From a virus: a DNA stretch of 46,400 nt. The DNA is taken from positions 1 to 46,400 of IMG/VR virus record IMGVR_UViG_3300027985_000579, one strand, 5' to 3'. Below the pieces are notes generated by a model, which worked only from the letters and a program-made list of their open reading frames with translations, was not told the DNA's origin and made no database searches. The position numbers and the translations under genes are program-made. Position 1 is the stretch's first letter, and each line of letters opens with the position of its first letter. This document shows positions 1 to 46,400 of the stretch, one piece after another.

Positions 1-66
1 CACATCGGGGCCACGGAGATCGCCGAACGGATGCTCGAAGAGCAGGGCCGTGACCATGCGGACTAA
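1..66 (+). CDS. C-terminal end of the zincin-like protein (repeat copy)
   Basis: The first 66 bases encode the last 21 residues (ending EEQGRDHAD) and stop codon of the protein encoded in full at 45675-46322. It is a partial copy only because the window wraps past the circular junction. On the circular map there is one gene. Confidence 0.9.
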   Translation, partial: HIGATEIAERMLEEQGRDHAD

Positions 67-144
67 ACTATCACCCGGCCAGCGCCTCGCGTTCTTCTTG
101 ACCGTGTGCGCTGGCTTGATCGTTGGGGGCCTGGGCGCGTTTGC
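1..144. repeat. 144-bp direct repeat, left copy
   Basis: These 144 bases are identical to 46257-46400. Either they are true terminal direct repeats of a linear phage molecule, of about the size seen in T7-like phages, or they are the overlap left by assembling a circular or circularly permuted genome. The repeat lies inside coding sequence (the end of the zincin-like gene and the start of a small membrane protein). That slightly favours an assembly overlap, since packaging repeats usually sit in non-coding DNA. Confidence 0.95.
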
Positions 145-199
145 CTGGGCCGTCAACGAAATCGCACAGGAGGTGATCAGATGCGTGTTTTCTCGGTGA
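56..199 (+). CDS. Small single-pass membrane protein, 47 aa
   Basis: The ORF starts at ATG 56, overlapping the end of the zincin-like gene, and reads MRTKLSPGQRLAFFLTVCAG followed by a hydrophobic segment (about residues 11-33) with a GGLGAF glycine motif. A positively charged N-terminus and one transmembrane helix are visible. It overlaps the next gene (start 181) by 19 bases, as in tightly packed late phage operons. The gene spans the circular junction, so its first 89 bases recur at 46312-46400. Function unknown; a lysis or membrane accessory role is possible but unsupported. Confidence 0.65.
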   Translation: MRTKLSPGQRLAFFLTVCAGLIVGGLGAFAWAVNEIAQEVIRCVFSR

Positions 200-372
200 T
201 CCTCGGCGTAGCGTTCATCACCGCCCTGTTCTTCGCGGGCGTGTACACGCCCCTGCTGTACTTCGCCGCCGTCCCGGTGTTCTGCTTCCTCATCGCCGGA
301 TTCGACGACAACCCTGGTCCGGCGTGTGTCTGGGCCATCGTGGCGATCCTCGTTGACGGGGTGGTATCATGA
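181..372 (+). CDS. Small membrane protein, 63 aa
   Basis: Start ATG 181 is chosen because an almost perfect anti-16S site (AGGAGGTGATC) lies directly upstream at about 168-178. A longer reading from 106 has no such site. Two hydrophobic stretches (residues 3-36 and 48-62) flank a short FDDNPGP loop, suggesting two transmembrane helices. The stop codon overlaps the next ATG (369). No family recognised. Confidence 0.7.
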   Translation: MRVFSVILGVAFITALFFAGVYTPLLYFAAVPVFCFLIAGFDDNPGPACVWAIVAILVDGVVS

Positions 373-875
373 CGAGCGAGTGGCTCATGAGGATGCACGC
401 CCCGGGCCGGATCACGCTCTCACACGCCGACATGCTAGACCTGCACGTGCTACTCCACGAGCAACGTCTGCTGCGCACAGTCTTCTACGATGGAGGGTGC
501 AAGACCCCCGCTGAATTCTGCACCTTCGTCCGCCGTCAGGACAGCGCCTTCTTCGCCATCTACGACCGGGCCGAGACCCCCGCCGCCATCTGGTGGCTGG
601 ACACCTTTACCGGCCGGGCCGCCTGCATCAACTTCTGCGTCTTCCGCGATTTTTTCCGTCGAGCCGTGGACATCGGCAACTTTGTTCTCGACTACTGTCT
701 GGGCGGTGATGACCCGTATCTCGATGTTCTGTACGGCATCACACCGAGAGTAAATAAAGCTGCACTTTCTCTGATTGACAAGATCGGGTTCAAAAGGTTA
801 GCTGAATTACCCAGCGTCTGTAATTTTCACGGACGCGTTGTATCAGGTGTCCTTACGATCAGAGAGGTACAATGA
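369..875 (+). CDS. GNAT-like N-acetyltransferase family protein
   Basis: The 168-residue protein has the C-terminal pattern of GNAT folds: a segment RVNKAALSLIDKIGFKRLAELP (in two parts, about residues 126-147) with the Asn-x-x-Ala helix and the K-x-GF turn that close the acetyl-CoA site. Small GNAT-like proteins often precede the portal gene in podoviruses with this head module. The target is unknown; they could modify a host or virion protein. The start overlaps the previous stop (ATGA). The last 120 bases are noticeably more AT-rich than the flanking genes. Confidence 0.65.
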   Translation: MTSEWLMRMHAPGRITLSHADMLDLHVLLHEQRLLRTVFYDGGCKTPAEFCTFVRRQDSAFFAIYDRAETPAAIWWLDTFTGRAACINFCVFRDFFRRAVDIGNFVLDYCLGGDDPYLDVLYGITPRVNKAALSLIDKIGFKRLAELPSVCNFHGRVVSGVLTIREVQ

Positions 876-1084
876 TGGGAAAGAGTATTCCCGCTCAGTC
901 AGCCGTGTCCACCCCGCCCGAGGTTCCCACCGAGGAAACTCTGACCGAGGAAGAGGAGCGCGCTCGTAAAAACGAGGAACGCCGACAGAAGCAAGCTGAA
1001 GGCGTGCAGCAAACCATTTTGACCACGGGTTTGGGCACGACCGAATCCACGTCCACGCAGTCAACCGGTATCCTCGGAGGATAA
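872..1084 (+). CDS. Small conserved phage protein ending TGILGG (copy 1)
   Basis: This 70-residue protein is hydrophilic, with a charged Glu/Arg/Lys helix (about residues 24-43) followed by QQTILTTGLGTTEST and the C-terminus TGILGG. Small proteins ending in a TIL...LLGG-type motif are often found just upstream of podovirus portal genes; their role is unknown. It begins at ATG 872 or 875, overlapping the previous stop, with AGAGAGG upstream. The next gene is a diverged duplicate with the same layout. Confidence 0.75.
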   Translation: MMGKSIPAQSAVSTPPEVPTEETLTEEEERARKNEERRQKQAEGVQQTILTTGLGTTESTSTQSTGILGG

Positions 1085-1085
1085 C

Positions 1086-1319
1086 ATGGGCAGATCGACT
1101 AGCTCGTCCGCCAAGAGCAAGCCTTCCGTTGCGACCACTCCTCCTTCGACGGAAGAAGCGGCTGCTGTTGAAACCGGCACTGAAGCTACTGCCGAGACCC
1201 GTAGTGAAGAAGAGAAGCGTCGACGCCTCGCCGCAGCAGGTCAGTCGCAAACCATCCTGTCCTCGGGCACCGGTACCTTGGGCACGAGTACCAATCCGAC
1301 CGGAATCTTGGGCGGGTAA
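1086..1319 (+). CDS. Small conserved phage protein ending TGILGG (copy 2)
   Basis: The 77 residues repeat the design of the preceding protein: a low-complexity Ser/Thr/Ala N-terminus, a charged helix (RSEEEKRRRLAAAG), then SQTILSSGTGTLGTS and the identical C-terminus PTGILGG. The pair is a tandem duplication that has diverged, with the C-terminal third most conserved. Position immediately before the portal suggests a head-assembly or packaging accessory. No enzymatic motif is present. Confidence 0.75.
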   Translation: MGRSTSSSAKSKPSVATTPPSTEEAAAVETGTEATAETRSEEEKRRRLAAAGQSQTILSSGTGTLGTSTNPTGILGG

Positions 1320-1322
1320 GCT

Positions 1323-2993
1323 ATGGCCGTAACCGACTCCAAGGCCGCGTATCTCAAGCAAATGCGGTCACGACTCCAGCAGCAATTCGTCAACAATTGT
1401 GGGCGAAAGTTGATTGAGGTCAGAGATTTCATGCTCCCCGAGTTGGGCCGTTTCCCGGGTGAAACCGCCGAACAGGACCTAGAACGCCGCCTCAAGCACG
1501 TCATCATGTCCGTGGCCCAGGCCGCGAACGAGGTCCTGGCTTCCGGCTTTCAGTCCGGCCTCACAAGCCCGGCGCAGAAGTGGTTTTTGTGGCGGCCCCG
1601 CAAGCGCAAGCTTTTAGAGATCGGGAAGGTGCGCGATTGGTTCGACGAGGTAGAGTCGATCATGTACAACGTCCTGGCCGGATCGAACTTTTACGAGGTC
1701 ATCCACGGGGCGTACACGGAGCTAGGTCCCTTTGGTATGTTCGACGTGCTCATGGAGGAAGACGAGCAGGACGTGGTTCGTTTCACGCACCTGCCGGTGG
1801 GCACGTTCTATTGGGCGTGCGATGCACGTGGTCGCGTGGATACCGTTGTCCGCGATGTCTGGTGGAGCCCGCGCCAGCTTGCCGAGAAGTTCGGCAAGGA
1901 GAACATGAGCAAGGGCGCGATCGAGAAGCTCGACACTGCCCCGGATACTCCCCTCCCCTGCTTCTCCATCGTCATGCCTCGCAAGGGGTACAAGCCGGAC
2001 TCGTTCTTCACGACCGACATGCCGTGGGCCGAGTACGTGTTGGAGAACACCTCCGACAACGACAAGCTGCTGTATGAGGGCGGCTATCGCGAGTTCCCCC
2101 ATCTGGTGGCCCGCTGGTTCCAGTACGGCAACGAGACCTACAGCGTCACGTGTCCTGGCTACGCGGCCCTGCCCGACGTGCGCCAGTTACAGGCTCACGC
2201 CAAGACCATCATCAAAATGTCGCAGTTGAGCGCAGACCCGACCCTGCGCGTGCCCGCCGGGATGCGCAACCGGCTTCGCATGATGCCCGGTGGACAGGTC
2301 GCCACGAGCAGCCACAACCCGGACTCCGTGTCGCCCTTGTACGTGCCGAATCCTGCGACGCTCCAGCCGCTCAAGGAGTGGATGGTCGAAGTGCTCATCC
2401 CCACCATTGAGGGACACTTCCACAAGGACGTTTTCATGATGTTCAGCGAGGGCGACAAGGTACGTAGCGCCACGGAGATCATCGAGCGCCGCCAGGAAAA
2501 GATGGTCGTTCTCGGCCCCGTAACCTCGCGCTTCCAACACGGTACCTTGGACCCCGGCCTGACCCGACTGTTCAATGTCCTGTACAGGCGCGGTATGATT
2601 CCTCCTGTACCCGAGGAACTGGCGTCCGCCGATGCCGATATCGAGTACGTGTCCGTCTTGTCCCAGGCCCAGCGCAGCGCCACCCGCACGTCCATTTCCG
2701 CGCTGGCCGAGTCCGTCATCCAAATCTCTCAGGTTAAGCGGGACGTGCTCGACAAGATCGACTTCGATCAGATCGTGGACGAAATGCACGGTGTGCTGGG
2801 AGCCCCTGCGTCGATCATCCGTTCCGACGATCAGGTAAACGCTATCCGGCAGGCCCGGCTTCAGGCTGCCGAGGCCGAGCAAAATGCGGCCACCGTCGAG
2901 CGTATGGCGGGCGTGGCCGAGAAGATGGGCCGCGTGCCCACGGACGGGAACACCCTCGCGGGCAAGGCCGCGCAGGTGGCGGGGGTACAATAG
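1323..2993 (+). CDS. Portal protein (head-tail connector)
   Basis: At 556 aa this has the length and layout of T7/BPP-1-type head-to-tail connecting proteins (Pfam Head-tail_con type), which form the dodecameric ring at the capsid vertex through which DNA is packaged and ejected. Visible family features are the N-terminal helices with repeated arginines, the GSNFYEVIHGAYTELGPFGM region (about residues 120-140), the central DVRQLQAHAKTIIKMSQLSADPTLRVP helix (about 280-306) and a C-terminal coiled region rich in Ala/Gln/Glu (about 500-540). The gene starts 4 bases after the preceding stop and is followed directly by a Bbp19-like gene. Confidence 0.92.
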   Translation: MAVTDSKAAYLKQMRSRLQQQFVNNCGRKLIEVRDFMLPELGRFPGETAEQDLERRLKHVIMSVAQAANEVLASGFQSGLTSPAQKWFLWRPRKRKLLEIGKVRDWFDEVESIMYNVLAGSNFYEVIHGAYTELGPFGMFDVLMEEDEQDVVRFTHLPVGTFYWACDARGRVDTVVRDVWWSPRQLAEKFGKENMSKGAIEKLDTAPDTPLPCFSIVMPRKGYKPDSFFTTDMPWAEYVLENTSDNDKLLYEGGYREFPHLVARWFQYGNETYSVTCPGYAALPDVRQLQAHAKTIIKMSQLSADPTLRVPAGMRNRLRMMPGGQVATSSHNPDSVSPLYVPNPATLQPLKEWMVEVLIPTIEGHFHKDVFMMFSEGDKVRSATEIIERRQEKMVVLGPVTSRFQHGTLDPGLTRLFNVLYRRGMIPPVPEELASADADIEYVSVLSQAQRSATRTSISALAESVIQISQVKRDVLDKIDFDQIVDEMHGVLGAPASIIRSDDQVNAIRQARLQAAEAEQNAATVERMAGVAEKMGRVPTDGNTLAGKAAQVAGVQ

Positions 2994-3395
2994 ATGGAAG
3001 AGCAGCGAGATTACGACAGGGAGCTTGTGGAACTGCTGGCCTGTGATAATGACCCGGTTATCACAGGGCTTGTGCAAAGCCCCAGTATTGGATATGACGA
3101 GAGCGTTGAGGCCAGACAGAGGCAGTATATGGCTGACCTCTCGGTCGTCCTGAATCTCGAAGGGGGTGTGGGACTCCGCGTTTTACGATGGTGGGTTGAC
3201 GCAGCAGGTGAAGAAGATCGAACATTCGTTGCGAACTCCAACATCTACAAGAACGCGGCCCTGGCCGACTATAGCAAGGACCGCCTTGCCGAAATATGCG
3301 CCGCTGACCCCAAAGCGTATTTGCGCTTGCTCCTGGAGGGGGCAAGGGAGTGGGCGCGTGAAGCAGCAAAATCTCACAAGGAGCCGAAACGATGA
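2994..3395 (+). CDS. Bbp19-like small head-module protein
   Basis: This 133-residue soluble protein lies between portal and scaffold. Residues about 59-105 (GLRVLRWWVDAAGEEDRTF, then NSNIYKN...) resemble the RVLxxLLExxGV...EGRRxVGL pattern of the BPP-1 Bbp19 family, a conserved protein of this head module with no established role. The ATG follows the portal stop without a gap; the stop overlaps the scaffold start (ATGA). Confidence 0.55.
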   Translation: MEEQRDYDRELVELLACDNDPVITGLVQSPSIGYDESVEARQRQYMADLSVVLNLEGGVGLRVLRWWVDAAGEEDRTFVANSNIYKNAALADYSKDRLAEICAADPKAYLRLLLEGAREWAREAAKSHKEPKR

Positions 3396-4183
3396 ACCTG
3401 TGGAAACTTTTCATGACCACCCTTCTCCTGCCCGTCATGGGTTGCATGGCCGTCCCCGGCGACGGACCCGGTGGTGGCCTCCCCTCACCCGCCCCCGAGC
3501 CTGCGCCTGCCCCGACCGGCGGGGGAATCCTGACTCCCCCCGCCGGTGAGCCCGCCGGTGAGCCCGCCGGTGAGCCCGCCGGTGAGCCCGCCGGTGAGCC
3601 CGCCGGTGAGCCCGCCAAGACCCCGTGGTATGCTGGTCTTCCCGAGACCATGCACGAGAAGCTCAAAGGCCTGAGCGCGGACGACGCCGGTGCGGCTTTG
3701 GAACGTGGTCTCGGGTATACCCCCGTGACCGACGCCTCGACCGTGGAACTCTCCGTGCCCGAGGGTGTCTCGATCCCCGACACCCACATCCAGGGTTTCA
3801 AACAATTCGCGGTTGATGCCGGGCTCACCTCCGATCAGGCGCAGAAGTTCGCCGAGTTCTACGCTGCCGCTGACAAGGCCGCCTGGAATGAGGCGATCGC
3901 CAACAATACCACCGCCCTCAAGGAAATGTGGGGCGAGAATTACCAGACCAACGTCACGACTGCGAACCGTGCCGTGTCCTTCTTCGACAGCAAAATGGGA
4001 GGTCGTCTTAAGGCTGCTGTCGATGCGGGCCTGCACAGTAACGCCGCGTTCGTTGAATTGCTCAGTGTGGTCGGCAAGTCTATCAGCGAATCCGATCTTC
4101 CCGTTGGCCCGTCCGGTGGAACCGTGGACAAGGAAATGTCACCCGTGGCGTTCTACGAGCAGTTCCACCCCCAAAGCAAATAA
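3392..4183 (+). CDS. Capsid scaffolding protein with lipoprotein-like N-terminus
   Basis: The gene sits directly before the capsid gene, and the 263-residue product has scaffold character: a Pro/Ala/Gly-rich N-terminal third, then helices with VDAGLTSDQAQKFAEFYAAAD (in two parts, about residues 140-160) and LKEMWGENYQTNV, as in podovirus scaffolds that guide procapsid assembly and are later removed. Two oddities stand out. Six perfect 12-bp repeats encode EPAG x6 (about residues 52-75). The first residues read MNLWKLFMTTLLLPVMGC, a short basic start, a hydrophobic run and a cysteine resembling a bacterial lipobox. The start at 3392 is supported by AAGGAG upstream. Confidence 0.8.
   Translation: MNLWKLFMTTLLLPVMGCMAVPGDGPGGGLPSPAPEPAPAPTGGGILTPPAGEPAGEPAGEPAGEPAGEPAGEPAKTPWYAGLPETMHEKLKGLSADDAGAALERGLGYTPVTDASTVELSVPEGVSIPDTHIQGFKQFAVDAGLTSDQAQKFAEFYAAADKAAWNEAIANNTTALKEMWGENYQTNVTTANRAVSFFDSKMGGRLKAAVDAGLHSNAAFVELLSVVGKSISESDLPVGPSGGTVDKEMSPVAFYEQFHPQSK
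3545..3616 (+). repeat. Six tandem 12-bp repeats in the scaffold gene
   Basis: Six exact copies of GGTGAGCCCGCC encode six (Gly-)Glu-Pro-Ala units. Perfect identity at the DNA level implies recent slippage expansion, and the copy number probably varies between isolates. Confidence 0.95.
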
Positions 4184-4207
4184 ATACCTGAATTACAGGA
4201 GAGCACT

Positions 4208-5149
4208 ATGGCTACCAAGACCCTGAAAGAAATTTCCATGCTGCACGCACAGGCGCAGCCCAAGCAGGTCGAGTTCCTGACCGAGGGCGCTCCGATCTTG
4301 GACTCCGTGCCGTTCGAGGCTTCCACGCACGGCACCTGGAACCTGTACGAGGAACTGACCGACATCATCGGTGCTACCCTCGTGAAGATGGATGGTGTGC
4401 TGCCCAAGATCGACGTGTCTAGCGACCTGAAGAAGACCGAACTGGAGTTCTTCGGCGGCAAGATCGAGCGCGGCGAGGATGCCGTCGCCGAGTTCGGTTC
4501 CTTCGCGGCCTACCTCGCCATGAAGGAGCAGCCGATCTTCAAGAAGTTCGGCATGGACGCTGAGCAGCGCATGCTCTACCAGTACCTGCGTCTGGCCGCT
4601 ATCGCGGGCAACAACGTCAAGGACCAGACCGTGTTCGACGCGGGCGGCACCAACAACACCAACTACTCCATCCTGATCGTGCGTTGGGAGCCGGGCGTCT
4701 GCACCGGCCTGTACAACCCCAAGGGTTTCAGCCAGGGCGCGATGCTCAGCTATAAGCCCTACAACAACGGCTCTCTCTACGAGAACGCGAACGGCGTGGG
4801 CGTGTACGGTGGGCGTTACAAGTCGCAGTTCGGCTTCCAGATCGCCAGCCCCATGAACGTGGCCCTGATCGCCAACATCGACCGCCAGGACGCCGACCCG
4901 ACCAACTGGAAGCTGCCCACCGCCACGATGATCGACGATGCCATTGCCGCCGTTCGCGGCACCAGCGGCGACACCCGCATCTACTGCCGTCGCGAGGTCG
5001 TCACCGCGCTCGGTAAGTTCAAGGAAGATCGCTTGCAGACCAACGTGCAGGACAAGAACTTCTCGCGTTCCATTTCCACCTGGGACGGCCTGCCGATCGT
5101 GGACAGCTACAACTTCCTCAAGGCGTCCGAGCAGAACCTGATCATCTAA
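4208..5149 (+). CDS. Major capsid protein
   Basis: The 313-residue product follows the scaffold and precedes a cement protein, the standard head order. It matches the GP7/Bbp17-type capsid family in size and in features such as the E-loop-like TWNLYEELTDIIG...KKTELEFFGGKIERGEDAV region (residues 36-95) and the C-terminal ISTWDGLPIVDSYNFLKASE. Codon use is strongly biased to C-ending codons compared with neighbouring genes, as expected for the most abundant phage protein. A strong SD (AGGAG) precedes the ATG, and a UUCG hairpin follows the stop. Confidence 0.85.
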   Translation: MATKTLKEISMLHAQAQPKQVEFLTEGAPILDSVPFEASTHGTWNLYEELTDIIGATLVKMDGVLPKIDVSSDLKKTELEFFGGKIERGEDAVAEFGSFAAYLAMKEQPIFKKFGMDAEQRMLYQYLRLAAIAGNNVKDQTVFDAGGTNNTNYSILIVRWEPGVCTGLYNPKGFSQGAMLSYKPYNNGSLYENANGVGVYGGRYKSQFGFQIASPMNVALIANIDRQDADPTNWKLPTATMIDDAIAAVRGTSGDTRIYCRREVVTALGKFKEDRLQTNVQDKNFSRSISTWDGLPIVDSYNFLKASEQNLII

Positions 5150-5151
5150 TC

Positions 5152-5176
5152 GAGCGGGGGCTTCGGCCCCCTGCTC
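5152..5176 (+). terminator. UUCG-capped hairpin after the capsid gene
   Basis: Arms GAGC-GGGGGC and GCCCCC-(T)-GCTC close a TTCG tetraloop. There is no T-run behind it and the next RBS follows at once, so it more likely stabilises the capsid mRNA 3' end or partly attenuates than fully terminates. Confidence 0.8.
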
Positions 5177-5191
5177 CTCAAGGAGAAAATC

Positions 5192-5620
5192 ATGACCAAG
5201 TTGGCTGATTACAACGGCCCGAGCTACCCCGTGCAGATCAACGACGAGGAGTTCATCGTGGATCAGGCGATCACCGCCGCCGGTACCACCACCGGTACCA
5301 TCGAAATTGAAGCCGGTCGCAACATGGGGGCCACCGCTGTCGCCCTGGTCGCCACGTCCGCCGTGTCCGTGGCCGACGCGGGCAAGCTCGGACTCGTCAT
5401 CAAGGCTGCCCGCGAGAAGGGCGGCACCTACACCACCGTCGTGCCCGAGACCGACATCGTGGCCCCGTCCGGTTCCGCTGCCACCTTCGCCACGGGCGAA
5501 CTGATCGGCACCGTGTCTGTCCCCTTCGACGCGGAGTCGATCTGGAAAACCGACCTCGTGGTCACGGGTGCGGCCAACACTGGCACCGTGTCCGTCGTTC
5601 CCTACTACCTGCCTCGCTAA
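5192..5620 (+). CDS. Capsid cement/decoration protein, Bbp16-like
   Basis: The 142-residue protein is beta-rich, full of short Val/Thr/Ala strands and glycine turns, and has no helices of note. Its position right after the capsid gene and composition (MTKLADYNGPSY..., TTTGTIEIEAGRNMGATAVA, LPR terminus) fit the BPP-1 Bbp16-type capsid cement proteins that clamp capsomers from outside. It shares the capsid gene's codon bias and is likewise followed by a UUCG hairpin, so it is probably made at high level. The family assignment rests on context and fold type rather than a signature motif. Confidence 0.65.
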   Translation: MTKLADYNGPSYPVQINDEEFIVDQAITAAGTTTGTIEIEAGRNMGATAVALVATSAVSVADAGKLGLVIKAAREKGGTYTTVVPETDIVAPSGSAATFATGELIGTVSVPFDAESIWKTDLVVTGAANTGTVSVVPYYLPR

Positions 5621-5624
5621 ATCG

Positions 5625-5644
5625 GTGGGGGCTTCGGCCCCCAC
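5625..5644 (+). terminator. UUCG-capped hairpin after the cement gene
   Basis: GTGGGGGC and GCCCCCAC flank TTCG, followed by TTTAA. This is a perfect 8-bp stem and a better terminator candidate than the capsid one. Partial termination here would set a high capsid/cement to tail-gene ratio. Confidence 0.8.
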
Positions 5645-5670
5645 TTTAACCCCTCGCAAGGAGAAAAACC

Positions 5671-5982
5671 ATGGCCTCGCCCAAAAAAACATCCGTCACC
5701 GAATCTGCCCCCGCCGCCCCCGCCGCCCCCGCCGCCCCCGCCGCCCCCGGTACGGCCGTCACGGGTTTGAGCCACCTGGAAGGCAAGACCGTGACCCCGG
5801 TGCCCGATGCCCCCGCCGCCCCCGCGGCTGCCCCCGCCGCCCCGGTCGAGAAGCTCGAAATCAAGCAGTACCGCGTCAAGCCCGGTCGGCAGGTCCTGTC
5901 CGCCCGGGGCGAAATCGTGCCCTCGGGCAGCATCGTCTCCGTCACCGGTCCCGTGTCGGATTATCTTTACGAGCCCATCTAG
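5671..5982 (+). CDS. Pro/Ala-rich small structural-operon protein with copied tail motif
   Basis: The 103 residues comprise a low-complexity PAAPAAPAAP N-terminus, a VTGLSHLEGKTVT segment (about residues 30-42), another Ala/Pro stretch, and a compact C-terminal domain (EKLEIKQYRVKPGRQVLSA...) that may be a small beta-barrel. The VTGLSHLEGKTVT segment is encoded by a 39-bp sequence identical to one in the tail-tube gene at 8225-8263, so it was copied recently. Function unknown; its position between cement and tail-tube genes suggests a head-tail or connector role. Confidence 0.7.
   Translation: MASPKKTSVTESAPAAPAAPAAPAAPGTAVTGLSHLEGKTVTPVPDAPAAPAAAPAAPVEKLEIKQYRVKPGRQVLSARGEIVPSGSIVSVTGPVSDYLYEPI
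5758..5796 (+). repeat. 39-bp direct repeat, copy 1 (see 8225-8263)
   Basis: Thirty-nine bases identical to 8225-8263 and in the same reading frame, encoding VTGLSHLEGKTVT. In the tail-tube protein this sequence sits in a normal domain; here it is embedded in low-complexity Pro/Ala sequence, so this is likely the acquired copy. Confidence 0.95.
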
Positions 5983-5991
5983 GAGTCCTTC

Positions 5992-6624
5992 ATGGCATAC
6001 TCGGAAGCGAACGTGTGCAATCTCGCCCTGACGATCCTGGGGTTAGACGAGATTTCGAGTCTTGACCAACCCCACCCGAACGCGGAAAAGTGCAGACTTA
6101 TCTACGAACTGGAGCGTGACGCGATCTTGGCCGAGTTCAACTGGTCGTTCGCCACCGGCTTCGTCGAGTTGAAGTCCCTGGCCGAAACCGTCCCTCCGGG
6201 TTGGGCGTACACGTATCAGATTCCCGGGGATGTCATTCGGGTCCAGCGCGTACACGGCCCCACCGTGATCGACGAGGAAGGTGTGCCCTTCCAAGTCGCC
6301 CACGGTGGGCGCTTGTACGCAAACGTGGGCAGTGCCACGGCGTTCGTCACTTTTCGCGTTACGGACACCGCTACCTTCCCGGCGCACTTTATTGACGTGT
6401 TCTCCACCCGCCTCGCCGTAAAACTGGCTGCGTCCATCCAGAACGTGGCGAACCGGATGGAGTTCGCCACACAGTTGTACAACAACGCTGCTGACGCCGC
6501 TATGTTAGCCGACGCCGCCCAGGCCAAACCGCAGCCCCAGCGTATCCCGGGTATCGACGCCCGCAGGGGAATTTTCGATGAGACCGGCGGCGGCCAGTGG
6601 TACCCCTACTACGAAAACCTGTGA
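5992..6624 (+). CDS. Tail tubular protein A (T7 gp11-like)
   Basis: The 210-residue protein begins MAYSEANVCNLALTILGLDEISSLDQP, the typical opening of gp11-like adaptor proteins (helix with LALxxLG followed by a DP turn and a C-rxxYxxxRdaxLxexxWxFA segment, here CRLIYELERDAILAEFNWSFA). The later WAYTYQIPGDVIRVQRV matches the family Y-x-Y-x-x-P-x-D motif. It forms the ring between portal and nozzle in the short tail. Confidence 0.88.
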   Translation: MAYSEANVCNLALTILGLDEISSLDQPHPNAEKCRLIYELERDAILAEFNWSFATGFVELKSLAETVPPGWAYTYQIPGDVIRVQRVHGPTVIDEEGVPFQVAHGGRLYANVGSATAFVTFRVTDTATFPAHFIDVFSTRLAVKLAASIQNVANRMEFATQLYNNAADAAMLADAAQAKPQPQRIPGIDARRGIFDETGGGQWYPYYENL

Positions 6625-6631
6625 GGCGTGA

Positions 6632-8725
6632 ATGACTCTCGTAACGAAGACCACGTTCAACGGCGGTGAACTGGCCCCGACCGTTTCGTTTCGCTCGGAT
6701 CAGTCGAAGTACAACACGGGCGTCGAGATCATGCGCAATGCCCTCCCTCTCACCCAAGGTCCCTATGTCCGCCGCCCCGGGCTTGAATTTACGTCACTTA
6801 CAAAAAACACCGGTAACAAGGTGCGGTTGATTCCGTTCATTTTTAACCGGGAGCAGGCATACGTTCTGGAGTTTGGTCACAACTACATCCGCATCCTCAA
6901 GAACGGTGCGTATCTTCTTGATGGAAGTGACGCGGTTATCGAAATCGCCACCACTTACACCGAAGATGAAATTTTTGATATTCATTATGCTCAGTCTGCC
7001 GACGTGTTGTTTCTGGCTCACCAGGGTCACTTTCCGGCTAGATTCGAGCGTTATAGTGAAGTAAGCTGGCAACTTGTCGATATGATCGTCGGGAGTACAC
7101 AAGACCCTCCTGCCGCACCCACCGGTGCTGTTTCTGGTGGAACGGGGCGCAACTATGGTTACGTCGTTACTGCGGTCAACGACGAGACCAACGAAGAGTC
7201 GATTGCATCGGCCGCAACGATTGTCAGCGCAAACAGCGTGTTGGACACCAGCAATTTTGTCACCCTGACCTGGGCTGAAGTTTCAGGATCAACACTCTAT
7301 AACGTGTACAAAGACCGGGAAGAATCCGGGGTATATGGATACGTGGGGAGTTCATCCCCCGTGAGCGGAACATGTAAGCTGGTTGATCGAGGTCTCGTTC
7401 CTTCATCCGATGATCGGCCCCCGAGTGCGAGAAATCCTTTCGATGGCGCTGGGAACTACCCTTCAACGGTGACGTTCCACGATCAACGTCTGGGGTTCGC
7501 TGGTACGGCGAACAAACCCCAGACCGTGTATTTGAGCCAGTCTGCAAATTTCAATAATTTCAACGTCTCAGTCCCCGCCCAGGACGATGACGCGGTGACG
7601 TTGACTCTCGCGTCCGGTCTCATCAATCGCATCGTGTGGATGTATGGGGCCAAGAAACTTCAAGTGGGGACCATCGGAGGAGAATGGGCGATCAGCGGAG
7701 TGGACGACGGCCCGATCACCCCTGATTCGATCGTGGCGGACAACAACGGGTCTCTCGGTTCGCTTGGTTTACGACCGATCTACATCAATGGTATGACCAT
7801 GTTCGTTCAGGCCGATGGTCATACGATCCGAGAATTGCGCTACGATTACGTGTCTGACGCGTATATTCCGCGAGATCAGATCGTGTACGCTGAACATCTG
7901 TTGTCCGGGCGCACCATTGTCGATTGGGCATACCAAAAATCACCGTATTCGGTCATTTGGTGCGTTCTCGATGACGGCTCGTTCTTGGGTTACTCCTACA
8001 ACATCGAGCACGAGGTCGCCGCGTGGAGCCGCCACGATACGGACGGGCTCGTGGAGTCCGTTGCTGTCGTCCCTTACTCCACTTGGGATGATGTGTATTT
8101 CGTCGTGAACCGCGAAGGGGTTCGTTTCATCGAGCGCATGCGTCCCTACGACATCCGTCAGGATGTGAGCGATGTGTTTATGGTGGACAGCGGTGCGACC
8201 GTCACTGGTACGGGGATTACGAAAGTCACGGGTTTGAGCCACCTGGAAGGCAAGACCGTGACCATGCTCCTGGACGGGAACGTGTGGCCCGATCAAGTCG
8301 TGGAAGACGGAGAGATCACCCTCCCTCGGGCCGCTGACAAGGTGACGTTGGGACTGCGGTTTACGTCCGACTTGGTTCCGCTGCCTGCCGAGGCTGCGCC
8401 CGGCCAGGGCGTCACGACTATGTTGGTTGACCGGACCATCAATTCCATGAGAGTCTTTTTCTACCGCAGCGTTGGCGGCAAATGGGGCATCCCCACCAGA
8501 AACGAAGACGGGGACATTGACCTTACGGCGGAGCACAAGTTGTACGAGATCATCCCTCGCAAGGGCTACCAGTTCAACGAGCGACTGCCGTTGTTCACCG
8601 GCGTGAAAAAACTACCTCAGCCGGGTAACAGCGGGCCGCGAGTCACCGTGTTGATCCGTCAATCCGACCCGTTGCCGATGAACATCTTCGCGCTGACCAT
8701 GAACCTCGAAATGGGGCAAAAGTAA
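6632..8725 (+). CDS. Tail tubular protein B / nozzle protein
   Basis: This 697-residue protein opens with TTFNGGELAPTVSFRSDQSKYNTGVEIMRNALPLTQGPYVRRPG (given here in parts), the well-known start of podovirus tail-tube B/stabilisation proteins (F-N-x-GELsP, N-x-x-x-x-p-x-G-x-xx-RPG). Domains in order: a WD-like beta-propeller region in the N-terminal half, an inserted fibronectin-like segment (about residues 155-245), the remaining propeller, and a GLSHLEGKTVTMLLDG beta domain (about 535-550). It forms the tail tip. ATG at 6632, 7 bases after the previous stop. Confidence 0.88.
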   Translation: MTLVTKTTFNGGELAPTVSFRSDQSKYNTGVEIMRNALPLTQGPYVRRPGLEFTSLTKNTGNKVRLIPFIFNREQAYVLEFGHNYIRILKNGAYLLDGSDAVIEIATTYTEDEIFDIHYAQSADVLFLAHQGHFPARFERYSEVSWQLVDMIVGSTQDPPAAPTGAVSGGTGRNYGYVVTAVNDETNEESIASAATIVSANSVLDTSNFVTLTWAEVSGSTLYNVYKDREESGVYGYVGSSSPVSGTCKLVDRGLVPSSDDRPPSARNPFDGAGNYPSTVTFHDQRLGFAGTANKPQTVYLSQSANFNNFNVSVPAQDDDAVTLTLASGLINRIVWMYGAKKLQVGTIGGEWAISGVDDGPITPDSIVADNNGSLGSLGLRPIYINGMTMFVQADGHTIRELRYDYVSDAYIPRDQIVYAEHLLSGRTIVDWAYQKSPYSVIWCVLDDGSFLGYSYNIEHEVAAWSRHDTDGLVESVAVVPYSTWDDVYFVVNREGVRFIERMRPYDIRQDVSDVFMVDSGATVTGTGITKVTGLSHLEGKTVTMLLDGNVWPDQVVEDGEITLPRAADKVTLGLRFTSDLVPLPAEAAPGQGVTTMLVDRTINSMRVFFYRSVGGKWGIPTRNEDGDIDLTAEHKLYEIIPRKGYQFNERLPLFTGVKKLPQPGNSGPRVTVLIRQSDPLPMNIFALTMNLEMGQK
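8225..8263 (+). repeat. 39-bp direct repeat, copy 2 (see 5758-5796)
   Basis: Exact copy of the sequence at 5758-5796, here in the tail-tube B gene, where a GL-x-HLEG-x-x-V motif is common in phage tail proteins. This is presumably the donor copy. Confidence 0.95.
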
Positions 8726-9255
8726 TGTGGCAGTATTGGGTTGCCAAAGGTGTACAGGACACAGCGAAAATCTACGGTACGATCGCCAGCGATAACCGGC
8801 AGCGTGCAGCGTCTAGTGCGCAGGCGTCCACGCTGGAGAACAACGCGATCTTGGCCGACTTTGAGGCCCAACAGGCTGTAGACCTCGGTGTTCTCAATAT
8901 CCGTCGATTCAAAAAGCAGATCGCCCAGACTCAAGCCAGTACCAGAGTAAGGGCTGCTTCCAGTGGCATCGTGGTGAACGAGGGGTCGGCCCTGGATGTC
9001 CTCGTGAGCAACGCCGGTGAGGCCGCCCGCGAGGAGTCGATCATGCGCTACCAGACGAACCTCCAGGCGTTCAACAAAACAGTCGAGGCCAACAACAACC
9101 GCTATCAGGCCGCGATCGTCCGTGCGTCCGCACCCTCGGGCCTGGATACCGCGATCAGTGTCCTCGGCACCATCGCTGGCGCTGTTGCGTCCGCGTCTAG
9201 CAGTGGCGGCGGCGGTGTCACACAGCTTGAGGGCGGCGTGCAGTACGCCGGGTAA
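8725..9255 (+). CDS. Internal virion protein, small (T7 gp14-like position)
   Basis: The 176-residue protein starts on the last base of the tail-tube stop codon. It is largely alpha-helical (Ala/Gln-rich coiled segments, residues 20-125: NNAILADFEAQQAVDLGVLN, RFKKQIAQTQASTRVRAASSG) with a glycine-serine rich C-terminus. Size, composition and position directly after tail tube B correspond to the smallest of the three or four ejection proteins of T7-like phages, which leave the virion ahead of the DNA and help span the cell envelope. Confidence 0.7.
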   Translation: MWQYWVAKGVQDTAKIYGTIASDNRQRAASSAQASTLENNAILADFEAQQAVDLGVLNIRRFKKQIAQTQASTRVRAASSGIVVNEGSALDVLVSNAGEAAREESIMRYQTNLQAFNKTVEANNNRYQAAIVRASAPSGLDTAISVLGTIAGAVASASSSGGGGVTQLEGGVQYAG

Positions 9256-9266
9256 AGGAGAGGCAC

Positions 9267-11636
9267 ATGGCGCTCAGTTTGGGCAAATATATCGCCACCG
9301 GTCTCGTGAGTGGCGGCGAAGTCGCCAGACAGATTGTTCCGTCGCAGGGAGAACTCATCGGCGCATCCGGTCAGACCGACATCCGATTGGCCGAAGCTAC
9401 CGGTGCAGTGTCCGGCGAACTGGCCGAAAAGTACAAGGCTGAGGAAGAGGCGAAGATCAAAGCCGACAACGCGGCGTTCGTCATGGATCGTGTGACCGCG
9501 TTCGAGGACGAGACTCGCACCCAGCAGAACACGTACCTGGAGCGCCTGGGCAAGAACGCTGACGGCATCGACCGCGAGGCCACGGGGTTCGCCAGTGAAG
9601 CAACCGAGCGGGCCTTGGACGGGGTTACGGACGAGCGTGTGCGTGTCGCGATCATCGACCAGTTGAGCAGCCGACGCCGGTCCTTCCTCAACACGATCGA
9701 CAACCACTCGCGCACTCAACGGCTGGCGTCGTTCCGTAACACGCAGGTCGCCCGACAGACCGGTCTCCAGCAGGACTTTCTCAGTACGGGTACGCCTGAG
9801 GAAGAAGCCGAGGTCATCCGCAACCTCTCGCTGACTACGCAGTCCTTGGGGTTGGCACAGGGCCGGTCGCCCGAGGAGATCGAGATCGACTTGGCCGGGC
9901 AGGTGTCCAAGGTCACGAGTTCCAAAGCCGTGACCATCGCTGGCACTGACCCTCAGGCCGCGCTCAACTACTACAACGAGCACGAGGCGTCGATCCTTCC
10001 CTTGGACCGGGCCGGGCTCCGAGACCGCATTCAAGGGAAGATCGACGAGCAGCAGCGCAAGGTCGAGAAGGCACGCAAGGATAAGCGGGCCGAGTTGGTG
10101 GGCGGGCTCGACGACGCCTATACCTACATGATCGAGACCGGCGACGCGGCCAACATGCAGAATATCTCAACGTCCCTTCGCGCCATGGGCTTCGACGACG
10201 ACGCCAGCGATGTGGAACTCCAGGTCCGGGCCGGGTCCATGGCCTACAACATCGTGAGCCAGGATCAGTCCGAGGCGTTTACTGCCCGGCTCCAGAATGC
10301 TCAAGCGGCATTCCCTGTTCACGGTGTGGAAAATGCCGCCGACATCGTGAAGGCCCGGGACATGGCGACCCAGGCGATCGCCAAGCAGGCCAAGGCGTTT
10401 CAGGCCGACCCCGCCGGGTATGTGGACGCCAGTATCCCGGGCGCGATCAACGGTCCCTCGCGCATCCGGGCCCGGTTGGAACGCCAGCGCGAGTTGGGCG
10501 ACGGGCTCAACTACTCGCCCACGGCCCTTACGTTGAACGAGAAGAAGGCATTCGCCAACAAATGGAACGAGTTGGAGTCGGCCCGCGACAAGCTGGACTT
10601 CGCCGTAAGCTTGGAGGCCGAGTACGGCGACTTTACCCCGCAGGTCTACAAAGAGGCGGGGTTCCCGGTCGGGGCCATGGCCGCCGCTGATTTGGTCAAG
10701 ACCAACTTCACCAGTGAGGCCGACGCAGAGTTGCTGTTGGCCGCGTCCACGCTCAAGCCTGACGAGATTCCTACGCGGCCCGACCTCAGCCGCGCCACCG
10801 TGCAGTCCGCCGTGCAGGACTCCCAGGTGTTCGGCGTGTACACCCATCTTGCGGCCCTGGCCGGTGCGGACGTGACGCTCCAGCGCACGGTGCAGGGGCT
10901 CCAGGCCGCGTTGAGCAACGCCGTGCTCCTGTCCGGCGACCCGGACAAGGCATCCATGCTCGACAACTTCTACGGCGTCATCAACGACGACGAGTACGTG
11001 CTGACCTACGACAAGCAGCGCGTTCAGGACAACAAGCTGGAGGACGCCCTGGCCGCCCGCAAGCAATCCGCCAGGGCCTCGGTCGTTGGCGTTACCGATC
11101 CCAACAACCTCGTGTCCCGTCTGTTCGGGTCGTCCTACGACAATGCCACCGCGTGGATCAACGCGCCGGACGGCAACGGGTGGGTCCTCTTCAACAAGGG
11201 GTCGCAGACCATCGTGTCGGATCAGCAGGGCAATACCGTTCGTGTGACCGTGGACGACGTGAACGCCTACGTGCCCCGGGGGGACCCGTTTGACTATACG
11301 GGCGAGGCGTCGTTCATCGGCGGCACAGGGGAGCCCACGGGTTTCGGCAATAGGGCGGACGGGACGGAGAAAGGCAACGGGTTCTTCGGCACCCTGACCC
11401 GGTCCGATGGTGGAATCTCCACCGAGCTTTCCGTGGGAGTGGAGTTCGATGGTGTTGAGACCGAAATTCCCCTGCTCGTTCCCACGCTCACTTCCTCGGA
11501 AATCGACTCGTTGCTCGAAGGGGACGAGCCGACTGACGCGATCATGCGTAAGGCCGTGAAGCACGCACAGGATCGCATCGCGGACGGCAAGAGTCCTTTT
11601 GCCCAGGCCGGTGAACAGCAGCGGAGGCCGCGCTAA
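9267..11636 (+). CDS. Internal virion (ejection) protein, 789 aa
   Basis: Long helical N-terminal two thirds with heptad-like Ala/Gln/Glu/Arg segments (about residues 50-300). A C-terminal module (about 690-780), FGNRADGTEKGNGFFGTL...STELSVGV...TEIPLLVPTL, ends DRIADGKSPF. This module occurs at the ends of many podovirus internal proteins and lacks a known catalytic site. Position and size match the T7 gp15-type ejection protein. No lytic transglycosylase Glu motif was seen. ATG 9267 has AGGAGAGG upstream. Confidence 0.72.
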   Translation: MALSLGKYIATGLVSGGEVARQIVPSQGELIGASGQTDIRLAEATGAVSGELAEKYKAEEEAKIKADNAAFVMDRVTAFEDETRTQQNTYLERLGKNADGIDREATGFASEATERALDGVTDERVRVAIIDQLSSRRRSFLNTIDNHSRTQRLASFRNTQVARQTGLQQDFLSTGTPEEEAEVIRNLSLTTQSLGLAQGRSPEEIEIDLAGQVSKVTSSKAVTIAGTDPQAALNYYNEHEASILPLDRAGLRDRIQGKIDEQQRKVEKARKDKRAELVGGLDDAYTYMIETGDAANMQNISTSLRAMGFDDDASDVELQVRAGSMAYNIVSQDQSEAFTARLQNAQAAFPVHGVENAADIVKARDMATQAIAKQAKAFQADPAGYVDASIPGAINGPSRIRARLERQRELGDGLNYSPTALTLNEKKAFANKWNELESARDKLDFAVSLEAEYGDFTPQVYKEAGFPVGAMAAADLVKTNFTSEADAELLLAASTLKPDEIPTRPDLSRATVQSAVQDSQVFGVYTHLAALAGADVTLQRTVQGLQAALSNAVLLSGDPDKASMLDNFYGVINDDEYVLTYDKQRVQDNKLEDALAARKQSARASVVGVTDPNNLVSRLFGSSYDNATAWINAPDGNGWVLFNKGSQTIVSDQQGNTVRVTVDDVNAYVPRGDPFDYTGEASFIGGTGEPTGFGNRADGTEKGNGFFGTLTRSDGGISTELSVGVEFDGVETEIPLLVPTLTSSEIDSLLEGDEPTDAIMRKAVKHAQDRIADGKSPFAQAGEQQRRPR

Positions 11637-12967
11637 TGAGACTACCTTCTGGCATCCGAGTTGCAGACGAGAGGGACAGGGCGTTCGACGCCGTGGGTTA
11701 CACACCCACCCTCAGCGAGGGTCTGAGCGCCAAGGTATCCGAGGGTTTCCGGTTCACCACCACGCGGATGTTACTCGACGGTGCAGCGATCACGGCGGCA
11801 GAACGTGAGGCATACGGTTACTCCCCCACCGAGGAAGAGGGGGAGGCGTCCATGTTCGGCTTCGGCCAAGAGATCAGCCAAGCGAACATCCGTGAGGCCA
11901 AGGCCAAGTTTCTCACGCCCGACGAATACCGACAGAGCAAGTATTTCCGCGAGGGCGTGGAGTGGGAGGAAGGGTACACCGAACAGCGTGCCCGCATCCT
12001 GGCCGAGAACTACGACCAGCGCCGGTACATCGACGATATCATCCAGCGCCGTGACCGCGTGGCCGGTGTCGGTGAGAGGGTGCTCGGTTTCGGCGCGTCC
12101 CTCCTCGGCAGTCTCCCGGACCCCGTGAACCTCGTGCCCTTCACCAGTGGGTTAAAGGCCGGGTCCTTGGTCGGAAAGGTCGGGCTCGGCGTGGCCGAGG
12201 GCATCGGTGGTACACTCCTGGCCGATGCGCTGGTCCTGCCGGACCTCAAGCGCCAGGGTGAAGACGTAGGCATGGCCGACCTCGTGGCCGACCTCGTGGC
12301 CGGGGCGGTCCTGGGCGGGGCCATGGGGGCATTCGGCCATGGTGTGCGCAAAGGCCTTGACGCCCTGGCCGAGCGTCGCCGCCCTCACGTGGACGCGGCC
12401 GTGCGCGAGGCGGCCAGGGCCATGGACGCGCCCCACATCGAGGCCGTGCTGCGGGATGCGCCCGAGGGCTTCAACGACTTGCTGGCTTCCAGGTACTGGA
12501 CCGGTGAGGCGGGTGGCAGGGCTATGACCCCCGAGGAACTGATCGAGGCCAAGTACGGTTCTCGTTTCGAGATCACGGGGCAGGACCGTGCCGACCTGTA
12601 CGCGGCCATGGAGAAGGCCATCGCGGATGTGGCCGATGGCCGGGATGTGGACGTGACGGAAGTTTTGCGTAACAGCCCGATCTATGAGAAGCTCCCCCCT
12701 GAGGCCAGGACGATGATCGACCAGGGCCGGTTCACCACTGACCCCGAGGTATCCGCCGCCGAGCGGTTGGCCGAGCAGGGGCCGGACGATGTGCCGGTAG
12801 AACAGGTCGAGCTTGACGAGGTTCAGCGCTTGAGGGACGAGGGTCTGGTCGACCCCGAGGATGACCTGCGGTTGGCAGAAGCGCAGGAAGTCGAAGCGAA
12901 AATTGATGCAGCGGAGGAAGCGGGATTGAGCGCGATTGAATGCATTGCGGGAGTGATCAATGGCTAA
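11636..12967 (+). CDS. Internal virion protein, 443 aa
   Basis: Starts on the last base of the previous stop codon (TAATG). The N-terminal 140 residues are charged and helical. A glycine/alanine-rich hydrophobic region follows (about residues 143-236: LGFGASLLGSLPDPVNLVPF, then VADLVAGAVLGGAMGAFGHG) that could insert in a membrane. The C-terminus is strongly acidic. This composition suits an ejected protein helping to form the trans-envelope channel. No enzymatic motif is visible. The 3' end overlaps the next gene by 8 bases. Confidence 0.65.
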   Translation: MRLPSGIRVADERDRAFDAVGYTPTLSEGLSAKVSEGFRFTTTRMLLDGAAITAAEREAYGYSPTEEEGEASMFGFGQEISQANIREAKAKFLTPDEYRQSKYFREGVEWEEGYTEQRARILAENYDQRRYIDDIIQRRDRVAGVGERVLGFGASLLGSLPDPVNLVPFTSGLKAGSLVGKVGLGVAEGIGGTLLADALVLPDLKRQGEDVGMADLVADLVAGAVLGGAMGAFGHGVRKGLDALAERRRPHVDAAVREAARAMDAPHIEAVLRDAPEGFNDLLASRYWTGEAGGRAMTPEELIEAKYGSRFEITGQDRADLYAAMEKAIADVADGRDVDVTEVLRNSPIYEKLPPEARTMIDQGRFTTDPEVSAAERLAEQGPDDVPVEQVELDEVQRLRDEGLVDPEDDLRLAEAQEVEAKIDAAEEAGLSAIECIAGVING

Positions 12968-15566
12968 CACGAGAAGCGACTGCATCCAAGCCGTTGTGGC
13001 CTCGGGCCTGGATGTGAGGGACGCCACCGACATCGTGGACGGCATCCTCGCGGACAAGGCCCGACTCGAAGCCCAGACCAATTTGACCAACCCGACCCAG
13101 CAGTTGACCGAGAGTTTCACCAAGCAGATGGATCAGGCCCGGCGCAGCGCGGCGTTGCAGCGCCGCCACGCCTCGATCAACATCATCAAGCGGGATCAAC
13201 TGGACAAGTTCCTCACGCAGGTCAAATACGAGGGCTTCACGCTCCTTGACGGACTCGAAGCGCAGATGGTGGGCTCGGTCAAGGACTTCACCGGGGCGCG
13301 GCAGTCGGCCATGTCCCGGCGCTGGGGCATCCTCAATTCGTGGATCGGCCCCATGGTCAACGACCTGGAAGCCATCGACGGTGCGCTCCCCCTGCTCCGC
13401 AGCGACATGGAGTTCAGCTATCAGGTCATGCGCGAAATGCGTGACCCCGGCAGCACGGGCGACAAGGTGGCCCGCGAAGTGGCGCAGGTCTTCTCGGACT
13501 ACAGCGAGGTTGCCCGCCAGCGTCTGAACAACGCGGGCGCGGACATCGGCAAGCTAGACAACTGGAGTCCGCAGAGTCACGACCCCATTCTGCTTTTGTC
13601 CAAAGAACGCGGGGGGATGGACGCCTGGGTCAACTACATGACCGAGCACCTGGACTTGGAGCGTTCGTTCCCCGAGATCGCCAACGACACCGAGTCCGTG
13701 AAGCGTGCCCTGCGCGACACGTTCCTCAACATCACCACCGGGCGCAAGGCAGGGGCCATTGGTCCCTCGGACGGCCGTGTGGTTGCCGGGCCGCGCAACC
13801 TCGCGAACCGCCTGGGCAAAGAACGTGTGTTGCACTTCAAGGACGCTGACTCGGCCGTGGACTACCACCGGCAGTACGGCAAAGGTAACATCGTCAACGC
13901 CATGTTCCTCAACTTGGAGTTCTCGGCCCGGCAGGCGTCGTTGCTTGAGACGTTCGGTCCCAACCCCGAGTTGATGATTAAATCGATCATCAAGAAGGAG
14001 ATCAACGACATCGGGGCCAATGGCGACTTTTCGCCCGAGGAGAAGCGTAAGGCGATCTCCGCGTTGACCAGCGCCTGGAAGGACGGCACCGTGACCTCGG
14101 GCAAGCTGGCCCGGTGGTACACGGAGTTGAACGGCGAGACCTACAGCGCCGTCAACCAGAAGGCCGCCCGCGTGGGCTCAACGGTCCGGGGGCTACAGTC
14201 CCTTACGAAGCTGGGCGGGGCCACCCTGTCGGCCATTGCCGACGTGCCGGTCAAGGCCACGGCGATTCGCCACCGTGGGAACAACCTGTTTCAGTCGTGG
14301 AACAAGGCCGTGTTCGGCACGCTCTTTGAAGGGCGCACCAGCGAAGAGAAGAAGATGATCGCCCGGCAACTCGGAGCGTTCATCGACGGAACGATGCAGG
14401 AAATCAACTCCCGCTTCTGCGCCACCGACCATTTCAGCGGGGCCATGTCGAACGCGATGAACAAGTTCTTCAAGTGGTCGGGTTTGACCGGATGGACTGA
14501 GGCGCACAAGGCCGGGTTTATCTACGGTTTGGCGAACGACCTGGGCGAGAATGCTGCTCACAGTCTAGCCGACATGAATCAGCACCTTGCCGCCGTCCTG
14601 CGCCGCCACGGTGTGGATGACACGCAATGGGACGCGATCCGCCACATGGTGGAGAAGATGCCGGACGGTCGGCAGTCCATCGTGCCCGAGCGTGCCCATC
14701 TGATCCCCGAGTCCGCCCTGGTCAACCTGTTGCCCGAGAACATGCGGTCCACCATCACCCCCAAGGGCAAGAACAAGGCCAAGTACCGGGCCGCCCGACG
14801 TAGCGCAATCGACCGTGCCCGTCACGACCTCGAATCGCGGGTCATGGGCCTGTACGCGGACGAATGCCGATATGCAATTATCGAGCCCGACGACCGCACC
14901 CGGGCGGCCCTGGTGTGGGGCACGCGGCCGGGGACGTGGGCGGGTGAGACCATTCGACTCCTTATGCAGTTCAAGAGCTTCCCCATCACCTACGCCAACC
15001 GCGTGTTGCGTGAGGGGCGTTGGAAAAAGGCGGGTGAACGCGGCTTCCAGGCCAACACCATGGGGCTCACGCACTTCGTTACGGCCATGTGGACGTTCGG
15101 CTACTTGAGCATGACGGCCAAGGACTTGTCGAAGGGCCGGGAGCCGAAGAACCCCGAGAAGTGGGAGACGTGGGTTGCAGCACTCTTGCAGTCCGGCGGC
15201 GCTGGCATCTATGGCGATCTGCTGTTCGCCAAGGTCAACCGGGCGGGCAATTCCTTGGCCGGGACCTTGGCTGGTCCCACCGTGGGCACCGCTGACCGCG
15301 CGTTCCGTGTGGTACAGAACTTCATTCATGGTGACGTGGAGGACGCTGGGGCCGACGCGCTGCGATTCGCCATGGACAACACACCGCTTCTCAATCTATG
15401 GTACACCCGTGCGGCGGCGGATTACCTTCTCCTTTTTCATCTGCGTGAAATGCTCTCGCCCGGTTCCCTGCGCCGCACGGAACGCACACTCAAACGCGAG
15501 TACGATCAAGAGTATATCGTTCCCCCGTCCAGCGTTATCAAGCGCGGAGGCTTCGGGTACAAGTAA
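12960..15566 (+). CDS. Largest internal virion (ejection) protein, 868 aa
   Basis: This is the largest gene product in the window (868 aa) and the last of four internal proteins, the position of T7 gp16. It is mostly helical, with basic patches (ARRSAALQRRHASINIIKRD about residues 60-80; GKNKAKYRAARRSAIDRARH about 605-625) and a C-terminal membrane-active looking segment (WVAALLQSGGAGIYGDLLFA, about 740-760). A peptidoglycan-cleaving SLT domain, present at the N-terminus of T7 gp16, was not recognised here, so that activity may be missing or very diverged. Confidence 0.7.
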   Translation: MANTRSDCIQAVVASGLDVRDATDIVDGILADKARLEAQTNLTNPTQQLTESFTKQMDQARRSAALQRRHASINIIKRDQLDKFLTQVKYEGFTLLDGLEAQMVGSVKDFTGARQSAMSRRWGILNSWIGPMVNDLEAIDGALPLLRSDMEFSYQVMREMRDPGSTGDKVAREVAQVFSDYSEVARQRLNNAGADIGKLDNWSPQSHDPILLLSKERGGMDAWVNYMTEHLDLERSFPEIANDTESVKRALRDTFLNITTGRKAGAIGPSDGRVVAGPRNLANRLGKERVLHFKDADSAVDYHRQYGKGNIVNAMFLNLEFSARQASLLETFGPNPELMIKSIIKKEINDIGANGDFSPEEKRKAISALTSAWKDGTVTSGKLARWYTELNGETYSAVNQKAARVGSTVRGLQSLTKLGGATLSAIADVPVKATAIRHRGNNLFQSWNKAVFGTLFEGRTSEEKKMIARQLGAFIDGTMQEINSRFCATDHFSGAMSNAMNKFFKWSGLTGWTEAHKAGFIYGLANDLGENAAHSLADMNQHLAAVLRRHGVDDTQWDAIRHMVEKMPDGRQSIVPERAHLIPESALVNLLPENMRSTITPKGKNKAKYRAARRSAIDRARHDLESRVMGLYADECRYAIIEPDDRTRAALVWGTRPGTWAGETIRLLMQFKSFPITYANRVLREGRWKKAGERGFQANTMGLTHFVTAMWTFGYLSMTAKDLSKGREPKNPEKWETWVAALLQSGGAGIYGDLLFAKVNRAGNSLAGTLAGPTVGTADRAFRVVQNFIHGDVEDAGADALRFAMDNTPLLNLWYTRAAADYLLLFHLREMLSPGSLRRTERTLKREYDQEYIVPPSSVIKRGGFGYK

Positions 15567-15577
15567 AGGAGCAATAA

Positions 15578-17263
15578 ATGACGGTCGAGACCAAAATCAC
15601 GAAGAAAGAGTACAACGGAGACGACACGACCGGGCCGTGGGCAATCCCTTTCCCCCTGCCCGCAAACACCGACGTTGGCGCTGTGTTGACCGATTCTCTC
15701 GGTACGGAAACCATGCTCACCTACGGCACGGATTTCACCGTGACCAAGTACACGGCTCCTTCGGTTGGGGGGACGGCCACAACCGCGAACGCCGTTCCTG
15801 TTGGATCGAAGATTCTCTTCTACCTCAAAGTGGACATTACTCAGAAGGTGGACTTTATCAACGTCGGGTTTACCGACGTTGAATTGGCCGAGGCCATGGG
15901 CGACAAGCTCACTCTCATCTGCCAGCAATTGGCCCGCGACGTGGACCGCGCCGTGAAGGTGGACATCACTTCGGGTGATAACCCGGAGGACCTGATCGAC
16001 CAGTTGCACACTGATGTCCTTGCAGCCGAGCAGGCATCCGCTCAAGCGCAGCAGGCGCTCAATCAACTATACACCCGGTGGAACCCTTTGTTTCAGACCA
16101 TCGACGGACAACTTGATTATCCTCTCGAATATGCGGTCGATGAGGACGGGTGGAACGCGTTAGTCATCCTTGGTGGTCTTGTTCAAAACCCCGGGACCGA
16201 CTATAAGATCGTGAATAACGGGTACACTCTCCGATTTTTGTCTCAGCCCCCGGTTGGGCAGTCTTGCCGCGTGGTCACGTCCTTGAGTTTTGCGAACCCC
16301 GACTTGGATTTGCAAATCCAGAATATCCTCGCCGGGCTCAGTGCTCTCGCCACCGAGACGAACACCGGCCTCTCTCAGTTCGCTACCATCCAAGAGACCT
16401 TGGATGGTATCCGTAGTGATAGAGCGGTTAGCCCTGCCAATCTCGCAACTCGAATTGCTGTCGAGACCGAGGAAATCAAAAGCGAAAGAAGAATTCAGGC
16501 CACGGGGACGGTTTTAATGTATGTCAATCCGGCCACTGGGAGCGACTCAAACGACGGAATTTCTTCGGTCACGGCGATGGCAAGCATTCAGGCGGCCTAC
16601 AACAAGCTGCTTACCGAATACGATCTTCGTGCCGTTGAGGCGCAAATTCTCCTTGAAAATGGCACGTATAACACCGGCTTGAGCGCTTACGCAACCCCGA
16701 ATACTGCGTCTGGGTCCTTGGCTATCATCGGTAATGTCGCTGATCCGACCTATGTAATGCTGTCAAACAACGCCAACATCTACGTCGCGTTTGGTGCGAG
16801 AGTATGGGTCTCTGGACTCTCCTTTGATACCTCGACGCAGAACAACCTGATGGCGGATCATGGCGGATTCCTTGGCGTTGCTGGCAATATGAAGTTCGGG
16901 CAAACCAACGGCAATCACATGCTGGCAGATAATGGCGGAGAGATTCTTATCTCCGCCACCGTATATGCAATTTCTGGTGGTGCCTATTCTCATCTACAAG
17001 CTGGAGTAAACGCAGTAATCAGAAACACGGCTGCGTTCGTCGTTACTGTAACGACGAACGTGTCTATTTCGTATTTTGCTAACGCTTTAATGGGTGGTGT
17101 GATGAGCATCACGTCTGCAACGTGGAGTCTGTCCGGTACTGTTACAGGAGCCAGGGGGTACTTCAGTACCAACGCAGTGTGCAACACTGGCGGCGGAGGG
17201 GCAAACTACTTCCCTGGAACAACTGCGATCGTTTACGCTGGTACAGGAGAGCAATATGTTTAA
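15578..17263 (+). CDS. Tail fibre/tailspike protein
   Basis: The 561-residue protein has two parts. The N-terminal about 150 residues (TKKEYNGDDTTGPWAIPFPL..., then VDFINVGFTDVELAEAMGDK and a short coiled segment) resemble the virion-anchoring domain of podovirus tail fibres. From about residue 310 (YVNPATGSDSNDGIS...MASIQAAYN) the sequence becomes a parallel beta-helix of pectate-lyase type with repeated short strands and an N-rich register, ending in the conserved GANYFPGTTA...GTGEQY tip common to many tailspikes. It should bind, and may cleave, a host surface glycan; no catalytic residues can be assigned. Confidence 0.8.
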   Translation: MTVETKITKKEYNGDDTTGPWAIPFPLPANTDVGAVLTDSLGTETMLTYGTDFTVTKYTAPSVGGTATTANAVPVGSKILFYLKVDITQKVDFINVGFTDVELAEAMGDKLTLICQQLARDVDRAVKVDITSGDNPEDLIDQLHTDVLAAEQASAQAQQALNQLYTRWNPLFQTIDGQLDYPLEYAVDEDGWNALVILGGLVQNPGTDYKIVNNGYTLRFLSQPPVGQSCRVVTSLSFANPDLDLQIQNILAGLSALATETNTGLSQFATIQETLDGIRSDRAVSPANLATRIAVETEEIKSERRIQATGTVLMYVNPATGSDSNDGISSVTAMASIQAAYNKLLTEYDLRAVEAQILLENGTYNTGLSAYATPNTASGSLAIIGNVADPTYVMLSNNANIYVAFGARVWVSGLSFDTSTQNNLMADHGGFLGVAGNMKFGQTNGNHMLADNGGEILISATVYAISGGAYSHLQAGVNAVIRNTAAFVVTVTTNVSISYFANALMGGVMSITSATWSLSGTVTGARGYFSTNAVCNTGGGGANYFPGTTAIVYAGTGEQYV

Positions 17264-17675
17264 CGTATACAACCCGGCAGATCATTACTGGCTTTTGGCT
17301 GACGGTACTGTGTATTCATCCTCACGCATGGCGTACCTCCAAGCCGATGACGCTACCTATCAGGCGTGGCTTGTAGCAGGCGGCATTCCCACGGCGTACC
17401 CGAAAGACGCCGACGGGGATGAGTCGGAAAAGGAACTCGCAGTCGTACTCGGAGTCCACGGGCTGTACGTGTCCCTGGCCGAGAAACGCAGAGCCGAACG
17501 CAATGAACGAATCGTGCAACTGCGTTGGCGTATCGAGCGGCACAACGATCAAGTAGCTCTTCTCATGACCCCCGACGAACCGCTGACCCCGTTGCTGGAA
17601 TGCGTGCAGGCCTTGCGTGACGTTCCTCAACAGGACGGATTCCCCGAGATCGTGGAATGGCCTGTTGTACCGTAA
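17256..17675 (+). CDS. Tail fibre assembly chaperone-like protein
   Basis: 139 residues; starts within the end of the spike gene. The C-terminal half, RWRIERHNDQVALLMTPDEP followed by LRDVPQQDGFPEIVEWPVVP, follows the pattern R-x-x-L-x-x-(S/T)D-w...D.PLt...w..YR..LRD.PQQ.GFP..v.WP of tail-fibre assembly/APC-type chaperones. These proteins help fold and trimerise the fibre encoded next to them. The N-terminus (MFNVYNPADHYWLLADGTVY) is a short beta region probably recognising the spike tip. Confidence 0.75.
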   Translation: MFNVYNPADHYWLLADGTVYSSSRMAYLQADDATYQAWLVAGGIPTAYPKDADGDESEKELAVVLGVHGLYVSLAEKRRAERNERIVQLRWRIERHNDQVALLMTPDEPLTPLLECVQALRDVPQQDGFPEIVEWPVVP

Positions 17676-17679
17676 TTTA

Positions 17680-17708
17680 TTGACATTTCACTCGCACCGG
17701 TAAATACT
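17680..17708 (+). promoter_or_regulatory. Sigma70-type promoter before a structured RNA
   Basis: TTGACA (17680-17685), 17 bp, AATACT (17703-17708). The -35 is perfect. Transcription would begin near 17715, directly before the structured RNA, and lies between the chaperone gene and the next fibre-type gene. Confidence 0.75.
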
Positions 17709-17712
17709 CCCC

Positions 17713-17835
17713 GTGTGGGCAGTCTCGGCCAAGACTGAGGGCGTCGGATCGCTGCACCGACGCCCGCCCCACACACCGAAGCAGCAAAAAGCCCCCACAC
17801 CCGTGCAGCGACGGGCCGATGGGGGCTTTCATCTT
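17713..17835 (+). ncRNA. Structured RNA with terminator and kissing-loop potential
   Basis: A closing stem (17713-17719 with 17768-17774) encloses two hairpins: P2, a 5-bp stem AGTCT/AGACT (17721-17736), and P3, a 9-bp perfect stem (17739-17747 with 17757-17765) with 9-base loop ATCGCTGCA. A Rho-independent-type terminator follows: AAAGCCCCCA (17788-17797) with TGGGGGCTTT (17820-17829), holding an inner CCCGT/ACGGG stem whose 6-base loop is GCAGCG. That loop is exactly complementary to CGCTGC in the P3 loop. The unit lies between a promoter and the SD of the next gene, so it may be a free small RNA or an attenuating leader of 17850-18977. Confidence 0.7.
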
Positions 17836-17849
17836 TGGAGGAAACAATA

Positions 17850-18977
17850 GTGACCACGAGAATTTCTTGCGGAATGGTTGATGATCTGTGCCGGGATCAA
17901 TTGAGAAATTCATACTCGTATCTGTTCCAGGACGAAACAGAACGCGATGACTATTTTTCTGAGAGCCCCGAGCAACTTTTGAATGACGGTGGAAAACAGA
18001 CCATCGTCTTTATCGGGGTGTCTGCTCTTGACTACATGTACTGGAACGGACCTGACGCTCCTGCCACCTACGACAACTCATACTGGGTCACTGTGCCCGT
18101 CAACTCTACCACCTCCGGTGACGTTCACTACTGGGGGGACCCCGCCGTTGAATTGTCGATGCGTGCCCGGCGTGATCCTGCCGACGGAAACCTCGTATTC
18201 GAGCGTCTCTTAAGCGGTGTATGGGTCGAGAAGTTCCGAATTTCCGACTCGGCCCTGGTCGATACCATGAAATTCGTCGAGGCCATGGAAATGCCCGTGG
18301 TCAAAGAGGGAGAACTGGCGTTGTATAATGCGCTGGTACGAGACGGCGACAACGGGGACATATGGGTATTGCGCCCTGTATTCATGGATTATTCGCACAA
18401 TCATTTCATGGTTGTTGCTGCACTACCGGACGGGCGGTTGCGTGTCCCGCAGAACGTGGATGCCGCTCTCATGGACCCTGAGAATGTCCCGTTGCAGTAC
18501 AAGTACGTGCTGTTTGAAACTGATTCGACGAAGATCAAACAGGCACTGGAGGCGCTCATCGGCTCATACCGACTTGACGCAAGTGCGATCAAGAATCTCC
18601 CTGGTGGTGATCTGGCGATCATCGGCGTCGTTGGTGAAAATTTGGGCACGTTCACGGGGTCTATCATCCCTGACAACACAACGGTTAAAGTTGCATTACA
18701 GTCTCTCGAAACGGTGCTCGACGCCATCGATGTAGACGCAACGATCACTTCGTTTTACAACAGCACCAAGTACACCATTAGCGGACTCACTTTGTCCGCT
18801 AACGTGTGGACTGAAATTCAGCACAACCTCAACTCCATGTATCCGTCGTCCATCAAACTATACGGCGGACTGGAGGACGTGACGAGTGCATACGATATCG
18901 AGATCGTGAACGCCAACGTGATCCGGGTCAAACACTCTATCACGTACTCCAACGTGACCGTCATCGTGAGGAAGTAG
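17850..18977 (+). CDS. Putative second tail fibre or receptor-binding structural protein
   Basis: 375 residues. GTG 17850 is chosen because GGAGGAAAC at 17836-17844 is its SD; an in-frame TTG at 17835 lies inside that SD. The protein is rich in Tyr, Asp and short beta strands, with central helices (SALVDTMKFVEAMEMPVVKEG; DSTKIKQALEALIGSYRLDA) and a C-terminal beta domain (ISGLTLSANVWTEIQHNLNS...VIRVKHSITYSNVTVIV) resembling small C-terminal domains of phage fibres. It has its own upstream promoter and structured RNA, unusual in an otherwise continuous late operon. Function inferred from position only. Confidence 0.5.
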   Translation: MTTRISCGMVDDLCRDQLRNSYSYLFQDETERDDYFSESPEQLLNDGGKQTIVFIGVSALDYMYWNGPDAPATYDNSYWVTVPVNSTTSGDVHYWGDPAVELSMRARRDPADGNLVFERLLSGVWVEKFRISDSALVDTMKFVEAMEMPVVKEGELALYNALVRDGDNGDIWVLRPVFMDYSHNHFMVVAALPDGRLRVPQNVDAALMDPENVPLQYKYVLFETDSTKIKQALEALIGSYRLDASAIKNLPGGDLAIIGVVGENLGTFTGSIIPDNTTVKVALQSLETVLDAIDVDATITSFYNSTKYTISGLTLSANVWTEIQHNLNSMYPSSIKLYGGLEDVTSAYDIEIVNANVIRVKHSITYSNVTVIVRK

Positions 18978-19056
18978 TCAGGTTGCAACCGAGGGCTTTT
19001 TCATCTACGGTCACTTTTACGACACCTCCCTCAACCCTAATATCACAGGAGTTTCT

Positions 19057-19173
19057 ATGGCAGCGAAGAAGAAATCCACCGGCAAGAAGGGTGGCAAGAA
19101 GGGCGGAAAGCAGACGGCCATGTCGCGCAGCGGTGAACGCACCCCGCGCTACGGCAAGAAGGGCAAGGCGTAA
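19057..19173 (+). CDS. Small, very basic Lys/Gly-rich protein, 38 aa
   Basis: ATG 19057 with ACAGGAG upstream encodes MAAKKKSTGKKGGKKGGKQT followed by AMSRSGERTPRYGKKGKA. Nearly 40 percent of residues are Lys or Arg and there is no hydrophobic core. Such peptides bind nucleic acid; in podovirus late operons they may condense DNA or act as minor virion components. The stop overlaps the next ATG (TAATG), showing coupling to the membrane protein that follows. The 80 bases before it contain no other gene. Confidence 0.7.
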   Translation: MAAKKKSTGKKGGKKGGKQTAMSRSGERTPRYGKKGKA

Positions 19174-19505
19174 TGGTCCAATGGGCGTGTATCACCGTAC
19201 TCGCGGTGATCGCCGTGGTGTGGCCCTTCTTGGGCATGTCGTGGTACCCTGAGCATCACGACACCGTGAACGAGATCATGCTGGGTATCGCCCTTCTCGG
19301 CTGGCTCAACTCGCTTTGGACAAACAACAAGATGTTGAAACAGCGCCTCGTCTTGCTTGTGTTCCTGGGCTACACGGTGTGGATCGTCGCTACCAACCAA
19401 TGCACGAAGCTCGTGGCCTTAGTGTGGAACTACGAGTCCATCGCCTTCGGCGTGTGCGTCATTCTCGCGTTGATCTTGGGGAGGACAGGAAGTGTCCGAA
19501 GTTAA
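19173..19505 (+). CDS. Multi-pass membrane protein, 110 aa (holin candidate)
   Basis: Three to four hydrophobic segments: residues 3-23 (ACITVLAVIAVVWPFLGM), 33-50 (EIMLGIALLGWLNSLW), 56-76 (LKQRLVLLVFLGYTVWIVAT) and 82-103 (VALVWNYESIAFGVCVILAL). Short loops and a small size make it a holin or antiholin candidate at the end of the late operon, but a clearer holin family member lies at 20150-20668. Translation is coupled to the preceding basic peptide. Confidence 0.6.
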   Translation: MVQWACITVLAVIAVVWPFLGMSWYPEHHDTVNEIMLGIALLGWLNSLWTNNKMLKQRLVLLVFLGYTVWIVATNQCTKLVALVWNYESIAFGVCVILALILGRTGSVRS

Positions 19506-19797
19506 GATCACGTGTGAAGAACTCGACACCCTCATCGAGAAGGCCGCCGACCGAGCCAGTGCCCGGACCCTCGACGGCGTTTTCGACATGTTTGGCCTCC
19601 CCAACAACGACGAAGGGAGAGCCGCGTTCATGACCATCGGTCGATTCGCGCAGCGGTTCTCAAAGTTCGGTGACGAGGTTGAGCGCCAGGGGATCAGGGG
19701 TGCGGCGTCTTTCTTCTGGAAAGTTGTCGGACTGCTGTTCCTCGGCGGTATCGCGTGGCTGGGGCTTAAGGCCGGAATCATCAACATCCCCCGCTAA
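19492..19797 (+). CDS. Single-pass membrane protein, DUF6127-like
   Basis: 101 residues; GTG start at 19492 with AGGA upstream, overlapping the previous gene by 14 bases. An acidic helical N-terminus (CEELDTLIEKAADRASARTL, then DMFGLPNNDEGRAAF) precedes a C-terminal transmembrane helix (about residues 74-96, FFWKVVGLLFLGGIAWLGLKA). This pattern (ExxxLxxxAAxxGxxxAL...LGLxxDD...membrane helix) resembles DUF6127-type small phage and prophage proteins near lysis genes. It is the last gene of the late block, followed by a terminator. Confidence 0.55.
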   Translation: MSEVKITCEELDTLIEKAADRASARTLDGVFDMFGLPNNDEGRAAFMTIGRFAQRFSKFGDEVERQGIRGAASFFWKVVGLLFLGGIAWLGLKAGIINIPR

Positions 19798-19801
19798 AGG
19801 A

Positions 19802-19833
19802 AAGGCCCCGGTAGCTCTCGCCGCCGGGGCCTT
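19802..19833. terminator. Bidirectional terminator between convergent blocks
   Basis: AAGGCCCCGG (19802-19811) pairs with CCGGGGCCTT (19824-19833) around a 12-base loop. A T-rich tail follows in the rightward direction and a shorter one leftward. It ends both the late block (stop 19797) and the leftward lysis/replication block (stop 19837). Confidence 0.85.
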
Positions 19834-19836
19834 CTT

Positions 19837-20160
19837 CTATCTCAAGCACTCCTCTCGCCACCTGCACGTGAAGCAGTCGTTCCCGGCTTGGTCCTGCGGG
19901 CCGGGGTTGGACGCGAAGCAATCGGGCAGTCGGCCCACCTTCTTGTCGATCCAGGGCCAGCCCTCGCCCGTGATGACGTACTTCGGATCGAGGTTGTATT
20001 TCATTCTGGCCGTCACCAACCATTTCGGGGGCACGGCTTTGGACCTAGAGACGGCGCTAGAGATAGAAGCCTGCCGGATGCCCAACGCATGAGCCAAGAC
20101 CTCTTGGGTATTCACGTTGAGCGCACTGATCAAACGCAGATACTGCTCGTCAAACGCCAT
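19837..20160 (-). CDS. CI-repressor-like HTH protein with C-terminal cysteine cluster
   Basis: The 107-residue product starts FDEQYLRLISALNVNTQEVL, then AHALGIRQASISSAVSRSKAVPPKWLV...YNLDPKYVITGEG. This matches the Phage_CI_repr N-terminal domain (HTH about residues 18-50, followed by the LxPxWLxTG segment), a type abundant in Desulfovibrionaceae. The peptidase domain of true CI proteins is absent. Instead the last 30 residues hold CFAS...CFTCRWREEC, four cysteines that could bind a metal. Its ATG overlaps the holin stop. It is the last gene of the leftward block, so it is likely a late-acting transcription regulator rather than a lysogeny repressor; no integrase is present. Confidence 0.7.
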   Translation of the reverse strand: MAFDEQYLRLISALNVNTQEVLAHALGIRQASISSAVSRSKAVPPKWLVTARMKYNLDPKYVITGEGWPWIDKKVGRLPDCFASNPGPQDQAGNDCFTCRWREECLR

Positions 20161-20668
20161 TTTTGCTTCCCCCCATGTGCAACTTCACCGCGCCCTTGTC
20201 GAAGGCTGACCGGCCAAGGAAGTAGTAGCCGAACACGCCCCAGCCCAGGTCGGTCAGCATTTCCAACTTCTTTTCGGGGATTCCCGCCCACACCGTGGCC
20301 GCTACGATGGCGAGGGTCAGGATCAAGAGCACGATGGGGCGGATGTTCTTCGACAACCAGGAGTCCGAGCCCATGTCGGCTTTGTGACGGTTGGTCAGTT
20401 CAGCCTCGAACGCGGCCTCGACTTCAAGCTGTTTCTCGCGCCAAGCCAGCAAACGGTCCTGCTGTTGAATTTCAAGTTCCTTCAACCGGATCAGGGTTGC
20501 AGGGTCTTGCACGGCTTTGGCAACCGCCTCCGGTTCGGGCTCGACACCCAGGAACGAGGCCACCATCGCGCCAGCCGCGCCCACAACGGCACCGGCCGGG
20601 CCACCAAGAATCCCCGCCAGCACCGGGGCAGCACCAGAAACCAACGAGCCAACGTCTTTCCAATCCAT
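20150..20668 (-). CDS. Holin of the 3TM / gene-transfer-release type
   Basis: 172 residues with a glycine/alanine-rich N-terminal hydrophobic segment (VLAGILGGPAGAVVGAAGAM, about residues 16-40), a long charged helix (DPATLIRLKELEIQQQDRLL..., about 55-95), and two C-terminal transmembrane segments preceded by SKNIRPIVLLILTLAIVAAT and ending GYYFLGRSA. This is the layout of the 3TM_holin (PF11351) family, whose members open the inner membrane for the endolysin. The lysozyme gene lies three genes upstream on the same transcript. Confidence 0.75.
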   Translation of the reverse strand: MDWKDVGSLVSGAAPVLAGILGGPAGAVVGAAGAMVASFLGVEPEPEAVAKAVQDPATLIRLKELEIQQQDRLLAWREKQLEVEAAFEAELTNRHKADMGSDSWLSKNIRPIVLLILTLAIVAATVWAGIPEKKLEMLTDLGWGVFGYYFLGRSAFDKGAVKLHMGGSKNGV

Positions 20669-20671
20669 GAC

Positions 20672-20908
20672 TTAATCCTCCATCACTGCGTTCAGAAGTT
20701 TCTCGGAAGCCGGGACCGGGCCGATGTTCAGGCCGACCAGGGCCTGCGGACCGGCGGCCCGGAACTGCACACCGAACTGCTGCTCGGCGATGCGTTGATC
20801 CTCGGGCGTGCCCATGGCACAGGAGAAGCACACGTCCTGGCCGTTCTCACCGTAGGGGCGCAAGTCCTTGTCGGTCGCCCCGCACTTGTAGCATCTGCGC
20901 TCTTCCAC
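20672..20908 (-). CDS. Small zinc-ribbon phage protein, 78 aa
   Basis: The N-terminus CYKCGATDKDLRPYGENGQDVCFSCAMGTPE holds a CxxC...CxxC treble (Cys 6, 9, 27, 30 approximately) with the conserved DLRPYG turn seen in small phage proteins of Proteobacteria. The C-terminal half is helical (GTPEDQRIAEQQFGVQF...). It sits between holin and another cysteine protein in the lysis segment. Function unknown; metal binding is likely structural. Confidence 0.7.
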   Translation of the reverse strand: MEERRCYKCGATDKDLRPYGENGQDVCFSCAMGTPEDQRIAEQQFGVQFRAAGPQALVGLNIGPVPASEKLLNAVMED

Positions 20909-20909
20909 C

Positions 20910-21101
20910 CTACTCCCCCTTCAACCGCTTGAGCCGTTCCTGGAGCCCCAGCAGGTCCGGGGTCAGGATGCACTTGTTGAGGTACTCGGACGCATCGCGC
21001 ACCGCGTCCATGGCCTGCTTGAACTTGCAGTGCTCACAGGCGGCCATTTCGGGCATGGCCGGACACTCGTCGCACGGGTTGAGGAAGTCTACTTTTTCCA
21101 T
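20910..21101 (-). CDS. Small cysteine-rich protein, 63 aa
   Basis: Reads MEKVDFLNPCDECPAMPEMA followed by ACEHCKFKQAMDAV and a charged helix. Two CxxC pairs in the first 26 residues suggest a zinc knuckle joined to a helical hairpin. It overlaps the end of the lysozyme gene by 13 bases and is followed after one base by the next gene, so it is part of the lysis transcript. No family recognised. Confidence 0.6.
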   Translation of the reverse strand: MEKVDFLNPCDECPAMPEMAACEHCKFKQAMDAVRDASEYLNKCILTPDLLGLQERLKRLKGE

Positions 21102-21523
21102 TGTCCATCCTTCATCTGTTCAGCCAGTTCCATCGCTCGATCGCCGACCTGTTTGGCCCACCGACTATCGAGCATCTGGGCCGCTGCTTCTTTATAGTCA
21201 AGCGCTTCGAGTGCGGAGAGCATCTTTCGGAATTGGGTTACAGCACCACGGCCCATGTTGAACACCATGTTGTACAGCACACAGCGCCGGGTTCCGCCCA
21301 TGGCGTTCATCGCGGCGACGGACACGAGACCTTGTGTCTCGCGCATCACGCGTTCCACGTCGTTGCCCAACAGGATGTCGGACTCCATGGGGGAAATTCC
21401 GACATCCTCCAGGTTGCGACCGACACCTATGGTCAATTTCCCAGCAGGGCACCGATACGGCTTCAACCGTACACCTTCATGCCGTCGCAGTTGCTGGATC
21501 AAAAGATCGTGATTGTCAGCCAT
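21089..21523 (-). CDS. Endolysin, T4-type lysozyme (GH24)
   Basis: 144 residues with the GH24 active-site block HEGVRLKPYRCPAGKLTIGV: Glu16, then Cys25 at the place of the T4 lysozyme aspartate (E-8-D/C-5-T pattern) and Thr31. The cysteine variant occurs in other phage endolysins. Downstream, FNMGRGAVTQFRKMLSALEA and the DSRWAKQVGDRA...E segment match the C-terminal lobe. No signal peptide or SAR helix is visible, so release needs the holin. ATG 21523 is chosen because AAGGAG lies 8 bases upstream; an in-frame TTG at 21529 does not fit. It cleaves peptidoglycan glycan strands. Confidence 0.88.
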   Translation of the reverse strand: MADNHDLLIQQLRRHEGVRLKPYRCPAGKLTIGVGRNLEDVGISPMESDILLGNDVERVMRETQGLVSVAAMNAMGGTRRCVLYNMVFNMGRGAVTQFRKMLSALEALDYKEAAAQMLDSRWAKQVGDRAMELAEQMKDGQWKK

Positions 21524-21702
21524 GACCAAATCTCCTTAATGGTAAAGATTACTAAGAGTGTTACGATAATTCCAAGGGCAATAGTGCCCGTTACTTCCCT
21601 GCAAGTGACCATGCTACTACGGTGCCCCGGCTTCCGCCGTACGCGGATGCGCTTATGCTTCCTCGAACGACGGTTCAGCTTCGCGTGCTTGTGTCTGCTC
21701 AT
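21499..21702 (-). CDS. Small basic membrane protein, 67 aa, in lysis segment
   Basis: A strongly basic N-terminus (MSRHKHAKLNRRSRKHKRIR, 11 Arg/Lys in 20) is followed by one transmembrane helix (about residues 39-58, TGTIALGIIVTLLVIFTIKE) and a short hydrophobic tail. It overlaps the lysozyme start by 25 bases. It could be a pinholin-like or antiholin accessory; the periplasmic part is far too short for an i-spanin. Confidence 0.6.
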   Translation of the reverse strand: MSRHKHAKLNRRSRKHKRIRVRRKPGHRSSMVTCREVTGTIALGIIVTLLVIFTIKEIWSWLTITIF

Positions 21703-21704
21703 GT

Positions 21705-21896
21705 CTACCGCCCCATTTCAGTAGTGTAGTCGTCCTCACGATGGGAGTTATGCCCACACCGAGAGCAGATGGAGAGACGGCACGTTTCGTCCGGGCTGTA
21801 TTCGTCGATGCCGAAGCTGAACCCGAGGCAGCAATTACGGTGGTCACAGGTCATGAGTAACCACAGTCGGCGCAATGCTTTCGTCAGTTTCTTCAC
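21705..21896 (-). CDS. Small cysteine-containing protein, 63 aa
   Basis: GTG start at 21896 with AGGAGAACACC directly upstream. The product (MKKLTKALRRLWLLMTCDHR...CRLSICSRCGHNSHREDDYT) has a basic amphipathic N-terminus and five cysteines including CSRC, suggesting a small zinc site. The same AGGAGAACAC-GTG start module is used by the next gene upstream (22337). Unknown function. Confidence 0.55.
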   Translation of the reverse strand: MKKLTKALRRLWLLMTCDHRNCCLGFSFGIDEYSPDETCRLSICSRCGHNSHREDDYTTEMGR

Positions 21897-21905
21897 GGTG
21901 TTCTC

Positions 21906-22337
21906 CTATTTCGCAAGCTGGGCCATTTCGCCGAGCTTGTACAGTTCATCGGGGATGTCGGCAGCTTCGATGATGCCGAGTAAGGCCTTGTCGAGTAGGC
22001 GCTTGCCTTCGAGTTCAACCTCGGTATGCAGAGCTTCGATCTTCTTGTCGATGATTTCGTTGAACTTGATCTTCTCCTTCTGCGCTTCGGTGGTAGGGTA
22101 CTCGAAGCACTTGATGACAGTCTCGGCGCAGCTATCACCGTAACGAGTACCCCTCTCGTAAAGGTCGTGGTCGGACAGGAGGGTGGCCCGACCGCTGCGG
22201 ATCAATTCGAGCTTCCTGTTGTCGGTCAACCCGGTTCCCTTCTTCTGGTTGTTCAACCGGGTGCTGATGGTGCCGTTGGTGCATTTGACGACTTCATTGA
22301 TACGCTTGGTCAGGTGTTCGATCTCAAACTTTTTCAC
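21906..22337 (-). CDS. Conserved-looking soluble phage protein, 143 aa
   Basis: GTG start at 22337 with AAAGGAGAACACT. The N-terminus, FEIEHLTKRINEVVKCTNGTISTRLNNQKKG (in two parts), resembles phage proteins that begin with a KRIN...CTDGTIST pattern, of unknown role. The C-terminal half is a charged coiled helix (KEKIKFNEIIDKKIEALHTE...). It has fewer GC-ending codons than its neighbours. Co-transcribed with DNA polymerase upstream. Confidence 0.6.
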   Translation of the reverse strand: MKKFEIEHLTKRINEVVKCTNGTISTRLNNQKKGTGLTDNRKLELIRSGRATLLSDHDLYERGTRYGDSCAETVIKCFEYPTTEAQKEKIKFNEIIDKKIEALHTEVELEGKRLLDKALLGIIEAADIPDELYKLGEMAQLAK

Positions 22338-22352
22338 AGTGTTCTCCTTTGG

Positions 22353-22463
22353 TTATCGCACGCAGTCATACGCGCAAATGACGAAGATCAGGGCCAAGAC
22401 CAACTTATCCTTGACGGCGCATGCGATGGCACCGAACGCGAATATTATGGCGAGTCCTTCCAT
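22353..22463 (-). CDS. Tiny membrane peptide, 36 aa
   Basis: ATG 22463 overlaps the stop of the gene above (TAATG) and has GGAGGAACAG as SD. The product, MEGLAIIFAFGAIACAVKDK followed by LVLALIFVICAYDCVR, is two hydrophobic segments around a KDK turn, i.e. a hairpin of two transmembrane helices. The good SD and coupling support translation. Function unknown. Confidence 0.6.
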   Translation of the reverse strand: MEGLAIIFAFGAIACAVKDKLVLALIFVICAYDCVR

Positions 22464-22672
22464 TACTGTTCCTCCACCCGCACGGTTGTCTCATGCACCA
22501 CTTCATCGTTCTTTCCGATTTGGATAGAGTGATGAACCCGCACGATTTGACCGCGCCACTGTTTGCCGTCGCACGAGATAGTAACGTGTTCTCCGACGCT
22601 CACGATGATGTCGCACTTCACGCTGTCTAATCTTCTTCCCGCCACATCGACAAAGGTAGTTCGCTTCACCAT
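22463..22672 (-). CDS. Small beta-rich protein downstream of DNA polymerase, 69 aa
   Basis: ATG 22672 overlaps the polymerase stop (TGATG). The sequence MVKRTTFVDVAGRRLDSVKC, then DIIVSVGEHVTISCDGKQWR and GQIVRVHHSIQIG, alternates Val/Ile strands with charged turns and looks like a small beta-barrel. Tight coupling to the polymerase suggests a replication accessory, but no motif confirms it. Confidence 0.6.
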   Translation of the reverse strand: MVKRTTFVDVAGRRLDSVKCDIIVSVGEHVTISCDGKQWRGQIVRVHHSIQIGKNDEVVHETTVRVEEQ

Positions 22673-24537
22673 CACATGCTCCTTAACGGATCGACCAGTT
22701 TGTGGGCTTCCTCGATATACCAGCCCATATTGATGCCGTCCCGGTCCACGTTCGAGGCGTCGTTGTACACCATCGTCTTCCAACCCTTGTTGACGCCGAT
22801 ACGGCGCTCGGGGGCCTGGGCGCATTTGCGAACCTGGGCCGGGGTAGGGGGCATCACCTTCGTCAACTCGAAGCCTTCGTTGGCGATGACGTACCGCGTG
22901 ATGTTCTGCGTCTGCTGGTCGCCCCACATGAGACGGGAGGAGCGGGGCACCTTCGTTCGCAGCATGAAGTCCATCACGTCCTCGTGGTTGCGGATGAACT
23001 CTTCGATACTCGCACCGTGGACCAGGGCCGCCGTTGCTGCCTTGGGCACGACCATGGCCGACTGATTTTGATGCCACGCACGCTTCACCATGTACGCGCC
23101 CTTCTGCTTGAGCTTCCCCGTGCCGATGTACTCCGCGATGTAGTTGTTCACGTCGCGGATGAACATGCGGGAGTACACGGCCTCTTCCAGTTCCAGGCCG
23201 GTCACGCCCTCCCACCAGTGGCGGACGGCCTCGACGTGAGGTAGGGCGGTGTGGGGCACACGGATGGTCAGGCCGTCCGTATTCACCTGCACCATGGACA
23301 GGTCGGGAATCTTCATCAACTGCTCGGCCAGCATGCACAGCAGGAGTTGCCCATTGATGGTGATGGTCATGGTGTACTTGGGGTCGTAGAAAGGGCCGTA
23401 TTGGTTGTTGCTGTCGCCGTACACGCCGTTAAGCGCCAGCTTGAACATCATGTTCTCGGGCGTGCCCTTCTCGTACTGGAGGCGCTGGTTCTTCACGTCC
23501 GTGTAGATGTCGCAGAAGAGTTCGCCCAGGTGTTCGGGGTAGACCCGGTTACTGATCGCCAGCGAAGGGTAATAACTCGTCACGTCCAGGTCCACAACCG
23601 CGTGCGTGGCGTCGGTGTACACGGTGGTGGACTCGATGGAGCCGTGGATGCCGCCCGTGCCGAAGTCGAACTGGAAGCCGTCCACGGTCGTGTTCACGTC
23701 GTCGAACGCGCCCTTGGTCTCCGTGATGACCTGCTCGTTGAGCCACTGGTGGATGCGCTGAAACTCGGGCCGCTCGAACTGGACGTAGGGAAAGATCACG
23801 TCGCGCACGGCGATGGACGCGCGATGCGTCTGGCGGGGCTGACGCTTACCGTTCACCGTCGTGTAGCAGATGCCAGGGTGGGCCTCTTCCAACCGCATGA
23901 CGAAGTAGCTCTTGCCGATCTTCGTGTCGTTGTAGTTGATGACGTTGCGCCCATACCGCTGGCACAACTCCTCACGGAACTTGATCGCGTCCCAGGACTC
24001 CATGAAGAACTTTCGGGTCTCGGCCACGTCATGCTGGTTGTAGTGGCACAGGGTGTCGAGCCCGTTGAGGGGGATCACCGTGCCGGGAGGGAAGGGTAGG
24101 TCCACGATGTTGGTGGACCGCATGTTGTACTCCAGCATCTTCAAACCCGTGGCCTTCGCCACGTTGTCGAAGTGGTGAATCTTGAAGAGGTCCACCTGCG
24201 GCACAAGCTGGTTGTCGTCCCAGATAGTGTGGGCGAACTTTGCGTCCTTGCCAGCGTTGAGGATGGCCTGGGCCTTGGCGTAGATGTCGGCCACGGTGAT
24301 ATTCGGGTAGTGCTGGAGGATGAAGTGCAGGACCGGGTAGTCGAAGCCCAGGTTGTTGAATCCGATCATCCTTGCGAGAGGAGAGCGGGACAGCGCGTAC
24401 ATGAACTGCACGAGGTCGGGAAGATCGTTACGCCTTTCGCTGGCCTCGAACACGCGGTAGGCGTCACTCTCGTGATGGGTCACGGCACAGGTGAAGACGT
24501 TGGGGTAGGTCTCGATGTCGTAGACGTAGTTGTCCAA
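22672..24537 (-). CDS. Family B DNA polymerase
   Basis: 621 residues with proofreading exonuclease motifs Exo I YDIETYP (Asp7, Glu9), Exo II GFNNLGFDYPVL (about 59-70) and Exo III YNQHDVAE (Asp170 region). Polymerase motifs are YxGG-like GGIHG (295-299), A VVDLDVTSYYPS (Asp316/318, YYPS 322-325), B KLALNGVYG (366-374) and C VNTDGLTI (418-425; the usual second Asp is Gly). The size is close to protein-primed polymerases but no terminal protein gene was found. The start is TTG at 24537 with GGGAG upstream, a weak codon that would limit expression. The SSB gene lies upstream on the transcript. Confidence 0.9.
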   Translation of the reverse strand: MDNYVYDIETYPNVFTCAVTHHESDAYRVFEASERRNDLPDLVQFMYALSRSPLARMIGFNNLGFDYPVLHFILQHYPNITVADIYAKAQAILNAGKDAKFAHTIWDDNQLVPQVDLFKIHHFDNVAKATGLKMLEYNMRSTNIVDLPFPPGTVIPLNGLDTLCHYNQHDVAETRKFFMESWDAIKFREELCQRYGRNVINYNDTKIGKSYFVMRLEEAHPGICYTTVNGKRQPRQTHRASIAVRDVIFPYVQFERPEFQRIHQWLNEQVITETKGAFDDVNTTVDGFQFDFGTGGIHGSIESTTVYTDATHAVVDLDVTSYYPSLAISNRVYPEHLGELFCDIYTDVKNQRLQYEKGTPENMMFKLALNGVYGDSNNQYGPFYDPKYTMTITINGQLLLCMLAEQLMKIPDLSMVQVNTDGLTIRVPHTALPHVEAVRHWWEGVTGLELEEAVYSRMFIRDVNNYIAEYIGTGKLKQKGAYMVKRAWHQNQSAMVVPKAATAALVHGASIEEFIRNHEDVMDFMLRTKVPRSSRLMWGDQQTQNITRYVIANEGFELTKVMPPTPAQVRKCAQAPERRIGVNKGWKTMVYNDASNVDRDGINMGWYIEEAHKLVDPLRSM

Positions 24538-24555
24538 AGTGTGCTCCCGTTGGGG

Positions 24556-24582
24556 CCGGGCCGCCCACGACGGACGGCCCGG
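24556..24582 (-). terminator. Hairpin between SSB and DNA polymerase genes
   Basis: CCGGGCCG (24556-24563) and CGGCCCGG (24575-24582) form a perfect 8-bp GC stem with an 11-base loop, just upstream of the polymerase SD. There is no T-run. It probably attenuates or protects the SSB mRNA end and lowers polymerase expression. Confidence 0.6.
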
Positions 24583-24616
24583 TTGATGAGGTAGACTAGA
24601 ATGGCAAAGGGTCCAT

Positions 24617-25564
24617 TCACACGGTGGAGCCGGGAACCTGAGTCTGCCCGGTGGGCATCATGCCACCGGGACCAGCCACGCCCTGCGCCGGGTTGAGGAA
24701 GTCCTGCGCGGGAGCGGCCGGGGCACCGGGGTACTGGCCGGGGGCGGCCATGCCGGGCTGCGGGGCCGGGGCACCGGGGTACTGGCCGGGGGCGGCCATG
24801 CCGGGCTGCGGGGCCGGGGCACCGGGGTACTGGCCGGGCTGCGGGGCCGGGGCACCGGGGTACTGGCCGGGGGCGGCCATGCCGGGCTGCGGGGCCGGGG
24901 CACCGGGGTACTGGCCGGGGGCGGCCATGCCGGGATGCTGCATGGGCGTATTCGGAGCGAGAGGCGTGGTGCTGGCCCCGGCGGGAAGCTGGGCGGCCGG
25001 GGCACCACCGAACACGGTGGCACCGTCCGGGCCGCTGGTGATCTCCTCACCGTAGCCGACCAACTCGACCATGTTCATGTTGATGTAAATGCCGGGCTTC
25101 TGCAACTGGCCGTTACCGTCCAGGCTGGCGTACACACGGACGTAGTAGCCGCGCTTCAACTGCTGCGGATCAACGATCTGCGAGGCACCGCCAGCGGTGT
25201 AGCACTTCGGCGCGAAGCCCGAGTTGAACCGGATCACGTGATGTCCGGCGAAGCCTTCGCGGTTGGCGTAGGGCTGGCCTTGAGAGTCGGTCCCGTCGCC
25301 GTCGATGTACTTCCAGGAGAACACGGGGGACTGCCACTGGCCGCCGGGGAAGTTCTGCTGGGCCACACGTTGCATGGCGGCCCACATTTCATTGAACGCG
25401 GGGTCGGTCTTGGGGAAGGCCACACCCATGAAGTAGTTCACCCTCGGATTGCCCTGCTTGTCGGTCAAGGGCTGACCGCTCATGTTCTTGTCCTGGGCTT
25501 CCATCGGGTGGCCCTGGACGATACGCCCCACAGGGGTCAGGATGGTGGTCTTGTCGTTTGCCAT
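24617..25564 (-). CDS. Single-stranded DNA-binding protein (DUF2815-like) with repeat tail
   Basis: 315 residues. The N-terminal about 185 residues match the DUF2815 type of phage ssDNA-binding proteins: RVNYFMGVAFPKTD...MWAAMQRVAQQNFPGG, DGDGTDSQGQPYANREGFAG, and the conserved GYYVRVYASLDGN...GIYINMNMVELVGYGEEI. The C-terminal 110 residues are a Pro/Gly/Ala/Gln tail with five near-identical APGQYPGAPAPQPGMA units, followed by a short non-acidic end. It should coat ssDNA at the fork; the tail may mediate condensation or partner contacts. The stop overlaps nothing and a hairpin follows. Confidence 0.8.
   Translation of the reverse strand: MANDKTTILTPVGRIVQGHPMEAQDKNMSGQPLTDKQGNPRVNYFMGVAFPKTDPAFNEMWAAMQRVAQQNFPGGQWQSPVFSWKYIDGDGTDSQGQPYANREGFAGHHVIRFNSGFAPKCYTAGGASQIVDPQQLKRGYYVRVYASLDGNGQLQKPGIYINMNMVELVGYGEEITSGPDGATVFGGAPAAQLPAGASTTPLAPNTPMQHPGMAAPGQYPGAPAPQPGMAAPGQYPGAPAPQPGQYPGAPAPQPGMAAPGQYPGAPAPQPGMAAPGQYPGAPAAPAQDFLNPAQGVAGPGGMMPTGQTQVPGSTV
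24720..24936 (-). repeat. Tandem 48-bp repeats in the SSB tail
   Basis: About five copies of a 48-bp unit (one shortened by 12 bp) encode APGQYPGAPAPQPGMA. Copies are nearly identical at the DNA level, implying recent expansion. Confidence 0.9.
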
Positions 25565-26652
25565 TACTTCGATCCTCCGAAGATTTCACGGGCACGGTTG
25601 CCGTTGTCCCGTGTGAGTTTTACGCCGCTTCTGGTGGCCGCGAAATGCGCCACAACGTCGGCAGGGATACCAGCTTTACGCGCCTGGGCCGGGGTAATCG
25701 GCTTGACCGGCGCAGCCATTTCCACGTTGAGGAACTTGCCGAGGGCAATGACCTCTTCCACGGGGCGTGCCCATGACTCGCGGCCAGTTCCGGTTGCGAG
25801 AGAATAGCCGGGGAGGGACAGACCACCCTTCAGCTTGGCCGTGATGATCTCCTCCATGGCCTCGATACGAGCATTGAGCATCCTGGCCGCGTCCTGCATC
25901 AACGCGAGTTCGGCGGCCTGCTGGTTGTCGGTCAGTTCCCGGGGAGTCGTGTGCCCCGAGAAGTCCATCACGTAGCCGCAAGCGGCCTGGAGCGTGTTGC
26001 AGATGCTCCGACCTCGGCAGTAGCGGCACCACGCACCCGCACCCGTGGGGGGATTAGGCGAGAGTGCGCGGGCCGCTGCCTGCCTCAGTCGGAGGATGTA
26101 CGGACCGATTTCGTCAACGGTCAGCGTCCAAGTGCGGACCGGTTCAGCCTGGAAGCATCGCGGTTGCACGATGGTCAGGCGGATAAACCGTGCCGTCCGG
26201 GCCACGCCGTACAGCAGCCCGGCGGCATAGTTCAGCAGTTGCCAGTTCTCAAAGGCTTCAACCAACCCGTGGCCGTACTTCAAGTCCCACACGTCCAAAG
26301 TCACGCCGTCGAAAGCAAAGGCATCGCAGGTTCCGTATGACGACTCGTGAACATTCGGAGCCTCAACCCGGGTTTCGACCGAGACATGAGAGTTAGCCAT
26401 GGAGAGCACGGTGGAAGCGTAGAACTGGACGTACTCCATCATTTCACCCGTAATCACGAGGCCGAGGGGCGACACCGTACCCACGGGGATGGTGACTCCT
26501 TCCACGATCTTTGCTCCCAGCCAATGCGCCGTGTCACCGGTTAACGCATCTTCGGAATTGTGATCGTCCGGGACCATCCCTTCCAGAATCACGGACCCGG
26601 GACAGGGCACCCAGCGACCAGCCGACGACGGGGAAATGATGGAGTGGCTCAT
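25564..26652 (-). CDS. PD-(D/E)XK nuclease, DUF2800 (Cas4/RecB-like)
   Basis: 362 residues. The start SPSSAGRWVPCPGSV is the typical SxSxxxRWxxCPGS of DUF2800. The nuclease core TCDAFAFDGVTLDVWDLKYGHG (in two parts, about residues 113-134) gives D...DxK, followed by WQLLNYAAGLL (the QxxxY helix). A Cys-rich patch CRYCRGRSIC (about 214-223) resembles the Fe-S ligand site of Cas4/AddB-type nucleases. It is probably a DNA-end processing or recombination nuclease working with the SSB. The start follows the previous stop by 2 bases; the stop overlaps the SSB start. Confidence 0.8.
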   Translation of the reverse strand: MSHSIISPSSAGRWVPCPGSVILEGMVPDDHNSEDALTGDTAHWLGAKIVEGVTIPVGTVSPLGLVITGEMMEYVQFYASTVLSMANSHVSVETRVEAPNVHESSYGTCDAFAFDGVTLDVWDLKYGHGLVEAFENWQLLNYAAGLLYGVARTARFIRLTIVQPRCFQAEPVRTWTLTVDEIGPYILRLRQAAARALSPNPPTGAGAWCRYCRGRSICNTLQAACGYVMDFSGHTTPRELTDNQQAAELALMQDAARMLNARIEAMEEIITAKLKGGLSLPGYSLATGTGRESWARPVEEVIALGKFLNVEMAAPVKPITPAQARKAGIPADVVAHFAATRSGVKLTRDNGNRAREIFGGSK

Positions 26653-26654
26653 GG

Positions 26655-27428
26655 TTACAGACCCAGCACGGCGACGAGGCCGGGGATAAGGTCAGGACGG
26701 GAGACGGCCATGGTCAGGTTGGGCAGGCCGATTTCCTTGGCCTTGGCGTCCACGATCTCGGGGGTCAACGTGCCCGAGTGGTAGGCCGCAGTAATCTTTC
26801 CCATCAATTCCGCGAAGGTGATACCCGGGGCAGCAGCCGGGGCAGCAGCCGGGGCAGCAGCCGGGGCAGCAGCCGGGGCAGCAGCCGGGGCAGCAGCCGG
26901 GGCAGCAGCCGGGGCAGTCTGTCCGCCGAACACGACGGTGGGGTCGGGTTCCTGAACCGGGGCAGCAGCGGCAGCCGGGGCAGCGGCAACAGGTGCAGCC
27001 TGAACCGGGGCAGCAGCGGCAGGAGCAGGGGCGGCAGCAGGAGCAGGAGCAGCCATAGCGGCACGGAGTTCGGCCATAACCGACTCTCGCGCGGCATCTT
27101 CAACCCCCTTGCGGAGCTTCCACACGCCCTTGGCCGTCTTGGTCTTCGTGCCAGCGTGGATTCGCTGGTCCCAAGGCAGGCCGTCGCTGTCCAATTCCAC
27201 ACCAGCCGGGGCAGCAGCCGGGGCAGCAGCCGGGGCAGCAGCCGGGGCACCAGCCGGGGCAGCAGCCGGGGCAGCAGCCGGGGCAGCGGGGGGCACGATG
27301 GACAAGGGCACCGGGGTCTCGGGGACGGCGGGGTTGCAGTTGATCAGTCCGAAAACTTCGGCCAGTTCGCGCACCTCGTTCTGCAAGTCGTCGGCGAAGT
27401 TGCAGGTGATCTTGAGTTCATAAGGCAT
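26655..27428 (-). CDS. Pro/Ala-repeat protein with conserved LPWDxRIHAGTK core
   Basis: 257 residues. A central conserved block, LDSDGLPWDQRIHAGTKTKT followed by AKGVWKLRKGV (about 77-108), occurs in many phage proteins encoded next to DUF2800 nuclease and SSB genes; its role is unknown. On both sides are long (AAPA)n stretches encoded by near-perfect 12-bp repeats. The C-terminus (FAELMGKITAAYHSGTLTPE..., VLGL) is a compact helical domain. It is the first gene of the leftward block after a strong promoter. Confidence 0.7.
   Translation of the reverse strand: MPYELKITCNFADDLQNEVRELAEVFGLINCNPAVPETPVPLSIVPPAAPAAAPAAAPAGAPAAAPAAAPAAAPAGVELDSDGLPWDQRIHAGTKTKTAKGVWKLRKGVEDAARESVMAELRAAMAAPAPAAAPAPAAAAPVQAAPVAAAPAAAAAPVQEPDPTVVFGGQTAPAAAPAAAPAAAPAAAPAAAPAAAPAAAPGITFAELMGKITAAYHSGTLTPEIVDAKAKEIGLPNLTMAVSRPDLIPGLVAVLGL
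26827..26917 (-). repeat. Tandem 12-bp repeat encoding (AAPA)n, first tract
   Basis: GGGGCAGCAGCC repeated seven or more times (plus strand) encodes Ala-Ala-Pro-Ala units. A second tract lies at 27203-27287. Both are in one gene and look like slippage products. Confidence 0.9.
27203..27287 (-). repeat. Tandem 12-bp repeat encoding (AAPA)n, second tract
   Basis: The same 12-bp unit as at 26827-26917, with one variant CACCAG copy, in the N-terminal part of the same gene. Confidence 0.9.
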
Positions 27429-27478
27429 TTGTTCGTTCCTCCGTTTAGAGATTGTTTAGAAAGTGTTGAACTTTGTCG

Positions 27479-27519
27479 TTGACGAAAACAGAATTACTGC
27501 GTAGGTTTCGTTTTGTCAA
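27479..27519. promoter_or_regulatory. Overlapping divergent promoters
   Basis: Rightward: TTGACG (27479-27484), 17 bp, TAGGTT (27502-27507). Leftward: TTGACA (complement of 27514-27519), 17 bp, TAATTC (complement of 27491-27496). The two promoters face inward and overlap by 17 bases, so RNA polymerase cannot hold both at once. The outer -35 boxes sit in an imperfect inverted repeat (GTTGACGAAAAC and CGTTTTGTCAAC). Transcription proceeds to the helicase block and, leftward, to the SSB/polymerase block. Confidence 0.7.
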
Positions 27520-27530
27520 CAGGAAATTTT

Positions 27531-29189
27531 ATGAAACTTAGAAATTACCAAAAAGAAACCAACGCGAAGATTCACGAGGCATGGCGCAGCGTGAACAATG
27601 TAATGGCGGTGTTGCCGACCGGTGCCGGTAAGACGGTCCTGTTCGGCCATATCATTGATACCCATCCTGGGGCGTGTTGTGCCATCGCCCACCGGCAGGA
27701 ACTGGTCAGCCAGATCAGCATGGCCCTGTGCAAGTATGGCGTTGAGCACCGGATCATTGGTCCGAGCAACGTGATCCGCACGATCATCGGGTTACAGCAG
27801 ATCGAGTTCGGGACCACTTTTTACAACCCCTCGTCCCGTGTGGCCGTAGCCGGTGTAGATACGTTGGTCAAGCGGGCCGAACAGCTTGGGCCGTGGGCCA
27901 ACCAAGTCACCCTGTGGGTCCAGGACGAAGCGCACCACGTGCTCAAGTCCAACAAGTGGGGGCAAGCCGCCTCGCTCTTCCCCAACGCGAAGGGCTTGGG
28001 AGTGACCGCCACGCCGGTACGTGCGGACGGTCGGGGCCTGGGCCGCCACGCGGATGGGCTCATGGACACGATGGTGGTCGGCCCGTCCATGCGCGAGTTG
28101 ATCGACCAAGGCTACCTCACGGACTACCGCATCTTCGCGCCGCCGTCGAACCTCGACTTGTCCAACGTCACGATCAGCGCGACGACCGGCGACTACAGCA
28201 AGAACAAACTCACCGACGCCGTGCGCAAGTCCAACGTGATGGGCGACGTGGTGGACCACTACCTGCGGATTGCCGCCGGGAAGCTGGGCATCACCTTCGC
28301 CACCGACGTGCAGACGGCCACGGAGATCGCTGGGAAGTTCAACGCGTGCGGTGTGCCGTCCGAGATCGTGAGCGCCAAGACCCCCGATAGTTTACGTGCC
28401 TCCATCCTCCGACGCTTCCGCCGCCGGGAGGTCATCCAACTCGTCAACGTCGATTTGTTTGGCGAAGGGTTCGACCTCCCGGCGCTGGAAGTTGTGAGCA
28501 TGGCCCGACCCACACAGTCCTATGCCCTGTACTCGCAGCAGTTCGGGCGCTCCCTACGCATCATGGACGGGAAGCAGGACGCCATCATCATCGACCACGT
28601 GGGCAACGTGATCCGGCACGGTCTGCCCGACGCCCCCCGGACCTGGAACCTTGACCGAAAGGAACGACGCAGCAGGGACAAGAAGGACGACGTGATCCCC
28701 GTGCGTGCCTGTCCCCAATGCACGGGCGTGTACGAGCGCATCCATGTTGCTTGTCCCTACTGCGGTCACGTGGCGCAGCCCGAAGCCCGGTCCGGCCCCG
28801 AGTTCGTGGACGGCGACCTGTGCGAGTTGGACCCCGCAGCCCTGGCCGCCATGCGGGGGGAGATCGCACGCATCGATCAGCCTGCCGACGAGGTGCGCCG
28901 CAAAATGGAGTTCGCAGGTGCCCCGGCCTACGTGGCTGCGGGCGCGGCCAAGCAACATCGCAACCGGCAGGAAATGCAACACGCCCTGCGCGAGTCCATC
29001 GCGTGGTGGGCAGCGTGCCAGCGCCAGCTTGGGCGCTCCGACAGGGAGAGCTACCGCAGATTCTACCACCAGTTCGGTATCGACGTGGGCACGGCGCAGA
29101 CGCTGGGACGGGGTGAGGCCGAAGAACTGGCCCAACGTGTCAACCTCAACATCGGGAGGCTCGTCAATGAATATCAACGCGTGGTGTAA
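27531..29189 (+). CDS. SF2 DNA helicase (DEAD/DEAH type)
   Basis: 552 residues from ATG 27531 (SD AGGAAA); an in-frame TTG at 27513 lies within the promoter. Motifs: Q-like LRNYQKE (3-9), Walker A PTGAGKT (29-35), Ia AHRQELV, Walker B/II QDEAHH (about 133-138), III TATPVRADG, and VI QQFGRSLR (about 338-345), giving a RecQ/RadD-like two-lobe ATPase. A zinc ribbon CPQC...CPYC (about 395-414) follows, then a helical C-terminus. It resembles RadD/YejH-type helicases, likely for fork restart or replication opening. First gene of the rightward replication block. Confidence 0.85.
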   Translation: MKLRNYQKETNAKIHEAWRSVNNVMAVLPTGAGKTVLFGHIIDTHPGACCAIAHRQELVSQISMALCKYGVEHRIIGPSNVIRTIIGLQQIEFGTTFYNPSSRVAVAGVDTLVKRAEQLGPWANQVTLWVQDEAHHVLKSNKWGQAASLFPNAKGLGVTATPVRADGRGLGRHADGLMDTMVVGPSMRELIDQGYLTDYRIFAPPSNLDLSNVTISATTGDYSKNKLTDAVRKSNVMGDVVDHYLRIAAGKLGITFATDVQTATEIAGKFNACGVPSEIVSAKTPDSLRASILRRFRRREVIQLVNVDLFGEGFDLPALEVVSMARPTQSYALYSQQFGRSLRIMDGKQDAIIIDHVGNVIRHGLPDAPRTWNLDRKERRSRDKKDDVIPVRACPQCTGVYERIHVACPYCGHVAQPEARSGPEFVDGDLCELDPAALAAMRGEIARIDQPADEVRRKMEFAGAPAYVAAGAAKQHRNRQEMQHALRESIAWWAACQRQLGRSDRESYRRFYHQFGIDVGTAQTLGRGEAEELAQRVNLNIGRLVNEYQRVV

Positions 29190-29646
29190 CCGTTGGGGCG
29201 TGAGCCCGCAGGCCTTGGCCGAACTGCGTGCCCTCATGGTTGACTCCGTGCCGGACCCCACGTTCACGGCGGCCCCAGCCAGCAGCGAGGCAGCAGTGCA
29301 GAACGTCGTGCGCCTGGAGGCCAGCAAGAAGGGTATCCGCCTGTGGCGCAACAACGTGGGCGCGTACCAAGACGAGTACGGTAACTTCATTCGGTACGGT
29401 CTGGCGAATGACTCGCAGGCCATGAACCGAGTCATCAAGTCTTCTGACCTCGTGGGCATCCGGCCCGTCCTCATCGAGCCTCACCACGTGGGTTGCACCA
29501 TCGGGCAGTTCGTGGCCCGAGAGGTCAAGGCGGCCGACTGGACGTGGCACGGCAACAAGCACGAGCAGGCCCAAGCCAAGTTCCTCGAACTGGTCAACCT
29601 CATGGGCGGCGATGGATGTTTCGCCAACCGGGAAGGTACACTGTGA
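29167..29646 (+). CDS. VRR-NUC nuclease
   Basis: 159 residues; ATG 29167 overlaps the helicase end by 23 bases. The N-terminal 50 residues are a helical extension. The rest is a VRR-NUC core: E-x(3)-KKGIRLWRNNVGA (substrate/metal Glu), SSDLVGIRPV (metal Asp), FVAREVKAADW (ExK), and HEQAQAKFLELVN (the Q-x-x-F helix). VRR-NUC enzymes cut branched DNA and may resolve replication intermediates before packaging. Pairing with a helicase is typical. Confidence 0.85.
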   Translation: MNINAWCNRWGVSPQALAELRALMVDSVPDPTFTAAPASSEAAVQNVVRLEASKKGIRLWRNNVGAYQDEYGNFIRYGLANDSQAMNRVIKSSDLVGIRPVLIEPHHVGCTIGQFVAREVKAADWTWHGNKHEQAQAKFLELVNLMGGDGCFANREGTL

Positions 29647-29840
29647 TCGAGCCGAAGGACATGGACATTTACGCCCTGAGAGATGAAGTTACCGAACGCC
29701 GGGCCGAGGCGGAAGCCATGAAACGGTACACCCGCAGAATAGAACAGGCGTGGGTAAACTTGGTGTGCCCGGGAGAAGCGACCCGGTGCAGAAGACAGAA
29801 AGCTCTCAATAACCTGCGACATTTACTGGAGAAACCATGA
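29643..29840 (+). CDS. Small charged helical protein, 65 aa
   Basis: GTG 29643 overlaps the nuclease stop (GTGA) and has GGGAAGG 8 bases upstream, better placed than an internal ATG at 29661. The product IEPKDMDIYALRDEVTERRA, then EAEAMKRYTRRIEQAWVN and LVCPGEATRCRRQKALNNLR, is a basic helical hairpin. Unknown; possibly DNA-binding or a partner of its replication neighbours. Confidence 0.6.
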   Translation: MIEPKDMDIYALRDEVTERRAEAEAMKRYTRRIEQAWVNLVCPGEATRCRRQKALNNLRHLLEKP

Positions 29841-30133
29841 ACGGTATCGAGAAAACCGAAGAGATCACGGGTGCAGCGCTGGCCCTGGCAAAGGAAGTCG
29901 GGTACAGTCATATCTCTCGCGAACGCATCGCCAAGATGGTGGGTTGTACCCCGACCCTCGTGTCCTACTACTTCAAGAACACGCGGCGATTCAAGGACGC
30001 CATCATGAAAGCCGCCGTCCGTGAGAAGGATGTCCAAGTCGTCGCCCAAGGTTTGGCCCTCCAAGACAAAATCGCGCTGGCAGCACCCGTCGAACTCAAG
30101 CAGGCCGCAGCGGACTATCTCGCCACACTCTAA
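29837..30133 (+). CDS. TetR-like helix-turn-helix protein, 98 aa
   Basis: Residues about 10-58 read ITGAALALAKEVGYSHISRE, then RIAKMVGCTPTLVSYYFKNT, and end RRFKDAIMKAAV, a clear TetR/AcrR N-terminal DNA-binding domain (A...GY..ts...IA...G.t..lvyyyF.n...l). The usual ligand-binding domain of about 130 residues is missing; only 40 residues follow. It is probably a dedicated phage regulator of its own block or of late genes. The ATG overlaps the previous stop (ATGA). Confidence 0.75.
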   Translation: MNGIEKTEEITGAALALAKEVGYSHISRERIAKMVGCTPTLVSYYFKNTRRFKDAIMKAAVREKDVQVVAQGLALQDKIALAAPVELKQAAADYLATL

Positions 30134-30144
30134 CGGAGACCATG

Positions 30145-32550
30145 ATGCACACTATCCCTGCCCCCTTGCAACCCATGGCCGCGTATCGGCAATTTATCCT
30201 GTGGACCAAGGCCGAACGCGACGGGAAGCTCGTCAAGCTGCCTGTCGATCCCCACACAGCCCAGGTCTGTGACCCTCACAACCCTTCGTGTTGGACCGAC
30301 GCGCAGACGGCCTGTACTCACGCGTCGTTCTTCGGACCGGACTACGGCGTGGGCTTCGTGTTCACCAACCGTGACCCGTTCTTCTTCCTGGACATCGACC
30401 ACTGCTGGGACGGTGTGGCGTGGAGCCAGCAGGCCCAGGCCCTGTGCGCCATGTTTCCGGGCGCGGCGATGGAAGTCTCGCAGTCCGGCACGGGGCTCCA
30501 CATCTTCGGGACCGGCACGATGCCCGAGCACGCCTGCAAGAACACCGGCCTGGACCTGGAGTTATACCACGAGAAACGGTTCGTGGCCTTGACCGGGATC
30601 AACGTAGTGGGCAGCGCGGACACGGACTGCACGTTCGGTCTGTCTCAGGTGGTTCCTTACTACTTCCCCATGTCCCTGGCCGATCCCGTGCGCTGGACCG
30701 ACAAACCCGAGGCCGGGTGGTGCCCCATGGACATGACCGAGATCATCACGAAGGCCAGCACCCAACAGTCAGCGGCCAGCGTGTTCGGAGTCAAGGCTAC
30801 TTTTTCCGATCTGTTCTACCGCAACGTGGAGAAGCTGGCCCTGGCGTATCCCTCGCAGAACAGCGTCAGCATGTACGACGAGAGCAGCGCAGACGCGGCC
30901 CTGGCCTCGCACCTTGCGTTCTGGTGCGGAAAGAATTGTCAGATGGTTTGGGAGATCATGTGGATGTCGGCCCTTGTCCGCGACAAGTGGCAGCGCAAGG
31001 ACTATCTGGCCCGCACCGTGAGCCGGGCCGTGGCCGCGCAACAGAACATCTACACGGGCGGCCAGCGTCAGCAGCAACAGCAGCAGGCCCCGACCTTGAC
31101 GGTCGAGCAGGTGGCCCAGGCCCAGCAACAGGCATGCGCGGCAGGCGCTGAGTTCGCAGCCGGTGTGCAGGTCCTGACGGTTACGCAGCAGACCGAGTAT
31201 TTCAAAGGGTGCGTGTACGTCCGCGACATCCACAGGGTGTTCACGCCGGACGGGGCCTTACTCAAGCCCGAGCAGTTCAAGGTGCAGTACGGGGGCTTCA
31301 ATTTCATGCTGGACGCCGAGGGCACGAAGCAGACTCGCAACGCCTGGGAGGCATTCACCGAGTCCCTGACCGTGCGCTGGCCCAAGGTCACGAGTACGTG
31401 TTTCCGCCCCGAGTTGCAGCAAGGCGCGATCATCGAAGAGGAAGGGAACACGCTGGTCAATACCTACGTCCCCGTGCCCACCAACGCCACGCAGGGCGAC
31501 GTGACCCCGTTCCTCAACCACATGCAGTTCATGTTGCCCGAGCACCGGGACCGCGACATCCTCATCGCGTATATGGCCGCGTGCGTACAGCACCCGGGTA
31601 TCAAGTTCCAGTGGGCTCCGCTAATCCAGGGCTGCGAAGGCAATGGCAAGTCCCTGGTCATCCGCGCCATTGCCAACGCTGTGGGCAACAGATACACCCA
31701 CCTACCCAACGCGGCGGACCTGGGCGGCAACGGCGCGAAGTTCAACGCGTGGATTCAGAACAAACTCTTCATCGGCGTAGAGGAAATCCACGTAGGCGAC
31801 AAGCGAGAAATCGCCGACGCGCTCAAGCCGCTCATCACCAACAGTCGCATCGAAATCCAGGGCAAGGGCACGGACCAGATCACGGGCGACAACAGGGCGA
31901 ACTTCATCCTGTGCAGCAACCACAAGGACGCCGTACGCAAGACGGCCAACGACCGCAGATACTGCGTGCTGTATACGGCGCAGCAGGAAAGCGCAGACAT
32001 GGCCGGACTCTCTCGATCGTACTTCCCGGACCTGTACAACTGGCTGAACGCGGGCGGCTACGCCAACGTGACCTACTTCCTCAAGACCTACGCCATCCCG
32101 GACGAACTCAACCCGGCCAAGCTGTGCCACCGCGCACCCGAGACCAGCAGCACGGGCGAAGCCATTCAGGCCAGCCTCGGCAGCATCGAGCAGGAAATCC
32201 TCGAAGCGATCGAAGAGGGCCGGTACGGGTTCGCTGGGGGCTGGATTTCATCCATGGCCTTGGACCGTCTGCTCGACGACCTCCGCGCCAGCCGCCAGAT
32301 TCCCCGCAACAAGCGCCGCGACCTGTTGAAGAGTCTTGGCTATGACTATCACCCGGGCCTCAAGGAAGGGCGTACGTCGTGCATCATCCCGTTGGACAAC
32401 GGAAAGCCGCGCCTGTTCATCAAGTGCGGACACCTTGCATGCAATCTCCAGTATCCTCACGACGTAGTACAGGCGTATACAAAGGCACAGGAGCAGGGTA
32501 GCAATGAAAACACTCAAGCGCAGGCCGTATTCGGACGGGGAGGGAAGTAA
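30145..32550 (+). CDS. Primase-helicase (PrimPol-like domain plus SF3-type ATPase)
   Basis: About 801 residues. The N-terminus carries a primase-polymerase-like core (FVFTNRDPFFFLDIDHCW about 70-83 with the catalytic DxD; SQSGTGLHIFGTG about 112-124; LELYHEKRFVALTG). A Gln-rich linker (Q-repeat about 308-316) leads to a virus-type helicase: WAPLIQGCEGNGKSLVI (Walker A about 496-503), FIGVEEIH (Walker B), and CSNHKDAVRKTANDRR with the SF3-like sensor Asn/arginine finger, as in DUF5906 proteins. It should prime and unwind for the family B polymerase. GGAGA is better spaced for ATG 30145 than for 30142. Confidence 0.85.
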   Translation: MHTIPAPLQPMAAYRQFILWTKAERDGKLVKLPVDPHTAQVCDPHNPSCWTDAQTACTHASFFGPDYGVGFVFTNRDPFFFLDIDHCWDGVAWSQQAQALCAMFPGAAMEVSQSGTGLHIFGTGTMPEHACKNTGLDLELYHEKRFVALTGINVVGSADTDCTFGLSQVVPYYFPMSLADPVRWTDKPEAGWCPMDMTEIITKASTQQSAASVFGVKATFSDLFYRNVEKLALAYPSQNSVSMYDESSADAALASHLAFWCGKNCQMVWEIMWMSALVRDKWQRKDYLARTVSRAVAAQQNIYTGGQRQQQQQQAPTLTVEQVAQAQQQACAAGAEFAAGVQVLTVTQQTEYFKGCVYVRDIHRVFTPDGALLKPEQFKVQYGGFNFMLDAEGTKQTRNAWEAFTESLTVRWPKVTSTCFRPELQQGAIIEEEGNTLVNTYVPVPTNATQGDVTPFLNHMQFMLPEHRDRDILIAYMAACVQHPGIKFQWAPLIQGCEGNGKSLVIRAIANAVGNRYTHLPNAADLGGNGAKFNAWIQNKLFIGVEEIHVGDKREIADALKPLITNSRIEIQGKGTDQITGDNRANFILCSNHKDAVRKTANDRRYCVLYTAQQESADMAGLSRSYFPDLYNWLNAGGYANVTYFLKTYAIPDELNPAKLCHRAPETSSTGEAIQASLGSIEQEILEAIEEGRYGFAGGWISSMALDRLLDDLRASRQIPRNKRRDLLKSLGYDYHPGLKEGRTSCIIPLDNGKPRLFIKCGHLACNLQYPHDVVQAYTKAQEQGSNENTQAQAVFGRGGK

Positions 32551-32551
32551 G

Positions 32552-32761
32552 ATGTGTGGTGGATTGTACCCCGAATACATCGGATTTGTGGATATGGACT
32601 TCCAGTGCATGAACGTGGTGGAATCGTGCGAGACCTGCGACCAGCTTGACGTTGCCGTACGGTATGTCGAGCAGGCGAAAAAGCGAGGGATGCTGTGGTG
32701 TCACGACATGGTGGCAATGTCCATCACGGAAAAGCGGCGCGAACTGCGGGGGCTGAAATGA
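32552..32761 (+). CDS. Small Cys-containing protein, 69 aa
   Basis: ATG 32552, one base after the primase stop, has GGGAGGGAAG upstream; a longer reading from 32504 only overlaps the primase. MCGGLYPEYIGFVDMDFQCM followed by NVVESCETCDQLDVAVRYVE carries four cysteines, including CETC, and a helical C-terminus. No family recognised. The stop overlaps the next ATG. Confidence 0.6.
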   Translation: MCGGLYPEYIGFVDMDFQCMNVVESCETCDQLDVAVRYVEQAKKRGMLWCHDMVAMSITEKRRELRGLK

Positions 32762-33084
32762 GAGTCGTGGTGGTAGGAACAAAAGGTATGCACTGTGGAA
32801 TCAACAGGGTGATCGCCACCCTGGATGAGATCAAAGAAGCCCACTCCGAGCATGAGGTTCACATGCGGCTCATGGAAGTGATCCCTGAGTACCTGAACGA
32901 CGGGTGGGGAGAGGAGTTCAGCGATATCATCGAAGCTCACGAGGAGCAGGGCCGGGGCGAGGCTGAAATGCATGTGGTCGAGGAGTTGATCGAAGGTCAC
33001 TACGGAAACAAAGATGAAATGGGCACGAACGCGTACGCGTGGTTGGTGAGGAAAGTTGCCGAGCATTTCGGCCTTGACTTGTGA
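32758..33084 (+). CDS. Acidic protein of unknown function, 108 aa
   Basis: ATG 32758 overlaps the previous stop (ATGA). It begins with a hydrophobic strand MRVVVVGTKGMHCGINRVIA like a Rossmann-type beta-alpha start, followed by long acidic helices (EIKEAHSEHEVHMRLMEVIP, EAHEEQGRGEAEMHVVEELI). Last gene of the rightward block; its 3' end contains the promoter of the short RNA at 33107. Confidence 0.55.
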   Translation: MRVVVVGTKGMHCGINRVIATLDEIKEAHSEHEVHMRLMEVIPEYLNDGWGEEFSDIIEAHEEQGRGEAEMHVVEELIEGHYGNKDEMGTNAYAWLVRKVAEHFGLDL

Positions 33085-33101
33085 CGCCGCGTGTGTATAG
33101 T
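33074..33101 (+). promoter_or_regulatory. Sigma70-type promoter for a short RNA
   Basis: TTGACT (33074-33079), 16 bp, TATAGT (33096-33101), overlapping the last codons of the gene before it. The predicted start is near 33107-33109. No ORF follows before the terminator. Confidence 0.75.
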
Positions 33102-33106
33102 TGAAT

Positions 33107-33178
33107 CTCCGTTGGGCAAAGTGTGCAGAAAGCCCCGTTGACCTCCCTCTCCCGGGTGAAGTCAACGGGGCTTTCTAG
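33107..33178 (+). ncRNA. Candidate trans-acting small RNA with antisense-leader 5' end
   Basis: A transcript of about 70 nt would begin CUCCGUUGGGCAAAGUGUGC and end in a terminator. Its first 10 nt are the exact complement of CCCAACGGAG, the leader/SD element at 44961-44970 and 41352-41361 and, with variants, upstream of several more genes. The next segment CAAAGUGUGC is complementary to the SD-to-start region of the DNA polymerase mRNA (GCACACUUUG). Promoter, 5' seed and terminator are spaced as in bacterial sRNAs. The alternative is a vestigial leader on the other strand. Confidence 0.55.
33127..33176. terminator. Strong bidirectional terminator
   Basis: AGAAAGCCCCGTTGAC (33127-33142) is the perfect complement of GTCAACGGGGCTTTCT (33161-33176): 16 bp with an 18-base loop and T-rich ends both ways. 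It separates the convergent rightward replication block and leftward early block. Confidence 0.92.
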
Positions 33179-33185
33179 TTTGTAG

Positions 33186-33199
33186 CCTACCCTAAATCT
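33186..33199 (-). repeat. Gene-boundary module (AGATTTAGGGTAGG), copy 1
   Basis: The 14-base element recurs at 36155-36168 and 36742-36755 and, shortened, at about 35250-35260. Here it supplies the last codons and TAG stop of 33187-33543. Confidence 0.9.
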
Positions 33200-33543
33200 A
33201 GGCTCTCCAAGGTTTGGTTTCGACGAATGTCATCTTTTCGAGCTTGCTTCGGCGCATTCAGCGCCTCGAACAGGTCGGCCTCGATGAAACATGGTTCGCG
33301 CTTGGCTTCGATGAGCGCCGAGAGCAGGAGGCCGAAAACCATGCTCTGCTCGTCTTCCGGGGCAGCCTCGAAGATGGCCCGGGCCTCTTCTTCGAAATCG
33401 TATCCTGGGACCGCACGGGGGTTCACACCCTCCTTGATGGTGGCGAAGCGCATGTCCAGGGCGGCAAGCCATTCCTGCATGGCATCGAACTGCGCCAGAT
33501 GGCGGGAGCCGTTTTCGTCAGTCTTGATGGTCTTGTTTTGCAT
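33187..33543 (-). CDS. Unknown protein, 118 aa, last gene of early block
   Basis: ATG 33543 is chosen for the SD GGAGGAGAA; a longer reading to 33642 runs into the next gene. MQNKTIKTDENGSRHLAQFD, then AMQEWLAALDMRFATIKEGV and a helical C-terminus (EEEARAIFEAAPEDEQSMVF...) are soluble and acidic. It ends SLDLG with the TTTAGGGTAG boundary module shared with other genes in the block. No family recognised. Confidence 0.6.
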   Translation of the reverse strand: MQNKTIKTDENGSRHLAQFDAMQEWLAALDMRFATIKEGVNPRAVPGYDFEEEARAIFEAAPEDEQSMVFGLLLSALIEAKREPCFIEADLFEALNAPKQARKDDIRRNQTLESLDLG

Positions 33544-33601
33544 TTCTCCTCCAATAACAGCCGGTTGAGGATTGTGGTAGCGCCGGTTAACGTAAAGTCC
33601 G

Positions 33602-33769
33602 TTATGGGCGCACGACTGCGGCCCAAATGCACCGCAGGCCAAGGAGGAGCATTTCCTTCGGGCTCATGCGCCACTTAGTCTTGATCTGGGGGTTGAGGTC
33701 TTCGATGTGCAAGACGCCTTTCCCGTAGTCGATCTTGGGGCCGGTGTTGTGGAAATACAGATTCTTCAT
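33602..33769 (-). CDS. Small conserved-looking phage protein, 55 aa
   Basis: ATG 33769 with SD GAGGAGAAC. The product reads MKNLYFHNTGPKIDYGKGVL, then HIEDLNPQIKTKWRMSPKEM and LLLGLRCIWAAVVRP. A HIEDLNP...KWRMS-x-x-EM-x-x-LG-x-R-x-I-x-AA pattern recurs in small phage proteins near replication or early genes; its role is not known. A C-terminal amphipathic, possibly membrane-associated helix is visible. Confidence 0.65.
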   Translation of the reverse strand: MKNLYFHNTGPKIDYGKGVLHIEDLNPQIKTKWRMSPKEMLLLGLRCIWAAVVRP

Positions 33770-33841
33770 CGTTGTTCTCCTCGCCCGTAGGCGACATAAG
33801 AAATTCGTTATGAGTCAGCTAATCCAGGTCGTGTTCGTGGC

Positions 33842-34069
33842 TCACGCTGTAGCCGTTATCGCCCTGGGCAAGCCCCATGACGCGCCACAGCGCGGGCAGA
33901 CCATGAACCCGCCTCGATTCTCCAGGCGATTGGATTCCGCGCTATCGCTGAAACCACGCCACATACAGGCGGTGCAGAACTCCGGCATGAGCGTGGTCGG
34001 GTTGTCGTTCCAGTCCCATTCGCGTTCGCCGGTCAGTCCGGGGTCGCCGCTGTCGTGCAATGTTTCCAT
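33842..34069 (-). CDS. Zinc-ribbon protein, 75 aa
   Basis: Two pairs, CTAC and CPRC (about residues 32-35 and 58-61), are separated by a 22-residue loop, with Trp and Glu-rich flanks (METLHDSGDPGLTGEREWDW). A small zinc ribbon, one of several in this block; it may bind nucleic acid or a host protein. The start is ATG 34069 with GGACGGGG upstream. Confidence 0.6.
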   Translation of the reverse strand: METLHDSGDPGLTGEREWDWNDNPTTLMPEFCTACMWRGFSDSAESNRLENRGGFMVCPRCGASWGLPRAITATA

Positions 34070-34078
34070 AACCCCGTC

Positions 34079-34207
34079 CTATCGTTTGCGATTCTTCCAC
34101 CAGTAGCTCACGCCGCTCCAGGCGAAACAAACGAGCGCGACGACCAGGGCCACGACCAAACCAACATCCTTCAACGTCCACACGAACACGGTGTTATCGG
34201 GCATCAT
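34079..34207 (-). CDS. Small membrane protein, 41-42 aa
   Basis: Starts at ATG 34207 or 34204, both close behind GGGAGGAG, and overlaps the end of the Toprim-like gene. MPDNTVFVWTLKDVGLVVAL followed by VVALVCFAWSGVSYWWKNRK shows one transmembrane helix and a basic cytoplasmic end (N-out, C-in by charge). The strong SD supports expression. Confidence 0.6.
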   Translation of the reverse strand: MMPDNTVFVWTLKDVGLVVALVVALVCFAWSGVSYWWKNRKR

Positions 34208-35084
34208 AAATCTCCTCCCAGTTTTTGGCGAAATACTCAAGAACTTCACGGCCCTCGGCTTCCTCTTCCATCGTCGCGGCCATGATCTCGTCGTCGCGGT
34301 ACACGGCCACGGTGTCCTCGATCAGCTTGCGGATGACGCCCGGCTTGAGCGCATCCAGTTCCCAGCTTTTGTCGCCGTACTTCTTGATGTAGCCGGGGGC
34401 ACGGGTGTCGGTCAGCTTGGCCGGGTTCGGTGGAGGGTTGTAGGCCGCGATCTGGTCCTCGTTGAGCGCGATACGCAGGACCTCAACGCCGCCGTTGAAA
34501 ATCTCCTGGCGCTCTTCGATGTCGCGGGTCATGTCGATTCCGCTGGGGTCATGGTCGCCCAGGTGGATGATAACCGGGTTCTGCCCGCGATTGCGGTAGT
34601 AGTGCAGCCGCAGGGCCGCCGCCCGCATTTCGGACTGCGACGTGTACCCTTTGCAGGCGAAGCACGGCACGTCCAACTTGCGGCACACGGGGCGGATGAC
34701 ACCCAGCAACGCTTCCTTCTCGATCCAGACCTCGGGCCGGAACGGCTGGTTCTTCCAGCGGTCGAGCATGTACTGCTCCAGGGCGTCTTCCACGGCTTGG
34801 CCCGGGTCTTCGTTGTGGTAGTTGCTCACGAGGTTGCGGGACCGGTCCTCGATGGCGTCCCAATCGGTCCACCCGGCCATGCGGGCATCCGTCATGACCT
34901 TGACTAACCGCTTGTAACTCTTGATGTTGTTGGGAATGTGGTCACGACTCACAAGCTGGTAGTACAACTGCCGCAGGGTCATCACGTCGCCCTGGTTCAT
35001 GTACTCGTCGATGATGCTGTTCGCCAGGATGATCAGCTTTTCGGTACCAGCGTGGAAACTCTTCTCGATGTATGCCTGTCTCAT
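34194..35084 (-). CDS. Toprim-domain protein, Spo11/topoisomerase VI A-like
   Basis: 296 residues. The N-terminal half has a winged-helix-like region (TLRQLYYQLVSRDHIPNN about 36-53, then KSYKRLVKVMTDARMAGWTD). The second half carries a Toprim-type core: EVWIEKEALLGVI (conserved Glu about residue 123) and IIHLGDHDPSGIDMTRDIEER (DxDxSG, about 173-193). This is the arrangement of Topo VI A/Spo11 fold proteins found in some phages. The catalytic tyrosine may be within LRQLYYQLVSR. Its role in replication, recombination or host DNA breakage is unproven. Confidence 0.65.
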   Translation of the reverse strand: MRQAYIEKSFHAGTEKLIILANSIIDEYMNQGDVMTLRQLYYQLVSRDHIPNNIKSYKRLVKVMTDARMAGWTDWDAIEDRSRNLVSNYHNEDPGQAVEDALEQYMLDRWKNQPFRPEVWIEKEALLGVIRPVCRKLDVPCFACKGYTSQSEMRAAALRLHYYRNRGQNPVIIHLGDHDPSGIDMTRDIEERQEIFNGGVEVLRIALNEDQIAAYNPPPNPAKLTDTRAPGYIKKYGDKSWELDALKPGVIRKLIEDTVAVYRDDEIMAATMEEEAEGREVLEYFAKNWEEIYDAR

Positions 35085-35242
35085 TTTGTCACCCTCGTCT
35101 GTGTCGTTGCGATGATGTACCTACGTCCGCATTTTGAACACGTGAATTCAAGAGCGTTCGGCCAATGAATCCACGGCATCGTGCAGGTCAACGTAGACCC
35201 ACACTCACAGGTGATTGCGAAAGAAACTATAACCTCGTCCAT
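35081..35242 (-). CDS. Small zinc-ribbon protein, 53 aa
   Basis: ATG 35242, SD TAGGTGA from the boundary module. MDEVIVSFAITCECGSTLTC, then TMPWIHWPNALEFTCSKCGR with CxC...C...CxxC: a single zinc ribbon with beta strands. The stop overlaps the Toprim-like start (ATGA), so the two are translationally coupled and may act together. Confidence 0.65.
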   Translation of the reverse strand: MDEVIVSFAITCECGSTLTCTMPWIHWPNALEFTCSKCGRRYIIATTQTRVTK

Positions 35243-35258
35243 TTTGTCACCTACCCTA

Positions 35259-35702
35259 TTAAAGGGGTCTGATAAGGGTGGGATGGTCGAAATTGACCGT
35301 GCCGTCGCCGCTGCGGCCCCAGCCGAGTCCATGCCACGTGACAAGCTCGTACTTGTAGGTGTGGGCGCAAGCCGCATTGAGGCACTTCACCGTGGGTTCA
35401 GTGCTGGCGAAGGCGGGGAGAATTTCAGGCCCCACGACTTCGATGCTCTCGCGCCCTTCCAGGGCCGCCGCGTTGAACAGGGTGAACATGGTGTGCCACG
35501 CAAGCGCCCAGGCTTTCCAGGTGATATTGGCGTTCGAGGGGTGCAACCACACGGGGTTGCCCGGGTCGTAGTCGGGGGCCAGTTCCCGGACCAGGGCCGC
35601 GCACTCGCGCCCGTAGGTCTTCCAGTGACTCCAGTGGGCGCTATGCTTGGGCATGGCCGGGGCCAGCCCCTCGCGCTTGGCGTTCTGCGGGTTGATCTTC
35701 AT
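35259..35702 (-). CDS. Unknown protein, 147 aa
   Basis: ATG 35702 overlaps the previous stop (ATGA) with GGAGGGGG upstream. It has Trp/His-rich N-terminal helices (HWSHWKTYGRECAALVRELA) and a C-terminal zinc-binding-like segment CLNAACAHTYKYELVTWHGL. The middle (WKAWALAWHTMFTLFNAAAL) is amphipathic. No family recognised. Confidence 0.55.
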   Translation of the reverse strand: MKINPQNAKREGLAPAMPKHSAHWSHWKTYGRECAALVRELAPDYDPGNPVWLHPSNANITWKAWALAWHTMFTLFNAAALEGRESIEVVGPEILPAFASTEPTVKCLNAACAHTYKYELVTWHGLGWGRSGDGTVNFDHPTLIRPL

Positions 35703-36007
35703 TCCGTCCACCCCCTCCCACCGCACGCGGGGCATTCGTCCTCGTAGTAGTTGCCCGACCCGTCACACGCGAGGCACATCTTTTTGGGGAGCGGGGCGCA
35801 GTAGTAACCGCTCAGTCTGACAAGGAAGTTCCGCAGTTCCTCCACCTCGTGGGCTTCCAGGAAGATGCCCACGGTGTCGTAGCCGTTCTCGATGATGTCG
35901 AAGTCGAGTCCTTCGCGGAACGGCTCTGCCATGTTGCGGTACCTGATTCGAAGGGTGTCACCGCACTCGCTCTCGAACACTTTCATCATGCTCCGGTTGA
36001 TCTTCAT
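35699..36007 (-). CDS. Protein with DnaJ-type zinc finger repeat, 102 aa
   Basis: The N-terminal 65 residues form a beta-rich domain (RIRYRNMAEPFREGLDFDII...GIFLEAHEVEELRNFLVRLS). The C-terminus has MCLACDGSGNYYEDECPACG followed by GRGW, i.e. two CxxCxGxG motifs as in DnaJ zinc fingers. Such a module can bind unfolded proteins or nucleic acid. Start ATG 36007 with GGGAGA, 8 bases after the previous stop. Confidence 0.65.
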   Translation of the reverse strand: MKINRSMMKVFESECGDTLRIRYRNMAEPFREGLDFDIIENGYDTVGIFLEAHEVEELRNFLVRLSGYYCAPLPKKMCLACDGSGNYYEDECPACGGRGWTE

Positions 36008-36014
36008 TTCTCCC

Positions 36015-36146
36015 TCACTTCATGTTGAGCACGGCTACGTTGAGCAAAGCCGCGCAGGTCCAGTATACCGCCCGCCACCACAGACCATTGGTCGCATCCA
36101 CGGTAGCGGCCCCTGCCATGAGAACGATCAGGATGATGGGGAACAT
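36015..36146 (-). CDS. Small membrane protein, 43 aa
   Basis: ATG 36146 preceded by TAGGTGACGGAA, the shared boundary module. MFPIILIVLMAGAATVDATN, then GLWWRAVYWTCAALLNVAVL: two hydrophobic helices around a short charged loop. It lies between two genes with tight spacing on both sides, supporting translation. Confidence 0.6.
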   Translation of the reverse strand: MFPIILIVLMAGAATVDATNGLWWRAVYWTCAALLNVAVLNMK

Positions 36147-36154
36147 TTCCGTCA

Positions 36155-36168
36155 CCTACCCTAAATCT
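36155..36168 (-). repeat. Gene-boundary module, copy 2
   Basis: AGATTTAGGGTAGG on the leftward strand. Here TTTAG gives the TAG stop of 36161-36733 and GGTAGGTGACGGAA the SD of 36015-36146. Confidence 0.9.
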
Positions 36169-36733
36169 GATAATTGTTGACGATGGAAACGAGCCATTCG
36201 ACCTGTGCCACCCTGGCGTCACCGGCGGCTCTGGCGTCACCGGCGGCCAAAGCAGCGGCACTGACGACATTAGCGGCAATGGCGACCCAAGCATAGCGCC
36301 CACTGGAGCCGCTGGCGGCTTCACTGACGGCAATAGCGGCGTCACCGGCGGCCCTGACGGCCTTGGAGACCCAAGCAGTGGCCCTGGCGGCCCTGGCGGC
36401 CCTGGCGGCGGCACTGGCGGCCCTGACGGCACGGTGTTCTGCTTCACCATGTGCGTACAAATGAGCAATGCGAACAGCGTGTACACTATGCTCATCTTCC
36501 ATTAAGTGAAGCACTTCCTGTGCGCAAGCAACCGCAAACAAAAGTAACGGAGTCTGATCTTTCAAGCAACGCAACGCCCATATCGCGTCATCCAAACCAT
36601 TACTTTCGATGATGGTACTGACGGGGAATTGCTCATCATCGGCTTTGGTTTTACCCAAGTGCTTGAGCAGTTTCTTCCACCCGCTTTCGCACGGACTGTG
36701 TTTGCGAACCTGATTCAATGATATGGTAATCAT
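36161..36733 (-). CDS. Ala-rich repeat protein with SPCESGWKKLLKHLGK start, 190 aa
   Basis: The first 75 residues (MITISLNQVRKHSPCESGWK, then KLLKHLGKTKADDEQFPVST and NGLDDAIWALRCL) match a common phage family whose N-terminus senses nothing known but is highly conserved. The C-terminal 100 residues are Ala/Arg-rich helices with repeats (AASAARAARAAR, AAGDARAAGDARVA) of variable length between phages. Start ATG 36733 uses the TAGGTGACGGAA module; the GTG at 36742 is inside the SD. Confidence 0.7.
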   Translation of the reverse strand: MITISLNQVRKHSPCESGWKKLLKHLGKTKADDEQFPVSTIIESNGLDDAIWALRCLKDQTPLLLFAVACAQEVLHLMEDEHSVHAVRIAHLYAHGEAEHRAVRAASAAARAARAARATAWVSKAVRAAGDAAIAVSEAASGSSGRYAWVAIAANVVSAAALAAGDARAAGDARVAQVEWLVSIVNNYQI

Positions 36734-36741
36734 TTCCGTCA

Positions 36742-36755
36742 CCTACCCTAAATCT
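36742..36755 (-). repeat. Gene-boundary module, copy 3
   Basis: AGATTTAGGGTAGG, encoding the DLG end and TAG stop of 36743-37033 and the SD of 36161-36733. Confidence 0.9.
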
Positions 36756-37033
36756 ATGGTTTTAAACTTTCGTTCCTCAGCCATCGCCGCGCGGATGAGG
36801 CGCGACATCGCGGCCCCGGCGTCCTCTTGGCTACGCAACCAGTGGGCCGCGTCCACATCCAGGTTGTAAATGCCCGGCCCGGCCGCCTGCATAAAGTCCA
36901 CCATGCTCTCGATAGACGGGCCGGACCCTTCCGGGCGGTTCCGCAACCACTCGATCACGTCGGGGCGGATGCGGATGCAGTGCTGTTCCTTTCTCACGCC
37001 TTTGGGCAGGGCCGGGCGGCCGGGTCTACTCAT
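36743..37033 (-). CDS. Ribbon-helix-helix-like small protein, 96 aa
   Basis: ATG 37033 overlaps the end of the previous gene. MSRPGRPALPKGVRKEQHCI, then RIRPDVIEWLRNRPEGSGPS and IESMVDFMQ resemble a short beta strand plus two helices of Arc/MetJ-type RHH domains, but the strand residues are not decisive. The C-terminus is helical. A regulatory DNA-binding role is possible. Confidence 0.45.
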   Translation of the reverse strand: MSRPGRPALPKGVRKEQHCIRIRPDVIEWLRNRPEGSGPSIESMVDFMQAAGPGIYNLDVDAAHWLRSQEDAGAAMSRLIRAAMAEERKFKTIDLG

Positions 37034-37289
37034 CGTCCTTATCCCCCGTGGGAAGCTGGGCGGCGGCCCAATCGTTGGGAAGCGGGGCGGCCTCATCAAT
37101 CACAAACCACTGGCCGCCCTTGATGTGGGATGCCCAATCGTTGGGCGGCGCGGCGGCTACTTGACGGGCCGCCGCAATCCCTCCGCGAACGGCGGCGGCC
37201 TCGCCGGGGTTCAACTCACCGGACTCCAGCAGGGCGGCCCCTGCGGTGATGAAGTCCATGGTGAGCCTGTTCAGTTCTTCTTTAGTCAC
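37026..37289 (-). CDS. Unknown acidic/Ala-rich protein, 87 aa
   Basis: GTG start at 37289, set by AAGGAGG 9 bases upstream. TKEELNRLTMDFITAGAALL, an Ala-rich helical middle, then two PNDWA copies in the C-terminal half (APPNDWASHIKGG and APLPNDWAAAQ), an internal duplication. The stop overlaps the next gene's start. No family recognised. Confidence 0.55.
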   Translation of the reverse strand: MTKEELNRLTMDFITAGAALLESGELNPGEAAAVRGGIAAARQVAAAPPNDWASHIKGGQWFVIDEAAPLPNDWAAAQLPTGDKDDE

Positions 37290-37428
37290 GGTGATTGCCC
37301 TCCTTGTCGGTCAAGGTCCAGTGGCCTTCGGTCTTGATATTTTCGAGGTCTTCGAGCGCGGACAGCCATATTGTCCCCGGCACATGGTAGATTGAACCCA
37401 GGCGCAAACGGATCACGCCGTTTTTCAT
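37282..37428 (-). CDS. Small protein, 48 aa
   Basis: ATG 37428 overlaps the previous stop. MKNGVIRLRLGSIYHVPGTI, then WLSALEDLENIKTEGHWTLT and DKEGNHRD, is a plausible small beta/alpha protein. The SD is weak (CGGG), so expression probably depends on coupling to 37425-37613. Its own 3' end supplies the AAGGAGG of the next gene. Confidence 0.5.
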   Translation of the reverse strand: MKNGVIRLRLGSIYHVPGTIWLSALEDLENIKTEGHWTLTDKEGNHRD

Positions 37429-37613
37429 GGCCCGGAAATCGTTGTATGACCAATAGCCCGGCGCAAAGCGTTACGGGCGCGGGTCAACCGTTTTTCAAAC
37501 ACCTTTTCACCCTCTTCCGTGGGCAGGGCGTAGCCGGTCCCGTGGGCCGGGCCATCGTGAACGACGGTCAACGTCTGCTTGCAGCAGGAGCAATAGAAAG
37601 TGGTGGTTTCCAT
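37425..37613 (-). CDS. Small Cys-containing protein, 62 aa
   Basis: METTTFYCSCCKQTLTVVHD, then GPAHGTGYALPTEEGEKVFE and a basic helix. CSCC near the N-terminus is half a zinc site, so metal binding would need dimerisation or His19/His24. AAAGGACT lies upstream of ATG 37613. Confidence 0.5.
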   Translation of the reverse strand: METTTFYCSCCKQTLTVVHDGPAHGTGYALPTEEGEKVFEKRLTRARNALRRAIGHTTISGP

Positions 37614-37627
37614 GGCTAGTAGTCCTT

Positions 37628-37963
37628 TCAGGCGGCCACCATGAGCCGGTGGTAGCGTTCGAGGATGTTACCCCAGGCGGTCAAGGCATCGGGCCGCACG
37701 TCCATGAGGTGCTGGTGGTGTAGGTCAATTTCAGGACCGAGCGGGCCGGGGCGGTATTCCCAATGCGCGGGCACTTCGTGGCCCCGCAAGGTCAGCGCGG
37801 CGGACACGTTGAACCAATGATCCATGACCGTGCCGAAGGGGTCGTACTCCCAGTCATCGAGCTTGAATTCGGCCTTCAGGCCTTCAATGGTTTCCGCCAC
37901 GGAAAGACACGGGTGCAAATCGGCACTCCACACGGGCAAGGTGGGATCGAGAGCAAAAGGCAT
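37628..37963 (-). CDS. Unknown protein, 111 aa
   Basis: A Trp/His-rich soluble protein (MPFALDPTLPVWSADLHPCL, EFKLDDWEYDPFGTVMDHWF, GPEIDLHHQHLMDVRPDALT). The single histidine cluster HHQH and many acidic residues might bind metal. Three bases separate it from the gene before. No family recognised. Confidence 0.55.
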   Translation of the reverse strand: MPFALDPTLPVWSADLHPCLSVAETIEGLKAEFKLDDWEYDPFGTVMDHWFNVSAALTLRGHEVPAHWEYRPGPLGPEIDLHHQHLMDVRPDALTAWGNILERYHRLMVAA

Positions 37964-37965
37964 GG

Positions 37966-38793
37966 CTACTTGTCCCCCTCTTCGATGGTGAAATCGTAAG
38001 GGAAGCCGTTGACCTCAAGCAGGGCGCGAAGTTCAGCGGCCACGCTGGGGGAATACTTGCCACGACCAAAGCCGAAGGTGAAAGACCCCTGTCCGTTGTA
38101 CCACACATTCTTGATAGGCAGGCCGTAAGAGTCGATCAACCGGAGGCCGTCGAGCCTCTTCTCAGCCTCGGCGATTGCCTTGTCGTGCGCGGCCTGGGCC
38201 TCATCCATCCTTGCGGGGTTCTGGTCCCTCTTGGCGGTCAACTGCGCGTCAATGAAGTCGGGCAGCAACCACTTACGTTCAGCCTCAGTCAAGGGCGCAC
38301 GCTTGGCCTTGATGTCATTCTCGGCCACGGTCAGCAGGCGCAAAAGATACAGTTCGCGCTCGTTCAAGTAGTCGCTGCCCAGGCAGTCAGTACAAAAGCC
38401 CTTGCCGAGGTCGTCGTGATGGTGGCCGCAGTAGCCGCACACATAGGTGTTTTCACGCAGGGCCACGGCTTCCGGGGAGAGTTCCAGCCAGTACCCGAAG
38501 TAAGGCAGCTTCGGGTTTTGTCGGCGTTCGTGATCACGATACGGCTCGTTCCAGTCAAAGACCCGCAACCCATCGACGGTGAACCACTGATTGTTAAAGA
38601 AATTCTCGGTGTTCAGTTCGATGGTCTGTCCGTCAAGCGGCTTGATATGCTTGTAATGGTGGTCCACATCGTCGGCACCGATAGCGCTGAACTTGCTCAG
38701 GTCACGGGCCTTCAACTCGCGGTGGAGTTCTTCTCTTGCGGGGTCACTGGGCTTGAAACTGTAGCAGTGTAAAATGGCGGTCACGGTCTTCAT
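37966..38793 (-). CDS. Large unknown early protein with zinc ribbon, 275 aa
   Basis: The N-terminal domain is beta-rich (MKTVTAILHCYSFKPSDPAR, GQTIELNTENFFNNQWFTVD, LRVFDWNEPYRDHE). A central ribbon CGYCGHHHDDLGKGFCTDCL (about 117-137) precedes a helical hairpin (RELYLLRLLTVAENDIKAKR..., AQAAHDKAIAEAEKRLDGLR) and a C-terminal aromatic segment (VWYNGQGSFTFGFGRGKYSP). Similar proteins appear in early regions of phages of Gram-negatives without assigned function. Its leader, CCTAATGGAG, is a variant of the shared CCCAACGGAG element. Confidence 0.6.
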   Translation of the reverse strand: MKTVTAILHCYSFKPSDPAREELHRELKARDLSKFSAIGADDVDHHYKHIKPLDGQTIELNTENFFNNQWFTVDGLRVFDWNEPYRDHERRQNPKLPYFGYWLELSPEAVALRENTYVCGYCGHHHDDLGKGFCTDCLGSDYLNERELYLLRLLTVAENDIKAKRAPLTEAERKWLLPDFIDAQLTAKRDQNPARMDEAQAAHDKAIAEAEKRLDGLRLIDSYGLPIKNVWYNGQGSFTFGFGRGKYSPSVAAELRALLEVNGFPYDFTIEEGDK

Positions 38794-38833
38794 CGTATTT
38801 CTCCATTAGGTTGGTGTGTAATTGCTTCATTTA

Positions 38834-38870
38834 CCGCCCGGCCCTGGATGGATGGGTTTAGGCCGGGCGG
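38834..38870. terminator. GC-rich hairpin
   Basis: CCGCCCGGCC (38834-38843) and GGCCGGGCGG (38861-38870) form a perfect 10-bp stem with a 17-base loop. No T-run follows on either strand. It lies between 38883-39227 and 37966-38793 and may attenuate or process the early transcript. Confidence 0.7.
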
Positions 38871-38882
38871 ATGGTCAAACAG

Positions 38883-39227
38883 CTACAGCACGAGGCTGGG
38901 GGAATACCCGGACAGCGAATGCACTTCGATGTCCGGGTTCACTTCTTGCAACATCCTTCGGAGTGTATCCTCCTTGCTGTAGCCGTAGCCGTTCAAGCTG
39001 AAATGGTAGGCGGGCAGGGTGCGGCGGTTGCTGTACACCTGATCGGGCAGAAGGTCACGCTTGCCAGAGCCGCCGCGCTCATCGTAGTTGGGCCACAGAA
39101 TTTCAAGTCCGTTTCCGTCGTCCAGATAGATGCTGAAACGGCTGGTCATGCCCTTGGCGTTGGGGGTCAGGTTGAAAATGTAGGCCCGCTTGGCCGCCTT
39201 GAGTTGCTGGGTCTGGGTTTTTTCCAT
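38883..39227 (-). CDS. Unknown protein, 114 aa
   Basis: ATG 39227 preceded by CCCGACGGAGGACAGCACC, one of the shared leaders. MEKTQTQQLKAAKRAYIFNL, then MTSRFSIYLDDGNGLEILWP and a C-terminal LRRMLQEVNPDIEVHSLSGY suggest a small alpha/beta fold. No motif recognised. Confidence 0.6.
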   Translation of the reverse strand: MEKTQTQQLKAAKRAYIFNLTPNAKGMTSRFSIYLDDGNGLEILWPNYDERGGSGKRDLLPDQVYSNRRTLPAYHFSLNGYGYSKEDTLRRMLQEVNPDIEVHSLSGYSPSLVL

Positions 39228-39246
39228 GGTGCTGTCCTCCGTCGGG

Positions 39247-39390
39247 TTAGAAGTTCCAAGGGGTGGCGTTGTGCTGCTTGGCGATCTTCCGCGCCTCACG
39301 CAAGCCCGACACGTTGTAGACCTTCCCGCCCACGGGGCGGTTGCTGTCCGTGATTATCAGGGTCTTATTGTTGAAGTAGTGCGCATACAT
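39247..39390 (-). CDS. Small protein, 47 aa
   Basis: ATG 39390 has the same leader (CCCGACGGAGGACAGCACC) as the gene after it. MYAHYFNNKTLIITDSNRPV, then GGKVYNVSGLREARKIAKQH: a beta hairpin followed by a basic helix. The first gene downstream of the promoter at 39431-39460. Confidence 0.6.
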   Translation of the reverse strand: MYAHYFNNKTLIITDSNRPVGGKVYNVSGLREARKIAKQHNATPWNF

Positions 39391-39430
39391 GGTGCTGTCC
39401 TCCGTCGGGTTGTGTGTTGCTGTTGGGGCA

Positions 39431-39460
39431 GGTATAGCGCGTGTCCGTAATAGATGTCAA
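39431..39460 (-). promoter_or_regulatory. Leftward sigma70-type promoter
   Basis: TTGACA (complement of 39455-39460), 18 bp, TATACC (complement of 39431-39436). It shares GTATTGACATC-ATTAC with the promoter at 40361-40390. It would drive 39390 and genes downstream. Confidence 0.75.
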
Positions 39461-39485
39461 TACTTATTTTGTCGTGACTCTAAAT

Positions 39486-39641
39486 TTAGCTCCAGATTTT
39501 GAAGTTACCAGGATAACTGGTAATTCCCGCCGTCTTTTCCCAGGTGCGCGGATATTCCCTCACGCGCCGGTTGATCCACTCCGGGTGCTTGCAAGTTCCT
39601 CGACGCCTCAGCACATGCATACGGTATGCAACGATCATCAT
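39486..39641 (-). CDS. Small basic protein, 51 aa
   Basis: ATG 39641 (or 39638) with GGGGGAAAA upstream. MMIVAYRMHVLRRRGTCKHP, then EWINRRVREYPRTWEKTAGI and a short aromatic tail. Strongly basic; AT-rich 3' end. Codon quality and spacing support it moderately; no family. Confidence 0.45.
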   Translation of the reverse strand: MMIVAYRMHVLRRRGTCKHPEWINRRVREYPRTWEKTAGITSYPGNFKIWS

Positions 39642-39657
39642 CGTATTTTCCCCCGGG

Positions 39658-39981
39658 TTAGATGTTGAAAAGGGCTTCGACGCCGCGAACGCGGATCACA
39701 TCGCGGACGCGCTTGGTCTTGGGTTCACGGAATGAGTAGACGCCGCCGCGCTTACCAATGAAAAAGTGATGATGCTTCCAGATGACGTAACCAAACGTGC
39801 CGGGAATGCCGTTGTCCGTGGTCACGCTCACGCGAATTTCACCGTCAGGGCACCCGTGAACCTCGAAGGTGCGGAAGCGGTAAGTGTCGCCGTGGAAATA
39901 CATGCTGCGGATGCGGGCCAAGGCCCACTCAATGGCCTTTTCCTGGGCCGAGGTCATGTAGATGTCAATGGTGGTTTGCAT
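39658..39981 (-). CDS. Unknown protein, 107 aa
   Basis: ATG 39981 preceded by CCCAACCGGAGATAGGACA, a leader variant; the longer reading to 40071 crosses the previous gene's stop region. MQTTIDIYMTSAQEKAIEWA, then RSMYFHGDTYRFRTFEVHGC and a beta-rich C-terminus ending VRGVEALFNI. It could be a small enzyme-like alpha/beta domain; no motif found. Confidence 0.6.
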   Translation of the reverse strand: MQTTIDIYMTSAQEKAIEWALARIRSMYFHGDTYRFRTFEVHGCPDGEIRVSVTTDNGIPGTFGYVIWKHHHFFIGKRGGVYSFREPKTKRVRDVIRVRGVEALFNI

Positions 39982-40064
39982 TGTCCTATCTCCGGTTGGG
40001 TTGGTTGCCTCATCAGTGACCGGGAACCGCCCGGCCAGACGCCCCCATACGGGGCGTTTCGGCT

Positions 40065-40322
40065 TTACCACTTGGAAATAATATGGCGCTCAATGACGCG
40101 AACGGACGTGATGACCTCAATGACTTCATCGTAGATCATGCCGATGGTAGACGCGCGAATGGTGTAGCGGTTGCTGTGCTTGTCGTTATCTGTGGCGATC
40201 ATTACAAGACGGCTCCCGTAGTGCTCAAGAATCGCGGCGATGTGCTTGGCGTCCACGCTGCTGATACAAAAAGTCTTCGTGTTGCGGCGTTCGTGAATCG
40301 GGGTGTAATTGGTGGTGGTCAT
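40065..40322 (-). CDS. Unknown protein, 85 aa
   Basis: ATG 40322 with leader CCCAACCGGAGGACAC. MTTTNYTPIHERRNTKTFCI, then SSVDAKHIAAILEHYGSRLV and a beta-rich C-terminus (MIYDEVIEVITSVRVIERHI). It directly follows the promoter at 40361-40390. Confidence 0.6.
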   Translation of the reverse strand: MTTTNYTPIHERRNTKTFCISSVDAKHIAAILEHYGSRLVMIATDNDKHSNRYTIRASTIGMIYDEVIEVITSVRVIERHIISKW

Positions 40323-40360
40323 TGTGTCCTCCGGTTGGGTTGTGTGTTGCTGTTGACCCC

Positions 40361-40390
40361 TTTATAGCCGGATGTTGTAATTGATGTCAA
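40361..40390 (-). promoter_or_regulatory. Strong leftward sigma70-type promoter
   Basis: TTGACA (complement of 40385-40390), 18 bp, TATAAA (complement of 40361-40366). Near-consensus; drives 40322 and downstream early genes. Confidence 0.85.
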
Positions 40391-40412
40391 TACACTTTTT
40401 GAAATATTTTTT

Positions 40413-40443
40413 AAGCCCCGCAGCACTAGGGCTAACGGGGCTT
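40413..40443 (-). terminator. Hairpin ending the first early transcript
   Basis: AAGCCCCG (40413-40420) pairs with CGGGGCTT (40436-40443). In the leftward direction the tail is A-rich rather than T-rich, so termination may be partial. It separates 40455-40988 from the promoter behind it. Confidence 0.6.
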
Positions 40444-40454
40444 TATGTATGTTA

Positions 40455-40988
40455 TTACACCCAACCGACGGGCAGCGGGCAATGGCACCCGGAGCGCATA
40501 AGCGCGATCATGCCCAGCCAATCGGGCCGGTCCTCTTGGCGGACGTAGAGCCCGCGCTTGTCCTCGGTCATGTACAGGGAGCAGGCCCGGTCCGGGTGCA
40601 GGGCGAATACTCCAGGCAGATGATGCGGCACCATGTGAGAGCAGACAAGGGCCGCACCCGGCATGTAGGCCAGTACCACGGATCGCCAGTTGAAGTCCCC
40701 CACCGGGGCCGGGCCGGGGCTTGAGTATTCGGTGATGCGCTGGCCTACGCCGTCCATCGTGGTTGCCCGGTCGCCGTCGATCATGACCATTGCGGCGTTG
40801 TCCGGCAAAAGCACGTGGTCGGGCTCGTGGGGGAAGCGGTAGCGAAAGGCCTGCCCCAGCGTGGTCGCATCTTGAACCACACTCATATTGCGGCCGTCAA
40901 CGGTCCATGCGACCACGTAGCCGTTGTCAACCTGGAGCCAGCCGTATTTGGTGAAGTGCCGCACGGTCGCGGCCATGATGATTTGCAT
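40455..40988 (-). CDS. Unknown protein, 177 aa
   Basis: ATG 40988 with leader CCCCAAGGAGTAAACCACC. MQIIMAATVRHFTKYGWLQV, then DNGYVVAWTVDGRNMSVVQD and a middle of alternating beta strands, with CHCPLPVGWV at the C-terminus. Soluble. No family recognised; one of the first early proteins made. Confidence 0.55.
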   Translation of the reverse strand: MQIIMAATVRHFTKYGWLQVDNGYVVAWTVDGRNMSVVQDATTLGQAFRYRFPHEPDHVLLPDNAAMVMIDGDRATTMDGVGQRITEYSSPGPAPVGDFNWRSVVLAYMPGAALVCSHMVPHHLPGVFALHPDRACSLYMTEDKRGLYVRQEDRPDWLGMIALMRSGCHCPLPVGWV

Positions 40989-40994
40989 GGTGGT

Positions 40995-41342
40995 TTACTC
41001 CTTGGGGTCCGGCCACGCGTCTCGGATCAATCGCGCGGCGTTTGTTTTCTCGCTAGGGAGAATGGTATGCTTATAGATATAATACGCCGACTTCATGTTA
41101 TACTCGCAAATATACTCAGTATTTGCAGCATTCGCGTCCCATCTGATTGGGCACTCCGTACACAGCGGTAAACCATAGTTCTGACGCTGCGTATACTCGC
41201 AAGCGAAGCACCAAAACGGGACGTTGGGAACAATCCCGGCGAATCCCGGCCAGTCCTGTTTGTCGTGCTGAGGGTTGCGGGACAACCAGTCCCACATTTC
41301 GCGGTGTTTTGCTCGTAGCTGATCCGTTGGGATGTTGCGCAT
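40995..41342 (-). CDS. Cys-rich early protein, 115 aa
   Basis: ATG 41342 follows the exact leader CCCAACGGAG (41352-41361). HREMWDWLSRNPQHDKQDWP, then FWCFACEYTQRQNYGLPLCT and ECPIRWD follow a pattern (MWdWl...K.dWp...CFACeya...C..CPi.W) shared by small phage proteins with a four-cysteine zinc site. Role unknown; possibly an inhibitor of a host factor. Confidence 0.65.
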   Translation of the reverse strand: MRNIPTDQLRAKHREMWDWLSRNPQHDKQDWPGFAGIVPNVPFWCFACEYTQRQNYGLPLCTECPIRWDANAANTEYICEYNMKSAYYIYKHTILPSEKTNAARLIRDAWPDPKE

Positions 41343-41351
41343 GGTGGTTTA

Positions 41352-41361
41352 CTCCGTTGGG
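41352..41361 (-). promoter_or_regulatory. Conserved leader element CCCAACGGAG with SD
   Basis: An exact copy of the 10-base element also at 44961-44970; it directly follows the stop of 41362-41628 and supplies the SD for 40995-41342. Confidence 0.8.
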
Positions 41362-41628
41362 TTAGACGTTGGGCCAGTGACCGGCCACGGTGGGCTTGCC
41401 TTGGTCATCGTCGGGGGCGGCGGTGGTGGTGGTGGTGGTGGTGTAAGTGACCTTTGCACCCTGCGCACCAATGTTTTCGTCATCGAGCCACTCGTTTCTC
41501 GTCTCGCAGTAGCGTTGCCATTTGCCGTCTTGCATTCTGAAGGTTCCGGACCAAATGCGGCCGTCATGTTCCCAGATTGCCACGAACTGCGGAATGTTGG
41601 CCCCGGGCCGGGTGTTGGTAGTGTGCAT
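41362..41628 (-). CDS. Small early protein with Thr-run, 88 aa
   Basis: IPQFVAIWEHDGRIWSGTFR, then MQDGKWQRYCETRNEWL aligns with QFVAVFMYND...TLRWHRGNLERYDV...QWV of the neighbouring 41635-41832 protein, so the two are tandem paralogs with a small beta domain. The C-terminus adds seven threonines encoded by a (GGT)n run at about 41421-41442 (complement ACC). ATG 41628. Confidence 0.6.
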   Translation of the reverse strand: MHTTNTRPGANIPQFVAIWEHDGRIWSGTFRMQDGKWQRYCETRNEWLDDENIGAQGAKVTYTTTTTTTAAPDDDQGKPTVAGHWPNV

Positions 41629-41634
41629 GGTGGT

Positions 41635-41832
41635 TTACTCTCCTTCCAGCTTGTAGAATTCAACTCTGGCATTGTATCCGACACGGTTTCGGACCCATTG
41701 ACCAAGCGAAACGTCGTACCGCTCCAAATTTCCACGATGCCAACGCAGGGTGACGGTGCGCAATACATCGTTGTACATGAACACCGCGACAAATTGACCG
41801 GTGTCAGGCATTTCAGTGGGCAAGCGTTGCAT
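41635..41832 (-). CDS. Small early protein, paralog of 41362-41628, 65 aa
   Basis: MQRLPTEMPDTGQFVAVFMY, then NDVLRTVTLRWHRGNLERYD and VSLGQWVRNRV: a compact beta domain repeated in the next gene. ATG 41832 with leader CCCCAAGGAGTAAACCACC; its stop lies within the GAGTAAACCACC leader of the next gene. Confidence 0.6.
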   Translation of the reverse strand: MQRLPTEMPDTGQFVAVFMYNDVLRTVTLRWHRGNLERYDVSLGQWVRNRVGYNARVEFYKLEGE

Positions 41833-41838
41833 GGTGGT

Positions 41839-42270
41839 TTACTCCTTGGGGTTGGTTAGGGTTGCGAGGTGGGACACCATCGCCTCATAGTGCTCGGCGG
41901 GCACCATGAGTTGCCGGGTGGTGGCGTTGCTGTGACGGTTGCGCCGGGTGTTGATGGTATTGCACGTGCAGCAGATGCCCGAGCTAGTGTACCGTTGGGA
42001 TGCGTGACCGTGTTTGCAGGGCTGGCCGGTCCAATATTTGCTCAGGCCCAACTTGCGGGCCTCAACCCGGGTATGGACCGGCCAGGGAGCGGAGGGAACG
42101 AGGTAGAGCCCCGAGCCGTCCGGCATGTTGAGGAGAAGGAGAGCACCCGGCGCAGTGTCCGACGAAGTGGCGTGAAACGGGTTGGCCGTCAACCACGCAT
42201 CAACGGTGTTGAGGTACTCAGTAGGTACGTTGTCAATACCGTACTGAGAGTAAAGTTCAGCAGCATTCAC
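41839..42270 (-). CDS. First early gene: zinc-ribbon protein, 143 aa
   Basis: GTG 42270 is chosen because AGAGAGG lies 9 bases upstream; an in-frame ATG at 42315 is inside the promoter -10. The N-terminus is helical. The C-terminal half has PCKHGHASQRYTSSGICCTC followed by NTINTRRNRHSN, a C-K-H-G-H...R-y-x-s-x-G-x-C-x-x-C pattern found in small HNH-associated and early phage proteins. It could bind DNA, but HNH catalytic residues are not visible. Confidence 0.6.
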   Translation of the reverse strand: MNAAELYSQYGIDNVPTEYLNTVDAWLTANPFHATSSDTAPGALLLLNMPDGSGLYLVPSAPWPVHTRVEARKLGLSKYWTGQPCKHGHASQRYTSSGICCTCNTINTRRNRHSNATTRQLMVPAEHYEAMVSHLATLTNPKE

Positions 42271-42310
42271 GGTTGTTAACCTCTCTGGTTGAGTGTTGAT
42301 GATTGAGGGA

Positions 42311-42340
42311 AGCATAACCCATACACAATTACAGTGTCAA
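42311..42340 (-). promoter_or_regulatory. Leftward early promoter
   Basis: TTGACA (complement of 42335-42340), 18 bp, TATGCT (complement of 42311-42316). It reads into the early block; transcription would start near 42304. Confidence 0.8.
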
Positions 42341-42667
42341 TAGGTAATGATATCCCGGACCGGACCCGAACATGCGGGAACGCGGGAAGCCCCGTGGGAG
42401 TAAGGTTGCCGCCGAAATGGCCCGAATCCCGCACACGACCCCTACCCCACCCTTACAGGTATAAATGTATATATGTGTGTAAGTGTGTGTATGTATATAT
42501 GTATTATACTCCACGTCATTACCATTATAATAAAGTACGGGAAGTAAGGGAATAATAGGATGTTAAGGGGCGTGGTTGAGCCATTCCCGAAGGAGAGGCC
42601 CAAAGAGGCCCGTGTGATTTTAAGGGCTTGTGTTGACTGATCGGTTATCGTAGGGCATGGCTGAACT
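42341..42667. other. Non-coding divergent region with alternating Pu/Py tract
   Basis: There is no credible gene in these 327 bases. GC-rich flanks contain CGGGAACGCGGGAAG-like repeats. At 42459-42509 there is a 51-base, almost strictly alternating purine/pyrimidine tract (TGTATATATG, GTGTGTAAGTGTGTGTATG) bounded by GTATAA and TTATAC. A TATAAT (42526-42531) and a TTGACT (42633-42638) occur but without well-placed partners. Position upstream of TerS suggests a packaging site and/or replication origin; this is inference. Confidence 0.5.
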
Positions 42668-43180
42668 ATGAGAAAAAGCAGCGTTTGCCCCATTACCGCC
42701 GATGTGATTTTGGATTTGATCGCAGGTGGCGAGAGTTTGAGGAAGGCCGCGAAGATTTGCGGAGTGTCACCCCAAGCGTTCCTGGCGGTCTGCAACCGGG
42801 ACGAGCTATTAGCAGAACGCTACGCACGTGCCATCAAGTACAGGGCAGAGCTATTAGCTGACGAACTGATCGAGATTGCAGACGAAGAGGTCTTTACGCC
42901 AGCCGAGGCCCAACGTCAGAAGCTCCGTGTGGATGCTAGGAAGTGGATTGCATGCAAGCTCTCGCCGCAACGCTACGGGGATCACAAGGTCGTGGACATC
43001 AACGTCAAGACGGACATTGCGGGCCGCCTCGCCAGGGCCAGGGATCGCGGCGTGATCGACATCACACCGGGCAGCGGCTTCGCGCTTCCTGAAGGAGAAG
43101 GCAGCTACGTCAGGCCGCTCCCTGCTGCCCATCCTGTTCTGGATGAGGAGTTCTACCTTCCTGGCGATGAGACAAGGTGA
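42668..43180 (+). CDS. Terminase small subunit
   Basis: 170 residues. An HTH-type N-terminus (ITADVILDLIAGGESLRKAA, KICGVSPQAFLAVC) for DNA recognition is followed by a coiled helix (YARAIKYRAELLADELIEIA). The conserved EAQRQKLRVDARKWIACKLS, PQRYGD segment is typical of small terminase subunits. It lies directly before TerL. It recognises the packaging site, possibly in the region just upstream. The C-terminal 50 residues are variable. Confidence 0.85.
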   Translation: MRKSSVCPITADVILDLIAGGESLRKAAKICGVSPQAFLAVCNRDELLAERYARAIKYRAELLADELIEIADEEVFTPAEAQRQKLRVDARKWIACKLSPQRYGDHKVVDINVKTDIAGRLARARDRGVIDITPGSGFALPEGEGSYVRPLPAAHPVLDEEFYLPGDETR

Positions 43181-43326
43181 TCGGCGGCCCTTTTGTTGAT
43201 GATTTTAATCCTCTACAGAGAGTGACCCCCCTCAACTTCAAGACCCCCTTCCGCCGCTAGGGGGCGGTCGGTTTCTGTAGAACCCCGCCTAAAACTTGAC
43301 GATCTGAAAAAATTCGGAGCATCTAC
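43181..43326 (+). other. Intergenic region between TerS and TerL
   Basis: 146 bases with no convincing gene. GACCCCC occurs twice, and AGGGGGCGG plus a short CCGCC...GGCGG element could form a weak hairpin. No promoter is evident. The gap is unusually long for a terminase pair. Confidence 0.5.
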
Positions 43327-44805
43327 ATGCAGCGTAATGAAGACATCCTACTAGCCGACAAGGTGGCCGAGTTCTACGCAAACCCGCTGGGCTTCGTTCG
43401 ATTCGCCTACGATTGGGGCTATGGCGACTTGACGGGCTTCGATGGGCCGGACGTGTGGCAGGAAGAGTTCCTGGACCAGTTGGGCTTCGGCATCAAGCGC
43501 AACAAGTTCGACGGCATCCACCCCGTGGCACCCGTGCAAATGGCCCGGACCAGTGGTCACGGTATCGGGAAGTCCGCGTTGTCGTCGTGGCTGACGGACT
43601 TCATCATGAGCACGCGGCCCCACTCGAAGGGGGTCATCACCGCGAACACGGCCCCGCAGTTGAGGACCAAGACTTGGGCCGAACTTTCCAAATGGACCAA
43701 GCGGTGCATCACGGGTCATTGGTTCCACATGAGCGGCAGCGGCCAGTTCATGTTTATGCATCACAAGGACCACCCGGAGACATGGCGTGTGGACGCCCAG
43801 ACCTGCGCCAAGGAGAACAGCGAGGCATTCGCGGGCCTGCACGCGGCCAACTCCACACCGTGGTATCTGTTCGACGAGGCGTCGGCCATCGACAACATCA
43901 TCTGGCAGGTGGCCGAGGGCGGCATGACGGACGGTGAGCCCATGTGGTTCGTCTTCGGCAACCCGACCCGAGGCAGCGGCGCTTTCTTCGACTGCTTCCA
44001 CAGGCAGAAGCACCGGTGGAACACGGCCAAGATTGACTCGCGCATGGCGAAGATGACCAACAAGGCGAAGATCAAGGAGTGGATCGACGACTACGGGGAG
44101 GACAGCGACTTCGTGCGCGTGCGCGTGCGCGGCGAGTTCCCCCGGTCCGGTAGTTGCCAGTTCATCGCCACGGACATCGTGAGCGCGGCCATGGACAGGG
44201 TGGTGGAGGAAGAGGTGTACAAGCGACTGCCGATCATGCTGGGCGTGGACCCTGCCCGCTTCGGTGAGGACTCCACCGTGTTCACCCTGCGTCAAGGAAG
44301 AAAGGTGTGGCCCCAGCAGGTCTTTCGCGGTTATGACACCATGCAGGTGGCTCAGCAGGCGATCGAGACCTTCCGGCACCGGCAGGCGGACTACTGCTTC
44401 GTGGACGGCAACGGCTTGGGCGCGGGTGTGGTGGACCGCATGCGGCAGCTTGGCTACCCGGTCATCGACGTGCAGGCCGGGGCCGGGGCCACGGACCGAG
44501 CCCGGTACAAAAACAAGAGGGCTGAGATGTGGGGTGAGATGCGCGATTGGCTGCGCAACGACAGCCCGGACCTGCCGTTCGATGAGGACCTCAAGGCGCA
44601 GTTGACCTGCGTGGAGTACGGCTTCACGCCGGGCGACCAGATCAAGTTGGAGAGCAAGGACGACATCAAGAAGCGCGGGCTCCCCTCCCCGGACAACGCG
44701 GACTCACTGGCTCTCACGTTCGCCGAGCCCGTCTGCGGCCCTAATCCGTGGGAGCAGGACCCCCACGCGGGAGACCCGGACGAGTACGAGTGGTGGAAGT
44801 ATTGA
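43327..44805 (+). CDS. Terminase large subunit (TerL)
   Basis: 492 residues. ATPase domain: Walker A GHGIGKSA (77-84), Walker B WYLFDE (179-184), and coupling motif VFGNPTRGSG (about 209-218). RNase H-like nuclease domain: GVDPARFGEDSTVF (Asp308 and acidic partners), VDGNGLGAGVVDRM, and DNADSLALTF near the C-terminus. It pumps DNA into the procapsid through the portal and cuts concatemers. The stop codon overlaps the -35 of the promoter at 44802. Confidence 0.93.
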   Translation: MQRNEDILLADKVAEFYANPLGFVRFAYDWGYGDLTGFDGPDVWQEEFLDQLGFGIKRNKFDGIHPVAPVQMARTSGHGIGKSALSSWLTDFIMSTRPHSKGVITANTAPQLRTKTWAELSKWTKRCITGHWFHMSGSGQFMFMHHKDHPETWRVDAQTCAKENSEAFAGLHAANSTPWYLFDEASAIDNIIWQVAEGGMTDGEPMWFVFGNPTRGSGAFFDCFHRQKHRWNTAKIDSRMAKMTNKAKIKEWIDDYGEDSDFVRVRVRGEFPRSGSCQFIATDIVSAAMDRVVEEEVYKRLPIMLGVDPARFGEDSTVFTLRQGRKVWPQQVFRGYDTMQVAQQAIETFRHRQADYCFVDGNGLGAGVVDRMRQLGYPVIDVQAGAGATDRARYKNKRAEMWGEMRDWLRNDSPDLPFDEDLKAQLTCVEYGFTPGDQIKLESKDDIKKRGLPSPDNADSLALTFAEPVCGPNPWEQDPHAGDPDEYEWWKY

Positions 44806-44831
44806 CAACCCCGGCCCGCCCGTGGTAGAGT
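44802..44831 (+). promoter_or_regulatory. Sigma70-type promoter at the TerL stop
   Basis: TTGACA (44802-44807), 18 bp, TAGAGT (44826-44831). The start would be near 44838, ahead of a short terminated transcript. Confidence 0.7.
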
Positions 44832-44837
44832 ACACAC

Positions 44838-44908
44838 GTTAGGCACTCCATGCGACAAGCCCCTCTCGTGTTGACCCCCATCGCTGCAATCGGTGGGGGT
44901 CTTTCTTT
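44838..44908 (+). ncRNA. Candidate short RNA ending in a terminator
   Basis: About 70 nt run from the predicted start to a terminator: GACCCCCA (44873-44880) with TGGGGGTC (44894-44901), then TTTCTTTG. The 13-base loop begins TCGCTGCA. Counting the preceding A, it shares ATCGCTGCA with the P3 loop of the 17.7-kb RNA, and it is complementary (8 bases) to that RNA's terminator loop region. There is no ORF. It may be a free RNA or a leader controlling 44977. Confidence 0.55.
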
Positions 44909-44909
44909 G

Positions 44910-44938
44910 TTGACAGCCTCGTCAACCGGTGATATTGC
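44910..44938 (+). promoter_or_regulatory. Promoter for the zinc-ribbon/zincin genes
   Basis: TTGACA (44910-44915), 17 bp, TATTGC (44933-44938). TTGAC and GTCAA (44921-44925) form a dyad over the -35, a possible operator. The downstream leader carries CCCAACGGAG (44961-44970). Confidence 0.75.
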
Positions 44939-44960
44939 CTAAACCGTAAGTTAACCTCAA

Positions 44961-44970
44961 CCCAACGGAG
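44961..44970 (+). promoter_or_regulatory. Conserved leader element CCCAACGGAG with SD
   Basis: Exact copy of the element used in the leftward early block, here on the opposite strand and upstream of 44977. Six bases separate it from the ATG. Confidence 0.8.
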
Positions 44971-44976
44971 AACATC

Positions 44977-45675
44977 ATGACCAGCATTGGAACCTGCCCC
45001 GTTTGCTCTGACCACACCGACCGTCGCCCCAATTGCGACATCTGGGACTGCCGCAACTGCGACTGGTCGGGCCCGTTCCTGGACGGCGTGAGCCGCACCG
45101 TCAAGGTCCGCAAGCACAACGCGGGCGGCCTCGTCTGCGAGATTCGCGATCCGCGCAACACCAAGCACTTCACCCGCGCCGAGGGTCGCAACCTGACCGA
45201 TCTGGCCGAGGCCATCCGCGACTGGTTGTACCGCGAGTGCCTCACCTTCGACGTGCTCGTGTTCGAGGACACCATCCTGGGCCGCAAGCTGCGCAAAAGG
45301 GTGTCGTCCCATTTCGAGGACTCCCCGATTCTGTCCGACATCGAGCCCACCGGCGACATCTTCGACATCTTCAAGAAGTTCGCGGTGCCCAAGAAACTGA
45401 TCGTCCCCACCTTCGGCCAGTTCGACGAGTGCGACTTTATCCTCGTGGACCCGGACCTCAACAACATGAGCATCAACATGATCGGCGTGAAGGACGGCAA
45501 CTTCCACGTCACCGCCGGTTTCTCCAACGGCAAGGATACCACCCCCGCCTACCTCGTCGAGCGGACCGTCAGTTTTATTAAGCGGCGCGAACTCCCCTTG
45601 TACAAGCTGCGCTTCAACATCCTGGGCGAGGGACATTCGGCGTTCGTCGAGCACGTGAAGGAGGGCTTGAAGTAA
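44977..45675 (+). CDS. Zinc-ribbon protein of unknown function, 232 aa
   Basis: The N-terminus CPVCSDHTDRRPNCDIWDC, then RNCDWSGPF, has a CxxC...CxxC ribbon. Residues 60-150 are helical and charged, and the C-terminus is beta-rich (LIVPTFGQFDECDFILVDPD, MSINMIGVKDGNFHVTAGFS). First gene behind its own promoter; codon bias is high, similar to the capsid gene, so it is probably abundant. It could be a virion or packaging accessory; no family recognised. Confidence 0.6.
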   Translation: MTSIGTCPVCSDHTDRRPNCDIWDCRNCDWSGPFLDGVSRTVKVRKHNAGGLVCEIRDPRNTKHFTRAEGRNLTDLAEAIRDWLYRECLTFDVLVFEDTILGRKLRKRVSSHFEDSPILSDIEPTGDIFDIFKKFAVPKKLIVPTFGQFDECDFILVDPDLNNMSINMIGVKDGNFHVTAGFSNGKDTTPAYLVERTVSFIKRRELPLYKLRFNILGEGHSAFVEHVKEGLK

Positions 45676-46322
45676 TGGCCCTCATCCAGACCACCCCCGA
45701 GCAGTTCGAGGAGTTCAAGCGCGTGGCCCGCATCTGGCTCGAAAAGTTCGGGCTCAAGTTCTGGCGCGTGTGCTTCAACCACGTGGAGCTTCGCCCGCAT
45801 TGGGGCGCACAGACCGCTTGGAGCCTGGACGGCAGGATCGCCACCCTCTCGTACAACCAGGAGATCGACACGGCGGACGTGATCCCCTGCCCGGCCCGGT
45901 CCGCGTTCCACGAAGTGTGCGAGTTGCTCATGGCCGACACGAGCGAGGAACTGCACCGGTTCTGCTCGGACGAGCGTGTCGGCGATCTGAACCATCGGAT
46001 CATCCGCATCCTGGAGAACACGGTATTCGAACCCTGGTACGCGGAAGAGCAGGCCAGGGAAAAGGCCGAAGCTCAGGAGAAGTTCTTCCGTGACCTGTTC
46101 AACGGCGACCCCGACTTGGTGCGGGTCGGCAGGGTCCTCTCCCCGGAGGCTGAACAGGCCTTGGCCTCCGAGGACCCGGTGGTCAAGGAGACCATCTATC
46201 TCAACCCCGAAATGAGCGAACAACCCGTGGATGTCCATGACGACGGAACGCCCCTTCACATCGGGGCCACGGAGATCGCCGAACGGATGCTCGAAGAGCA
46301 GGGCCGTGACCATGCGGACTAA
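45675..46322 (+). CDS. Zincin-like phage protein with HEVCE motif, 215 aa
   Basis: The ATG overlaps the stop of the previous gene (TAATG). After a beta-rich start (GLKFWRVCFNHVELRPHW, RIATLSYNQEID), SAFHEVCELLMADTSEEL places a HEVxE helix (about residues 77-81), and IRILENTVFEPW follows at 114-125. Many phages carry a similar small protein with HEVLH/HEVLE and a downstream E-N motif, related to zinc metallopeptidases. Here the third zinc residue (His) is Glu, so activity is uncertain. The C-terminus is acidic and ends in the terminal repeat. Confidence 0.6.
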   Translation: MALIQTTPEQFEEFKRVARIWLEKFGLKFWRVCFNHVELRPHWGAQTAWSLDGRIATLSYNQEIDTADVIPCPARSAFHEVCELLMADTSEELHRFCSDERVGDLNHRIIRILENTVFEPWYAEEQAREKAEAQEKFFRDLFNGDPDLVRVGRVLSPEAEQALASEDPVVKETIYLNPEMSEQPVDVHDDGTPLHIGATEIAERMLEEQGRDHAD

Positions 46323-46400
46323 ACTATCACCCGGCCAGCGCCTCGCGTTCTTCTTGACCGTGTGCGCTGGCTTGATCGTTGGGGGCCTGGGCGCGTTTGC
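46257..46400. repeat. 144-bp direct repeat, right copy
   Basis: Identical to 1-144 (see there). Confidence 0.95.
46312..46400 (+). CDS. Start of the small membrane protein continued at 56-199
   Basis: ATG 46312 begins the same 47-residue membrane protein that is complete at 56-199; the window ends inside its hydrophobic segment. Confidence 0.8.
   Translation, partial: MRTKLSPGQRLAFFLTVCAGLIVGGLGAF

Follow-up and report, generated by a model that had tools for sequence, protein, structure and literature searches.

The window analysed here is a 46,400-nucleotide viral stretch (positions 1 to 46,400 of the IMG/VR record IMGVR_UViG_3300027985_000579), which carries on its plus strand a gene for a tail fibre assembly chaperone, followed by a 375-aa virion-type gene whose C-terminal ~100 aa resembles virion/tail fibre proteins of Vibrio phages. 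The gap between the two genes, from 17676 to 17849, contains a region (17713-17829, plus strand) for which folding predicts a closed three-way junction and then a terminator-like hairpin; its features are collected in Table 1. The minimum free energy of this element has a z of -4.1, with none of 200 dinucleotide shuffles being as stable, and among the six intergenic gaps of the window that were tested it gives the most extreme structure z (-4.56, about -4.6); in a crude sliding scan of the window that included the genes, its stability was not exceptional. The gap at 43181-43326, located upstream of the terminase gene, is fairly structured too (z about -2.6). A Shine-Dalgarno sequence does precede the downstream gene, as reported by the first-pass annotation, its position being that of Table 1 and not 17836.

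Table 1. Features of the intergenic element and its flanking genes, in window coordinates
Feature	Position	Strand	Sequence, basis or remark
Upstream gene, tail fibre assembly chaperone (Pfam Phage_tail_APC)	17256-17675	+	absent at this place in L071
Sigma-70-like promoter TTGACA-17-AATACT	17680-17708	+	pattern match 10/12
P1, 7 bp	17713-17719/17768-17774	+	5' strand GUGUGGG, 3' strand CCCACAC; folding
P2 hairpin, 6 bp	17720-17725/17732-17737	+	CAGUCU-CGGCCA-AGACUG; folding
P3 hairpin, 9 bp	17739-17747/17757-17765	+	folding
P3 loop ATCGCTGCA (= AUCGCUGCA)	17748-17756	+	folding
P3 loop segment UCGCUGCAC, putatively pairing with the terminator loop	17749-17757	+	complementarity, shuffles, L071
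P4 5' strand CCGAAG	17776-17781	+	predicted partner CUUUGG at 17833-17838, which would cover part of the Shine-Dalgarno sequence
Linker GCAGC	17781-17785	+	possible second partner of the P3 loop
Terminator-like hairpin, outer stem	17788-17797/17820-17829	+	folding; L071 counterpart
Terminator inner hairpin	17800-17804/17811-17815	+	loop GCAGCG at 17805-17810
Terminator loop segment GUGCAGCGA, putatively pairing with the P3 loop	17803-17811	+	complementarity, shuffles, L071
Shine-Dalgarno GGAGG of the downstream gene	17837-17841	+	sequence
Downstream virion gene, 375 aa	17850-18977	+	N-terminal ~250 aa common only to L071

The 868-aa virion protein of the window, used as query in an alignment search, brought up L071, a 43,386-base IMG/VR contig in which this protein is 53% identical; the homologue of the downstream gene shows 52% identity over the N-terminal ~250 aa, and the terminase, whose gene spans the contig ends, is 56-59% identical to that of the window. 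Searches by the chaperone, the 868-aa virion protein and the downstream gene gave no close relative in IMG/VR, and none was found in the phage or plasmid collections and bacterial genomes searched; the one distant chaperone match (L001) is followed by a short gap, too small for such an RNA. The N-terminal domain of the downstream gene occurs in no record searched besides the window and L071, without any match in phages, plasmids and bacterial genomes, and it is absent from the terminase relatives searched (62 loci collected). Phages also displayed no DNA similarity to the window or L071 regions.

At the RNA level, the 19-mer of the P3 hairpin had no match in IMG/VR, and the P1-P2 sequence pattern was found there in 108 stretches, with P1 closing in the L071 contig alone. 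The single-sequence model R1 was too narrow to place L071 in its proper register, and its minus-strand match in locus L149, which outscored L071, was discarded, since it consists of the last part of a reading frame and an ordinary terminator. When all loci were scanned with descriptors (6.9 Mb, both strands counted and duplicates included), the full layout with at least eight matches was returned in the window and L071 only; a descriptor match on the minus strand of the window (reverse coordinate 28560) is this same region read on the opposite strand. The known members of the element are two.

The L071 element is located between a fibre gene, which ends at 11925, and the homologue of the downstream gene, which starts at 12110. 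It comprises GTGTGGGC and a P2 hairpin, and GUGUGGGC, from the P1 5' strand of the window, is present also at L071 11964; the P3 hairpin, AGGATGGT-TGCTGTC-ACCATCCT, is followed by GCCCAC, by the linker and by a terminator hairpin with the loop TTGACAGC and a strong plus-strand U-tract, TTTTGTTTT. When folded alone, the L071 element has a z of -4.7. The G+C-rich stem followed by a U-tract that defines intrinsic terminators is found in both sequences, clear in L071 and weak in the window, where the plus-strand U-tract is TTTCATCTTT and a cleaner T5 run lies on the minus strand. The helix-by-helix comparison, which rests on two sequences and on a hand-made, structure-anchored alignment that leans towards structure, revealed a P1 mostly unchanged, a P2 that keeps CAGU/ACUG with one pair passing from C-G to U-G, a P3 that is rewritten and perfectly paired in L071 (at least five double changes, no broken pair) and an inner terminator stem with three double changes. 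The window and L071 share no reading frame over the region, and a coding explanation was thus rejected.

The position of the element is fixed directly 5' of the same gene in both the window and L071, with a few bases between the hairpin end and the Shine-Dalgarno sequence, whereas the upstream neighbour differs, being the Phage_tail_APC chaperone in the window and, in L071, a fibre that contains a Peptidase_S74 domain. As for the downstream gene itself (window 17850-18977, considered with L149 9539-10486), its C-terminal part in the window looks, by eye, like the last part of another gene, of 315 aa, that L071 carries further downstream; this suggests that fibre-type modules were fused or split.

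The two folded domains are predictions that agree in two diverged sequences, in which the loop complementarity and its position are conserved. In the window, CGCTGC of the P3 loop (17750-17755) and the terminator loop GCAGCG are perfectly complementary, all six bases being strictly in the loops, and with stem opening the match extends to nine bases (TCGCTGCAC at 17749-17757 against GTGCAGCGA at 17803-17811), exactly as described by the first-pass annotation. Among 4,521 hairpin pairs taken from the window and the fetched viral loci, 12 (0.27%) have at least six complementary bases within the loops, and the elements of the window and of L071 are included in these 12; shuffling of the loop letters gave P values of about 0.0017 for the window and 0.0009 for L071. 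Taken by itself, the complementarity in the window could be luck, since the loops had been picked after they were seen. The earlier proposal of a kissing loop had called for compensatory changes in related phages, and these are seen in the one relative available: the L071 P3 loop, TGCTGTC, can pair along its whole length with GACAGCA at the terminator loop, so that the pairing is retained with three of the seven loop pairs changed on both sides, four identical and none broken. Each loop pair was identified within its own sequence, independently of the hand alignment. The four central pairs, a GCUG/CAGC core, are the identical ones, and part of the complementarity may accordingly be inherited. 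Kissing is also plausible from the energies calculated for duplexes between the loop strands (about -8 to -13 kcal/mol), and since three of the L071 pairs changed on both sides with none broken, a kissing interaction is the best reading of the complementarity; we consider that the loop-loop contact is probably real.

Other complementarities are present in the same region. That between the P2 loop and the terminator (UCGGCC) is absent in L071. The linker matches the P3 loop over five bases in the window, which could be chance, and over seven in L071; it might compete with the terminator loop for the P3 loop, a point to be taken as a lead and not as a finding. The L071 linker (12019-12046) contains GACAGCAG, an 8-mer identical to its terminator loop region, and the P3 loop of that contig has therefore two possible partners.

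The element is most likely transcribed in the direction of the late genes, because the L071 P2 contains G-U pairs, which would be C-A on the opposite strand, and because the U-tract of L071 lies on the plus strand. The near-consensus, promoter-like match that had been noted in the window is confirmed there, and the same scan of L071 gave no recognisable counterpart; since L071 keeps only a TTGAC at a similar distance, with a -10 that departs from consensus, promoter-driven transcription is uncertain.

No Rfam family matches the window element or the L071 region, as the weak matches obtained (a toxic sRNA, a microRNA and glutamine-II) were far below threshold and were discarded. This result and the literature searched are consistent with the earlier statement that no phage RNA of this layout has been described, and are not proof of it. 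The nearest working analogy is the kissing loop of the cobalamin riboswitch, where, in the env8 example, L5 and L13 join the aptamer to the expression hairpin (PMC10907184). In both cases a junction domain precedes a downstream hairpin, and a loop of the junction would kiss that of the hairpin in front of the gene; kissing helices are typically of 5-7 pairs in the riboswitch and would be of 6-7 here, and, at the level of complementarity, such a contact is seen in the element, the complementary loops being conserved with double changes. Unlike the riboswitch, the junction of the element is much smaller, and the kissing hairpin is terminator-like instead of bearing the ribosome-binding site in its loop; cmscan up to an E of 10 gave no cobalamin match in the window or L071. 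The put RNA of HK022, of ~70 nt, consists of two adjacent stem-loops and influences transcription while it is nascent; putL is placed immediately after a promoter, and put suppresses termination through RNA polymerase (PMC9378689). Compared with it by description, the element has P2 and P3 lying next to each other, but closed by P1, one of them would kiss the terminator itself, and the promoter is weak in L071; action as nascent RNA is a property of put. A closed three-way junction is shared also with the small RNA sRNA-Xcc1 (RF02221), for which no kissing between a loop and a terminator is described in the literature searched; its gathering threshold is not reached in the window or the L071 region, and is reached in the related phage L070 only. 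There, sRNA-Xcc1 is found at 9659-9745 on the minus strand, in the tail module, directly behind the homologue of the 868-aa protein. Membership of the element in any of these three families is not claimed.

The window contains other candidate RNAs. At 44802-44901, between the terminase gene and a gene at 44977, a second promoter-like site (TTGACA-18-TAGAGT) is followed by a short RNA and a terminator, and the hairpin of this unit holds the P3-loop 9-mer ATCGCTGCA, complementary to the terminator loop at 17803-17811; no counterpart was found after the L071 terminase. On the minus strand, a Type II hammerhead ribozyme (RF02276), which scores 54.2 bits where the threshold is 37, is located at 39999-40064, overlapping the start region of a minus-strand reading frame (39658-40071).

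The reading that we favour, with somewhat less than even confidence, is that of a leader acting in cis, whose junction domain would dock on the hairpin of the terminator and restrain expression of the second fibre-type gene. The element would be the untranslated leader of this gene: during transcription the three-way junction (P1, P2 and P3) would form first and the terminator hairpin next, the loop of the latter would kiss the P3 loop, holding the domains docked side by side, and the docked hairpin, possibly together with P4 over part of the Shine-Dalgarno sequence, would set the readthrough or the translation of the second fibre-type protein. A leader is favoured because the element keeps to one downstream gene in spite of a different upstream neighbour, and because the hairpin ends near the Shine-Dalgarno sequence; the same architecture and place in both phages and two independent z values (-4.1 and -4.7) also argue for it. 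On the other side are the number of sequences (two), the unclear promoter of L071, the weak U-tract of the window and the loss of P4 in longer L071 transcripts. Indeed, predicted pair probabilities for P4 are 0.95-0.99 in the window and its L071 equivalent appears with the shortest transcript only; a helix covering part of the Shine-Dalgarno sequence is a lead, not a finding. Production of the RNA, kissing inside a single molecule, an action on termination or translation and any trigger for release are inferred.

The main rival, possible and not preferred, is a free-standing small RNA of ~115 nt, equipped with a promoter and a terminator of its own, that would act in trans on phage or host messages, the kissing serving to shield the P3 loop, as a possible seed, and the 3' end. 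The 10/12 promoter-like site and the terminator that bracket the element, its compact and very stable fold, the recurrence of the P3-loop 9-mer in the terminator of the other intergenic unit (44880-44888) and the three-way-junction sRNA-Xcc1 known in the tail module of a relative would all suit such an RNA; its position directly before one gene in both phages, the unclear L071 promoter and the missing counterpart of the 44880 unit after the L071 terminase make it rather doubtful. A junction and terminator of ordinary type, whose complementarity derives from chance or from shared ancestry with no function, appears improbable: about 0.2-0.3% of hairpin pairs reach six in-loop matches by chance, the sequences are two and their GCUG/CAGC core is the same, but both diverged copies possess the property, with three pairs doubly changed and none broken, paired changes rewrite the P3 and terminator stems, and no other scanned locus has the full layout with at least eight matches.

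The loops might also pair between molecules, giving dimers or larger assemblies. The packaging RNA of phi29 combines a three-way junction with complementary loops, which vary in letters between phages and join different molecules; likewise, two complementary loops per molecule would permit such contacts here, and conserved complementarity with altered letters would be expected of them. This is nevertheless quite unlikely, as the loops lie in adjacent domains with a short linker, making an internal contact easier, and nothing indicates a need of this phage for a packaging RNA; in the element, unlike phi29, the partner loop belongs to a terminator-like hairpin. Least probable of all is a strand-exchange attenuator, where GUGUGGG of P1 would alternatively pair with the terminator arm CCCCCACAC. 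The terminator arm of the window does repeat the 3' strand of P1 (CCCCACAC at 17767 and 17793), but the repeat is missing from that of L071. Moreover, transcripts lacking the 3' arm of the terminator fold into the same junction in both sequences, leaving the 5' arm unpaired, and no alternative antiterminator fold was found in the truncated transcripts of either; both results speak against strand exchange and, with it, against the choice between folds that had initially been suggested to decide termination.

Within the preferred reading of a docking leader, the element may, more speculatively, represent a class of leader RNA new to phages, with a three-way-junction domain that would control a fibre gene by docking, through a kissing loop, directly on the loop of an intrinsic terminator, the P3 loop being possibly shared by the linker and the terminator loop and the second RNA unit, at 44873-44901, possibly acting as a trans partner; this wider proposal is doubtful. 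Intrinsic terminators are usually regarded as stand-alone hairpins, and a terminator held by a loop-loop contact would be, if true, an unusual dose control of a virion protein. The element is small and self-contained, and with it the tail operons of a group of viruses with few described structured RNAs would gain one more.
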